Shown here: one piece after another, positions 1 to 37,528 of the stretch
Numbering within the stretch: the first letter of the stretch is position 1
Layout: each line of letters opens with the position of its first letter
IMG/VR virus record: IMGVR_UViG_3300045922_001162
Location: 1-37,528 of that record
Source: a virus
Direction: 5' to 3' (one strand)
Length of the DNA: 37,528 nucleotides
Position numbers and translations under genes: made by a program
Notes under the pieces: model-generated
The model's input: only the letters and a program-made list of their open reading frames with translations
The model's database searches: none
Told to the model about the DNA's origin: nothing

Positions 1-64
1 GCCTGTGCTCCAATCGGAGAGACACGCAAAAGGGAGTGCCTCTCGATCATTGTCGGTCAGTCAA

Positions 65-92
65 AGTATACGAAACGCGCTGGTCTTGTCAA
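65..92 (-). promoter_or_regulatory. Putative sigma70-type promoter reading out of the left edge
   Basis: On the minus strand there is TTGACA (87-92), a 16-nt spacer and TATACT (65-70), close to the bacterial sigma70 consensus. It fires leftward. An ATG at 50 (minus) opens a frame to the window edge beginning MIERHSLLRV, with no clear ribosome binding site. The rest of positions 1-150 holds a weak hairpin (97-112) downstream of the last tail gene and no other gene. The stretch could drive a lysogenic or host gene beyond the window. The promoter is read from consensus match only. Confidence 0.45.
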
Positions 93-150
93 CGTCGAAC
101 GGCGGCCCGTTCTCTCTGCCGCAACAAATTGGGACACGATGCCGAAACAG

Positions 151-528
151 TCACTCGCCACTCCGCACGTCCCGGATTCGCCCTTCGAAGAACGGCCAGT
201 CCGGCATCGTGCCGTCGGCCTGGTAGGCCTTGCGGGCGGCGCGGATCGCGGCGTGCAGTTCCGGCCATTCCTGGGACTCATCCTCGGCCTCGAAGAAGTG
301 GCCGACGGCGCGGAGGCGGTAGGCGTAGCCCCCTGCCTGGCCAGCAGACAGGCCTGCCTGACCGGCAGGCAGGTCGCGGGCCTCGGTCAAGAGGACGTAG
401 GCCGCGCCCAGGTGCTTCTCGACGCACTCGATGCAGCTCGGGCGGCTCGGCGTGTAGGAGCGGCGCGGGACGACCAGCGGCGGGCAGTCGCCGCATTTCT
501 TCTGCTTTGGGATGAGCGTCTCAGCCAT
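151..528 (-). CDS. Small cysteine-motif phage protein, distal tail region
   Basis: A 125-residue protein of unknown function. It has two CxxC pairs near the N-terminus (CGDC and CIEC), which may bind one zinc ion, then a helical segment with EKHLGAAYVLLTEA and HAAIRAARKAY. ATG at 528 is chosen over the ATG at 543 because GGAGGTGCC precedes it at good spacing. Between the two helical parts lies LPAGQAGLSAGQAG, which is the in-frame translation of two tandem copies of the dispersed CAGGCAGG palindrome (332-373), so this stretch is probably a repeat insertion and not part of the original fold. It is the last gene of the late operon seen here. A role in the virion or in regulation cannot be told from sequence. 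Confidence 0.7.
   Translation of the reverse strand: MAETLIPKQKKCGDCPPLVVPRRSYTPSRPSCIECVEKHLGAAYVLLTEARDLPAGQAGLSAGQAGGYAYRLRAVGHFFEAEDESQEWPELHAAIRAARKAYQADGTMPDWPFFEGRIRDVRSGE
332..373. repeat. Two tandem CAGGCAGG palindromes inside a gene
   Basis: CCTGCCTG (353-360), a 5-nt loop and CAGGCAGG (366-373) form a perfect 8-bp stem. An adjacent copy at 332-353 has one mismatch. Both are read in frame as the LPAGQAG and LSAGQAG peptides of the overlapping gene. Confidence 0.8.
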
Positions 529-564
529 TGTCGGCACCTCCATGCCTGCCTTCCGGCCGGCGTT

Positions 565-1191
565 TCACGGCGCGGGAGCGAAGGACAGGTCGAACCGATA
601 CCACGCGCCGAAGTGGTACAGCGGGTCGTTGGTCGTGGCGTCGATGAAGAGCACGTGCGGCCCCGGCGCGAGCAGCACCTGCTGGGGCGGCGGCGGGTTG
701 GAGACGACCGGGGCCATGCCGCCCGCGCAGCCCAGTTTGCCGCCCGGCGCGTGGGCCGAGCCGACCAGGCCGCCGTCCACGTACAGGCTCATCAGCTCGT
801 AGTTGGGGTCCTGCGTCTCGCCCATCCCGGACCAGTTGACTGTCATGACCATCGCCTGCGGCACGGTGATTTCGCAGGTGGCCGTGGCGTACTGCGTGTA
901 CGGGTTGTGGCCCATGCAGTTCTGGTCGTCTTCCCAGTCGAGCCGCAGGCCGAGGCCCTCGTTGAGGATGGTCCACGGGCTGGCGGGCACATCGTCGGGG
1001 TCGTCGTAGGCGCGGTAGGCCCCATTCTGGCCGCCGTCGATGAAGCCGGAGTCCGTGAACGACCATCGCTGCGTGAACTCGATGCAGCAGGCGGCGCACT
1101 TGCCCTCGGCGTCGAAGACGGCCGCCTTGCCGCTAGCGAGCACGCCGCGCTTGCCGCTGGAGATCGCCACCGCCTTGCCGCTCGTGCTCAT
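565..1191 (-). CDS. Hypothetical structural protein, distal tail
   Basis: A 208-residue protein I do not recognise. Its N-terminus is rich in Ser, Gly and Lys (MSTSGKAVAISSGKRGV) and contains CAACC. The rest looks like a beta-rich domain with aromatic and glycine residues (RWSFTDSGFIDGG, NYELMSLYVDGGLVG, PHVLFIDATTND), as in carbohydrate-binding or fibre-type modules. ATG at 1191 is preceded by a perfect AGGAGG five bases upstream. It lies 9 bases after the preceding gene in the late operon and downstream of the tape measure, a position typical for baseplate, tip or fibre proteins. That role is inferred from position only. Confidence 0.7.
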   Translation of the reverse strand: MSTSGKAVAISSGKRGVLASGKAAVFDAEGKCAACCIEFTQRWSFTDSGFIDGGQNGAYRAYDDPDDVPASPWTILNEGLGLRLDWEDDQNCMGHNPYTQYATATCEITVPQAMVMTVNWSGMGETQDPNYELMSLYVDGGLVGSAHAPGGKLGCAGGMAPVVSNPPPPQQVLLAPGPHVLFIDATTNDPLYHFGAWYRFDLSFAPAP

Positions 1192-1200
1192 TCCAGCCTC

Positions 1201-2034
1201 CTACGTTCCCGACTCGGAGGTCTCGCAGGCCTCCTGGTCGGCGACCTCGTTGATCCAGCCGAGCACGAGCTCGCCTTCGGCGTTCCAGTGTGCGTAGCCG
1301 AACGTGGCGGGGATGATGTAGCCGACGGACGGTCGCTGCCACTTGTGCGGCGCGGCGACGGGGTCCACGGCGCTCGCCAGCGTCTCACCCGTGAACGGGT
1401 CGGTCACATCGTAGGTCCACGTCGCGGGAGTCTGGTCGTCTCCCTGTTCGCCGCCGTACTGCGCGAGGTCCACCGGGAAGACGCTCGGTTGCGGCAGGTT
1501 GCCCAGGCGCACCAGCGCCCACTGCACGCCCGTGCCGCCCTCGCGCCAGAGGATGGCGGCCGAGCCGACCTTGACCGCGGTGAGGTTCGCCGCCGAGCCG
1601 TCGGTCACGTCCGCCAGGCGGTACGGGTAGTCCTCGTCGGGCACATCCACGCGGGCGGGCACGACGCCGGCGGCGACGGCGCGGGCGAGCTTCCCGGCAA
1701 GGACCGGCTCCAGAAGGATGACGAACTTGCCCCGGTGGTCGTCCTCGGCGGGCGTGACTCCGGTCATGGCCGGGTAGTTCTTGAAGGCCTCGGCGTCGGA
1801 GGCGGGGTCGAAGACCGGCCCGCTGATACCGAGCACGTCGAACCGCTCGCGGTCCGCGCCGCTGTCGTTGCGGACGAGGACGATGCAGTTGTGCTTGCCG
1901 GAGGGCGTGCCAGCCTGTGCCTGCTGGTGCTGGCGGGCGAGGAAGTCGCGGGCGGCGTCCACGAACGTGTTGAACGTGGCCGCAGGGATGACCAGCGGGT
2001 CGCCGGGCTTGACCTTCTTCATCGCGTCGCCCAT
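1201..2034 (-). CDS. Hypothetical structural protein, distal tail
   Basis: A 277-residue protein of unknown fold. The N-terminus MKKVKPGDPLVIPAATFNTF followed by a helix (VDAARDFLARQHQQAQ) resembles phage structural proteins that place a short helix ahead of beta-rich domains. The remainder is rich in Val, Gly and Pro. The start at 2034 follows AGGAACCTG. An in-frame ATG at 2022 is an alternative. The gap to the upstream gene is 3 bases, so the two are translated from one message. A minor tail or tip role is inferred from its place after the tape measure. Confidence 0.7.
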   Translation of the reverse strand: MGDAMKKVKPGDPLVIPAATFNTFVDAARDFLARQHQQAQAGTPSGKHNCIVLVRNDSGADRERFDVLGISGPVFDPASDAEAFKNYPAMTGVTPAEDDHRGKFVILLEPVLAGKLARAVAAGVVPARVDVPDEDYPYRLADVTDGSAANLTAVKVGSAAILWREGGTGVQWALVRLGNLPQPSVFPVDLAQYGGEQGDDQTPATWTYDVTDPFTGETLASAVDPVAAPHKWQRPSVGYIIPATFGYAHWNAEGELVLGWINEVADQEACETSESGT

Positions 2035-2037
2035 GGG

Positions 2038-2853
2038 TCAGGTTCCTATCCCGAGCGCCGCGAAGTTGCCCTCCTCGTAGACGCGCTCGATGTAGACGGC
2101 GACGGGCTTCTTGACGATGGCCTTGGCGGCAGAGTCCTCCGAGTCGGCATAGCGGACCCACATGTACTCCCAGCCCTTCTTGGAGATGCCGGTGATGGGG
2201 CCGACGACGAGGCCGGTGCGGTTGGGCGAACCGGCGAAGCGGTAGGTGATCTCCCAGTCCTCCGCCCCGCGCTTGGAGCCGCTCGCGCCCAGGAACAAAC
2301 ACTCGCCCGCGGCCAGGCCCTTGAACGAGGCGCTATTGACCTTGCCGGTGAGCGAGAACAGCGTGCCCTTGTAGGCGGGCGTCACGACCGCGGCGTCCAG
2401 GTAGTGCGTCTCGGAGAAGGAGTAGACCGGAACGGTGATGTCCACGCCCTCGACGTTGTCGTGGGTGACGCCGATGGCCCCGCCGAAGTCCGGCGCGGTC
2501 GTTCCGGGCGCGCCGTAGCGATGCACCGTCGCCAGCGACTGGGTGATGTGCTGCGTGCCGCCGGAAGTGTCGAAGGCGAAGGACGACTCGCCGACCTCCG
2601 TCGGCGGGCGGATGCCGTAGCGGACGGTGGCGACCCACTGTCCATCGCCGCGGGTCGTGTCAACCCACTCCGGCTCTATCTGGATGGACTGACGGACCAG
2701 ACCGTTGTAGATGCTGGGCGTGGAACTGGCGATGAGGTTCTTGGCCGTCACGTCGTCGCTGGTGCCGGTGAGGATGTAGACCATCTCCACCGAGGCGTTG
2801 TCGCCCGTGGTCCACTTGCGGCTGTCGAGTTTTTCCGTGAGCGTCAGCGGCAT
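2038..2853 (-). CDS. Putative distal/minor tail protein
   Basis: A 271-residue protein immediately after the tape measure gene (8-base gap), where distal tail and baseplate hub proteins usually lie. It begins MPLTLTEKLDSRKWTTGDN and is beta-rich with few charged helices (SFAFDTSGGTQHITQS, VDITVPVYSFSETHYL). A long upstream extension in the same frame is the shadow of the tape measure gene and was discarded. ATG at 2853 fits the operon spacing although its ribosome binding site is weak (TGAGACG). I cannot name a family with certainty. Confidence 0.75.
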   Translation of the reverse strand: MPLTLTEKLDSRKWTTGDNASVEMVYILTGTSDDVTAKNLIASSTPSIYNGLVRQSIQIEPEWVDTTRGDGQWVATVRYGIRPPTEVGESSFAFDTSGGTQHITQSLATVHRYGAPGTTAPDFGGAIGVTHDNVEGVDITVPVYSFSETHYLDAAVVTPAYKGTLFSLTGKVNSASFKGLAAGECLFLGASGSKRGAEDWEITYRFAGSPNRTGLVVGPITGISKKGWEYMWVRYADSEDSAAKAIVKKPVAVYIERVYEEGNFAALGIGT

Positions 2854-2861
2854 GGTTCGTC

Positions 2862-4871
2862 TCAGGTGAAAGCGGCGCGGTTGTTCCGCACGTCCTGGCG
2901 CAGGCCGTCGACGCCCTTGGCGGTGCGCTCGGTGGCGCTGGCGATGCGCTCGTCGGCCCCGCCGGCCTGAAGGCCCAGGAGCGCCGCCGCGTTGAACGTG
3001 CCCGCCACGCCGATGGTCCGGTCCCTGGCCGTCTGGAGCAGGTCGCCGAGGCCCGAGAGGCTGCCGCGAACCTTGGCCAGCAAGTCCTCGGGGCCTTCCA
3101 TCGCGCCGGGTCCCTCGGCCTCCTTGGCCTCGCGCTTCCGTCGAGCTTCGCCGAGGGCGTCCTGCCACTCCTTGCGGGCCTTCGCCAGGTCGGCCTCGTT
3201 CTCGGCCATGCGCTGCTGGTACTCGGTGTCCAGTTCCTGGTGCTTCTGGAGGTTTTCGCGGCCGATCTCGGCCATCGTCGCCTCGTGGGTCCGCGTGGCC
3301 TGCTCGCGCTCCCGCTGGCGGCGCTCCTCGCGTTCGGCGAGTTTCTGGCCGGTCTCCCGCTCGATGTCGGCCTTCCGCGCCTCGTAGTACTCATCCGCCG
3401 CGCGGTTGGCCGCCTCGGCGTCGAAGCTGGAGTCGAACTGCTTCCTGATCCAGTTCCAGGCCTTCGAGAGCTGCTTCCCGCACCAGTGCCAGGCCTTCGT
3501 CACCCAGCCGGTGAACTGGGTCCAGGTCTTCGACAGGAACGCCGTGGTCTCGATCCAGCCGACCTCCAGGGCGTGCCAGACGACCTCCACCACGGCCAGC
3601 AGGCCATGCCAGGCGTCGTAGCCGATCTTGATGAAGAAGTTGCGGAAGTTCAGCCACGCCTTCTCCAGGAAGTTGATGCCCTTGGTCCACTCCATCTTGA
3701 GCGTCAGCCAGAGAATCTTTGCCGCCAGGCCGATGTCGCCGGCGGCCAGGGCGTCGGCGATGCCCTGGTAGGACGCCACGGCGTCCTCGCGGAGGGTCTC
3801 GAACCGCTCGGCAAGCCACCCCAGGGCCTTCGCCCCCGCGCCGGTGGCATAGAGGATGTAGGCCCCCAGCGCCACGACGGCCGTGATGACCAGGCCGATG
3901 GGCGATACGAGGAAGGCCAACACAGCGCCGAGGAGCTTGAGGGCGGTGCCCACGGCGGTGACGGCCACGGCCAGGACGCCCATCACCTTCGCCAGGCCGG
4001 TGATGGCGTAGCCCAGGACCACCAGCGCCGCGCCGGCCACGATAACGCCGACGGCCACCTGGAAGATGGTGACGATCAGTTCCTTGTTCCGCCTGACCCA
4101 GTCGGCCGCGACGACAGCCACGCGCGTGACCCACTGGGCGGCCTGCGAGAGCACTGGAACCAGAGCCGAGCCGACGACGAACACGCCCTGCTTGAGCACC
4201 TTCCACATGACCGAGAGCGTGTCGCTGAACCGCTCGGCGGCCTTAGCGTCCTCAGTGGAGATGGTCAGGCCCAGCCTGCGGGCCTGCTCCTGGAGCTGCT
4301 CGATGCCAGCCGCGCCGCCGGACAGCATGGGCAGAAGCTGCGTGCCGCTGCGGCCGAAGAGCTCCATCGCCACAGCCGCCTTGATGGTCGGGTCCTCGAT
4401 CTTCGCCAGCCGGTCGGCGATGAGTTTGAACTGCTGCTCCGGCGAGAGCTTGTCCAGGTCCGCGATGGTGAGGCCGAGGATGGCCAGGGCCTCCTGGGCG
4501 CTCTTCATCCCCGTGGCCGCGTCGAGGAGCGTCCGCTGCATCTTGCGGATGCCGTTCTCCAGGACCTCCATGCTCGCGCCGGACAGGTCGGCGGCGAATC
4601 CGAGTTCCGACAGCGTCTCGACGGAGAAGCCGGTGCGGGCGCTCATCTTGGCCAGCGCGTCGCCGGTGCTCGCGAAGACCTTGCTGGAGGCCGCCAGCGG
4701 CGCGACGATGGCCGAGCCGAGGCCGACGAGCTTGAGGCCCATGTTGCGGACCGATTCGCCGAAGGCCTTGAGCTTGGCCTGGGCGCGCTTCAGGCCGCGC
4801 ACGAGCTTCGAGTCGTCGGCAAACAGCTCGACGAACGCGCGACCCGCCCGGATTGCACCCGCCTGCGGCAT
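2862..4871 (-). CDS. Tail tape measure protein
   Basis: A 669-residue tape measure protein, which sets tail length and is threaded through the tail tube. The N-terminus (AGRAFVELFADDSKLVRGLK) has the phage tail-tape-measure pattern, with helices around residues 20-250. Hydrophobic, membrane-like segments lie around 255-345 (VVLGYAITGLAKVMGVLAVA) and a charged coiled coil around 480-600 (AEREERRQREREQATRTHE). By the usual rule of about 0.15 nm per residue the tail would be near 100 nm, which suggests a siphovirus. It is unusual that lysis-like genes and a Mom-like gene lie between the tail chaperones and this gene. Confidence 0.9.
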   Translation of the reverse strand: MPQAGAIRAGRAFVELFADDSKLVRGLKRAQAKLKAFGESVRNMGLKLVGLGSAIVAPLAASSKVFASTGDALAKMSARTGFSVETLSELGFAADLSGASMEVLENGIRKMQRTLLDAATGMKSAQEALAILGLTIADLDKLSPEQQFKLIADRLAKIEDPTIKAAVAMELFGRSGTQLLPMLSGGAAGIEQLQEQARRLGLTISTEDAKAAERFSDTLSVMWKVLKQGVFVVGSALVPVLSQAAQWVTRVAVVAADWVRRNKELIVTIFQVAVGVIVAGAALVVLGYAITGLAKVMGVLAVAVTAVGTALKLLGAVLAFLVSPIGLVITAVVALGAYILYATGAGAKALGWLAERFETLREDAVASYQGIADALAAGDIGLAAKILWLTLKMEWTKGINFLEKAWLNFRNFFIKIGYDAWHGLLAVVEVVWHALEVGWIETTAFLSKTWTQFTGWVTKAWHWCGKQLSKAWNWIRKQFDSSFDAEAANRAADEYYEARKADIERETGQKLAEREERRQREREQATRTHEATMAEIGRENLQKHQELDTEYQQRMAENEADLAKARKEWQDALGEARRKREAKEAEGPGAMEGPEDLLAKVRGSLSGLGDLLQTARDRTIGVAGTFNAAALLGLQAGGADERIASATERTAKGVDGLRQDVRNNRAAFT

Positions 4872-4882
4872 TCAATCGACTC

Positions 4883-5677
4883 CTACCCGCCTGCCGCAGC
4901 CTTGGCGAAGGCAGGTGAGCAACCGGCCGCCGCCTCGAAGAGCAGCGGCCGGGTCGCTATCAGAGCGGGCTGACGGAACCGCCCCGTCCTCTCGATCCTG
5001 GGAGGATCGCGGGTCTCTCTTGACCCCTCGCCCGCGTCAATCGCCCACGCCAGGTCCGCCCGCTTCGGATACAGCCGCGTCCACTCGACCGGGCTTTCCC
5101 GGAGCAGCCGCTTTCTGCGGGCGTGGCCGCACAGGAACTTGACGTAGCGGAACTGCCGTCCCCAGACCTTGCGAAGCCCCATGCCCGTCCACACCTCGCG
5201 ACGGCGCGTGCCGAACCGCGTAATCATGAAGCGCGGATGCACCGGCTCGCCCTCGGCCGTGAGATAGATCTCCGTCGTGATGAACCCGCCGTAGAGCCAG
5301 CCTGCGGCCTGGTAGACGTAGCCCGGCTTGCCTCGAATCCCGTCGGCCCAGGTGAAGAGCAGCGCTTTCTCCGGCTGGCGCTTGCGGAACCATCGCGTGC
5401 AGGCGGCCAGGAGCTGGCTCTCGGTGTTCCGGGGCAGGTCGTCGCGGCAGCACAGTCGGCAGAGTTCCCAGTAGTCCCGCGTGTCGAGCGACGGGAACAG
5501 CCGCCGGATGGTGTGCCGCGGCCTCGTGCCCCAGCCCCAGATGGCCACCCCCGCCAGACCCCGCTCGTCATGGAAGCCCAGGTGCACCATGCAGTGCGGC
5601 GGGAAGATGTTGCTGTAGTGCCACCGCAGGCACAGGGCACGGGCGTCCTTGGGGCTGACGAGGTCCACGTCGAGCAT
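4883..5677 (-). CDS. Mom-like DNA modification protein (GNAT-type fold)
   Basis: A 264-residue protein resembling the Mom family. Phage Mu Mom modifies adenines in phage DNA to a carbamoylmethyl form and so protects it from restriction. Visible family-like motifs are the early WHYSNIFPP (19-27), the strands GLAGVAIWGWG (40-50), ELCRLCCRDDLPRNTESQLL (71-90) and the late YQAAGWLYGG (122-131), in the expected order. ATG at 5677 is chosen because longer forms overlap the holin-like gene. The last 40 or so residues end in SPAFAKAAAG, the translation of a dispersed palindrome (4890-4915), so the tail may be an extension created by that insertion. Function is inferred from motif order; I am fairly sure of the family and less sure of the product it makes. 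Confidence 0.7.
   Translation of the reverse strand: MLDVDLVSPKDARALCLRWHYSNIFPPHCMVHLGFHDERGLAGVAIWGWGTRPRHTIRRLFPSLDTRDYWELCRLCCRDDLPRNTESQLLAACTRWFRKRQPEKALLFTWADGIRGKPGYVYQAAGWLYGGFITTEIYLTAEGEPVHPRFMITRFGTRRREVWTGMGLRKVWGRQFRYVKFLCGHARRKRLLRESPVEWTRLYPKRADLAWAIDAGEGSRETRDPPRIERTGRFRQPALIATRPLLFEAAAGCSPAFAKAAAGG
4890..4915. repeat. Dispersed palindrome (PAFAKA type) at a gene end
   Basis: CCTGCC (4890-4895) and GGCAGG (4910-4915) flank an inner inverted repeat GCCTT-GGCG-AAGGC. It encodes the last residues of the Mom-like gene. Confidence 0.75.
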
Positions 5678-5684
5678 GGCGCAC

Positions 5685-5885
5685 CTACTCGTCCGCCTGC
5701 GCCTTGGCAACCTCGTTGGCGATGCCCGCCCGGATGAAGCAGGCCTGGGCGGCCGCCCACACGGCCGCCAGCAGCGCCAGCGTGTCGATCTGCCCGTCGG
5801 CCCAGGCAATCACCGCGCCCGCAAGACCGATGGCGGCGGTGATGTAGACCTTCTTGCCCTTGAGGAACTCTCGAATCCTGCCCAC
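5685..5885 (-). CDS. Small holin-like membrane protein
   Basis: A 66-residue protein with a basic N-terminus (MGRIREFLKGKK), a first hydrophobic segment (VYITAAIGLAGAVIAWA), a short polar turn (DGQID), a second hydrophobic segment (TLALLAAVWAAAQACF) and a charged C-terminus. Two membrane segments and small size fit a class II holin, which permeabilises the inner membrane at lysis. The start is GTG at 5885, behind AAAGGAG at good spacing. It sits next to a lipoprotein and another single-anchor protein, which supports a lysis role, but no endolysin is next to it. A general membrane protein is possible. Confidence 0.65.
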   Translation of the reverse strand: MGRIREFLKGKKVYITAAIGLAGAVIAWADGQIDTLALLAAVWAAAQACFIRAGIANEVAKAQADE

Positions 5886-5908
5886 GTTGGACTCCTTTCC
5901 TTGTTCAC

Positions 5909-5957
5909 CCGGCTTCGCTGCGCTACGCCGTGGTGACCCGAAGGCAAACGCCTTCGG
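5909..5957. repeat. Hairpins between lysis-like genes, second repeat family
   Basis: CCGGCTTCGCT-GCGCTACGCCGTG (5909-5932) resembles elements at 8167-8192 and 11151-11180. It is followed by CCGAAGGC-AAAC-GCCTTCGG (5938-5957), a perfect 8-bp stem. No gene is seen in the 73-base gap that holds them. Confidence 0.6.
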
Positions 5958-5958
5958 A

Positions 5959-6306
5959 TCAAAGCCCCACCAGGCCGGCCAGCACCGACAGCACGATCGG
6001 CGCCAGCCGGAGAAGGATTTCGTTCCTGAGGTCGTTCCGGACCTTGTTGTAGCTGGCCACGTTCTCCCAGCGGGCCGTGTTGGCCTTGACCTTGGCGATG
6101 AACTCGTCGTTGCTGAGCTTCGAATCGAGTTCGGCCACCACGTCCAGGTCGCCGGCCATCAGCCGCCGCAGGTACTGCCAGGCGTCCTCCTGCGCGAGGT
6201 CGAGGAGCCTCGGCCCGTACTCGGCCAGCAGGGCCGTTGCGGCCTGCCGCTGGTCTTCGGGGATGCGGGCGAGAAGCTGCTGAACACGTTCGCTCAAGTC
6301 GCTCAT
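5959..6306 (-). CDS. Helical protein with C-terminal membrane anchor
   Basis: A 115-residue protein, mostly helical (SERVQQLLARIPEDQRQAA), with a C-terminal hydrophobic segment (LAPIVLSVLAGLVGL) that probably anchors it in the membrane. Its ATG (6306) overlaps the stop of the lipoprotein gene as ATGA, so the two are translationally coupled. The pair lies next to the holin-like gene. A spanin-like or holin-accessory role is possible from context, but I recognise no family and the anchor is at the wrong end for a classical i-spanin. Confidence 0.65.
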   Translation of the reverse strand: MSDLSERVQQLLARIPEDQRQAATALLAEYGPRLLDLAQEDAWQYLRRLMAGDLDVVAELDSKLSNDEFIAKVKANTARWENVASYNKVRNDLRNEILLRLAPIVLSVLAGLVGL

Positions 6307-6578
6307 GGCTGCTCACCCTCCAGCTTCGGCCCCCAGGCCTCGTCCTTGCGGGCGCTCCGCACGAAGAACCGCCACTGCTTGAAGTTCTCCTCCAGGTACG
6401 CCCGCAGCCACGCCGGGCAGTCCGGCTCGCGCTCGGGTTCCGTCCGCTCGACGGCCTGGTAGGCGTCCATCGTGCTGGTCTCCGCCGCCGTCAGCGCCTC
6501 GCCCCGCAGGTACACGTTCCCGCAGCCAGCTAGGCAGAGCACGGCCAGCACCGCAATGCACATCCCAACCTTCTTCAT
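6303..6578 (-). CDS. Phage lipoprotein
   Basis: A 91-residue secreted lipoprotein. The signal peptide runs MKKVGMCIAVLAVLCLAGC, with the lipobox LAGC placing the lipidated cysteine at residue 19. The mature part is short and acidic (ERTEPEREPD) followed by a helix (AWLRAYLEENFKQWRFF). ATG at 6578 follows GGAAGGTGA. The size and place beside a holin-like protein suggest an outer-membrane spanin-like subunit or a superinfection-exclusion lipoprotein. The lipoprotein nature is seen directly; the role is inferred. Confidence 0.75.
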   Translation of the reverse strand: MKKVGMCIAVLAVLCLAGCGNVYLRGEALTAAETSTMDAYQAVERTEPEREPDCPAWLRAYLEENFKQWRFFVRSARKDEAWGPKLEGEQP

Positions 6579-6582
6579 CGCG

Positions 6583-6870
6583 TCACCTTCCTTCCTTGGG
6601 TCTGGTGAATACGTCCTTCAGGACCGCCATGTCCGTCACCTCAATCGCCTCGTCCCGCCGATCCTTCGCCGTGTACGGGTCGAAGTCGCTCGGCTTGTAG
6701 GCCCTGGTCTTCTTCGGGTCGCGGTTCACGTTGGCGACCAGCGCGAGAATCGCCGACGTATGTGCCCAGTTGTCCCGGCCGCGGGCCTCGGCCATCCACA
6801 ACAGTTCCCTCAGCGTCAGCGGGCCGGGGTCGATTCCGACGACGGCGGCGAGCTCGTAGACGGTTCGCCA
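6583..6870 (-). CDS. Tail assembly chaperone, T-frame segment (likely made by frameshift)
   Basis: This is the conserved part of an open frame in the -1 register relative to the upstream chaperone gene. It has no good start of its own. It reads WRTVYELAAVVGIDPGPLTL, then a helical stretch (LLWMAEARGRDNWAHTSAIL) ending in YKPSDFDPYTAKD, a pattern I associate with the second half of lambda G-GT-type tail chaperones. The frame stays open from 7263 down to the stop at 6583 and overlaps the last 55 bases of the zero-frame gene. Expression probably needs a -1 slip; an internal ATG at about 6798 is a weaker alternative that would lose half the domain. Confidence 0.65.
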   Translation of the reverse strand, partial: WRTVYELAAVVGIDPGPLTLRELLWMAEARGRDNWAHTSAILALVANVNRDPKKTRAYKPSDFDPYTAKDRRDEAIEVTDMAVLKDVFTRPKEGR

Positions 6871-7295
6871 AGGGTCGTCTCTATGGCCGCCTCCAGGTCC
6901 AGCTTGTCCAGCCGCGTCTCGATCCGCGCGACCGCCAGGTCGATCATCCGCCGCTGGGCGTCGACGGCCTTGGCCAGGTCGCCCCGGCCCAGCTTGCGGA
7001 AAAAATCGACGAGTTCCTCGTAGAAGGCCGTCTGCGCCGCCAGGACCGCGTCGCCGCCGAGGGCCGCCCCGAACTCTTGGTCGCTGACGCCAGCGGCGTC
7101 GGCCTGCGGCTTGACCAGCGCGAAGATCACGTCGCACAGGAGGATCACGTCCGTGCCCAGGCGCGTCAGAAGCGGCGGGTCGCCCGCCTCCAGTTCCAGG
7201 AGGTTCACGTCCAGCAGCGACTTCACCCGCTTGGCCGCGTCGATGGTCAGCGTGATAGTCCATGTCCGCCCGGCAGTGTCAGTGAAGGTCTTCAT
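6816..7295 (-). CDS. Tail assembly chaperone (lambda G-like)
   Basis: A 159-residue protein between the tail tube and tape measure regions, where gpG-like chaperones that coat the tape measure lie. It begins MKTFTDTAGRTWTITLTIDA, carries helical segments (KRVKSLLDVNLLELEAG, AFYEELVDFFRKLGRGDL) and ends in a low-complexity tail (STSSPPSSESTP), which overlaps the start of the second, -1 frame. The start at 7295 is one base after the tail tube stop. A T-TTT-TTC heptamer in the zero frame sits at 7005-6999 and leads exactly into that second frame. Confidence 0.8.
   Translation of the reverse strand: MKTFTDTAGRTWTITLTIDAAKRVKSLLDVNLLELEAGDPPLLTRLGTDVILLCDVIFALVKPQADAAGVSDQEFGAALGGDAVLAAQTAFYEELVDFFRKLGRGDLAKAVDAQRRMIDLAVARIETRLDKLDLEAAIETTLGEPSTSSPPSSESTPAR
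6999..7005 (-). other. Candidate -1 ribosomal slippery heptamer T-TTT-TTC
   Basis: Read on the minus strand, codons GAT-TTT-TTC of the chaperone gene form X-XXY-YYZ with X and Y both T. A -1 slip here enters the frame that ends at 6583 and would give a product of about 237 residues. Against it: zero-frame codons downstream still look protein-like, and the conserved second-frame segment begins only about 135 bases later, so slippage may occur nearer 6870. Confidence 0.5.
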
Positions 7296-7296
7296 G

Positions 7297-7713
7297 TCAG
7301 GTCCCCTCGATCCAGCTTCGGAAGACGGCCAGCTTCGCCGTCACGCTGACGGTGATCGCCTCTTCCAGCGCCTCGTTGCGGGAAAACGACGTGATCGCAA
7401 AGTCGCCGTCGGGCCCCTGGCCGCCGGCCTTGTCCAGGATCTTCAGCGCGATGAGCCCCGACGCGAGGAAGGCGTTCTTGATGGCGGTGAATCCGGCGTC
7501 GTCGGGGTCCCAAACCATCTCGAACTCGCAGGTGCACTCGCGGAGCGTGGGGGCAGTCGCCCGCCAGCCCTGGTTGGCGCGGGTGGTGACATCCGCTTCG
7601 CCCGCCTCGAGGGTCAGCGTCACGTCCCGCACGTTGGACATCTCGGTCGTCGGCGTCGTGCCGGCAGCGCCGTGGTAGAGTTTCGCGTCCTTGCCCAGAA
7701 TGAACGTCGCCAT
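7297..7713 (-). CDS. Phage tail tube (major tail) protein
   Basis: A 138-residue protein with the features of siphovirus tail tube proteins: N-terminal MATFILGKDAKLYHG, then alternating beta strands (VRDVTLTLEAGEADVTTRA), the ATAPTLRECTCEFEMVWDP stretch, a helix (DAGFTAIKNAFLAS) and a final strand pair. It polymerises as rings to form the tube. ATG at 7713 has a perfect AGGAGG at good spacing, which fits a highly expressed structural gene. It lies between tail completion genes and tail chaperones, as expected. Confidence 0.85.
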   Translation of the reverse strand: MATFILGKDAKLYHGAAGTTPTTEMSNVRDVTLTLEAGEADVTTRANQGWRATAPTLRECTCEFEMVWDPDDAGFTAIKNAFLASGLIALKILDKAGGQGPDGDFAITSFSRNEALEEAITVSVTAKLAVFRSWIEGT

Positions 7714-7725
7714 GTTCGTCGCCTC

Positions 7726-8154
7726 CTATTGCTTCACGCTGTTCGCCCACATCGCCGGGAGCTTCGGCTTTTCGCGTTCGAAGGCGGGTCCCATGAATGG
7801 CCTCGCCTTGTAAGTCGCCATCATGGGCCTGCCTTTTCGCCCGCGCCGCCTGGCCTTGCCGCCGTATTCCAGCACGGGCGGCGCTTCGGCCGTGCCGTGC
7901 AGGGGCGTGGGGCCGATGACCACGCTCTTTCGCCCCGGGTCGTAGCCGAAGTAGATGAGCTTCCGCAGCAGGCCCACGTGGCTCGAAGGCGGGCTGCCGG
8001 GGTCACTCACGGCCTTGCGCTTGCGGATGCTGTGCTTCGCGCCGGTCCGCACGAACGCCCCGAACTTCGAGAGCACCTTCCGCGCGGCCTTGTCCACGCG
8101 GCTCGTGACCGCCTTGCGGTCGAAGAACATCTGCTTGGTCACCATCCCGATCAT
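7726..8154 (-). CDS. HK97 gp10-like tail component / virion morphogenesis protein
   Basis: A 142-residue basic protein beginning MIGMVTKQMFFDRKAV, with a helical N-terminus (VDKAARKVLSKFGAFVRTGAKHSI), a Pro-Gly-Ser loop (SDPGSPPSSH) and a C-terminal YKARPFMGPAFEREKPKL. The helical start plus the RPFMGPAFE ending is typical of HK97-gp10 and Mu-gpG type head-tail or tail-completion proteins. It is followed by the tail tube gene 12 bases downstream, as in many siphoviruses. ATG at 8145 is an alternative start. Confidence 0.75.
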   Translation of the reverse strand: MIGMVTKQMFFDRKAVTSRVDKAARKVLSKFGAFVRTGAKHSIRKRKAVSDPGSPPSSHVGLLRKLIYFGYDPGRKSVVIGPTPLHGTAEAPPVLEYGGKARRRGRKGRPMMATYKARPFMGPAFEREKPKLPAMWANSVKQ

Positions 8155-8166
8155 GCCGTCATCACT

Positions 8167-8192
8167 CCGGCTTCGCTTTCGCTACGCCGTGA
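8167..8192. repeat. Second-family repeat that supplies a stop codon
   Basis: CCGGCTTCGCT-TTCGCTACGCCGTGA is similar to copies at 5909-5932 and 11151-11180. The TAG stop of the gene at 8182-8607 lies inside it. Confidence 0.55.
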
Positions 8193-8607
8193 CAAGCCTC
8201 AGCGTCAGCGTCAGGACGCTCGTGAACTGCCGCAGTTCGCCCAGGTGCTCCTGGGAGTAGATGGGCGTGTTCTCGGTCTTGACCCACGCCGCGTCGCCGA
8301 AGCGGCCGGTCGCCCGGACGAACTCGGCGATCTCCTGCACCAAGCCCAGAAGAGGGTCGATTCCCGCGTTGTCGCTGGCGGTGAGCTTCTTCTGCACGCC
8401 GATGTCGATCTGCACATCACTCTGCGCCAGGCCGCGCCCCGCCGTGGTCAGTTCCACGCCCTTGGGCACGACCGTCACGTGAAGGTCCGTCAGGTCCTTC
8501 AGGTCGAAGACGGGCCTGTACGCCCGCGCGGCCGTAAACGGCTGACTGAACGTGTGGCCGTTCAGGGCCGTCACCACTGCTTCCGCGATGTCCGCGATCA
8601 GGGCCAT
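8182..8607 (-). CDS. Putative tail completion/terminator protein
   Basis: A 141-residue protein in the slot between head-tail joining genes and the tail tube, where tail terminator proteins (lambda gpU position) lie. It starts MALIADIAEAVVTALNGH and has paired strands (DLHVTVVPKGVELTTAGRG, QSDVQIDIGVQKKL) and a helix with LGLVQEIAEFVRATGRF. That helix-strand layout fits the tail terminator fold, but I recognise no signature. ATG at 8607 follows GGAGTGACAC. Its stop lies in a dispersed repeat, so the C-terminus may have been trimmed. Confidence 0.7.
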   Translation of the reverse strand: MALIADIAEAVVTALNGHTFSQPFTAARAYRPVFDLKDLTDLHVTVVPKGVELTTAGRGLAQSDVQIDIGVQKKLTASDNAGIDPLLGLVQEIAEFVRATGRFGDAAWVKTENTPIYSQEHLGELRQFTSVLTLTLRLVTA

Positions 8608-8610
8608 GTG

Positions 8611-8967
8611 TCACTCCACCTTCTTCAGTTCGCCGACCAGCCAGTCCACGTCGGGCTTGCTCACGGGATCGACGGCCGCCAGCGCTTCGGCCAGACCTAC
8701 GCCCTTGGCGGCGTCCCGGCGCATCGCCCGCGCGATACCCGCCAGGCGCTGCCCGGCCAGGTATGCCCGGCGCTGCGGGGCGGTCATCGCCGCGATCCGG
8801 GCCTCGCGCTCTTCCAGGGCCTGCCTCTGCTCGGGCGTAAGCGCGTCCAGCCGCTCCTGGCGGCGGGCCTCGATCTCCGCCTGGCGCTCCTGGGGCGTCA
8901 TACGCATCCGTTCCACCACCGCCTGCTCGGCGGCGCTGAGTTCCATCTGTCGTCTTGCCTCTGCCAT
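8611..8967 (-). CDS. Coiled-coil protein of the late operon
   Basis: A 118-residue protein that is almost wholly charged helix: RMTPQERQAEIEARRQERL, then TPEQRQALEEREARIAAMTA, then a shorter C-terminal helix (VDWLVGELKKVE). The repeated TPQER and TPEQR turns suggest a helical hairpin or coiled coil. It lies between the beta-solenoid gene and the tail terminator candidate, with gaps of 11 and 3 bases, so it is co-translated with them. No family is recognised. An assembly chaperone or scaffold for its large neighbour is possible but not shown. Confidence 0.65.
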   Translation of the reverse strand: MAEARRQMELSAAEQAVVERMRMTPQERQAEIEARRQERLDALTPEQRQALEEREARIAAMTAPQRRAYLAGQRLAGIARAMRRDAAKGVGLAEALAAVDPVSKPDVDWLVGELKKVE

Positions 8968-8978
8968 GCGATGCTCTC

Positions 8979-10100
8979 CTACGCGACCAGGGTCAGGCCG
9001 TGACCGTAGGCCTGGTCGAACACGAAAAGGGAATCCCCGTCGGCGTCGTTGATGCGTCCATCCCGACGGAGCATGACCATCTTCCCGCCGCCGCTGTCCA
9101 TCCGGCCTGAGACGTCCACGCCGCGATAGACGCGGACGATGGCCTCTCCGCCCAGGTACAGGTAGGCGTCGTAGTAGAGGCGGAAGTAGCCGAACAGGTC
9201 GGACCGGCTCTGGTAGTCGAAGTAGATCGCCCCCTCGTAGTAGGCCTCCAGGCCCCCGTAACGGCCGACCACCAGCTTGCCGTCGTAGTAGACGGTGAGC
9301 GCGGAGTAGTACTCCACGGTCATGTAACCGTTGACGGCGAGCGTGCCGCCGTACTCCACGTAGACCTGCGAGCCGCCGTAGACGTGCAGCCCGCCGTCGA
9401 CCGTCATGTCGCCTCGGACGTACAAATTGCCGGAATCAGCAACATTCAGGTAGTTGCGGACCGTCGCGCTGCCGCCCGACTCGACGTACAGTTCGCCCCC
9501 GTAGCGGACCTCGGCGTAACTGCCGTAGTAGAAGTCGGCGTCGCCGTAGATGCGCAGCGTGCTGTAGTCCTCGACGTAGAGGTAGCCGTCGAAGTACGCC
9601 GACGCGCTGGACTCGACGGTGACATACGCGCCCTGGTAGAGGTAGGAGTAGGCGTTCCAGTCCTGGTAGAACGACCCGTAAACGTTCAGGCTGGAGCCGT
9701 ACACCACGTCGAAGTGGGAGTATGGCCCGACGTAGACCGAGCCGCCCACGTCGACCGAGCCGCCATAGAGAACCGCCACCCCGCCGACATCGTCCAGCCA
9801 GCCGCCGGCGTCCACCTGGACGTAGCCACGCACATCGAGGTAGGCGTAGACGTACAGGCCGCCCTGGACATGGACCGATGCGCCGCTCTCGACCGCCAGC
9901 TGCGTCCCGAGTTCGAGCACCCCATAGCCTTCGATGGTGATGGTCCGGCCGCCGGCCAGCGTAAGGTAAGACCCATCCGCAGTGACGGTGTGGTAGTCGG
10001 CGATGATGACGTCGTCGTTGTACAGGTCGGGCACGATGCCGCCGACCCAGGTCGTCGGGTCGTCCCAGAAGCCGGATTGTGCACTCGTAATCGTCGCCAC
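8979..10100 (-). CDS. Tyrosine- and glycine-rich beta-solenoid protein
   Basis: A 373-residue protein with an N-terminal segment like those that cap right-handed beta-solenoids (SGFWDDPTTWVGGIVPD), then about 280 residues of short pseudo-repeats in which a strand of alternating V, L, Y or A is followed by a G or D turn, for example LYVESGGSATV, LYVRGDMTVDGG, QVYVEYGGTLAV and LTVYYDGKLVVG. I count about 50 tyrosines, roughly one residue in eight, many paired across rungs. This predicts a long stiff solenoid with aromatic ladders, as in adhesins and receptor-binding fibres. The start is GTG at 10100. It is encoded among head-tail genes and not after the tape measure, which is odd for a tail fibre; a capsid fibre or head decoration is the alternative. 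Confidence 0.75.
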   Translation of the reverse strand: MATITSAQSGFWDDPTTWVGGIVPDLYNDDVIIADYHTVTADGSYLTLAGGRTITIEGYGVLELGTQLAVESGASVHVQGGLYVYAYLDVRGYVQVDAGGWLDDVGGVAVLYGGSVDVGGSVYVGPYSHFDVVYGSSLNVYGSFYQDWNAYSYLYQGAYVTVESSASAYFDGYLYVEDYSTLRIYGDADFYYGSYAEVRYGGELYVESGGSATVRNYLNVADSGNLYVRGDMTVDGGLHVYGGSQVYVEYGGTLAVNGYMTVEYYSALTVYYDGKLVVGRYGGLEAYYEGAIYFDYQSRSDLFGYFRLYYDAYLYLGGEAIVRVYRGVDVSGRMDSGGGKMVMLRRDGRINDADGDSLFVFDQAYGHGLTLVA

Positions 10101-10107
10101 AATCGCC

Positions 10108-10470
10108 TCACGCGAAGATGCGGTACACGACGCCCTGGTTGCTCACGACCACGCGGACGTAGACCTTGCTGGCGTCGTCGATGCGGATGACCAGGCCCTC
10201 GTAGTTGCTGGGCATGACCGGGATGTTCTGGGTGCCTGAGTCGCCGATGAAGCAGGGGTAGTAGTTCAGCGGGTTGCCGTAGTTGTCCACGCGAGCGCCC
10301 ACCCACACGAACCGGCACGGCGTGGCTGTGGCGACAAGCGGCTGAGGCGTCCCGGCCGACGGGACGGTTTTTGTCCCGCCGACAAAGGATGTGCACCCGG
10401 CGATGTCGAACTGGGGAGCGCCGCTGGGGCTGACCTCCACGTCCATCGAGTTGATCCAGCGCTTGGCCAT
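10108..10470 (-). CDS. Small beta-rich structural protein
   Basis: A 120-residue protein of unknown function. Predicted strands (FVWVGARVDNYGNPLNY, GLVIRIDDASKVYVRVVV) and the absence of long helices suggest a compact beta domain. Such proteins appear in phage late operons as tail or capsid spike parts. The start at 10470 lies five bases from the preceding stop. Its stop at 10108 lies eight bases upstream of the beta-solenoid start, so the two are probably made together and this protein may be a partner or cap of the solenoid. That partnership is inference. Confidence 0.7.
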   Translation of the reverse strand: MAKRWINSMDVEVSPSGAPQFDIAGCTSFVGGTKTVPSAGTPQPLVATATPCRFVWVGARVDNYGNPLNYYPCFIGDSGTQNIPVMPSNYEGLVIRIDDASKVYVRVVVSNQGVVYRIFA

Positions 10471-10474
10471 GCCG

Positions 10475-10732
10475 TCATGCTCCGAAGATGATTTTCCAGA
10501 CCGCGCCCAGCGCGAGCGTCACCGTCGAGCCGGCGATGATCCACAGCAGCTTCGAGCGGACGGCTTCGGCCGCTTCCAGGCGGTCCAGACGAAGCTGGAT
10601 GCCGGGCTTGGAGTTCCCGCGAATCGCCTCGTCCAGCCGGTCGAGCTTCGTATGGATGGCCGAGAACTCGCCCTTGCACCTGTCTGCCGGACAGGCAGGC
10701 ACCCGTTCGTACTGTCCTGCGCACTCGCTCAT
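10475..10732 (-). CDS. XhlA-like coiled-coil protein with C-terminal membrane segment
   Basis: An 85-residue protein with a cysteine-bearing N-terminus (MSECAGQYERVPACPADRCK), a coiled coil (FSAIHTKLDRLDEAIRGN, LRLDRLEAAEAVRSK) and a C-terminal hydrophobic helix (LLWIIAGSTVTLALGAVW). The coiled coil plus terminal membrane helix resembles haemolysin XhlA and related small proteins coded beside holins. ATG at 10732 overlaps the preceding stop as ATGA. The N-terminal VPACPADRC is the translation of a dispersed palindrome (10679-10699). It may act in lysis; context is head-tail genes, so the role is uncertain. Confidence 0.65.
   Translation of the reverse strand: MSECAGQYERVPACPADRCKGEFSAIHTKLDRLDEAIRGNSKPGIQLRLDRLEAAEAVRSKLLWIIAGSTVTLALGAVWKIIFGA
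10679..10699. repeat. CAGGCAGG-type palindrome inside a gene
   Basis: CCTGTCTG, loop CCGGA and CAGGCAGG form an 8-bp stem with one mismatch. It is read in frame near the N-terminus of the coiled-coil/TM gene. Confidence 0.7.
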
Positions 10733-11088
10733 GCCGCGCCCACTTCCTTCGTGTGAATCCGCATCGTCGTGCGGTACGGGTCGCTCCACCGCCAATGCCC
10801 CTGGTTGCCGAGGCTCATCACCTCGTGCACCACGCCGTCGGCAACCACTTGGTCGCCCGCCTGCGGCTCGCCGAAGACCGGCGTGAAGGCCGCAGCGGTC
10901 ACCAGGAAGTCCGTGACGCGCGCCGCAACCACGAGGCCGAAGTCGTCCTGGACCTCGTACTGGGTCCGGCCGAACGTTGCGCTCAGCGCCTGCTCCTGAG
11001 CGCCCCGGCGATAGGTGACCTGGCTGGAGCAGTGCGCCGAGCGCTGCTGCTCCAGCCATTGGCTTCCTTGCCTCAACAGGTCACCCAC
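10729..11088 (-). CDS. Putative head-tail joining protein
   Basis: A 119-residue protein that follows the capsid and decoration genes, the usual place for head-tail joining proteins. It begins GDLLRQGSQWLEQQRSAH, a helical start common in lambda-FII-type and head-closure proteins, followed by short strands (VTYRRGAQEQALSATFGR, DQVVADGVVHEVMS). The start is GTG at 11088, with AGGAGG upstream. The family call rests mainly on position and this N-terminal pattern, so it is moderate. Confidence 0.65.
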   Translation of the reverse strand: MGDLLRQGSQWLEQQRSAHCSSQVTYRRGAQEQALSATFGRTQYEVQDDFGLVVAARVTDFLVTAAAFTPVFGEPQAGDQVVADGVVHEVMSLGNQGHWRWSDPYRTTMRIHTKEVGAA

Positions 11089-11116
11089 GCTTCAAGCGCC
11101 TCCTTGCCGCGGCGTA

Positions 11117-11180
11117 GTCCCGACAGCGTCGGGACAAAGCCGGGTGCTATCCGGCTTCGCCCTGCGGGCTTCGCCGTGAT
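11117..11180. repeat. Cluster of intergenic hairpins
   Basis: The 103-base gap holds GTCCCGAC-AGC-GTCGGGAC (11117-11135, perfect 8-bp stem), AAGCCGG-N7-CCGGCTT (11137-11157) and a copy of the CGGCTTCGC repeat (11151-11180). Together they may act as an attenuator between the highly expressed decoration gene and the joining gene. No gene is seen. Confidence 0.6.
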
Positions 11181-11191
11181 GACGCTGCGCG

Positions 11192-11515
11192 TCACTGGCT
11201 CATCCGAACCCGGACGGTCGTGTCGGCGTCGGCCGCGGCCTTGACGCACTTGCCGATGAGCTTGTTGCCCGTGGCCGTGGTCGTCGCCCGCTGATTGGTC
11301 GCGTCCCAGTAGCACAAGGCCCCGGCCGTGATGGCCGAGCCGGTAGCCTTGGGGAAATCGAAGACCCCCACGACCGCCAGCGCCCCGAGCTTGTTGGCCG
11401 CGATGGGCTGCTTGGCCACGCCGACCAGCTCGCCCTGAACCACGACCGCCCCGGCCGCGACGTCCGCCGTCGGGGTGTAGTCGATCACCTCGCCGTCATG
11501 CACAAAGGTCGCCAT
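11192..11515 (-). CDS. DUF2190-type capsid decoration protein
   Basis: A 107-residue protein next to the capsid gene. It has the DUF2190 pattern: MATFVHDGEVIDYTPTADV, then AGAVVVQGELVGVAKQPIAA, VVGVFDFPKATGSAITAG and LIGKCVKAAADADTTVRVRM. In other phages these small beta proteins bind the outside of the capsid as trimers or fold like decoration proteins. ATG at 11515 is preceded by GGAGGATG. It lies 15 bases after the capsid stop, consistent with strong co-expression. Confidence 0.8.
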   Translation of the reverse strand: MATFVHDGEVIDYTPTADVAAGAVVVQGELVGVAKQPIAANKLGALAVVGVFDFPKATGSAITAGALCYWDATNQRATTTATGNKLIGKCVKAAADADTTVRVRMSQ

Positions 11516-11530
11516 TGAGTCATCCTCCGC

Positions 11531-13954
11531 TTACACTTCGCCCTTGCTCTTGAGCCCGCCGCGCGGGTCCTGAAGGCTGACGCCGAAATCATGGAAACCG
11601 CGCATCCGCACGCCGAGCACGTTGAAGTCCGCCTCGGCCGTCTCGATGGTGGGCGACTCCTGGCCGTTGAGGAACGCCACCTCGATGACCGGCAGGTCGG
11701 CCGGGTCGGCCAGCAAGTACCACGCCTTGGCGCTCGAGCCGGTGTAGGCCGCGTTGGCCAGGTAGCGGCTGACCTCCACGCGGAACTTGCCGACGTGCGG
11801 GTTGGCGATGGGGTACTTGGTGCTGGAGGTCGTGTCCCGAATCTCCAGGCTCTTGTAGAGCTGCGTGCCCATGGCCGACAGGGCCGTCGGCACCAGGAGA
11901 ATCGCCGGCATCACCCCGATGGGCTTGCCGTCCGAGTCCACCTGGTCCATGAAGGCCACCTCGGCCTTCGTCAGTCCGTCGATGGACAGGACCGTGTCCG
12001 CCCCCGTCAGGTAGTTCTTGTTCCCGGCCGTGAAGAACGCGGCGTTGTTCAGGAAGCAGGTCCAGAACACGTCGTTGATCTTGAGGCCCGACCCGCGCCC
12101 CAGCTTGCGGGGCACCAGTGTGATCGCGCCCAGGTCGTCGTTGATGATGTCCCGCCGGTCGATGGAGAGCATCAGGCCGTAGGTATCGGCCTTGTTGGTA
12201 TAGGACTCGTTGCCGAGCGTCCCGTGCTTGAGTTCCCCGCCGGGGGCCACGATCTCGTACTGGTCCTTGCCGATGAGGCGGTAACTCGTGACCGTCTTGA
12301 AGTCCGGCACGTTCCGCACCGCGCAGATGTTCCGCCAGGTCCGCTCGACGCTGAAGAAGCCTTCCAGCAGGAACTTGTTGGCGACGTTCGAGAGGATGCC
12401 GCCGATGTCCACCGTAGAGAAGCCGGCGGCCTGCACCTGCCGCCCGAAGGCGTAGCGCAGGGCCTCCCGGCTGTCGCGGAAGGAGCGCTCGGGGTAGCCG
12501 TTGGCCCAGGCGGCCTCGAGGAAGAGTTCCTGGAGGCCGATGCCGCCCCGGAAGCGCCGCTCGGCCTGCTCCAGCACCTCCTCGTGGTAGTGCTTCTCCG
12601 GCTCGGCGAGCTTGGCCGTCAGGACGCACGCCGCCTCCAGCGTCGCCGCGTCGCACGACCGGCCGCGGTCGCCGCGGATGGCCAGATGCACGTCCGCCTG
12701 CGGGCGGCTTTCCCGCATGGCCTTGAGGACCTTCTGCGAGGTCTCCTCGACCGACCAGCCCAGGCGGATGGCGTCCCGCTCGATGCGCGGGAACTCGCCC
12801 GCGCAAGTCTCCTGGATGGCGGCCACGCGCTCGCGCTCGGCGCGGACGGCGCCGGCCGCTTCCTCGCGGGCATTCGCCACAGCCTGCACCGCCGCGTCCT
12901 GAGACGCGGTCGCCTTCACCACGGGCTGCGGGTTCGCAGCCACCGGCTTCTTGCCTGCCTGCCGGTCAGGCAGGTCCTTGTCGTCCTGCTCGAAGTCCGG
13001 CCTGCCCGCCGAAGCCTTGGCAAAGGCGGGCGGTTCCTTGCCGGCCTCGAACGCCGCCTTCAGCTTGGCGGTCTTCTCCTCGTCCAGCGCGGCGGCGTCG
13101 ATGCCGTGCTCCTCAAGCCACTTTTCGAAGTCCATGACGTTGCCTCCGTACAGGTTGAACCGTGCCGCGAGCTTCATCCTTGTCGAGGCGTCCGCGCCCA
13201 CGGCGACGACCGACACCTCACGCAAGACTGCCTTTTTCACGTGATAGAACGGCCCCTCGTGCTCCTGGCCGTTGACGCTCCGGCGCGAGCGGACCAGGTC
13301 CCACTCCAGCACCTCCGCGCCGATGGAGAGCTGCCACTCCGCTCCCGCCCGGGCCTGCTCGACGATGCCCCTGGCCTGGCCGCTGGAGGAGAGAATCTCC
13401 CCCTCGACGACGAGCGTGTCACCGTCCACGCGGGCCTTCACCATGCCGACCCGCGCGCCCGTGCGGTTCTCATGGTTCGTCAGCAGCGGCACCGCGTCGG
13501 GAATCTCCAGTCCCGCGAGGTCCACGACCACCGGGTGCCGCCAGCCGGGCAGGCGCATCTTCCCGCCCGAGTAGGCCACGCCCATCACGCGGATGCGGCC
13601 TGCCTGCGCCGCGAGCGTCGCGGCAGGCAGGCCAGTCGGGCCTTCGCCGCTTGCGGCCTCGACGACCAGGAACTCTCCGCCCTGGTCGGCCAGAGACTCC
13701 GCCGCGCCCTCGGCCTTCTCGCCGGCGGGCTCGAAGAGGATGGGCTTGTGGCCATGCTCCTTCAGCCACGCCTTGGCCTCATCCACGCTGAATTTCTCCG
13801 CGTCGAACCGGATGGCCTGGAGCTCCGCTTTGCCGTCGGCGGTGATGCCCCAGACCGCGTGGATGCCGGGGCCGAACTTGTCGTTCTCCCGGCGGAACCG
13901 CTCGTAGCGCGACGGGTCCTTCAGGCGCGCACTGTGTTCAGTGGGATAAGGCAT
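11531..13954 (-). CDS. Prohead protease-scaffold-major capsid fusion protein
   Basis: An 807-residue polyprotein. Residues 1-80 are an N-terminal domain (HSARLKDPSRYERFRREN). Residues 120-265 are a prohead serine protease with the likely catalytic His161 (LLTNHENR) and Ser210 (WQLSIGAE) and the ending VKKAVLREVSVVAVGADAST. Residues 274-370 are a charged helical, scaffold-like segment. From about 370 it is a major capsid protein (GYPERSFRDSREALRYAFGR, RNVPDFKTVTSYR, LNNAAFFTAG). The start has AGGAGG and overlaps the portal stop by 17 bases. Three dispersed palindromes are read in frame (residues 108-119, 308-317 and 328-334). An internal ATG at 13135 with its own strong ribosome binding site could give a separate scaffold-capsid product of 534 residues. 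Confidence 0.88.
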   Translation of the reverse strand: MPYPTEHSARLKDPSRYERFRRENDKFGPGIHAVWGITADGKAELQAIRFDAEKFSVDEAKAWLKEHGHKPILFEPAGEKAEGAAESLADQGGEFLVVEAASGEGPTGLPAATLAAQAGRIRVMGVAYSGGKMRLPGWRHPVVVDLAGLEIPDAVPLLTNHENRTGARVGMVKARVDGDTLVVEGEILSSSGQARGIVEQARAGAEWQLSIGAEVLEWDLVRSRRSVNGQEHEGPFYHVKKAVLREVSVVAVGADASTRMKLAARFNLYGGNVMDFEKWLEEHGIDAAALDEEKTAKLKAAFEAGKEPPAFAKASAGRPDFEQDDKDLPDRQAGKKPVAANPQPVVKATASQDAAVQAVANAREEAAGAVRAERERVAAIQETCAGEFPRIERDAIRLGWSVEETSQKVLKAMRESRPQADVHLAIRGDRGRSCDAATLEAACVLTAKLAEPEKHYHEEVLEQAERRFRGGIGLQELFLEAAWANGYPERSFRDSREALRYAFGRQVQAAGFSTVDIGGILSNVANKFLLEGFFSVERTWRNICAVRNVPDFKTVTSYRLIGKDQYEIVAPGGELKHGTLGNESYTNKADTYGLMLSIDRRDIINDDLGAITLVPRKLGRGSGLKINDVFWTCFLNNAAFFTAGNKNYLTGADTVLSIDGLTKAEVAFMDQVDSDGKPIGVMPAILLVPTALSAMGTQLYKSLEIRDTTSSTKYPIANPHVGKFRVEVSRYLANAAYTGSSAKAWYLLADPADLPVIEVAFLNGQESPTIETAEADFNVLGVRMRGFHDFGVSLQDPRGGLKSKGEV
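12954..12974. repeat. CAGGCAGG palindrome inside the capsid gene
   Basis: CCTGCCTG, loop CCGGT and CAGGCAGG form a perfect 8-bp stem. It is read as LPDRQAG. Confidence 0.8.
13005..13030. repeat. PAFAKASAG-type palindrome inside the capsid gene
   Basis: CCCGCC (13005-13010) and GGCGGG (13025-13030) flank GAAGCCTTGGCAAA. It is read in frame as PPAFAKASAG within the scaffold-like segment. Confidence 0.8.
13135..13147 (-). promoter_or_regulatory. Internal ribosome binding site and start in the capsid gene
   Basis: GGAGG (13143-13147 on the minus strand) lies seven bases before an in-frame ATG (first base 13135). The product would start MDFEKWLEEHGIDAAALDEE, exactly between the protease and the scaffold-like segment. 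Nested starts of this kind make the scaffold from protease genes in lambda-like phages. Confidence 0.6.
13599..13631. repeat. PAATLAAQAG-type palindrome inside the capsid gene
   Basis: CCTGCC (13599-13604) and GGCAGG (13626-13631) bound an inner stem GCCGCGA-GCG-TCGCGGC. It is read in frame as LPAATLAAQAG between the N-terminal domain and the protease. Confidence 0.75.
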
Positions 13955-15404
13955 GCGCCGCCTCCTCGATTTCGTCGGGGGACTCGTCGTTTGCCTCGCG
14001 CGCGGGCAAGCCCGGCGCGGGCTTGGCGCTCGGCTCGGGCAGGCCCAGTTCGAGCATCAGGTTCCGTTCGCGGGCGCGCTGGCGGAGTTCCGCCTCCCAG
14101 TCCTTGCCCTGGCGGGCGTACTCGTGGGCGAGCGTGGTGGTGTGGTTCTTGAGCCGCGTTTCCTGGGCCGACGCCTCCTTGGCCGGGTCCACGTGCTCCA
14201 TCCCGTCCCAGAACCACTGGTGGTCGGGCAGGACGCGGCCGCCGACCGGTCCCCCGGCCTCCAGGGCGTATTCCCACAGCCACGCGGCCAGCACGCGGTC
14301 GAGGACCTTCTCGGCCATGAAGGCCTGGTCCACGCGGATGGACTTGTAGTAGGTCTGGTGGTCAAGGCGGCCGGAGGCGTAGTTGTAGCCGGACGAGTTG
14401 CCCGCCGCGACGTTGTAGGGCATGTTGAGGCACCGCGCGATCTCGTTGAGGATTTCCTTCTTGAACTCGGCGTAAGTCGTGGCCGGCTGCATCGGCTCGA
14501 CCTGCGACATCTTCCAGCCGCCCGGCATGGTCAGGAGCATGTTCCGCTCGAGCTCCACGAGGTCCATCGGCTCGACCTGCTCGGCCTCGCCGTTGGCCGG
14601 GGCGTCGGTGTAGAGGATGCCCGCGAAGTCGGCCGCCGCCTCGGCAGCGCCGAGCACGGCCAGCGTGAACCGCCGAAGCTGCGCAAAGAGCGGCAGCGCG
14701 GGTGTGATCTCGGGGATGCCCCGGTGTTGGCCCGGCCGGTCCTGGCGGAAGACGTGAATCATGTGCGCGGCGGGAACCGTGCGGAACTCGTCGCGGAAGC
14801 CCCACGCGCCGCTGCCCGGATGATTCTTCAGGACGTGGTAGGCCACCGGGTTGCCGAAGCCGTCCAAGACGATGCCGTCCACCTCGCGCCGGTCCAGCAG
14901 GTAAGCCTCTGGGCTGGTCACGTGGTCGGCCTCGATGAGTTGAAGGTCGAGTTTGACCGGGTGGTCGAGGACGGGATTGTTGACCAGGATGGCGAACGCC
15001 TCTCCGTCCTGCGCCCGGGCCATCCGCATGGTGCGGAGCTTCTCGGCCAGGGCAATCTCGCGGGCCCAGCGGTCGAACTCGTGTTCGATCTCATTGTTCG
15101 CCTCGTCGCTGTCGGTGAGCATCTGCAGCCGCGGCCCGGTGCCGATGGTGTCGTTGGCCAGCGTCAGCACGATGCCCCGCGCGTAGGAGTTGTTGGCCAC
15201 CTCGTAGCGGGCGCGGTTGCGGAGCGTCCGCCGGACGGCCGCCGACGCCGCCGCGTCGGCCGAGAGGGCGTCGGCGTTGGCCCAGTGGCGGCGGTTGTCC
15301 TCGGTCGTCGCGGCCGAGTCGAACCGTCCACGCACCCGCCGAACGGGCACGGCCCGCAGGCGGCTCAGGGCAATCGGTCTCTTGGTCGCGACGGTGCTGC
15401 TCAT
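13938..15404 (-). CDS. Phage portal protein (lambda family)
   Basis: A 488-residue portal protein, the dodecameric channel at one capsid vertex through which DNA is packaged. The lambda-family signature is clear: ARYEVANNSYARGIVLTLAN followed by DTIGTGPRLQ around residues 65-95, the HVFRQDRPGQHRGIPEITPA block, and NMPYNVAAGNSSGYNYASGR with DHQTYYKSIR near residues 340-370. The C-terminal helix-rich tail ends in DESPDEIEEAAHALSH. ATG at 15404 follows GAGGAACAG. It lies between a small pre-portal protein and the protease-capsid gene, the classical order. Confidence 0.93.
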   Translation of the reverse strand: MSSTVATKRPIALSRLRAVPVRRVRGRFDSAATTEDNRRHWANADALSADAAASAAVRRTLRNRARYEVANNSYARGIVLTLANDTIGTGPRLQMLTDSDEANNEIEHEFDRWAREIALAEKLRTMRMARAQDGEAFAILVNNPVLDHPVKLDLQLIEADHVTSPEAYLLDRREVDGIVLDGFGNPVAYHVLKNHPGSGAWGFRDEFRTVPAAHMIHVFRQDRPGQHRGIPEITPALPLFAQLRRFTLAVLGAAEAAADFAGILYTDAPANGEAEQVEPMDLVELERNMLLTMPGGWKMSQVEPMQPATTYAEFKKEILNEIARCLNMPYNVAAGNSSGYNYASGRLDHQTYYKSIRVDQAFMAEKVLDRVLAAWLWEYALEAGGPVGGRVLPDHQWFWDGMEHVDPAKEASAQETRLKNHTTTLAHEYARQGKDWEAELRQRARERNLMLELGLPEPSAKPAPGLPAREANDESPDEIEEAAHALSH

Positions 15405-15444
15405 CTGTTCCTCAAGCCTCTGGTCTCAAGCCTCCGGTCTGCCT

Positions 15445-15642
15445 TCAGGACGCCCCCGGCGGCACGAGCTTGGTCACGCGCAGCCCAAGACCCTTGGACT
15501 TCGCCGCCTCCTTGGAGGCCAGATACCGGTCCGCCTCGATCTGCTCGGTGAGGCTGTGCTGCTCCACGGAGCCTGAATCGCCCGCGGCCCGCTTCGGGCC
15601 AGCGGCGTTCTGGCGGATGGTGTTGTCGAGGTCCTCGGCCAT
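15445..15642 (-). CDS. Small pre-portal protein (gpW-like position)
   Basis: A 65-residue protein between the terminase region and the portal, the position of lambda W. It reads MAEDLDNTIRQNA, then a turn (GDSGSVEQHSLTEQIEADRY) and a basic C-terminal part (KGLGLRVTKLVPPGAS). I have the impression that such EQHSL...IEADRYL and LVPPG proteins recur before portals in other phages, but I cannot name the family. ATG at 15642 is chosen because GAGGAAAGG precedes it; a longer form starting at 15675 lacks such a site. Confidence 0.7.
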   Translation of the reverse strand: MAEDLDNTIRQNAAGPKRAAGDSGSVEQHSLTEQIEADRYLASKEAAKSKGLGLRVTKLVPPGAS

Positions 15643-16075
15643 GCCCTTTCCTCTGAAAGACAAAAGGCCCTTCATGCCCCACGAAGCGGGACACGCCTGC
15701 CTGCCGAAGCCTCGGCGTAGGCAGGAATCTTCTCGCCTACTGGGATACTTACCCGGCGCAGGCGCGAGATGACGGACGGGAGAAGGGATTTCGGCGGGGA
15801 GGTTCTACGGGTAGCGTTTGAGGACGGAAGAATTCCTGTCGGCGGCACCGGCGAGCCGGCAGGTGGCGGGCAAAGTGGTAACGTTCTTGACCAGTCTGGG
15901 GCGCAACTGGCAACCGTTCTGACCGGTTTCAGCCTGGACATTGGCTGGGAACGGAAGCGCGGCGGTCTCCCACTTGATTCTGCTCTGCGCAACACGTAAT
16001 CGCACGCCGTGTTTCCGCACAGTTGGTCAAGTGATAGCGGACGTAAGACGGGACTGGGCCGATTGGCTGCCCAGG
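15643..16075. other. Long gap in the late operon without a convincing gene
   Basis: About 430 bases with lower GC than the neighbours. It contains one dispersed palindrome (15696-15725) and short open frames on both strands (up to 107 residues), none with a good ribosome binding site or recognisable sequence. One minus frame at 15805-16020 reads KWETAALPFPANVQAETGQN, which has a fairly protein-like composition but no support. It may be a decayed gene or an untranslated spacer. Confidence 0.5.
15696..15725. repeat. Dispersed palindrome in the long late-operon gap
   Basis: CCTGCCTGCC, inner GAAGCCTCGGCGTA and GGCAGGA: the same family as the copies at 4890 and 13005, here outside any gene. Confidence 0.7.
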
Positions 16076-16327
16076 CTACTCATCGCCCTTCTCGTAGGTG
16101 GTGAGCCGCCGGCCGCAGTGGCGGCACTCCCGGCGGCGGAGGACTCGCCCGCCGATGGCGGCACGGGTATAGAGCACGTGGAAATGCCGGCACCCGCAGC
16201 GCGGACACTCCAGGCCACGTCGGTTGGCCGCGCTGGTCAGAGAACAGGCAGGGCTTGCGGCCCCAGCCGCTGGCGGCACTGCGGATAGGTCTTCCGGCCT
16301 TCCGGTTGTGTTGGCACGCTCGTCCAT
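16076..16327 (-). CDS. Zinc-ribbon protein following the terminase
   Basis: An 83-residue protein with a C-terminal treble-clef or ribbon-type zinc site: CPRCGCRH, then 18 residues, then ECRHCGRRLTTYE. This resembles the N-terminal zinc ribbon of NrdR, with the same CPxC...RxRECxxCGxRxTTYE pattern, but without the ATP-cone domain, so it is not NrdR itself. It may be a small nucleic-acid-binding regulator of the late genes or a packaging accessory. ATG at 16327 directly follows the terminase stop. Confidence 0.8.
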   Translation of the reverse strand: MDERANTTGRPEDLSAVPPAAGAASPACSLTSAANRRGLECPRCGCRHFHVLYTRAAIGGRVLRRRECRHCGRRLTTYEKGDE

Positions 16328-18598
16328 CTACCGCTTGCTCCGCTGGAGTTCGGATAGTCTCACGCGCTCACGCTTGACTGCGGCCTTCGCGTCCGTGCCG
16401 GGCAGTACCACGCCCTGCATCGACGCGGCCACCGCGCAGCCGACCAGGCAGTCCAGCCAGTGGTTTTCCGATGCCTCCGGGCGCAGCTTCCACTCGTCCA
16501 CCACGCGGCCTCGCCCCTCGGTCTTCACGCGGTATTCGCTGGTCAGATGCTCGGCCAGGAGGCGATGCGCTTCCGGGTCGCGGCCGAAGAGCGATAGGCA
16601 CCCCTTGTCGCCCATCGCCACGGCGAGGCGCGCGTGGATGAAACTCTTCCAGTAGTTCGAGTCGAAGAGCACGTGGCGGATGGCCCGCCGACCATGCACG
16701 CTCGGGATGCGCCAGTTCAGGCCCACCCGGTCGCCGCGCTTGCGGCGGTACTCCGAGAACGGGATGCTCGATGCGCCCACGAACCGCCCGTGGCTGGGCA
16801 TGAGGACCGCCGCGTGCTGCGACTGGCGACAGAACTGGTAGACCACATCCGTCGATGTGCCCCAGTTGGCGTCGATGAGGCATCGCTCGACCTTCAGGTG
16901 CGCCCCGTCTTCGCGCCGCCACTCGCGGCCCAAGAGGTCATTGGTCAAGGTCTCCAGCCCGGCGTAAATCGCGCCCTCCAGCCCCGCGCCCTTGGCAGCG
17001 AGCTGGAGCGTCCGCGTCGCGTCCCGCAAAGTAAAGTAGCGCCTCTTCTGGTCGGGATAGGCGTTGTAATCGAGGACATAGCCCGTGAAGTCTTCTGCCC
17101 AGGCCGCGACCAGCCAGAAGAGGAGCTTGCCCTGCACGTCGATAAACATCGTCAGGTGGTCCGCGCCGAGGGGGACTTCGCCGCAGCGATAGCCGTTGAG
17201 CTTCTGGGCCACCTGGTCGGCGGTGAGGAGCTCATCATCCTCGACGCCCTTCTCCGGCAGCGGCTCGTTCTGGTACTCGGCGAAGAACGCCGCCTCGTCC
17301 TGGAGCTTGAGATTCATGGCGTGCTGGATGGCACTGGCCTCGTCGTGGTTGAACCGCTCCGGCCAGGCCACCACTGCGCCGTCATCGAGCGCCTCGCGGT
17401 TGGCCTCGTAGAACGCCGTCGCCTCCCGCATGTCGCCGTGGACGCGAAGGCTCTCGGCGCGAATCTCGGCGTACTTGGCCCAGAGCTTCTCGTTCGCGGG
17501 GAACGAATAGACCATCCGCGTGCGTTCGCCGTTCCATTCCGGGTGCTTCTCCCGGTCGAGGATGCTGTCGGCCATGTCGCCGGGGCGGATGACCGTGCAG
17601 GGCATGATGCCGCTGATCTTCTTGCCTGGCCCCGCGAGGCCCAGCACCGCGCCCGCAAGAATCCGCTCCCGCGTGGCGCACTGGGAAAGCGACCGCGCCG
17701 ACTCGTCCGTCTGCGGGTCGTCCAGGACCACCAGCGACGGGCGGACGGTCTGGCCATCGGCCCGCTTGTACTTCATACCCCGGATGCGGCCGGTGATGCC
17801 TGCCACTTTGATGATGGCCCCGCTGGCCTTCGAGCCGGGCATGGTTGGCAGAACGACCTCGTTCGCCGTCCAGCCGATGTGCGTCCTTTCGCCCTTGTAG
17901 AGCTGGCCCGAGCACCGGTTGGCGATGCCGTCGAGGCACCGGATGGGGTGGACGACCTCGGGGAAGTCGGCCTCCAGGAGGTCGTTGCCGTCGAGCTCCA
18001 TCTTGATGCTGTCGAGCATCTCGATGGCGTGGACCTCGGACGCGCCGATGAGGCAGACGAACTCGCGGTGGCCGTAGAGCACGGCCCAGAGGCACGCACA
18101 CTCAGCGATGCTGGTCTTGCCGCTGCCCCTGGGCATGGCCAGGGCGAAGAGGCCGCCGTGCAACACCGCCTGCTCGATGCGGGCGATGACCTTCAGGTGG
18201 TCGGACGACCAGCCCAGGTAGAACGTCATCGGGAAATACGCCTGGCAGAAGAACCGAAAGTCCCTCTCGGCCGCTGCTTTGCGCTCCGGGTCCACGACGG
18301 CGGGCAGTTCGCCGATGTCGCGCCCGGCCTCGGAGAGCGCCCGGTTCCGCGCGGCGGCGCGTTCCTTGAGCGCCTCGTACTCGGCGCTGGGGTCAACGAC
18401 CTTCCTCGGCGCGTGCCGCTGGTCCACCAGCCACGCCACGTAGCGGAAGAGGTCCACGCGCCGCCCGTCGCCGATGCGAAAGCCCGCCCGCATGCGATGG
18501 CGGTAGAGCTGGCGCTCGTCCAGGACCGTCCCCAGCGGCGTCGAGTTCAACAGCCGCGCCAGGTCGGCGGGCTTGAGGTTGCGGGGGTCAATCGCCAC
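16328..18598 (-). CDS. terL: Terminase large subunit with N-terminal HTH-like domain
   Basis: A 756-residue packaging motor. It has a Walker A loop AMPRGSGKT (155-162), a Walker B strand SLVVLDDPQ (288-296), and from about residue 470 an RNase-H-like nuclease domain (HLTMFIDVQGKLLFWLVAAW). The overall pattern is that of the GpA or large-terminase group in double-stranded DNA phages. Residues 1-65 are an additional small domain (LKPADLARLLNST...AGFRIGDGRRVDLFRYVAWL) that matches the domain in the adjacent small-subunit candidate. GTG at 18598 is chosen because AAGGAG lies upstream and the longer form has none; it overlaps the previous stop by 11 bases. Confidence 0.88.
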   Translation of the reverse strand: MAIDPRNLKPADLARLLNSTPLGTVLDERQLYRHRMRAGFRIGDGRRVDLFRYVAWLVDQRHAPRKVVDPSAEYEALKERAAARNRALSEAGRDIGELPAVVDPERKAAAERDFRFFCQAYFPMTFYLGWSSDHLKVIARIEQAVLHGGLFALAMPRGSGKTSIAECACLWAVLYGHREFVCLIGASEVHAIEMLDSIKMELDGNDLLEADFPEVVHPIRCLDGIANRCSGQLYKGERTHIGWTANEVVLPTMPGSKASGAIIKVAGITGRIRGMKYKRADGQTVRPSLVVLDDPQTDESARSLSQCATRERILAGAVLGLAGPGKKISGIMPCTVIRPGDMADSILDREKHPEWNGERTRMVYSFPANEKLWAKYAEIRAESLRVHGDMREATAFYEANREALDDGAVVAWPERFNHDEASAIQHAMNLKLQDEAAFFAEYQNEPLPEKGVEDDELLTADQVAQKLNGYRCGEVPLGADHLTMFIDVQGKLLFWLVAAWAEDFTGYVLDYNAYPDQKRRYFTLRDATRTLQLAAKGAGLEGAIYAGLETLTNDLLGREWRREDGAHLKVERCLIDANWGTSTDVVYQFCRQSQHAAVLMPSHGRFVGASSIPFSEYRRKRGDRVGLNWRIPSVHGRRAIRHVLFDSNYWKSFIHARLAVAMGDKGCLSLFGRDPEAHRLLAEHLTSEYRVKTEGRGRVVDEWKLRPEASENHWLDCLVGCAVAASMQGVVLPGTDAKAAVKRERVRLSELQRSKR

Positions 18599-18887
18599 GG
18601 GCGGCCATCTCCTTCGCCAGCCAGGCAGCATAATGCACGAGGTTGACCGTCCCGTCGGCGTTCACCGGCGCGCCCGCCTCGATGTCCCGGCGGATGTTCT
18701 CGACGGTCGCGTACCGAGCGCCCACGGCCGCCAGGACGCGGGTGGCCTGCTGGAGCGTCATGGCCGACGGGCTCAGCGCCCCCCTGTCTGCCGTGCCGGG
18801 CACGGCACAGGCAGGCGCGCCGCCGGGTGCGGCAGGGCCTTGCGGCGGGTGCGGGGCAATCTGCCCGGAATCTTCGCTACGCGACAT
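18588..18887 (-). CDS. Terminase small subunit candidate (HTH)
   Basis: A 99-residue protein just before the large terminase. The first 40 residues are low-complexity and contain ACAVPGTADRG, the translation of a dispersed palindrome (18783-18815). The rest is a helical domain: MTLQQATRVLAAVGARYATV and then IEAGAPVNADGTVNLVHYAA. This half aligns by eye with residues 35-60 of the large subunit (AG....DG..V.L..Y.AWL). ATG at 18887 follows GGAGGGG. Being first in the late operon and having a DNA-binding-like fold suggests terS, but no family signature is certain. An internal start at MTLQQ would remove the palindrome peptide. Confidence 0.65.
   Translation of the reverse strand: MSRSEDSGQIAPHPPQGPAAPGGAPACAVPGTADRGALSPSAMTLQQATRVLAAVGARYATVENIRRDIEAGAPVNADGTVNLVHYAAWLAKEMAARGD
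18783..18815. repeat. CAGGCAGG-type palindrome inside the TerS candidate
   Basis: CCTGTCTG (18783-18790), inner stem CCGTGCC-GG-GCACGG and CAGGCAGG. It is read in frame as ACAVPGTADRG. Confidence 0.7.
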
Positions 18888-19043
18888 AAGTCTTTACCCC
18901 TCCGAAACATGCGACATCAGGAATTCCGCGCTTTTCCGGCAGATTGCCCTTGGCATGTCCGCCCGGCCACGGCCTGATCGGATCGCTGGCATGGCCAGCG
19001 CGAAACCTGCCTGTCGGCAGGCAGGCCGAAAGGAGCGAGAACC
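18888..19043. other. Divergent intergenic region between late operon and plus-strand island
   Basis: The 156 bases lie between the outward-facing start of the late operon (minus) and the plus-strand island, so promoters for both should be here. I see no clear -10/-35 pair. There are two palindromes: CGCTGGC-ATG-GCCAGCG (18984-19000) and CCTGCCTG-TCGG-CAGGCAGG (19006-19025). The first could be an operator; the second is a member of the dispersed family. Confidence 0.5.
19006..19025. repeat. CAGGCAGG palindrome upstream of the plus-strand island
   Basis: A perfect 8-bp stem with loop TCGG, lying just before the ribosome binding site of the first plus-strand gene. Confidence 0.75.
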
Positions 19044-19328
19044 ATGAAGACGACGCGAATCGACATCGAAGGGCCGCTCGGAAGCGCGACCATCCGCCGC
19101 GACGGCCGGCGGATCGTCATCACCGGAACGCGGGTGACGAAGGTCGTCGAGCGCCGCGACGGCGAAGGCGTGCCGGTCGGCGAGGCGTTCCAGCTTGAGG
19201 CCGACGCCAGGGACACGGCGCTGAACGGGCAGGTCGCCCGGACGCTCCAGTGCTACCTCGACGGCCACCGCGGCACGGCCGGCGACGTCGCCGCGTACCG
19301 GCGGGTCATCGAGACCTTCGAGGACTGA
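19044..19328 (+). CDS. Small hypothetical protein, plus-strand island gene 1
   Basis: A 94-residue protein of unknown function. It opens with beta strands (TTRIDIEGPLGSATIRRD, RRIVITGTRVTKVVERR) and ends in a helical part (LQCYLDGHRGTAGDVAAYRR). AAGGAG lies ten bases before the ATG. It is the first of three plus-strand genes embedded between two long minus-strand operons, so it is under separate control. No motif tells its role. Confidence 0.65.
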   Translation: MKTTRIDIEGPLGSATIRRDGRRIVITGTRVTKVVERRDGEGVPVGEAFQLEADARDTALNGQVARTLQCYLDGHRGTAGDVAAYRRVIETFED

Positions 19329-19373
19329 AACGCAAGCGTGGCCGGCGCTATCCGGCAAGGAAAGGAACGAACT

Positions 19374-19808
19374 ATGGCCAAGGGCAACGAGAACGTTTTG
19401 GGCGTGTCGATTGGCAAGGGGCTGATTGACCGGCTGAAGAAGCAGGCGGTCCGCGAGACCGCCAAGTTGGAGCGGCCCGTGACGGTCACCGAGATCGTCA
19501 AGGACGCGGTGGAGGAGTACCTCGGCTACTGGGAGACCGGCATCAATGCCGCCGAGTTCCAGAAGGCCGGGACCGACGACCCCGCCGACCCCGGCAAGGA
19601 ACTGCGGGACCTGGTCCAGGACTGCGTCTCGCCGGAGGCCGCGGCGGTGATGGCCACGGCTCTCCTGGGGGCGCGTCCGACCGGCGACGACGCCGTGGAC
19701 CGCGGCGTCCGTTGGTTCGCAGAGCAGTTGGCCGAGGTTCTCGGTGGCTGGGACCGCGCGAGCGACATCTTGGCCGAGTTGGGCTACATCACCATCGACC
19801 ACAGGTAG
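19374..19808 (+). CDS. Ribbon-helix-helix-like small regulator, plus-strand island gene 2
   Basis: A 144-residue protein. Residues 5-50 (LGVSIGKGLIDRLKKQAVRE followed by PVTVTEIVKDAVEEYLGY) fit a strand-helix-helix layout like that of ribbon-helix-helix DNA-binding proteins. A C-terminal helical domain follows (RWFAEQLAEVLGGWDRASDI). ATG at 19374 is preferred to an in-frame ATG 36 bases upstream because AAAGGA precedes it. It lies between two other island genes, 12 bases before the next. A regulatory role is inferred from the fold guess. Confidence 0.65.
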   Translation: MAKGNENVLGVSIGKGLIDRLKKQAVRETAKLERPVTVTEIVKDAVEEYLGYWETGINAAEFQKAGTDDPADPGKELRDLVQDCVSPEAAAVMATALLGARPTGDDAVDRGVRWFAEQLAEVLGGWDRASDILAELGYITIDHR

Positions 19809-19820
19809 GAGGTGCAAGCC

Positions 19821-20630
19821 ATGAAGAAGAAAGAGGTCGTCATCGGTGGCCGCTACCTGGCGAAGGTCAGCGGCCGGGTCGTGCCGGTGCGGATCACCGG
19901 CGAGTCCAGGTACGGCGGATGGGACGCGGTCAACGTCGAGACGAACCGCGCCGTCCGCATCAGAGGGGCGCAGCGGCTTCGCAGGCCGGCCGACGCCGCA
20001 ACGCGCCAAGCAATCGCCGGCGAGGAGACGGACATGAGCAAGGCAAGAAAGGTCGTGTTGGGCCACGTCTATTCGGTGGCCGTGGGCGGCTCGTACCTCC
20101 CGGTGCGGGTCGACTCTGGGCTCGGGCACGGGCGGTACGAGGGCACGGTCTTCCAGCCCGACGGCAAGCAGAAGACCGTGAAGTTCTCCACCGACCGCGT
20201 CCGGGGCGATGGCCAGCCGGAGGACCAGTGGCGGAAGAAGCAGGAGGCCGGCAAGCAGGAGCGCGAGACCCAGGCGCTTCAGACGGCCGCCAAGGTCGCC
20301 TCGAAGGTCCTGGGCGTCCCGGTCGGCGTCGTGCCGCCGAAGCCCACGGTCACCGAGACCGCTGACGAGCCGAAGCCCGGCAAGAAGGCCGAGCGCGCCG
20401 ATGGCACGATGAGCGGCCTCGACGCGGCGGCGAAGGTCCTGGCCGACGCGGGCGAGCCGCTCAACTGCCGAACAATCGTCGAGCGGGCCGTCGAGAAGGG
20501 GTACTGGAAGACCGGCGGCAAGACGCCGTCCGCGACGGTCTACGCCGCCATCCTTCGGGAAATCCAGAAGAAGGGCGATGCGTCGCGGTTCGCCAAGGCC
20601 GACCGCGGGATGTTCACGCTCAAGGCGTAG
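19821..20630 (+). CDS. HARE-HTH protein with two tandem N-terminal modules
   Basis: A 269-residue protein. Two similar modules of about 48 residues (8-54 and 79-128) share GRYLAKVSGRVVPVRI versus GHVYSVAVGGSYLPVRV and look like small beta barrels. A charged linker (around 130-195) follows. Residues 200-269 are a HARE-HTH winged-helix domain (SGLDAAAKVLADAGEPLNC, VERAVEKGYWKTGGKTPSAT, FAKADRGMFTLK), known from bacterial RNA polymerase delta and chromatin proteins and thought to link DNA features to effector domains. The start has a perfect AGGAGGT. It is probably a DNA-binding regulator or nucleoid-type protein. The 3-prime end faces the minus-strand methyltransferase operon. Confidence 0.8.
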   Translation: MKKKEVVIGGRYLAKVSGRVVPVRITGESRYGGWDAVNVETNRAVRIRGAQRLRRPADAATRQAIAGEETDMSKARKVVLGHVYSVAVGGSYLPVRVDSGLGHGRYEGTVFQPDGKQKTVKFSTDRVRGDGQPEDQWRKKQEAGKQERETQALQTAAKVASKVLGVPVGVVPPKPTVTETADEPKPGKKAERADGTMSGLDAAAKVLADAGEPLNCRTIVERAVEKGYWKTGGKTPSATVYAAILREIQKKGDASRFAKADRGMFTLKA

Positions 20631-20802
20631 CATCGGTCAATCCCTCCGCTCCGACCACCCCGGCGCAAGCTGGGGTTTGGTCGTTCAGGGCATCCAGTCT
20701 CGCCGACATTGCCGCCCTCCGCTGGTAAAGACATCTTGACTTGCGCCCGTCGCTGGTAAAGGCGGCTTTACCAGCGCGGGTGGCAGCAATGCGACGACTC
20801 AT
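20620..20802 (-). CDS. Doubtful small ORF after the methyltransferase gene
   Basis: A 60-residue frame whose ATG overlaps the methyltransferase stop as ATGA. It begins MSRRIAATRAGKAAFTSDGR and includes the CTTTACCAGCG repeats in its reading frame. Its last 11 bases overlap the end of the convergent HARE-HTH gene. The coupling is suggestive, but the sequence shows no recognisable features and may be chance. Confidence 0.3.
   Translation of the reverse strand: MSRRIAATRAGKAAFTSDGRKSRCLYQRRAAMSARLDALNDQTPACAGVVGAEGLTDATP
20720..20776. repeat. Three copies of CGCTGGTAAAG, two forming a perfect hairpin
   Basis: Direct copies lie at 20720-20730 and 20751-20761, 31 bases apart (about three helical turns). 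An inverted copy at 20766-20776 forms an 11-bp perfect stem with loop GCGG. It lies between convergent genes. It may be a bidirectional terminator, although no T-run follows, or an operator array for a regulator such as the HARE-HTH protein. Confidence 0.7.
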
Positions 20803-22100
20803 GCCGTGACCTCCGCCGCCGGTCGTTCCGCCTTCTGTCCCGTGAACTCCTCCCAGCGCCGGACGATGACATCGCAGTAGAGCGGGTCGATCTCCATCAC
20901 GAGCGCCCGACGCCCGGTCTTCTCCGCCGCGATGAGCGTGCTGCCCGAGCCGCCGAAGAGGTCGAGGACGTTCTCGCCCGGCTTGCTGCTGTAGGTCATG
21001 GAGCGGACGGCGAGTTCCACCGGTTTCTCGGTAAGGTGCACCATCGACTGCGGGTTGACCTTCTTGACGCTCCAGACGTCGGTCGCGTTGGTGATCTCCG
21101 GGTTGAAGTAGTGGGCCGCGCCTTCCCGCCAACCATAGAAACACCACTCGTGATTGCCCATGAAGTCCTTCCGCGTCAGGACGGGGTGCTCCTTCACCCA
21201 GATGATCATCTGCGAGAAGTAGAGCTGCGACTCGCGCAGGGCATTCGGGTAGTTCCAGATGTTCGAGTACCCGCCCCAGATGTAGAAGGCCCGGCCGGGT
21301 TCCAGCACCCGCTGGATGTTGCCGAACCACAGCCGCAGGAGCCGCGCGAACTCTTCGTCGGAGATGAAATCGTTGACCAGCGGCCTGTCCTTGGGACGCA
21401 GTTTGCCCGTCGTGGCGTGCGTCTCGCCCCGGATGGCGATGTCCATGCCCTGTTGGCCGATGGGACGGTCGCCGGAGACGGCGATAGCGTTGTTGCTCCG
21501 GCTGGCGACGCCGACATTGTAAGGGGGGTCGGTGTTGACGAGCTGCACGGTCGCCCCGTCCAGCAGGCGGTCCACGTCCTCGGCCTTGCCGGAATCGCCG
21601 CAGAGCAGGCGATGGTTGCCCAAGACCCACAGGTCGCCGGGCTGCGTCACGGCCTCGTCCGGCGGGGCCGGGACGGCATCTGGGTCGGTCAGGCCCTCGG
21701 TGCCCGCCGCGCCGAGCATCTTCTCCAACTCCGCCGACGAGAAGCCCAGGAGTTCCAGGTCCACGTCCATGCCGCGCAGTTCCGACAGCTCGATGGGCAG
21801 CAGTTCCATGTCCCACGTGGCCAGGTCCGCGACCTTGTTGTCGGCGATGCGGTAGGCCCGGACCTGCGCCGGGGTGAGGTCGGTCGCCACGTGGACGGGC
21901 ACCGTCTCCAGCCCGAGCTTCTGCGCCGCTTTCCAGCGGGTATGACCCACGACGATGACGCCCTCGGCGTCCACGACGATGGGTTGCCTGAACCCGTACT
22001 CCCGGATGGACCGGGCGACCGCCTCGACCGCGCCGTCGTTGTCGCGGGGGTTCTTGTCATAGGGCTTAATGTCCGAGATTTTGCGAAGTTCGACCTTCAT
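20799..22100 (-). CDS. ParB-domain / DNA methyltransferase fusion
   Basis: A 433-residue protein. Residues 1-90 are a ParB or Srx-like nuclease/CTP-binding fold (KISDIKPYDKNPRDND, QPIVVDAEGVIVVGHTRWKA, VHVATDLTPAQVRAYRIADN). From about 155 it is an N6-adenine or N4-cytosine methyltransferase: the catalytic DPPY at 191-194 precedes the SAM-binding FGGSGST near the C-terminus, as in the beta order. A long insert lies between. It may protect phage DNA, act in regulation or be a solitary methylase; no cognate nuclease is next to it. The gene lies downstream of the origin-like region. Confidence 0.88.
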   Translation of the reverse strand: MKVELRKISDIKPYDKNPRDNDGAVEAVARSIREYGFRQPIVVDAEGVIVVGHTRWKAAQKLGLETVPVHVATDLTPAQVRAYRIADNKVADLATWDMELLPIELSELRGMDVDLELLGFSSAELEKMLGAAGTEGLTDPDAVPAPPDEAVTQPGDLWVLGNHRLLCGDSGKAEDVDRLLDGATVQLVNTDPPYNVGVASRSNNAIAVSGDRPIGQQGMDIAIRGETHATTGKLRPKDRPLVNDFISDEEFARLLRLWFGNIQRVLEPGRAFYIWGGYSNIWNYPNALRESQLYFSQMIIWVKEHPVLTRKDFMGNHEWCFYGWREGAAHYFNPEITNATDVWSVKKVNPQSMVHLTEKPVELAVRSMTYSSKPGENVLDLFGGSGSTLIAAEKTGRRALVMEIDPLYCDVIVRRWEEFTGQKAERPAAEVTA

Positions 22101-22611
22101 GGCTCAATCCTCCTTGCCCGCCGGCCCGGCGGGCGTCTGAAATCGTTCCAGGGTTCCGCCCCGTTTGCGCCAGGTTGCGTCAGGTCGCGACCTTTGGGTC
22201 GGGGCGGCGGATTCCTCGACCCCACGAACCGCTCGGCCCGGGTGCGACCTGGTGGGGCAGTCCGCGCCGGAAAACCGGACACGCAAAACAAACTGTGCCC
22301 AAACGCGCGACCGTTCCCGCCGCCGTCTCGGCGCACGCTTGCGGCGGAGGAACCATGAAACATGAAACGCGCACGCGCGCACGCACCCCGGCCCGCGCGA
22401 CGGCCTTCAGGCCGTTCGCGCGCCGGGGGGTATGGGGGGGTGTGCGCGCAAATGAGTGCCGTTGTTCCGCCCGTGATGTAATCGCTTGAACAACAGATGG
22501 TTACAGCGCACACCAAGGCGGAACAAAGGCGGAACTGTTCCGCCCGTAGTTCCGGCGGAACTCCGACAGCAGTTCCGCCCCCAGTTCCGCCAGTTGTTCC
22601 GCTTGCGATGG
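22101..22611. other. Candidate replication origin region
   Basis: A 511-base gap without a credible gene, between the methyltransferase and primase-helicase genes. It holds eight exact GTTCCGCC or GGCGGAAC motifs: plus orientation at 22153, 22464, 22537, 22572 and 22584; minus orientation at 22517, 22528 and 22554. Six of them lie within 22517-22591, and two near-copies follow at 22549 and 22596. It also has GCCCGCC-GGCCC-GGCGGGC (22116-22134) and a long hairpin (22386-22428). Iteron-like repeats next to the replication gene suggest an origin; function is not shown. Confidence 0.5.
22386..22428. repeat. Long hairpin in the origin-like gap
   Basis: CCCCGG, CGCGCGA and CGGCC arms pair with GGCCG, TCGCGCG and CCGGGG around a TTCA loop (about 18 pairs with a small bulge). 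It is followed by G-rich sequence and could be a structured origin element or a transcript end. Confidence 0.6.
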
Positions 22612-24825
22612 TCATTCGCACGGCTCCAGTTCATCACGAATCCGGCGCACGTAGCGCGGCGACACGCCGCATCGCTCGGCCACGTCTTTGGTGGACAGTT
22701 CGGGGTGTTCCCTCAGTGCGGCCTGGACGAGGTAGCGGCTGTTCTGCGGCGAATCCTCGGACGGTCCGACCGTGGCGTAGACGAGGGTCTTGCGATGCCC
22801 GATGGTCCATCGGAACGCCAAACCCTCCTCCTCGGCCAGGTCGAGCAACCGTTTCACACGGCGGGACGAGATGCCCTCGGCTTCAGCCTCTTCGAGGATA
22901 CGGGCCTGACTCTTGGGCTCCTGGCCCAAGAATCGTTTGGTGAATCCGGCGGCGTCGTAGGACGGCGGCTTCTCTTCGTCATCGCCGCTTTTGGCGCTCC
23001 GCTTGCCGCCTTCCTTCCGCAGCGCCGCCGGATCCAGGTCGTCCGCGGGCATCCAGACCGGCCAGGCCCAGCGGAGGCAGCGCGGCGGGAGAGGCGGCCA
23101 GGAACGCACCGCCGCCTCCATCACCACCGCGTCCTCCTCTTCGTGGCGGCGTAGGATGAGGTGCGTGTCCGTGGCGCGAGACTGCGCGCCGGCACCGGCT
23201 CCCACGTCGGTGAGTTCCTTCAGGGACTGGTTCCCCTTGGACGTATGGTGGATGAGCACGAAGCAGCACTTGAGGTAGTCGGCGAACGAGTCCAGGTAGT
23301 TGTAGAGACTGGCCATCGTGCCGTTGTCGTTCTCGTCGGCCCGCATCGGCAGGAAGCGATAGAAGGCGTCGAGGATGACGACCTTGAACCGCCCGGGCGC
23401 GAACTGCCGGAAGTACGGCCCGAGGGCGAAGAGGTCCTGGAGTCGCCCACGAAGGTTCTCGACATAGAGACGGTCCGCGACCGCCTCCATGCCGATGCCG
23501 CGCACCTCGGCGACCTTTGGGATGCGGTTGGCCGATGTTTCGCCGTGCAGCTCATTGTCGAGGATGAGCACTTCGCCCGGCACACAGTCCATGCCCAGCC
23601 ACGGCCGGCCGGTGGCGACCGCGAGCGCCAGGTCGATGACGAGCCAGCTCTTGCCGATCTTCGGGGCGGAGATGACGTTCATGGTCTCGCCCTCGCGGAG
23701 TAGCCCCTCGATGACGGGCTTACGTAGGGTGGGGTAGAGCTCGACAAGTTGGCGTAGGCTCTTGGGGGCCGAGATGCTGGGCCGAGCGTCGATTGCTGCC
23801 GCGGGCGGGTGAGTGGGCTGCGGCACAAGGGCGGAGAGGTTCACGCCTCCGGCGGATCGCTCCTGGACGCCTCGCCGCGCCAGGGCGATGGTCTTCGTGA
23901 CGTAGTCGGGACGGAGGGCCTTCTCAGGCTTCTGGCCGTGCCTGCGCCGGACCGCGATGAGCAGGTCGGCGATCTCCTGGTCGCTCCAGCCGCTCAAGGC
24001 TGCGATGTCTGCGAGCGATTGGTCGTAGGCACTCTGCGATTGGTCGCTGAAATCGGCACGCCAGTGATTCCACGAATCCGAGAACGTCTGCGAGACGCAC
24101 ATCAAGCGGCCGAACTTGTCGGCCGGCGGCTCGGCGTCGGGCCGCAGCGCAAGTGCGTCCACCTGCACCTCGTCCATCTCGGCCGGGACTTCATCGGCCG
24201 CGAACGGCTCGAAGTCGTCGGGGTTGTACCGGCGGTCGCCGGACTCCAGGACGCGGACCTCGACGGGCATCTGGCCCTTGCGATTCACCGTTCCCGGCAA
24301 ACGCAGCACGCGGGCCAGGTCGCCGACGGAGTCGACGTCCCAGCCCAAGCCGCGCGCCGCGTTGCGGACGGCCTGGACCCAGCCTCGGGCAGTCTTGGCC
24401 GCCTCGATGCGCTCGTCGTCCGTCTCAAAGACCCACGGCTCCTTGAAGAGCCAGTAGGCGTGCAGGCCGTGGCCGGAACCCACGAGGACGCTCGGCGCGA
24501 GCGGGAGCCTGTCCAGGATGGTCCGGGCCTCGTCGACTGTGCGAGGCAGGGGCTTCTCCGCCCGCCACGGCGCGGCCAGGTCGATGTCAGCCCAGAGGCC
24601 GACGATGGCTACGATGTCGGACGAGGAGTTCCGCCTGCCGAAGTTCCGGCCCGCAAGGCCGACGCCGAAGTAGACCTCCTTGGTCTTCGCCTCCTCGGCG
24701 GCGTGGAGCGCCGCTGCGGTCAGCGACGAGAAGTGCCTCGTCCGCCGGTCGGGCAGCGTGAAGACGCACAGCCGCCGGTCCTCGGCGACCGCTTCGGCAA
24801 ACAGCATGTTCAGGAACTCTTCCAT
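22612..24825 (-). CDS. Primase-helicase fusion (AEP-type primase plus RepA-like ATPase)
   Basis: A 737-residue replication protein. Residues 1-250 look like an archaeo-eukaryotic primase domain with catalytic-type motifs WADIDL (78-83), GSGHGLHAYWL (116-126) and LARVLRLPGTVNRK (170-183). Around 255-320 is a small helical linker. Residues 365-600 are a RecA-fold ATPase of the RepA or AAA_25 type: Walker A SAPKIGKSW (386-394), Walker B KVVILDAFYRF (481-491) and IHHTSKG (525-531). The C-terminus (SRRVKRLLDLAEEEGLAF and later DVAERCGVSPRYVRRIRDEL) carries two winged-helix or HTH segments. ATG at 24825 follows GAGGAACC. It should start phage replication, probably at the repeats just downstream. 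Confidence 0.85.
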   Translation of the reverse strand: MEEFLNMLFAEAVAEDRRLCVFTLPDRRTRHFSSLTAAALHAAEEAKTKEVYFGVGLAGRNFGRRNSSSDIVAIVGLWADIDLAAPWRAEKPLPRTVDEARTILDRLPLAPSVLVGSGHGLHAYWLFKEPWVFETDDERIEAAKTARGWVQAVRNAARGLGWDVDSVGDLARVLRLPGTVNRKGQMPVEVRVLESGDRRYNPDDFEPFAADEVPAEMDEVQVDALALRPDAEPPADKFGRLMCVSQTFSDSWNHWRADFSDQSQSAYDQSLADIAALSGWSDQEIADLLIAVRRRHGQKPEKALRPDYVTKTIALARRGVQERSAGGVNLSALVPQPTHPPAAAIDARPSISAPKSLRQLVELYPTLRKPVIEGLLREGETMNVISAPKIGKSWLVIDLALAVATGRPWLGMDCVPGEVLILDNELHGETSANRIPKVAEVRGIGMEAVADRLYVENLRGRLQDLFALGPYFRQFAPGRFKVVILDAFYRFLPMRADENDNGTMASLYNYLDSFADYLKCCFVLIHHTSKGNQSLKELTDVGAGAGAQSRATDTHLILRRHEEEDAVVMEAAVRSWPPLPPRCLRWAWPVWMPADDLDPAALRKEGGKRSAKSGDDEEKPPSYDAAGFTKRFLGQEPKSQARILEEAEAEGISSRRVKRLLDLAEEEGLAFRWTIGHRKTLVYATVGPSEDSPQNSRYLVQAALREHPELSTKDVAERCGVSPRYVRRIRDELEPCE

Positions 24826-24833
24826 GCGGTTCC

Positions 24834-26558
24834 TCAGAACGGGATGTCCTCCGCGTCATCGACCGGCCTGCCGTCAGGCACGACGGTGCTGGTGACGGCT
24901 TCGCCTCCGTCTGCGTCATCGTCCCAGCCGGGTTCGCGGTACGAGGGCTTCTCGCCGAGGTCGTAGCCGACGATGCGGTCGAACTCCTCGCCGGAGACGT
25001 GCCGCACGGTGATGCTCTTCGTGGGCGCAAGCGCCCCGCGCTCGGCGAAATAGACGGCGTCCTCGGCGGTCTCCGGCACGGGGAGATTCGAGCGCTTCCG
25101 CCACCAGAGTTCCGCCTTGTGCCGGGCGTAGCCGGTGTGTTCGAGGCAAATCCACTCCGACTGCCACCGGCTGAAGCCGATGCGATACTCCACGCGCATC
25201 GAGCGCGGAGCGTCCGGCGGGGCGTTGCGCTTCACGTGGACGCCGTAGACCACCTCCTCCACGGGATAGGTCTCGACCGTGACGTCGCCGGAGAGGATGC
25301 CCTCTGAACCGGCCGTCCCCGCGTGCCTGGCCCTGCGCTCGTCATCGCGCTTGAAGAACTCGTAGCCGCAGTCCGGGCAGACCGAGTAGCCGGACGAGAT
25401 GAGCGAGCGGCACTGCGGGCACTCCTTCGCCGGGGCCGGGCCGGAAGACTTGCCGCTGTCGATGCGGATGGCGTCCACCGGCCCATGGCGCAGGACGTTG
25501 CCGCCGAAGTCGAGGACGAGGCAGTCCTTCTTGCCCTCGCAGAGCCGGAAGCCCCTCCCGACCATCTGGTAATAGAGCCCTGGCGACATCGTGGGCCGGA
25601 GCATCGCGACGCAGTCGATGTTCGGCGCGTCGAAGCCGGTCGTCAGGACATTGACGTTCACGAGGTACTTGAGCCGCCCGGCCCGAAACTCCCGCAGCGT
25701 CGCGTCGCGCTGGAAGTCGAGCGTCTCGCCGAAGACAGCCTCCACGTTCGCCCCCATCCGGCGAAGCGTCTCGGTCACGTGGGTGCCGTGCTTGACGCCG
25801 CTGGTGAAGATGAGGCACGCCTTGCGGTCGCGGGTGTAGTCGAGGATCTCCCGGCAGGCCGACTCCACCAGGACGTCGGTATCCATGAGCGTCTCGACTT
25901 CGCTGGCGATGTACTCGCCCGCCCGGACGTGGAGCTCGCTCGTGTCGGCCTTCTCGCGGCCCGCCTTGCTGACGAGCGGGCATAGATAGCCCTGGACGAT
26001 GAGTTCGCGGACGCCTACACGATAGCAGACCGCGTTGAGGATGTTCTCCGGCGCGCAGATGGGGCCGCTGGTCATGCGGAACGGCGTCGCAGTCAGGCCG
26101 ATGATCCGCAGGGCGGGATTCGTCTCCTTCAGCCCTGCGATGAGCGTCCGGTACATGCCGTCGCCGTCCGGCGGGATGCAGTGGGCCTCGTCGATGATGA
26201 CCAGGTCGAAGCGACCGAGTTCCGCCGCCCGCCTGTAGACCGACTGCACGCCCGCGACGATGACGGGATGCTCGGTGTCCCGGCTGCCCAGGCCCGCGGA
26301 GTAGACGCCCACTTGGTGCCACATCTCCGGCGCGACCAGGTGGAGTTTCTCCACGGCCTGTTCGAGCAACTCCTTGACGTGGGCGACGATGAGCACGCGT
26401 CCCCGCCAGCGACCGACGGCGTCCTTGCAGACGGTCGCCATGACGGGGGTCTTCCCGCCCGCCGTGGGGATCACCACGCACGGGTTGTCGTCGTGCCGTC
26501 GCAGGTGCTCATAGAGCGCCTCGACGGCCTCCTGCTGATAGGGACGCAGTTGCATCAT
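24834..26558 (-). CDS. SF2 DEAD/DEAH-box helicase with zinc ribbon
   Basis: A 574-residue helicase. Motifs in order are Q-type RPYQQEAVEAL (5-15), Walker A IPTAGGKT (30-37), DEAH (123-126) in VIIDEAHCIPP, GLTATPFR (154-161) and, in the C-terminal RecA lobe, TTGFDAPNID and QMVGRGFRLCEGKK. Two CxxC pairs (CPQCRSLI, CPDCGYEF) near residue 380 form a zinc ribbon. The C-terminal 150 residues are unassigned. It probably unwinds DNA during phage replication or recombination. ATG at 26558 overlaps the RusA-like stop as ATGA; longer forms in the same frame are shadows of the RusA-like gene. Confidence 0.9.
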   Translation of the reverse strand: MMQLRPYQQEAVEALYEHLRRHDDNPCVVIPTAGGKTPVMATVCKDAVGRWRGRVLIVAHVKELLEQAVEKLHLVAPEMWHQVGVYSAGLGSRDTEHPVIVAGVQSVYRRAAELGRFDLVIIDEAHCIPPDGDGMYRTLIAGLKETNPALRIIGLTATPFRMTSGPICAPENILNAVCYRVGVRELIVQGYLCPLVSKAGREKADTSELHVRAGEYIASEVETLMDTDVLVESACREILDYTRDRKACLIFTSGVKHGTHVTETLRRMGANVEAVFGETLDFQRDATLREFRAGRLKYLVNVNVLTTGFDAPNIDCVAMLRPTMSPGLYYQMVGRGFRLCEGKKDCLVLDFGGNVLRHGPVDAIRIDSGKSSGPAPAKECPQCRSLISSGYSVCPDCGYEFFKRDDERRARHAGTAGSEGILSGDVTVETYPVEEVVYGVHVKRNAPPDAPRSMRVEYRIGFSRWQSEWICLEHTGYARHKAELWWRKRSNLPVPETAEDAVYFAERGALAPTKSITVRHVSGEEFDRIVGYDLGEKPSYREPGWDDDADGGEAVTSTVVPDGRPVDDAEDIPF

Positions 26559-26905
26559 GAGATTTCCACCAGGACGGCGTATTCGCCGGGTCTTCCGTTG
26601 CGCTGTGCATAGAGCCACCTCAACCGCGCATCGCCGTCGTCCATGCCCAGGGCGTCCGCCACGCCGTCGCGGACGTGCTTGAGCGCGGCGGCGAGGTTGT
26701 CCGAATCGAGCCGGCGCGGCCCGATGCGCGTCAGCCGCACGATGATCTTCCGCCCACCCGTGCCCGGCGGCAGCGGGGCGAGGGCCGCCCGGACGAGAAG
26801 CCGGGCGGCCTCGCGTGCCTCGCGCGCCCTGCGGGCGCGCCGCGCCCAGTGGCCGCGAAGGTTCGGCTCGGACCACGTGCGGATGGGAAGCAGCACCTCC
26901 GTCAT
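26555..26905 (-). CDS. RusA-like Holliday junction resolvase
   Basis: A 116-residue protein with the RusA pattern: an early WSEPNLRGHWARRARRARE basic region, a strand (GRKIIVRLTRIGPRR) and the acidic catalytic block LDSDNLAAALKHVRDG and ALGMDDGD, in which aspartates coordinate metal in the family. RusA cleaves four-way junctions and serves phage recombination and packaging. ATG at 26905 has GGAGG; a GTG at 26917 with AGGAG is an equal alternative. It is translationally coupled to the helicase. Confidence 0.85.
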   Translation of the reverse strand: MTEVLLPIRTWSEPNLRGHWARRARRAREAREAARLLVRAALAPLPPGTGGRKIIVRLTRIGPRRLDSDNLAAALKHVRDGVADALGMDDGDARLRWLYAQRNGRPGEYAVLVEIS

Positions 26906-26928
26906 CCGCGCCTCCACGGAAAATCTCC

Positions 26929-26988
26929 TCGCATTGGTTCGCTTTGCGCTGCCCTGCCACGCATTGCGCCGCCGCGACGCGCCTTGCC
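26929..26988 (-). repeat. Pentanucleotide array 1 (NGCRN x12)
   Basis: On the minus strand the bases divide exactly into 12 pentamers beginning GGCAA GGCGC GTCGC GGCGG. All 12 have C at position 3, all 12 have a purine at position 4, and 10 have GC at positions 2-3. No gene is seen in the gap. Confidence 0.75.
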
Positions 26989-27011
26989 CCGCCAGCCCGC
27001 GCTGTGCTGGG

Positions 27012-27581
27012 TTATTCTTCCTTCCATGCGGTCACCACGAACTTTCCGAACGGGCCCTTGCACGCGGGCCGGAAATCGCCCAATCCGATGCGCTTGCCTG
27101 CGGCGTCGACGATGTCGCGCACCAGCACGGCGCTGATCATCTCGGTGTCGATGTTGACCGTGAAAGAGAGCCGCCAGTCGTGGAAGCACGGCCGGTGGCA
27201 GAGAATCCGCCCTCCCGTCGACGGAATGCGGACGGCGCGCGTGTCCACCGTCCACGGTTCCTTGTGCTCGATGGGAATCTCCAATCCTTCGATCTCCACG
27301 CATGCGGGGATCATCGAGGACTTCTGCGTGGTGATCTTGGACTTGCCCGCCTTGAAGAACTGCCCCGCGTCGATGAAGCAGCGGAACAGGTTGGGCTGGG
27401 GGATCATCGGTTTGCCGTCGTGCCCGATATAGAGCCGTGCCTCCGCCTGCTCTCGAGGAGTTCCCTTTTCGCCGACGGACACCAGCCGGTTGCCGTTCGT
27501 GGCTGCCATCTGCGCGGCGTCCGTGAAACGATTGCAGAGAAGCGGTGTCACGCCTTCAATGGTCATGTTGATGCGTTTCAT
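27012..27581 (-). CDS. Conserved-looking protein of the recombination module, unknown function
   Basis: A 189-residue protein. It begins MKRINMTIEGVTPLLCNRFT, has a motif GTPREQAEARLY and PQPNLFRCFIDAGQFF, and ends with a glycine-rich stretch RIGLGDFRPACKGPFGKF. The beta-rich start and the GxGxF/GPFG ending recall RAMP or Cas7-like folds only loosely; I do not claim that. ATG at 27581 has a perfect AAGGAGGT. It is flanked on both sides by pentanucleotide arrays, and lies among Sak4-, DUF669- and RusA-like genes, so a role in phage recombination or single-strand DNA handling is likely from context. Confidence 0.75.
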   Translation of the reverse strand: MKRINMTIEGVTPLLCNRFTDAAQMAATNGNRLVSVGEKGTPREQAEARLYIGHDGKPMIPQPNLFRCFIDAGQFFKAGKSKITTQKSSMIPACVEIEGLEIPIEHKEPWTVDTRAVRIPSTGGRILCHRPCFHDWRLSFTVNIDTEMISAVLVRDIVDAAGKRIGLGDFRPACKGPFGKFVVTAWKEE

Positions 27582-27605
27582 GCAGCGACCTCCTTTTGGA
27601 TGACC

Positions 27606-27660
27606 GTGCCCTGGATTGCCTTGCCGCGCGTAGCCCCGCGTTGCCATGCATCGCCTTGCC
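27606..27660 (-). repeat. Pentanucleotide array 2 (NGCRN x11)
   Basis: On the minus strand the bases divide into 11 pentamers: GGCAA GGCGA TGCAT GGCAA, CGCGG GGCTA CGCGC, GGCAA GGCAA TCCAG GGCAC. C is at position 3 in all 11 and GC at positions 2-3 in 10. Confidence 0.75.
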
Positions 27661-27706
27661 CGGCATCACCAAGCGATGCCCGGCGGCGCGACGCGAAGCA
27701 GTGAAC

Positions 27707-28162
27707 TCATCCTCTGCGCCACGGCGGCGTTGGGTTCTGATTCTGTGCGGGCTTCGCGCCGTTGGTCGTCTCCCGCTTCGCGTAGGAGCGGATTTCGTTC
27801 CTGATCTCGCCGTCGGCGTCGGTCTTCTGCCTGACGCTGATGACCAGCGGCAGGTTGTGCAGCTCGCAGGAGTCCTTCGGCTCCATGACGCCGACCGCGC
27901 GGCAGATGGCCGACAGTTCCGAACGGGCGATCTTCACCGTCAGCGGGTTTGGGTTGTCGAGGTTGAGCCGCGCCCAGAGCAGGCGGTTCTTGAACTCGCC
28001 CTCGATGACCTGGAAGGTGAGTTCCAGGTACGAGCCGTTGCCGCTGCGGGTCGGCTTCATCTCCGAGGCCGTGACGACGGCGACGTACTTGCCCGCCGGC
28101 AGCGGCTCGAAGTCGGCGGACGGTTCCACGGTCCTCGCGTCAAAACCTTGTAGATTTGCCAT
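27707..28162 (-). CDS. DUF669-type protein, likely ssDNA-binding
   Basis: A 151-residue protein with the DUF669 pattern: FEPLPAGKYVAVVTASEMKP, TRSGNGSYLELTFQVIEGEF and KNRLLWARLNLDNPNPLTVK, followed by an IARSELSAICRAVGV helix. DUF669 proteins commonly lie beside phage recombinases and are thought to act as OB-type single-strand DNA-binding proteins. ATG at 28162 follows AAGGAG; longer forms run into the array upstream. It lies directly between the Sak4-like gene and the unknown recombination-module gene. Confidence 0.8.
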   Translation of the reverse strand: MANLQGFDARTVEPSADFEPLPAGKYVAVVTASEMKPTRSGNGSYLELTFQVIEGEFKNRLLWARLNLDNPNPLTVKIARSELSAICRAVGVMEPKDSCELHNLPLVISVRQKTDADGEIRNEIRSYAKRETTNGAKPAQNQNPTPPWRRG

Positions 28163-28182
28163 GACTAGTTCTCCTTCGGGAC

Positions 28183-28232
28183 TTGCCTTGCCACGCCGCG
28201 CCTTGCCAAGCCCCGGATTGCAAGGCATTGGC
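28183..28232 (-). repeat. Pentanucleotide array 3 (NGCRN x10)
   Basis: On the minus strand the bases divide into 10 pentamers, ending GGCTT GGCAA GGCGC and GGCGT GGCAA GGCAA. C is at position 3 in all 10. The array lies between the Sak4-like and DUF669 genes. Confidence 0.7.
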
Positions 28233-28246
28233 GCTCCATGTTTCGA

Positions 28247-29026
28247 CTACTCGCCCTTTTCGGAGGGAACTTCCTGTGTCAACGCCGACATCAAGGCCGG
28301 CCACGAGAGCGGCAGCTCGGCCGGGAGGCCGAAGCGGTTCTTGGCGACGCATGCCGGGGAGCCGACGCAGCGCAAGATGCGCTCGCCGCCCTCGGCCCCC
28401 ACGCCGACCGCGATGGTCCGCGTCCGGCCGAAGCCGGTGTCCTCGGTCTCCGTGCGGTACTTCCGCGTGGCGAAGAGAACCGCGTCGCACCACTCGGTCA
28501 GCAGCGCGCAGGCGTGCTTGTGCAGGCGGGGTGAGTAGCGGTCGTAGGTGGTCGCCTCCGGGTCCTCGAACTTCTCGACCTTCGCGTGGGCGATGAGGAT
28601 GACGGCGAGCCCCTTGCCGACGCGAAGGGCGTTCAGGGCATCCACGACCTTCCGCCAGTGCGTGAGGGCATGGACGTAGCCGCGCTGGTAGCCGCCGTCG
28701 GCCTTCTCGATGCTCGCGACGCGGAACTCGCGGCAGACGGCGTCGAAGATGAGCCGCTCGGTCCAATCGAGGCTGTCGAGGACGACGGTTTGGTAGTCGT
28801 GATCTGCCTGAGCCAGCTCCGCGAGCGCCGTCAGCACGTCCTCGACCGTGGCCGCCAGCGGGAACTTCTCGCAGGCGATTTCGTTCAGGCCGTCCTCGGT
28901 CTGGATGAAGACGGGCTTCGGCGCGCCGGCTGCCAGCGTGCTCTTGCCGATGCCTTCGGTTCCGTACACAAGTAGTCGCGGCGGCATCGGTGTCTTGCCG
29001 CGCTGGATGGTTTCCATGAGTCCCAT
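28247..29026 (-). CDS. Sak4-like RecA-fold ATPase (single-strand annealing)
   Basis: A 259-residue ATPase with Walker A YGTEGIGKST (21-30), Walker B TVVLDSLDW (80-88), and the conserved FIQTEDGLNEI segment after it, as in Sak4-type phage recombinases of the RecA/RAD51 superfamily. These help pair single strands during phage recombination. It lies beside a RecE-like exonuclease and a DUF669 protein, the usual partner set. ATG at 29026 follows AAGGGAG; a longer reading from 29119 would cross the structured gap and is unlikely. Confidence 0.85.
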   Translation of the reverse strand: MGLMETIQRGKTPMPPRLLVYGTEGIGKSTLAAGAPKPVFIQTEDGLNEIACEKFPLAATVEDVLTALAELAQADHDYQTVVLDSLDWTERLIFDAVCREFRVASIEKADGGYQRGYVHALTHWRKVVDALNALRVGKGLAVILIAHAKVEKFEDPEATTYDRYSPRLHKHACALLTEWCDAVLFATRKYRTETEDTGFGRTRTIAVGVGAEGGERILRCVGSPACVAKNRFGLPAELPLSWPALMSALTQEVPSEKGE

Positions 29027-29043
29027 CGCAATGTCTCCCTTCT

Positions 29044-29160
29044 GTCCGCCTGTGCGGACGCAGGTGACGGGCGGGCGGGCACAGGGAGCGAGAGACCGGG
29101 TGGCCCGAGGCCCGGTCACGCCATCCCGCCCGCCCGTCGGCCTGCCTGCCAGCAGGCAGG
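29044..29160. repeat. Nested hairpins in the gap between recE-like and sak4-like genes
   Basis: Three structures fill the gap: GTCCGC-CTGT-GCGGAC (29044-29059); a 14-bp perfect inverted repeat GACGGGCGGGCGGG (29066-29079) with its complement at 29125-29138, enclosing GACCGGG and CCCGGTC (29094-29117); and CCTGCCTG-CCAG-CAGGCAGG (29141-29160), a dispersed-family copy. Confidence 0.7.
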
Positions 29161-29161
29161 T

Positions 29162-29959
29162 TCACACGTAATCGAACGCCCGGACCTCCTCGTATCCCGT
29201 GGGCCAGAGGTTCCGGGACTCGCACTCGCCGAGTCGCGCAATCGCCGCCTCGTTCTCCCGCCGGGCGACGGCCAGCGTCTGCTCCGACATCCGCCACACG
29301 CCGCAGCGATAGGGCGGCTTCTTCTCGACGGCGATGACGTGGACGGCCGCATCCTCACCCGTCGCCCGCGCGACGAGGGCGTGATAGAAGGCGAACTGGT
29401 GCGCGTAGTTGAAGCGCCGCGCGTCGGCCTCGAACCACGTCAGGTCGTCGCAGGTCTTCAGGTCGATGACGCCGCGCTCGGGATTGAAGAAGTCCAGCCG
29501 CGCCTGGCACGGGCGGCCGCAATACTCGGCCCGGACAACGCCCTCGGCCACGCCATCGCACAGCAGTTCGGCGGCGATGACATGGGAGCGGACGCCCGTC
29601 GCGAGGTTGACGATCAGCGCGAACTGCTCGTCGGTGATGACCGGCTTGCCCTGTGCCGCCGCCCAGTCGGCGTAGGCCTGGGTGTTCGCGCCGAAGGGCT
29701 TGCCCGTGCGGGCGTTGATGGGTCCGCCGACGGCGTACTCCGCGTCGAATCGCTCACGGCCTTCGAGGATGAGCACGTGCGCCGCCCGGCCCAGGAGATA
29801 GGCGGGCCGGTCCTCGTCGGGCACGAGGCCTTGTACCTTGTGCCAGTAGAGCAGGGGGCACTTGCGGAAGTCGGCCAGTTGATGCGAGGTGAGGAACTCC
29901 TTGGCCTTCTCGCGGTACTCGGCGTCGGATTCGCCGACGAGAAAGTCGAGGGTCGCCAT
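29162..29959 (-). CDS. RecE-like PD-(D/E)XK exonuclease
   Basis: A 265-residue nuclease of the RecE (exonuclease VIII)-like PD-(D/E)XK group. It has GRAAHVLILEG (57-67, with His61), CQARLDFFN (151-159, Asp156), GVIDLKT (163-169, the D..K of the signature) and YAHQFAFYHAL (185-195, the Q...Y motif). It degrades one strand at double-strand ends so that the Sak4-like protein can anneal. ATG at 29959 follows AAGGAGG and overlaps the preceding stop by one base. The gene order recE-like, sak4-like, DUF669 supports the call. Confidence 0.88.
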   Translation of the reverse strand: MATLDFLVGESDAEYREKAKEFLTSHQLADFRKCPLLYWHKVQGLVPDEDRPAYLLGRAAHVLILEGRERFDAEYAVGGPINARTGKPFGANTQAYADWAAAQGKPVITDEQFALIVNLATGVRSHVIAAELLCDGVAEGVVRAEYCGRPCQARLDFFNPERGVIDLKTCDDLTWFEADARRFNYAHQFAFYHALVARATGEDAAVHVIAVEKKPPYRCGVWRMSEQTLAVARRENEAAIARLGECESRNLWPTGYEEVRAFDYV

Positions 29960-30249
29960 CACTCGGCCTCCTTCGCAGGAAGCCAGGTCAGGCTCATCCG
30001 GCCGGTGACGTCGCAGATGCGCGCCGGGCCGTTCTCGACCAGACCCGCATCGCGGAGTTCCGGCAGACGGCGGGAAGGAGCGTGTCGTTCGAGCCCGACC
30101 GCGACGGCGATTTCCGCCGCCGTCTGGCCGGGTTTTCTCAGGACTTCATCGAGGCAAATCTGCCTGTGCGCTCCGGCGCGTCCGCTCGCTTCGGCCTCGC
30201 GTGCCGCTTCATGCGACGTGAATGGATCGCTGTTTCTCGCTCGGGCCAT
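29959..30249 (-). CDS. Winged-helix phage regulator
   Basis: A 96-residue protein. It begins MARARNSDPFTSHEAAREA, the SDPFTSHEAA motif being frequent at the start of small phage winged-helix proteins, followed by HRQICLDEVLRKPGQTAAEI (recognition helix region), LERHAPSRRLPELRDAGLVE and the wing. ATG at 30249 follows GGGAG at the right spacing; ATG at 30255 would couple to the previous stop as ATGA. It is likely a DNA-binding regulator of early genes. Confidence 0.8.
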   Translation of the reverse strand: MARARNSDPFTSHEAAREAEASGRAGAHRQICLDEVLRKPGQTAAEIAVAVGLERHAPSRRLPELRDAGLVENGPARICDVTGRMSLTWLPAKEAE

Positions 30250-30251
30250 GG

Positions 30252-30443
30252 TCATCTCCCTGTGTGCTGCGTACTGGTCTCCGCCTTGGGTCCTGTCGTG
30301 CGGCCCGGCGCGGTTCGCTCGTCCTTGCGGTTCTTGATGAAGGTCACGAGCATGTCCGCCACCGTGCCGACCAGTTCGTCCGTCTCGCGCTCCGAAAGGG
30401 CCTCGTAGTGCCGCGTGATCTGGATGGAGGGGGTGGTCGTCAC
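30252..30443 (-). CDS. Small hypothetical protein of the early operon
   Basis: A 63-residue protein starting GTG at 30443 behind GGAGGG. One amphipathic helix (YEALSERETDELVGTVADML) is visible, then a basic, polar tail (NRKDERTAPGRTTGPK). The gap to the previous gene is 3 bases and it overlaps or abuts the next. No family is recognised. Confidence 0.6.
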   Translation of the reverse strand: MTTTPSIQITRHYEALSERETDELVGTVADMLVTFIKNRKDERTAPGRTTGPKAETSTQHTGR

Positions 30444-30446
30444 CGG

Positions 30447-30800
30447 CTATGCCCTCCGAATGGCCAGAAGGAAGTCCTCGATGGCCGGGTGCGGCTTGAG
30501 GCTGGGGCGCGTCGTCGCGTCGCCGTTCCCGCCGTCCCCCTTGGCCTCGATGCGCCGAAGGGCCTTGCCCCGGATGACGTCCAGGTTCTTCACCAGCCGC
30601 CAGACGAGGTCGTCGTCCAGCCGATGCACCGCTACCAAGCCGCCGATGACCAGGGCCTCTTCCTCGAAGAGGTCGTTGATGAGTTGTCTGGCCTCGGTTC
30701 GGGTGAGCATCTCCGTCGCTCCTGGGTCGCCGGTCATTCGCTTCGTCTCCGAAAGACAAAAGGCCGGGGGAGGGGCGTCGAGCGGGACAGGATTCCTCAT
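30447..30800 (-). CDS. Small helical protein coupled to the sigma-like gene
   Basis: A 117-residue protein whose ATG (30800) overlaps the sigma-like stop as ATGA and follows a perfect AGGAGG. After a Pro-rich N-terminus the sequence is helical: LTRTEARQLINDLFEEEALV, then VHRLDDDLVWRLVKNLDVIR. The C-terminus has PAIEDFLLAIRR. The tight coupling suggests a partner of the sigma-like protein, for example an antagonist or cofactor, but this is inference. Confidence 0.65.
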   Translation of the reverse strand: MRNPVPLDAPPPAFCLSETKRMTGDPGATEMLTRTEARQLINDLFEEEALVIGGLVAVHRLDDDLVWRLVKNLDVIRGKALRRIEAKGDGGNGDATTRPSLKPHPAIEDFLLAIRRA

Positions 30801-31552
30801 CGCCCCTCCTCGGCCCTGCGGATGGCGGCCTCGGCCCGGAGGCGGCGCTTGCGTGCGAGATCGCAGCTCATGCCGGTCTCGCGGGCGTACTGCGCGGCGG
30901 ATTTGCCGTAGACGCGGGTGCCCACGAGGAGAAGGAAATCGGCCTCCGATATGCGGCCGGCGTCCGCGTGCTCGCGGAGGCGCTTGATCTCGGCGTCCTG
31001 CTTGGAGCGCAGGTCCATCGCGTCGAAGTCGAGTTCCTCACCGCCCTCCAGCAACTCTTCGAGCTGCTCTGGGTCGGTCGCCGTCTCGCGCTCGCCGAGC
31101 CGCCAGACGCGGCGGTACTCGTCGTGGAGCCGGTGGATGGTGCCGCTCACGAGCCTCTGGACGAGGCTGTCGGTCCGACGGCGGACGTTCAGCCTGCAGA
31201 CGGTCTGAAGGAACGCCCACTGGACGTTCTGCCAGCGCTCGTCGGCGTCGGTGTCCCAGTGCTTCTTGCGGTTGAAGATGGAGTCCAGGCCCGGCCAAAA
31301 GACGGCCAGGAGCACGGCCCGCCAGCGCGGGTCGCGGTCAGCCGCGTGGGTCTTGAGGATGGCCAGCAGCGCCTCCTCCTTGGGCGGGTCGTCGGACGTT
31401 CCCTCGCGCATGAACGCGATGAAGTCCGTCCAGTCGCCGAACCGGCGAAGGAAGGCGTGGGCCTCGTGAAGTTGCCGCAGGAGGGAGGTGTAGGTCTCGC
31501 CCCCGAGTTCCTGCTCCAGCCGCTTACGGTCGTGATTTCTGTTCGAGCGCAT
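30797..31552 (-). CDS. Sigma-factor-like protein
   Basis: A 251-residue protein with the layout of sigma70-family or ECF-like factors. A region 2-like segment lies at 78-125 (WRAVLLAVFWPGLDSIFNRK, DERWQNVQWAFLQTVCRLNV), a middle helical segment at 130-165, and a region 4-like HTH at 204-245 (DFLLLVGTRVYGKSAAQYAR, TGMSCDLARKRRLRAEAAIR). I am not sure of the family, because the region 2 signature is loose. It may redirect host RNA polymerase to phage promoters. The ATG at 31552 has no ribosome binding site and lies at the edge of a hairpin loop (31532-31575), so translation may be controlled or another start used. Confidence 0.6.
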   Translation of the reverse strand: MRSNRNHDRKRLEQELGGETYTSLLRQLHEAHAFLRRFGDWTDFIAFMREGTSDDPPKEEALLAILKTHAADRDPRWRAVLLAVFWPGLDSIFNRKKHWDTDADERWQNVQWAFLQTVCRLNVRRRTDSLVQRLVSGTIHRLHDEYRRVWRLGERETATDPEQLEELLEGGEELDFDAMDLRSKQDAEIKRLREHADAGRISEADFLLLVGTRVYGKSAAQYARETGMSCDLARKRRLRAEAAIRRAEEGR

Positions 31553-31698
31553 GAAGCGCTCGGGTCAGAAATCACCGTGGCGGCATCAGATCAGGGATTG
31601 GGCGAGCGATAACCGCCTAGACAGACAGCGGTTACGGGCGAACTGCGGGCGCGAAGATTTTTCGGAAATGCCGGCGAAACGCCGGTCAGAAATTACCG
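31532..31698. promoter_or_regulatory. Hairpins and a repeated CAGAAATYAC motif around the sigma-like start
   Basis: GTGATTTCTG (31532-31541) pairs with CAGAAATCAC (31566-31575), and inside it CGAGCGC pairs with GCGCTCG around loop ATGAA, so 17 pairs enclose the start codon region of the sigma-like gene. A third copy of the motif, GGTCAGAAATTACCG, lies at 31684-31698. Between them are TAACCGC (31610-31616) with its complement GCGGTTA (31628-31634), and CCGGCG-AAA-CGCCGG (31671-31685). The 140-base gap holds no gene. Confidence 0.6.
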
Positions 31699-32370
31699 AG
31701 CGGCACCCTCGACGTGCTGGCTTCCGATCACCAGGTTATCGATGACCTTGAGAATGGACGTATCCCACGGGAAGCGGTCCTGCTGCTCTGTCCATGCACC
31801 AGCCATCTCAGCAAATGCTCTGTCAGCAGCTACAGCGGCAAAGAAATCGGAGACGATGCCTCGCAGCAACGCCCACTCAGTCGCCAAATCGTTCTTGATG
31901 TTCTTGTTGCCGCGAAGGTACTTCAGCGTGTACTCCCGATCAATCGGAGGCACCACATTGGGCATCATGTGGTGCATCACTTTCGAGTTGCCTACGAGGC
32001 GGGTCTCCGTCGCCATGATCCTGATACCACAGAAGACCTCCTTGATGGTATCCCAGTCATGGTTGGTCATTGCCGAAAGGTTGAACTTCTGCGCCAGCGC
32101 AATTCTGCCGCGGAAAGGTGCAACGCTGTGGCAGAAGGTGCCGAAGTCTTGCATCTTGGACCCGCCTTTGCCCATTCTGTGCATGCCCCAAGAAGCAAGC
32201 GTGGCGTAGACATATTCGAGGTGTTGCTCGGTCACTTCCGGGCTTCTGGTCGCAAGGGATCGCCGGTGAAAATGAAGACTTGGCCCACCGAACCGCTCCG
32301 CTTGGTAGTATGCGCGGTGATACGTTTCGGCATTCGCAAGGATGTCAGCTATCTGCTGTTCAAATGGCAT
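31693..32370 (-). CDS. Unrecognised protein, third gene of the repressor-linked cassette
   Basis: A 225-residue protein of unknown function and visibly lower GC than its neighbours. The sequence is helical with aromatic residues: NAETYHRAYYQAERFGGPSL, EYVYATLASWGMHRMGKGG, NHDWDTIKEVFCGIRIMATE and MMPNVVPPIDREYTLKYLRG. The PPIDREYTLKYL and MGKGGSKM motifs look conserved-family like, but I cannot name it. ATG at 32370 follows AGAGAG; TTG at 32376 is an alternative. Composition suggests separate acquisition as cargo. It lies 45 bases after the second cassette gene. Confidence 0.7.
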   Translation of the reverse strand: MPFEQQIADILANAETYHRAYYQAERFGGPSLHFHRRSLATRSPEVTEQHLEYVYATLASWGMHRMGKGGSKMQDFGTFCHSVAPFRGRIALAQKFNLSAMTNHDWDTIKEVFCGIRIMATETRLVGNSKVMHHMMPNVVPPIDREYTLKYLRGNKNIKNDLATEWALLRGIVSDFFAAVAADRAFAEMAGAWTEQQDRFPWDTSILKVIDNLVIGSQHVEGAAR

Positions 32371-32415
32371 CGGCAAGGTTCTCTCTTGAACTTTCCGCAG
32401 TCCTGAAAACCCGGG

Positions 32416-33888
32416 TCAGGTCGCGCCAAGCACATCAAATAACGCGACCCACTTCTCCTCAATCTCCGCGAACTCGAAGGGCGAGTCGTCGATGCCCATG
32501 AGCTTGCTCAACGCGCCGCAGAGTTCCAGCATCCCCTTGTCGTCGGCCTTGCGCTGGACTGTTCCTTTCCCGGCGAGGACCGCCAGGAGCGCCTGACCGG
32601 CCCGGTTGGGTCGATTGCGGTCGTCGGCCAGGCCCAGCGTGCGCAGGTCATAAGTCCGCTCGACGGTGCCCTCCCGCTCGGCGGCCTCCCACCGATGTAC
32701 ATCCCCGCCGTCTTCCTCGTCCTCTGCGTAACTGGAGGCAGAAACCGTCTCGTTGGCGGTCACGGCGATGCGAACGCCGGTGTCGTCGTGCGCGGCGATG
32801 GATACGTCCGTCCATGACGCGCCCGCCGGCGTGGGGAATTGCAGCATCCGTTCGGACGAGATACGGAAGGCCGTTCGGTAGGCCGACTCATCCTTGGCGT
32901 ATGAGATGCACTCGCCCTCGACACCGGGCAGAAGCGCCGCGAGGCGCTGGCGCAGGTCCGACACGTACTGCTTGAGGTTGGTCCGGGTCTTTTCGTCAAC
33001 GGCCTTGAACGGCAGGACGCCCCCGTGCATGCCGAACATCTTGAGCAGCGTCCACAGGCGGTCCGGCGTGTCCTTCTTTCGCCGCTCCTCGAAGCCGGCC
33101 TCTTGGAAGGTGTAATCCTTCCGTTTGCCCCTGGCCTCGACGCGAAGCGCGGCGTCCGTGACTACGAACCGCACGTCGGCCCACGTCGTGCCGGCAGGAG
33201 TGGGGAAGGATACCAGCGGGACAGCCGGGGTCTTCTTCCTGCCCGTGGCCAGCACAGCTTCGAGGTGTCCACGGTCGACGGACAGGCCCGTCTCATTCCA
33301 CGCGGCCACGGTCTTGAGCGCCACCACCGGCGGCGCGTCGCCGTTCCAGATGTCTTCGGGCGGCACTTCACCGGCGACCAGCACGAGCGCCGACTTGGCG
33401 GCGTTCAGGTGCGTGCTTTTTCCCAGGACTTCGGCCGCGTCCTGCCACGTCAGCCCGCGCGCCAGGAACAACTCGCGGGATAGTCCGGCGACGGTGGCCT
33501 TGCCCAGGAACCAGACGCGGCCGGGCACGACTTCCTCGATGTCGCCTGCCAATTCCAAGGCCCGGGCGGTGGCGTTTGCAATGCCGCCAAAATCGACCTC
33601 CCACTGCACGAGCCGGTCGAGGGGGACGCGCACGCGGCCGTGTTCCGGGCAGTATATGTAGGCACGCACGGGCGAGCGGCGCGGACTCTCGATGAACGTC
33701 ACGTCCTCGATGTGCCCCTCGGAGCATGCGTCGCAGACGACCGACGTAGCGTTCTCGACCTGGCGGACAAGCCCGGCGTCGGTGAACCGCTCGATCAGGC
33801 CGTCGTCCCACGCCGCGACCACGTCACCGCTGAATCGCGGTTCCTTGGCGTCGGCTCGTTCCCAGATCAGGACGAGGGGATCACTCAC
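32416..33888 (-). CDS. Unrecognised protein with internal duplication, second cassette gene
   Basis: A 490-residue protein. The N-terminus has VVCDACSEG and, further on, IYCPEHGRV, four ligands that may bind zinc (about residues 51-83). Two halves from about 225 and 350 share FPTPAGTTWADV and FPTPAGASWTDV followed by strands, so the region is an internal duplication. The C-terminus is helical. GTG at 33888 overlaps the stop of the first gene by eight bases, so the pair is translationally coupled and probably acts together. No catalytic motif is visible. Function unknown; a defence or cargo role is inferred from position. Confidence 0.7.
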   Translation of the reverse strand: MSDPLVLIWERADAKEPRFSGDVVAAWDDGLIERFTDAGLVRQVENATSVVCDACSEGHIEDVTFIESPRRSPVRAYIYCPEHGRVRVPLDRLVQWEVDFGGIANATARALELAGDIEEVVPGRVWFLGKATVAGLSRELFLARGLTWQDAAEVLGKSTHLNAAKSALVLVAGEVPPEDIWNGDAPPVVALKTVAAWNETGLSVDRGHLEAVLATGRKKTPAVPLVSFPTPAGTTWADVRFVVTDAALRVEARGKRKDYTFQEAGFEERRKKDTPDRLWTLLKMFGMHGGVLPFKAVDEKTRTNLKQYVSDLRQRLAALLPGVEGECISYAKDESAYRTAFRISSERMLQFPTPAGASWTDVSIAAHDDTGVRIAVTANETVSASSYAEDEEDGGDVHRWEAAEREGTVERTYDLRTLGLADDRNRPNRAGQALLAVLAGKGTVQRKADDKGMLELCGALSKLMGIDDSPFEFAEIEEKWVALFDVLGAT

Positions 33889-35059
33889 GTTCGAGCCCCC
33901 AGCGTTTCAGGTATTTCTTGGCCACCAGATGCTCCGGCTTGTCCTTCAGGTTGCAGGAGTCGGGCATCGATATCCTGAAGGAGACCGTCTTGTCCCGGCG
34001 GCCGTCGCCGTTGTTGAACCGCATCTGAATGACAGCCGATGTCACATTGACCATCGAGAGCGGGAGCCGCTGCTCGTGCAGGGCCTCCTGCACGAGATCG
34101 TGAATGTCCGCAGGAGCGCCCTTCGGAGGCACCTCGAACGTAATGCGCTTGCGCTCATTGCCGACGATGGAGAGCCGCATCTGCCGCAATCGAACCTCCG
34201 AGATGCGATCCTCCGGCTCCGTAGGGAAAGCGAACGCGCGGTTCTTGAGCCCGTTCAACTCGTAAGGGTGCGAGTTCCTGTTCTCCTCGCCGAGTTCCTC
34301 CTGAAGGATGGTGCGACTGAAGAGTTTCTGCAGGTCCTGCTTCAGGCTCTTGTCGCCCTGCGCGTAGAGGTCGAGCGTGCCATCCACGGGGTCATAGATG
34401 AAGACCACCTCGAACGCGGGATTCTGCCGCCGCCGCTCGAACCGCCCCTGGTCGTCGTATCCGATGAACGTGTCGGTGTAGTCCTTCGGGTAGGCGAAGA
34501 AGTAATGGTAACGGTCCGCCCGAAGGTAGTGCTCCACGTTGCACCACTTCCCGCGGCCCTGGTTCTCCCGGTAGTACGCCCCCAGCGCATCCCCAAGTTC
34601 CTTGATCGCCCGGGCAGACAGGTCCGGGGACTTCTTGGGCATGTCCTTCCGCTTGCGCCAGTAGCGGCCGTTGAGGTGGTCGGCGCGGTCCAGGATGGAG
34701 ACGAGGCCGAACAGTTCCCGGTGGTTGAGGAAGACCCAGAAGGCCTTGTTGAGGAAGCCATCGTGGGCCTCGAGTTCCGCCGCCAGGTCCACGTCGGGGT
34801 CGTGAAACCCGCTCTCGTCTATCAGCGCCCGCGTGCCGTCCTCAGAGGCCAGGTCGAAGATGTCCCGGAAATCCTGTTCGACCTCCTCGACCTTATCCTC
34901 GGGCAGGGCTTGCCACGCGGTATAGACGCCATCGACGTCCGTCTCCTCGAGGTTGTCCCAATCGATGTCGCCCAGTTCGCCTCGGGCTGTGAAATACTCC
35001 CTGAGCAGCGCGTTCTCCGCCTGCCGCAGGAACAACTTGGGTGCGTAGTCGTTCGCCAT
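33881..35059 (-). CDS. Unrecognised protein, first gene of the repressor-linked cassette
   Basis: A 392-residue protein, starting 14 bases after the repressor gene with a good AAGGAG. The first half is acidic and helical (LREYFTARGELGDIDWDNLE, EDKVEEVEQDFRDIFDLASE). A middle part has AIKELGDALGAYYRENQGRG followed by YHYFFAYPKDYTDTFIGYDD, and later FEVVFIYDPVDGTLDLYAQ. The C-terminal third is beta-rich (VRLRQMRLSIVGNERKRITF) and ends in KKYLKRWGLERE. I recognise no family. Because it follows the repressor on one message, it is probably expressed in the lysogen. Confidence 0.7.
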   Translation of the reverse strand: MANDYAPKLFLRQAENALLREYFTARGELGDIDWDNLEETDVDGVYTAWQALPEDKVEEVEQDFRDIFDLASEDGTRALIDESGFHDPDVDLAAELEAHDGFLNKAFWVFLNHRELFGLVSILDRADHLNGRYWRKRKDMPKKSPDLSARAIKELGDALGAYYRENQGRGKWCNVEHYLRADRYHYFFAYPKDYTDTFIGYDDQGRFERRRQNPAFEVVFIYDPVDGTLDLYAQGDKSLKQDLQKLFSRTILQEELGEENRNSHPYELNGLKNRAFAFPTEPEDRISEVRLRQMRLSIVGNERKRITFEVPPKGAPADIHDLVQEALHEQRLPLSMVNVTSAVIQMRFNNGDGRRDKTVSFRISMPDSCNLKDKPEHLVAKKYLKRWGLERE

Positions 35060-35073
35060 CGGCCACTCCTTGC

Positions 35074-35715
35074 CTATATCTGTTGTGGAAAGCGGCCGAT
35101 GTGACGCTGAATGCCGACCACCTTCCCCTGGATTCTGAATTCGCCCGTCCGCACGTGGATGGGCCGCATCGCGCTGTTCGCCGGTTCGAGCCGGACACCA
35201 TCGCCCTCGCGGTGGAACCGTTTGAGCGTGGCCTCGTCGTCGATGAGCGCCACGACGACGTCGCCGTCCTCGGCGGTCTCTTGCTTGCGGATGATGACGT
35301 AGTCGCCGTCGAGGATGCCCGCGTCGACCATGCTGTCGCCGACCACCTGAAGCGCGAAGCCGCCGCCCCCGCGAAGAAGTTCCTTGTTCACGTGGAGCGT
35401 CCCGGTCTCGTGCTCGATGGCCTCGACGGGACGCCCCGCCGGGATTCGGCCGACGATGGGCACCTCCACGCAGCCGCAGGGCACGCGCTTCCGTCCCTTG
35501 ACGATGAGCGACCGCGCGCCCAGCTCACCGCGTTCCAGGTAGCCCTTCCGCTCCAGTTCCTTCAGCAGGTGGAAGACGCTGGAACTCTTGATGCCGAAGG
35601 CGTCGCCGATTTCGCGCACCGTCGGCGGCATGCCGTGGTCGCGGATGAACGCCTTGACCCAGGCCAGTATCTCCCGCTGTCGCGGGGTCGGTTCCTTTGA
35701 TGCCGGTCGTGCCAT
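35074..35715 (-). CDS. LexA/CI-type prophage repressor
   Basis: A 213-residue repressor with an N-terminal winged HTH like LexA (PRQREILAWVKAFIRDHGMP, PTVREIGDAFGIKSSSVFHL) and a C-terminal S24 peptidase domain: self-cleavage site Ala93-Gly94 (PIVGRIPAGRP), Ser128 in VVGDSMV and Lys165 in EATLKRF form the Ser-Lys dyad. Cleavage during DNA damage would release the prophage. ATG at 35715 follows AAAGGAG. It lies next to the recombinase and upstream of three unknown genes. It could be a true LexA carried by the phage; the position favours a phage repressor. Confidence 0.9.
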   Translation of the reverse strand: MARPASKEPTPRQREILAWVKAFIRDHGMPPTVREIGDAFGIKSSSVFHLLKELERKGYLERGELGARSLIVKGRKRVPCGCVEVPIVGRIPAGRPVEAIEHETGTLHVNKELLRGGGGFALQVVGDSMVDAGILDGDYVIIRKQETAEDGDVVVALIDDEATLKRFHREGDGVRLEPANSAMRPIHVRTGEFRIQGKVVGIQRHIGRFPQQI

Positions 35716-35745
35716 CGCCGGTGCTCCTTTCAGCCAGACCCGAAC

Positions 35746-35774
35746 ATTATATCTAACGTCCGTTAGCAGTCCAA
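35746..35774 (-). promoter_or_regulatory. Repressor promoter with operator in its spacer
   Basis: On the minus strand there is TTGGAC (35769-35774), a 17-base spacer and TATAAT (35746-35751), close to consensus. The spacer holds CTAACGTCCGTTAG (35753-35766), a perfect palindrome of two 6-bp arms around TC. Binding of a dimeric repressor there would block the promoter, so the repressor gene is probably autoregulated. Confidence 0.8.
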
Positions 35775-35935
35775 TGCTTTTTCCCCGTCCCGCATGTGCT
35801 TCCCGCAGGGGCCTTTTGAGAAGTGGAAGAACCGGGCAGGAATCCCCTTGGCTTTTCCGCCCGGATGAGCAAGGGTGTGGTCGTGGTTGGCGGCGCAAGT
35901 GTCCGCCAGGAAACATGTTAGGAGAACATGGCCCG

Positions 35936-37528
35936 ATGCCGAGAATAGCGTTCTACACGCGGATCAGCACCGACGAGGACCACCAGAAGTACTCGCTCGA
36001 CGCCCAGAAGGACCGGCTGGAAGCCTACTGCAAGAGCCAGTACGGCGACGACTGGGCACTGCACAAGGTGTACCGCGACACCGAGAGCGGCACGCACATG
36101 AACCGGCCCGGCCTGGAGGAGATGCTCTACGACGCCTCGGTCAAGGCGTTCGACGTGCTGCTGGTCTTCCGCGTGGACCGGCTCAGCCGCAAGGTCCGCG
36201 AGCTCGCCCAGATGGTGGATGAGCTGACCAAGCAGAACATCGTCCTCAAGAGCATCACCGAGCCGTTCGACACCGCCAACGCCGCCGGGAAGATGATGCT
36301 CCAGATGCTCGGCGTCTTCGCCGAGTTCGAGCACGCGACCATCGTCGAGCGGACCAAGGTCGGCATGGAGAAGAAGGCCAAGGGCGGGGACTTCGTCGGC
36401 GGCATGGTGCCCTACGGATACCGGCTCGACCCGGAGAAGGGCCTGGTCGCCCGCGAGGAAGAGGCCCTCGTCGTCAGAAAGATGTTCCAGATGTACGCCC
36501 TCGGCCGGGAGGGCACGCAAAGCATCTGCAAGAAGCTCAACGGTTCCGGCTGCCGCAGGCGCAGCGGGAAGAAGTGGGACAAGCGGGTCATCATCAACAT
36601 CCTGCGGAACCCCGTCTACGTCGGCAAACTCCGCTGGCGCGAGGTCGTCTACGAGGGCAACCACGACGGCATCGTTTCCGAAGTGCTCTTCAACCAGGCC
36701 CAGGAGATTCTGGACCAGCGGCGGGAGGACGTGAGCGGCCGGCGGTGGAACAACGGCTCGCGGTTGCTGTCCGGCCTGATGAAGTGCAAGCGGTGCGGCC
36801 GTCCGATGGTCGGCATCAGTTGCCACCGGAAGAAGGACGCCGGCAGCATCCCGTACTACGTGTGCACCAAGCGGCTCTCCACCCACGACTGCGACCAAGA
36901 TTACGTCCGGGCGGACCTCCTGGAGGCGGGCATCGTCGAGGACATCAAGGCCATGTTCCAGGACGAGGACTTGATGGCCCGTATCTGGGCGGAGGCCAAC
37001 CGGCGGCTGGACTCCGAGAAGCCGGACCTCACGAAGGACATCAAGCGCGTGGAGGCGCAGATGGCCGACGTGCGGGCCCGCGTGGAGCGCTACCTGGAGG
37101 CCTTCGAGACGGGCAGGCTCGACGCCGACACCTGCAACGGTAAGGTCCGCGACCTCAAAGAACGGCTGGCCGAGTTGGAGGCCGAGCGGACGGACCTCGA
37201 GGAGCGACGCGAGCGGTTGAGCCTGCCGGAGCTAGACCGCGAGTTCCTGCGGAAGATGCTGGCGGACTTCGAGGAGGTCCTGGCCTCGACGGAGAACGCA
37301 AAAAAGAAGCACCTTCTCCGCCAGTTGGTGAAGAAGGTGCTCGTTCATAGTCGCGATACGGTTGAGGTCTGGTACGGGTTACCCGGACCCGACCCCGCTC
37401 GTATCGCGGGAATAATGGCTCCGCGAGCAGGACTCGAACCTGCAACCAGCCGGTTAACAGCCGGCTGCTCTACCATTGAGCTATCGCGGAATAAGTGGTG
37501 GAAATCCCACTTAGAAAGATATTTGTAA
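35936..37528 (+). CDS. Large serine recombinase (site-specific integrase)
   Basis: A 530-residue recombinase that integrates and excises the prophage. The N-terminal resolvase domain carries catalytic Ser11 (FYTRISTDE) and FRVDRLSRKV (78-87). The recombinase domain follows (GGMVPYGYRLDPEKGLV), then a zinc-ribbon (Cys284, 287, 310 and 319) and a coiled coil (about 350-430). ATG at 35936 follows TTAGGAG; an upstream frame lacks a site. After VEVWYGLP, the last 37 residues read antisense through the tRNA-Asn gene (APRAGLEPATSRL) to a stop at the window end, so the C-terminus is changed by integration. Confidence 0.9.
   Translation: MPRIAFYTRISTDEDHQKYSLDAQKDRLEAYCKSQYGDDWALHKVYRDTESGTHMNRPGLEEMLYDASVKAFDVLLVFRVDRLSRKVRELAQMVDELTKQNIVLKSITEPFDTANAAGKMMLQMLGVFAEFEHATIVERTKVGMEKKAKGGDFVGGMVPYGYRLDPEKGLVAREEEALVVRKMFQMYALGREGTQSICKKLNGSGCRRRSGKKWDKRVIINILRNPVYVGKLRWREVVYEGNHDGIVSEVLFNQAQEILDQRREDVSGRRWNNGSRLLSGLMKCKRCGRPMVGISCHRKKDAGSIPYYVCTKRLSTHDCDQDYVRADLLEAGIVEDIKAMFQDEDLMARIWAEANRRLDSEKPDLTKDIKRVEAQMADVRARVERYLEAFETGRLDADTCNGKVRDLKERLAELEAERTDLEERRERLSLPELDREFLRKMLADFEEVLASTENAKKKHLLRQLVKKVLVHSRDTVEVWYGLPGPDPARIAGIMAPRAGLEPATSRLTAGCSTIELSRNKWWKSHLERYL
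37416..37490 (-). tRNA. tRNA-Asn (GUU)
   Basis: On the minus strand the acceptor TCCGCGA pairs with TCGCGGA. The D-stem GCTC/GAGC, the anticodon stem GCCGG/CCGGC with loop CTGTTAA (anticodon GTT) and the T-arm GCAGG-TTCGAGT-CCTGC are all intact, and CCA is encoded. Its 3-prime end faces the recombinase, so it is the likely attachment gene. A partly repeated 17-base stretch (TATCGCGGGAATAATGG at 37402, similar at 37483) flanks it. Confidence 0.95.

Follow-up and report, generated by a model that had tools for sequence, protein, structure and literature searches.

A probable VIPR system with candidate guides against the DUF669 gene of related phages in the recombination module of an uncultivated phage

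A VIPR-like locus between the recombination genes

The recombination module of the phage analyzed here most probably carries a VIPR (Viral Interference Programmable Repeat) system, a reading to which we give a probability of about 0.9. By analogy with the systems of SUSP1 and P. fulva, two of its pentamer arrays, vrRNA1 and vrRNA2, would direct the small protein Vipr to the DUF669 gene of rival phages, repressing or blocking it. The window is the whole 37,528-nucleotide stretch of the IMG/VR record IMGVR_UViG_3300045922_001162. In the main text of the 2026 preprint that describes it, VIPR is a phage-borne, RNA-guided DNA-recognition system and a relative of CRISPR, in which Vipr is a phage-encoded ancestral RAMP protein of about 20 kDa and the vrRNA consists of 9-16 GGY/NN pentamers, whose NN pairs read the DNA with one skipped base between them (PMC13142463). 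The corresponding features of the window are the following.

28183..28242, minus strand: candidate vrRNA1 array, 12 pentamers between Sak4 and DUF669; NN pairs AT GC AA CT AA GG TT AA GC (GT AA AA)
27707..28162, minus strand: the phage's own DUF669 gene, ssDNA-binding family (Pfam PF05037, PHROG ssDNA-binding families)
28136..28162, minus strand: own DUF669 codons 1-9, MANLQGFDA; 2/18 paired positions differ from vrRNA1
27776..27802, minus strand: own DUF669 site RNEIRSYAK; 5/18 paired positions differ from vrRNA2
27606..27665, minus strand: candidate vrRNA2 array between DUF669 and vipr, with weak GC phasing onward to 27699; NN pairs CG AA GA AT AA GG TA GC AA, then tail-like units
27012..27581, minus strand: predicted vipr gene, encoding the 189-residue RAMP-like protein P0002 (phrog_4652); C-terminal glycine-rich motif GLGDFRPACKGPFGKF
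26929..27008, minus strand: candidate vrRNA3 array, 12-16 pentamers between vipr and the RusA-like gene; its end, ACCAA TGCGA GGAGATTTT, resembles the 3' ends of related loci
26902..26919, minus strand: leftover of a DUF669 3' end, CCGTGGAGGCGCGGATGA (PWRRG*), 18 bases, upstream of and overlapping the RusA start

The vrRNA2 guide and the DUF669 stop are separated by a hairpin-like stretch (GCCGGGCATCGCTTGGTGATGCCGGGC; window positions 27640-27705), which could be a processing or leader structure.

Form and statistics of the pentamer arrays

Read on the minus strand, the stretches 28183-28232, 27606-27660 and 26929-26988 divide into exactly 10, 11 and 12 pentamers, as the initial annotation had counted. 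Every one of the 33 units has C as its third base, and 28 have G as the second. The annotation's statement that nearly all units match NGCRN was somewhat overstated (25/33 do), while GGCAA is indeed the commonest unit. When the window is pooled with 24 related loci, the unit becomes G65 G93 C94 N N, that is, GGY/NN, with GGY as the constant part and positions 4 and 5 nearly free (entropy 1.85 and 1.94 bits). The purine proposed for position 4 falls outside this motif, and GCRNN was accordingly dropped as a search motif. The arrays are also longer than originally delimited, since by guide pairing vrRNA1 reaches 28242 and vrRNA2 reaches 27665, and the third array runs to about 27008 by GC phasing.

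The periodicity is strong in comparison with the rest of the contig. The three gaps have a lag-5 identity of 0.41, 0.43 and 0.52, compared with an average of 0.26 for 60-base windows across the contig, and the top 25 windows of the whole contig by this measure all lie inside the three array gaps. Phased GC exceeds that of Markov shuffles in each gap (p about 0.004, 0.0002 and 0.0002), and the arrays withstood the comparison with shuffled sequence, which fails to reproduce the signal. All of them receive weak Tandem Repeats Finder scores. Each array immediately precedes the ribosome-binding site of a gene on the minus strand, namely DUF669, the phrog_4652 gene and the RusA-like gene, and longest-ORF gene calling near the arrays is misleading because they are stop-free.

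The Vipr protein

The gene between the second and third arrays had been taken for an unknown recombination gene, and the partner protein in it went unrecognised. Its family, phrog_4652, is common to SUSP1 Vipr and P0002, and the family profile, searched against the PDB, recovers SUSP1 Vipr (36pp) over its full length with an E-value of 6.3e-12. The AF2 model of P0002 (pLDDT 84) has Csm3 and Cas7 as its nearest folds (Z about 11); the Foldseek library comprised entries released up to 2026-04-08, and the solved Vipr 36pp was reached by sequence only. Judged by family profile and predicted fold, the gene at 27012-27581 is that of a Vipr protein. Searches of NCBIfam, PADLOC and Rfam returned nothing for the Vipr protein or the array RNA. 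Close Viprs are found in contigs binned as Magnetococcales, Desulfocapsa, Desulfovibrionaceae, Victivallaceae and Planctomycetota. Weak relatives (25-30% identity), annotated as hypothetical, occur in many isolated phages of Mycobacterium, Gordonia and Escherichia.

Linkage of arrays and gene in related phages

The arrays do occur in related phages. A search with DUF669 yielded 32 viral loci, three of which (L002, L003 and L018) hold further arrays of the same form in their module gaps. The closest relative, L001 (89% identical), has neither the vipr gene nor the arrays, and its Sak4, DUF669 and RusA genes follow one another almost without gaps; in the window, by comparison, DUF669 and RusA are separated by an insertion made up of the phrog_4652 gene and two arrays. 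The leftover PWRRG* adjoins this inserted cassette at the RusA start and is identical to the DUF669 end of L001 and L005, in which DUF669 overlaps RusA. The genes near the window vipr are recombination genes that are present in VIPR-free relatives as well.

In all 24 viral contigs with a close relative of the window vipr, arrays adjoin the gene, as they also do in the genome contigs L191-L207. According to a pattern scan, viral contigs with 38-71% GC often contain such arrays, which come in several flavours; in L083, L035, L043 and L087, which were read by eye, they adjoin a gene ending in the motif G.G.FRP...G.F, and the window phrog_4652 gene ends likewise. Relatives have common 3' ends such as GGCAAGGCAAGGATTTT; the three array ends of the window agree only partly.

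Several of these loci differ in layout. Long tandem series of vrRNAs (16 and 12, respectively) precede a vipr gene in L202:347-2235 and L173:2138-2939; in both, short constant spacers, such as GATTTTAGTG in L173, set them apart in a CRISPR-like layout. The unit reads GCANN in L035 (a contig of 38% GC) and L079, and GCGNN in L066, L080 and L087. Repeated hairpin-like stretches, tail-like in appearance, lie between the arrays of L035 and L043. In L087:4705-5460, the arrays read GCGNN on the strand opposite the adjacent vipr-like gene, which suggests either a divergent layout or another frame of the motif.

Predicted targets of the guides

Read with a one-base skip, vrRNA2 matches the DUF669 codons RNEIKGYAK of related phages at 18/18 positions. 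The exact pattern occurs in nine viral contigs of the entire collection, eight of them at this very site in the DUF669 gene of related contigs, and none of 300 permuted guides does as well. The pairs of vrRNA1 correspond to the first nine DUF669 codons (MANLNGFNA) in L001 and many others: the exact pattern has 116 matches in viral contigs, 111 of which are DUF669 starts, in phase (110 identified by tblastn, and one, L288, clipped by the contig end). The first two units of this guide, AACAT and GGAGC, depart from GGY and were included after the match had been seen, because their pairs continue it; without these two extension units, one of 300 permutations does as well. When the vrRNA1 pattern was shifted by two pairs, it gave only two matches, both unrelated. 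For vrRNA3, no credible target was found in the viral contigs, nor in 34 related records at up to three mismatches; its shifted pattern gave two exact matches, both in unrelated sequence.

The phage's own DUF669 gene differs at both guide sites. At codon positions 1 and 2, these sites hold 7/36 changes, against 22/266 elsewhere in DUF669, a weak enrichment (one-sided p 0.04). The DUF669 alleles of VIPR-positive and VIPR-negative phages differ at the vrRNA1 site (p 7e-6), a comparison that we discount, the negatives having mostly been retrieved by a search for the site itself.

The same code holds across the family. Of 119 guides from loci with the Vipr subfamily of the window, 25 fit a non-self target at a one-base skip with no more than one of the 18 bases mismatched, against 3.0 for shuffled guides, and the excess exists only at this skip, since skips of 0, 2 and 3 give 1, 2 and 3 matches. 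The targets are DUF669 (8), Sak4 (6), exonuclease (4), helicase (3), vipr (1) and sites elsewhere (3), a tally that is biased because the sequence set was gathered around recombination-module genes. In all 22 targets within annotated genes, the skipped base is the codon wobble position, sense or antisense. The best matches of the 25 guides in their own loci have 2-7 mismatches, most of them 4-6, against 0-1 in non-self targets. The one-base-skip rule, the wobble phase and this self/non-self contrast are not explained by the sampling bias. A vrRNA at L168:2870-2974 matches the vipr gene (INITINGTT region) of two other loci with one mismatch in 18, a case that may represent VIPR directed against VIPR.

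Alternative explanations

Because the operon next to the arrays contains homologs of the target genes, the arrays could be vrRNAs that autoregulate the phage's own recombination operon (DUF669, Sak4 or helicase) instead of acting on rivals. We regard this as improbable, since 0/25 guides fit their own locus with fewer than two mismatches while fitting the loci of others with 0-1, and the window's own DUF669 shows five and two mismatches to its guides. It is less probable still that the tracts work without guides, as a cis-acting RNA or DNA array bound by Vipr or another protein in a TRAP-like translational control. TRAP binds triplets with a period of five, and the tracts abut ribosome-binding sites; against this stands that the NN pairs spell out genes of other phages much more often than shuffled guides do, and solely at the one-base skip. 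The "RNA element" and the "protein-binding array" among the possibilities of the initial annotation were of the right kind, the arrays probably being guide-RNA tracts and the adjoining gene encoding the predicted partner protein.

The recombination hot spot and the relics of repeat slippage, also raised there, are unsupported: the units separate cleanly into conserved and variable positions, and the dinucleotides at the variable ones, taken in order, reproduce stretches of genes from other phages. Perfect pentamer microsatellites do appear among the pattern matches (e.g., L049 and L108), but decay would not leave two positions more than 90% conserved beside two nearly random ones, and target matches are about eightfold above shuffles. 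Functionless slippage relics or a decayed microsatellite are therefore scarcely credible as an origin of the arrays.

Proposed mechanism and significance

In the VIPR reading that we prefer, the three gaps would be transcribed into vrRNAs, and copies of the RAMP protein Vipr would hold their GGY triplets in a ribonucleoprotein, as described for SUSP1 and P. fulva. The two free bases of each unit would pair with DNA, one target base being skipped between pairs. In competing phages with the same recombination module, vrRNA1 would guide the complex to the start of the ssDNA-binding gene DUF669 and vrRNA2 to its 3' part, where the complex may bind and silence the gene, again by analogy with these two systems. 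The most likely consequence is that related phages in the same infected cell would lose the expression of a DNA-recombination gene to silencing. The phage itself carries, or came with, an altered copy of DUF669, probably spared at least in part because it is changed at both guide sites.

We propose tentatively, and at less than even odds, that the VIPR cassette of this clade is an allele-exclusion device, which would be carried along with a recombination-gene allele that resists the guides and would silence the sensitive allele in co-infecting relatives. The idea fits the leftover DUF669 end, the apparently resistant own copy and the family-wide targeting of genes from the neighbouring module. 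If so, guides and resistant gene, being linked, would be favoured in module exchange, like a toxin with its antidote.

The description of VIPR dates from 2026, and its known natural targets are few. The window and its relatives supply guides whose natural targets can be predicted sharply, and with them an inherent test of self against non-self, in which recombination genes of close relatives stand against the altered copies of the phage itself. They also reproduce independently, on uncultivated phages, the one-base-skip code and the wobble rule, and point to a pattern absent from the main text of the preprint, in which phages would shut down competing alleles of the DNA-recombination module that they carry themselves.

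Comparison with VIPR and CRISPR-Cas systems

Judged by a repeat-spacer array together with cas genes, the locus is not a CRISPR-Cas system: no cas family was detected among the nine genes around the arrays (Pfam, PHROGs), and an Rfam search of the 7 kb around them gave no CRISPR repeat family. The Vipr model resembles the RAMP proteins of class 1 systems (Csm3, Cas7) in its fold and in its glycine-rich loop. It differs from these systems in being one small protein with 10-13% sequence identity, accompanied by a degenerate pentamer tract instead of repeats and spacers, with a predicted pairing of two bases in three.

The locus is closer to the VIPR systems of SUSP1 and P. fulva type II, both tested in the preprint (PMC13142463). 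Like them, it is phage-borne and combines a small RAMP protein from the same family with GGY/NN tracts of about 9-16 units that flank vipr on either side; further shared features are one-base-skip, wobble-skipping targets in competing phages and a guide against another vipr gene (here in L168). The arrays in SUSP1's own gaps, read for comparison, look like those of the window. The preprint, which distinguishes seven VIPR types, also lists an invariable 3' tail after the repeat tract and a vap accessory gene among the features of VIPR (PMC13142463). In contrast to SUSP1, no conserved structured 3' tail is evident in the window, and in contrast to both tested systems, no vap gene is evident near the window vipr, going by annotation, and the vrRNAs are single and located in the gaps of a recombination operon. 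Finally, whereas the targets given in the main text of the preprint are satellites and lysogeny regulators (PMC13142463), the predicted targets here are the DUF669, Sak4, exonuclease and helicase genes of close relatives.
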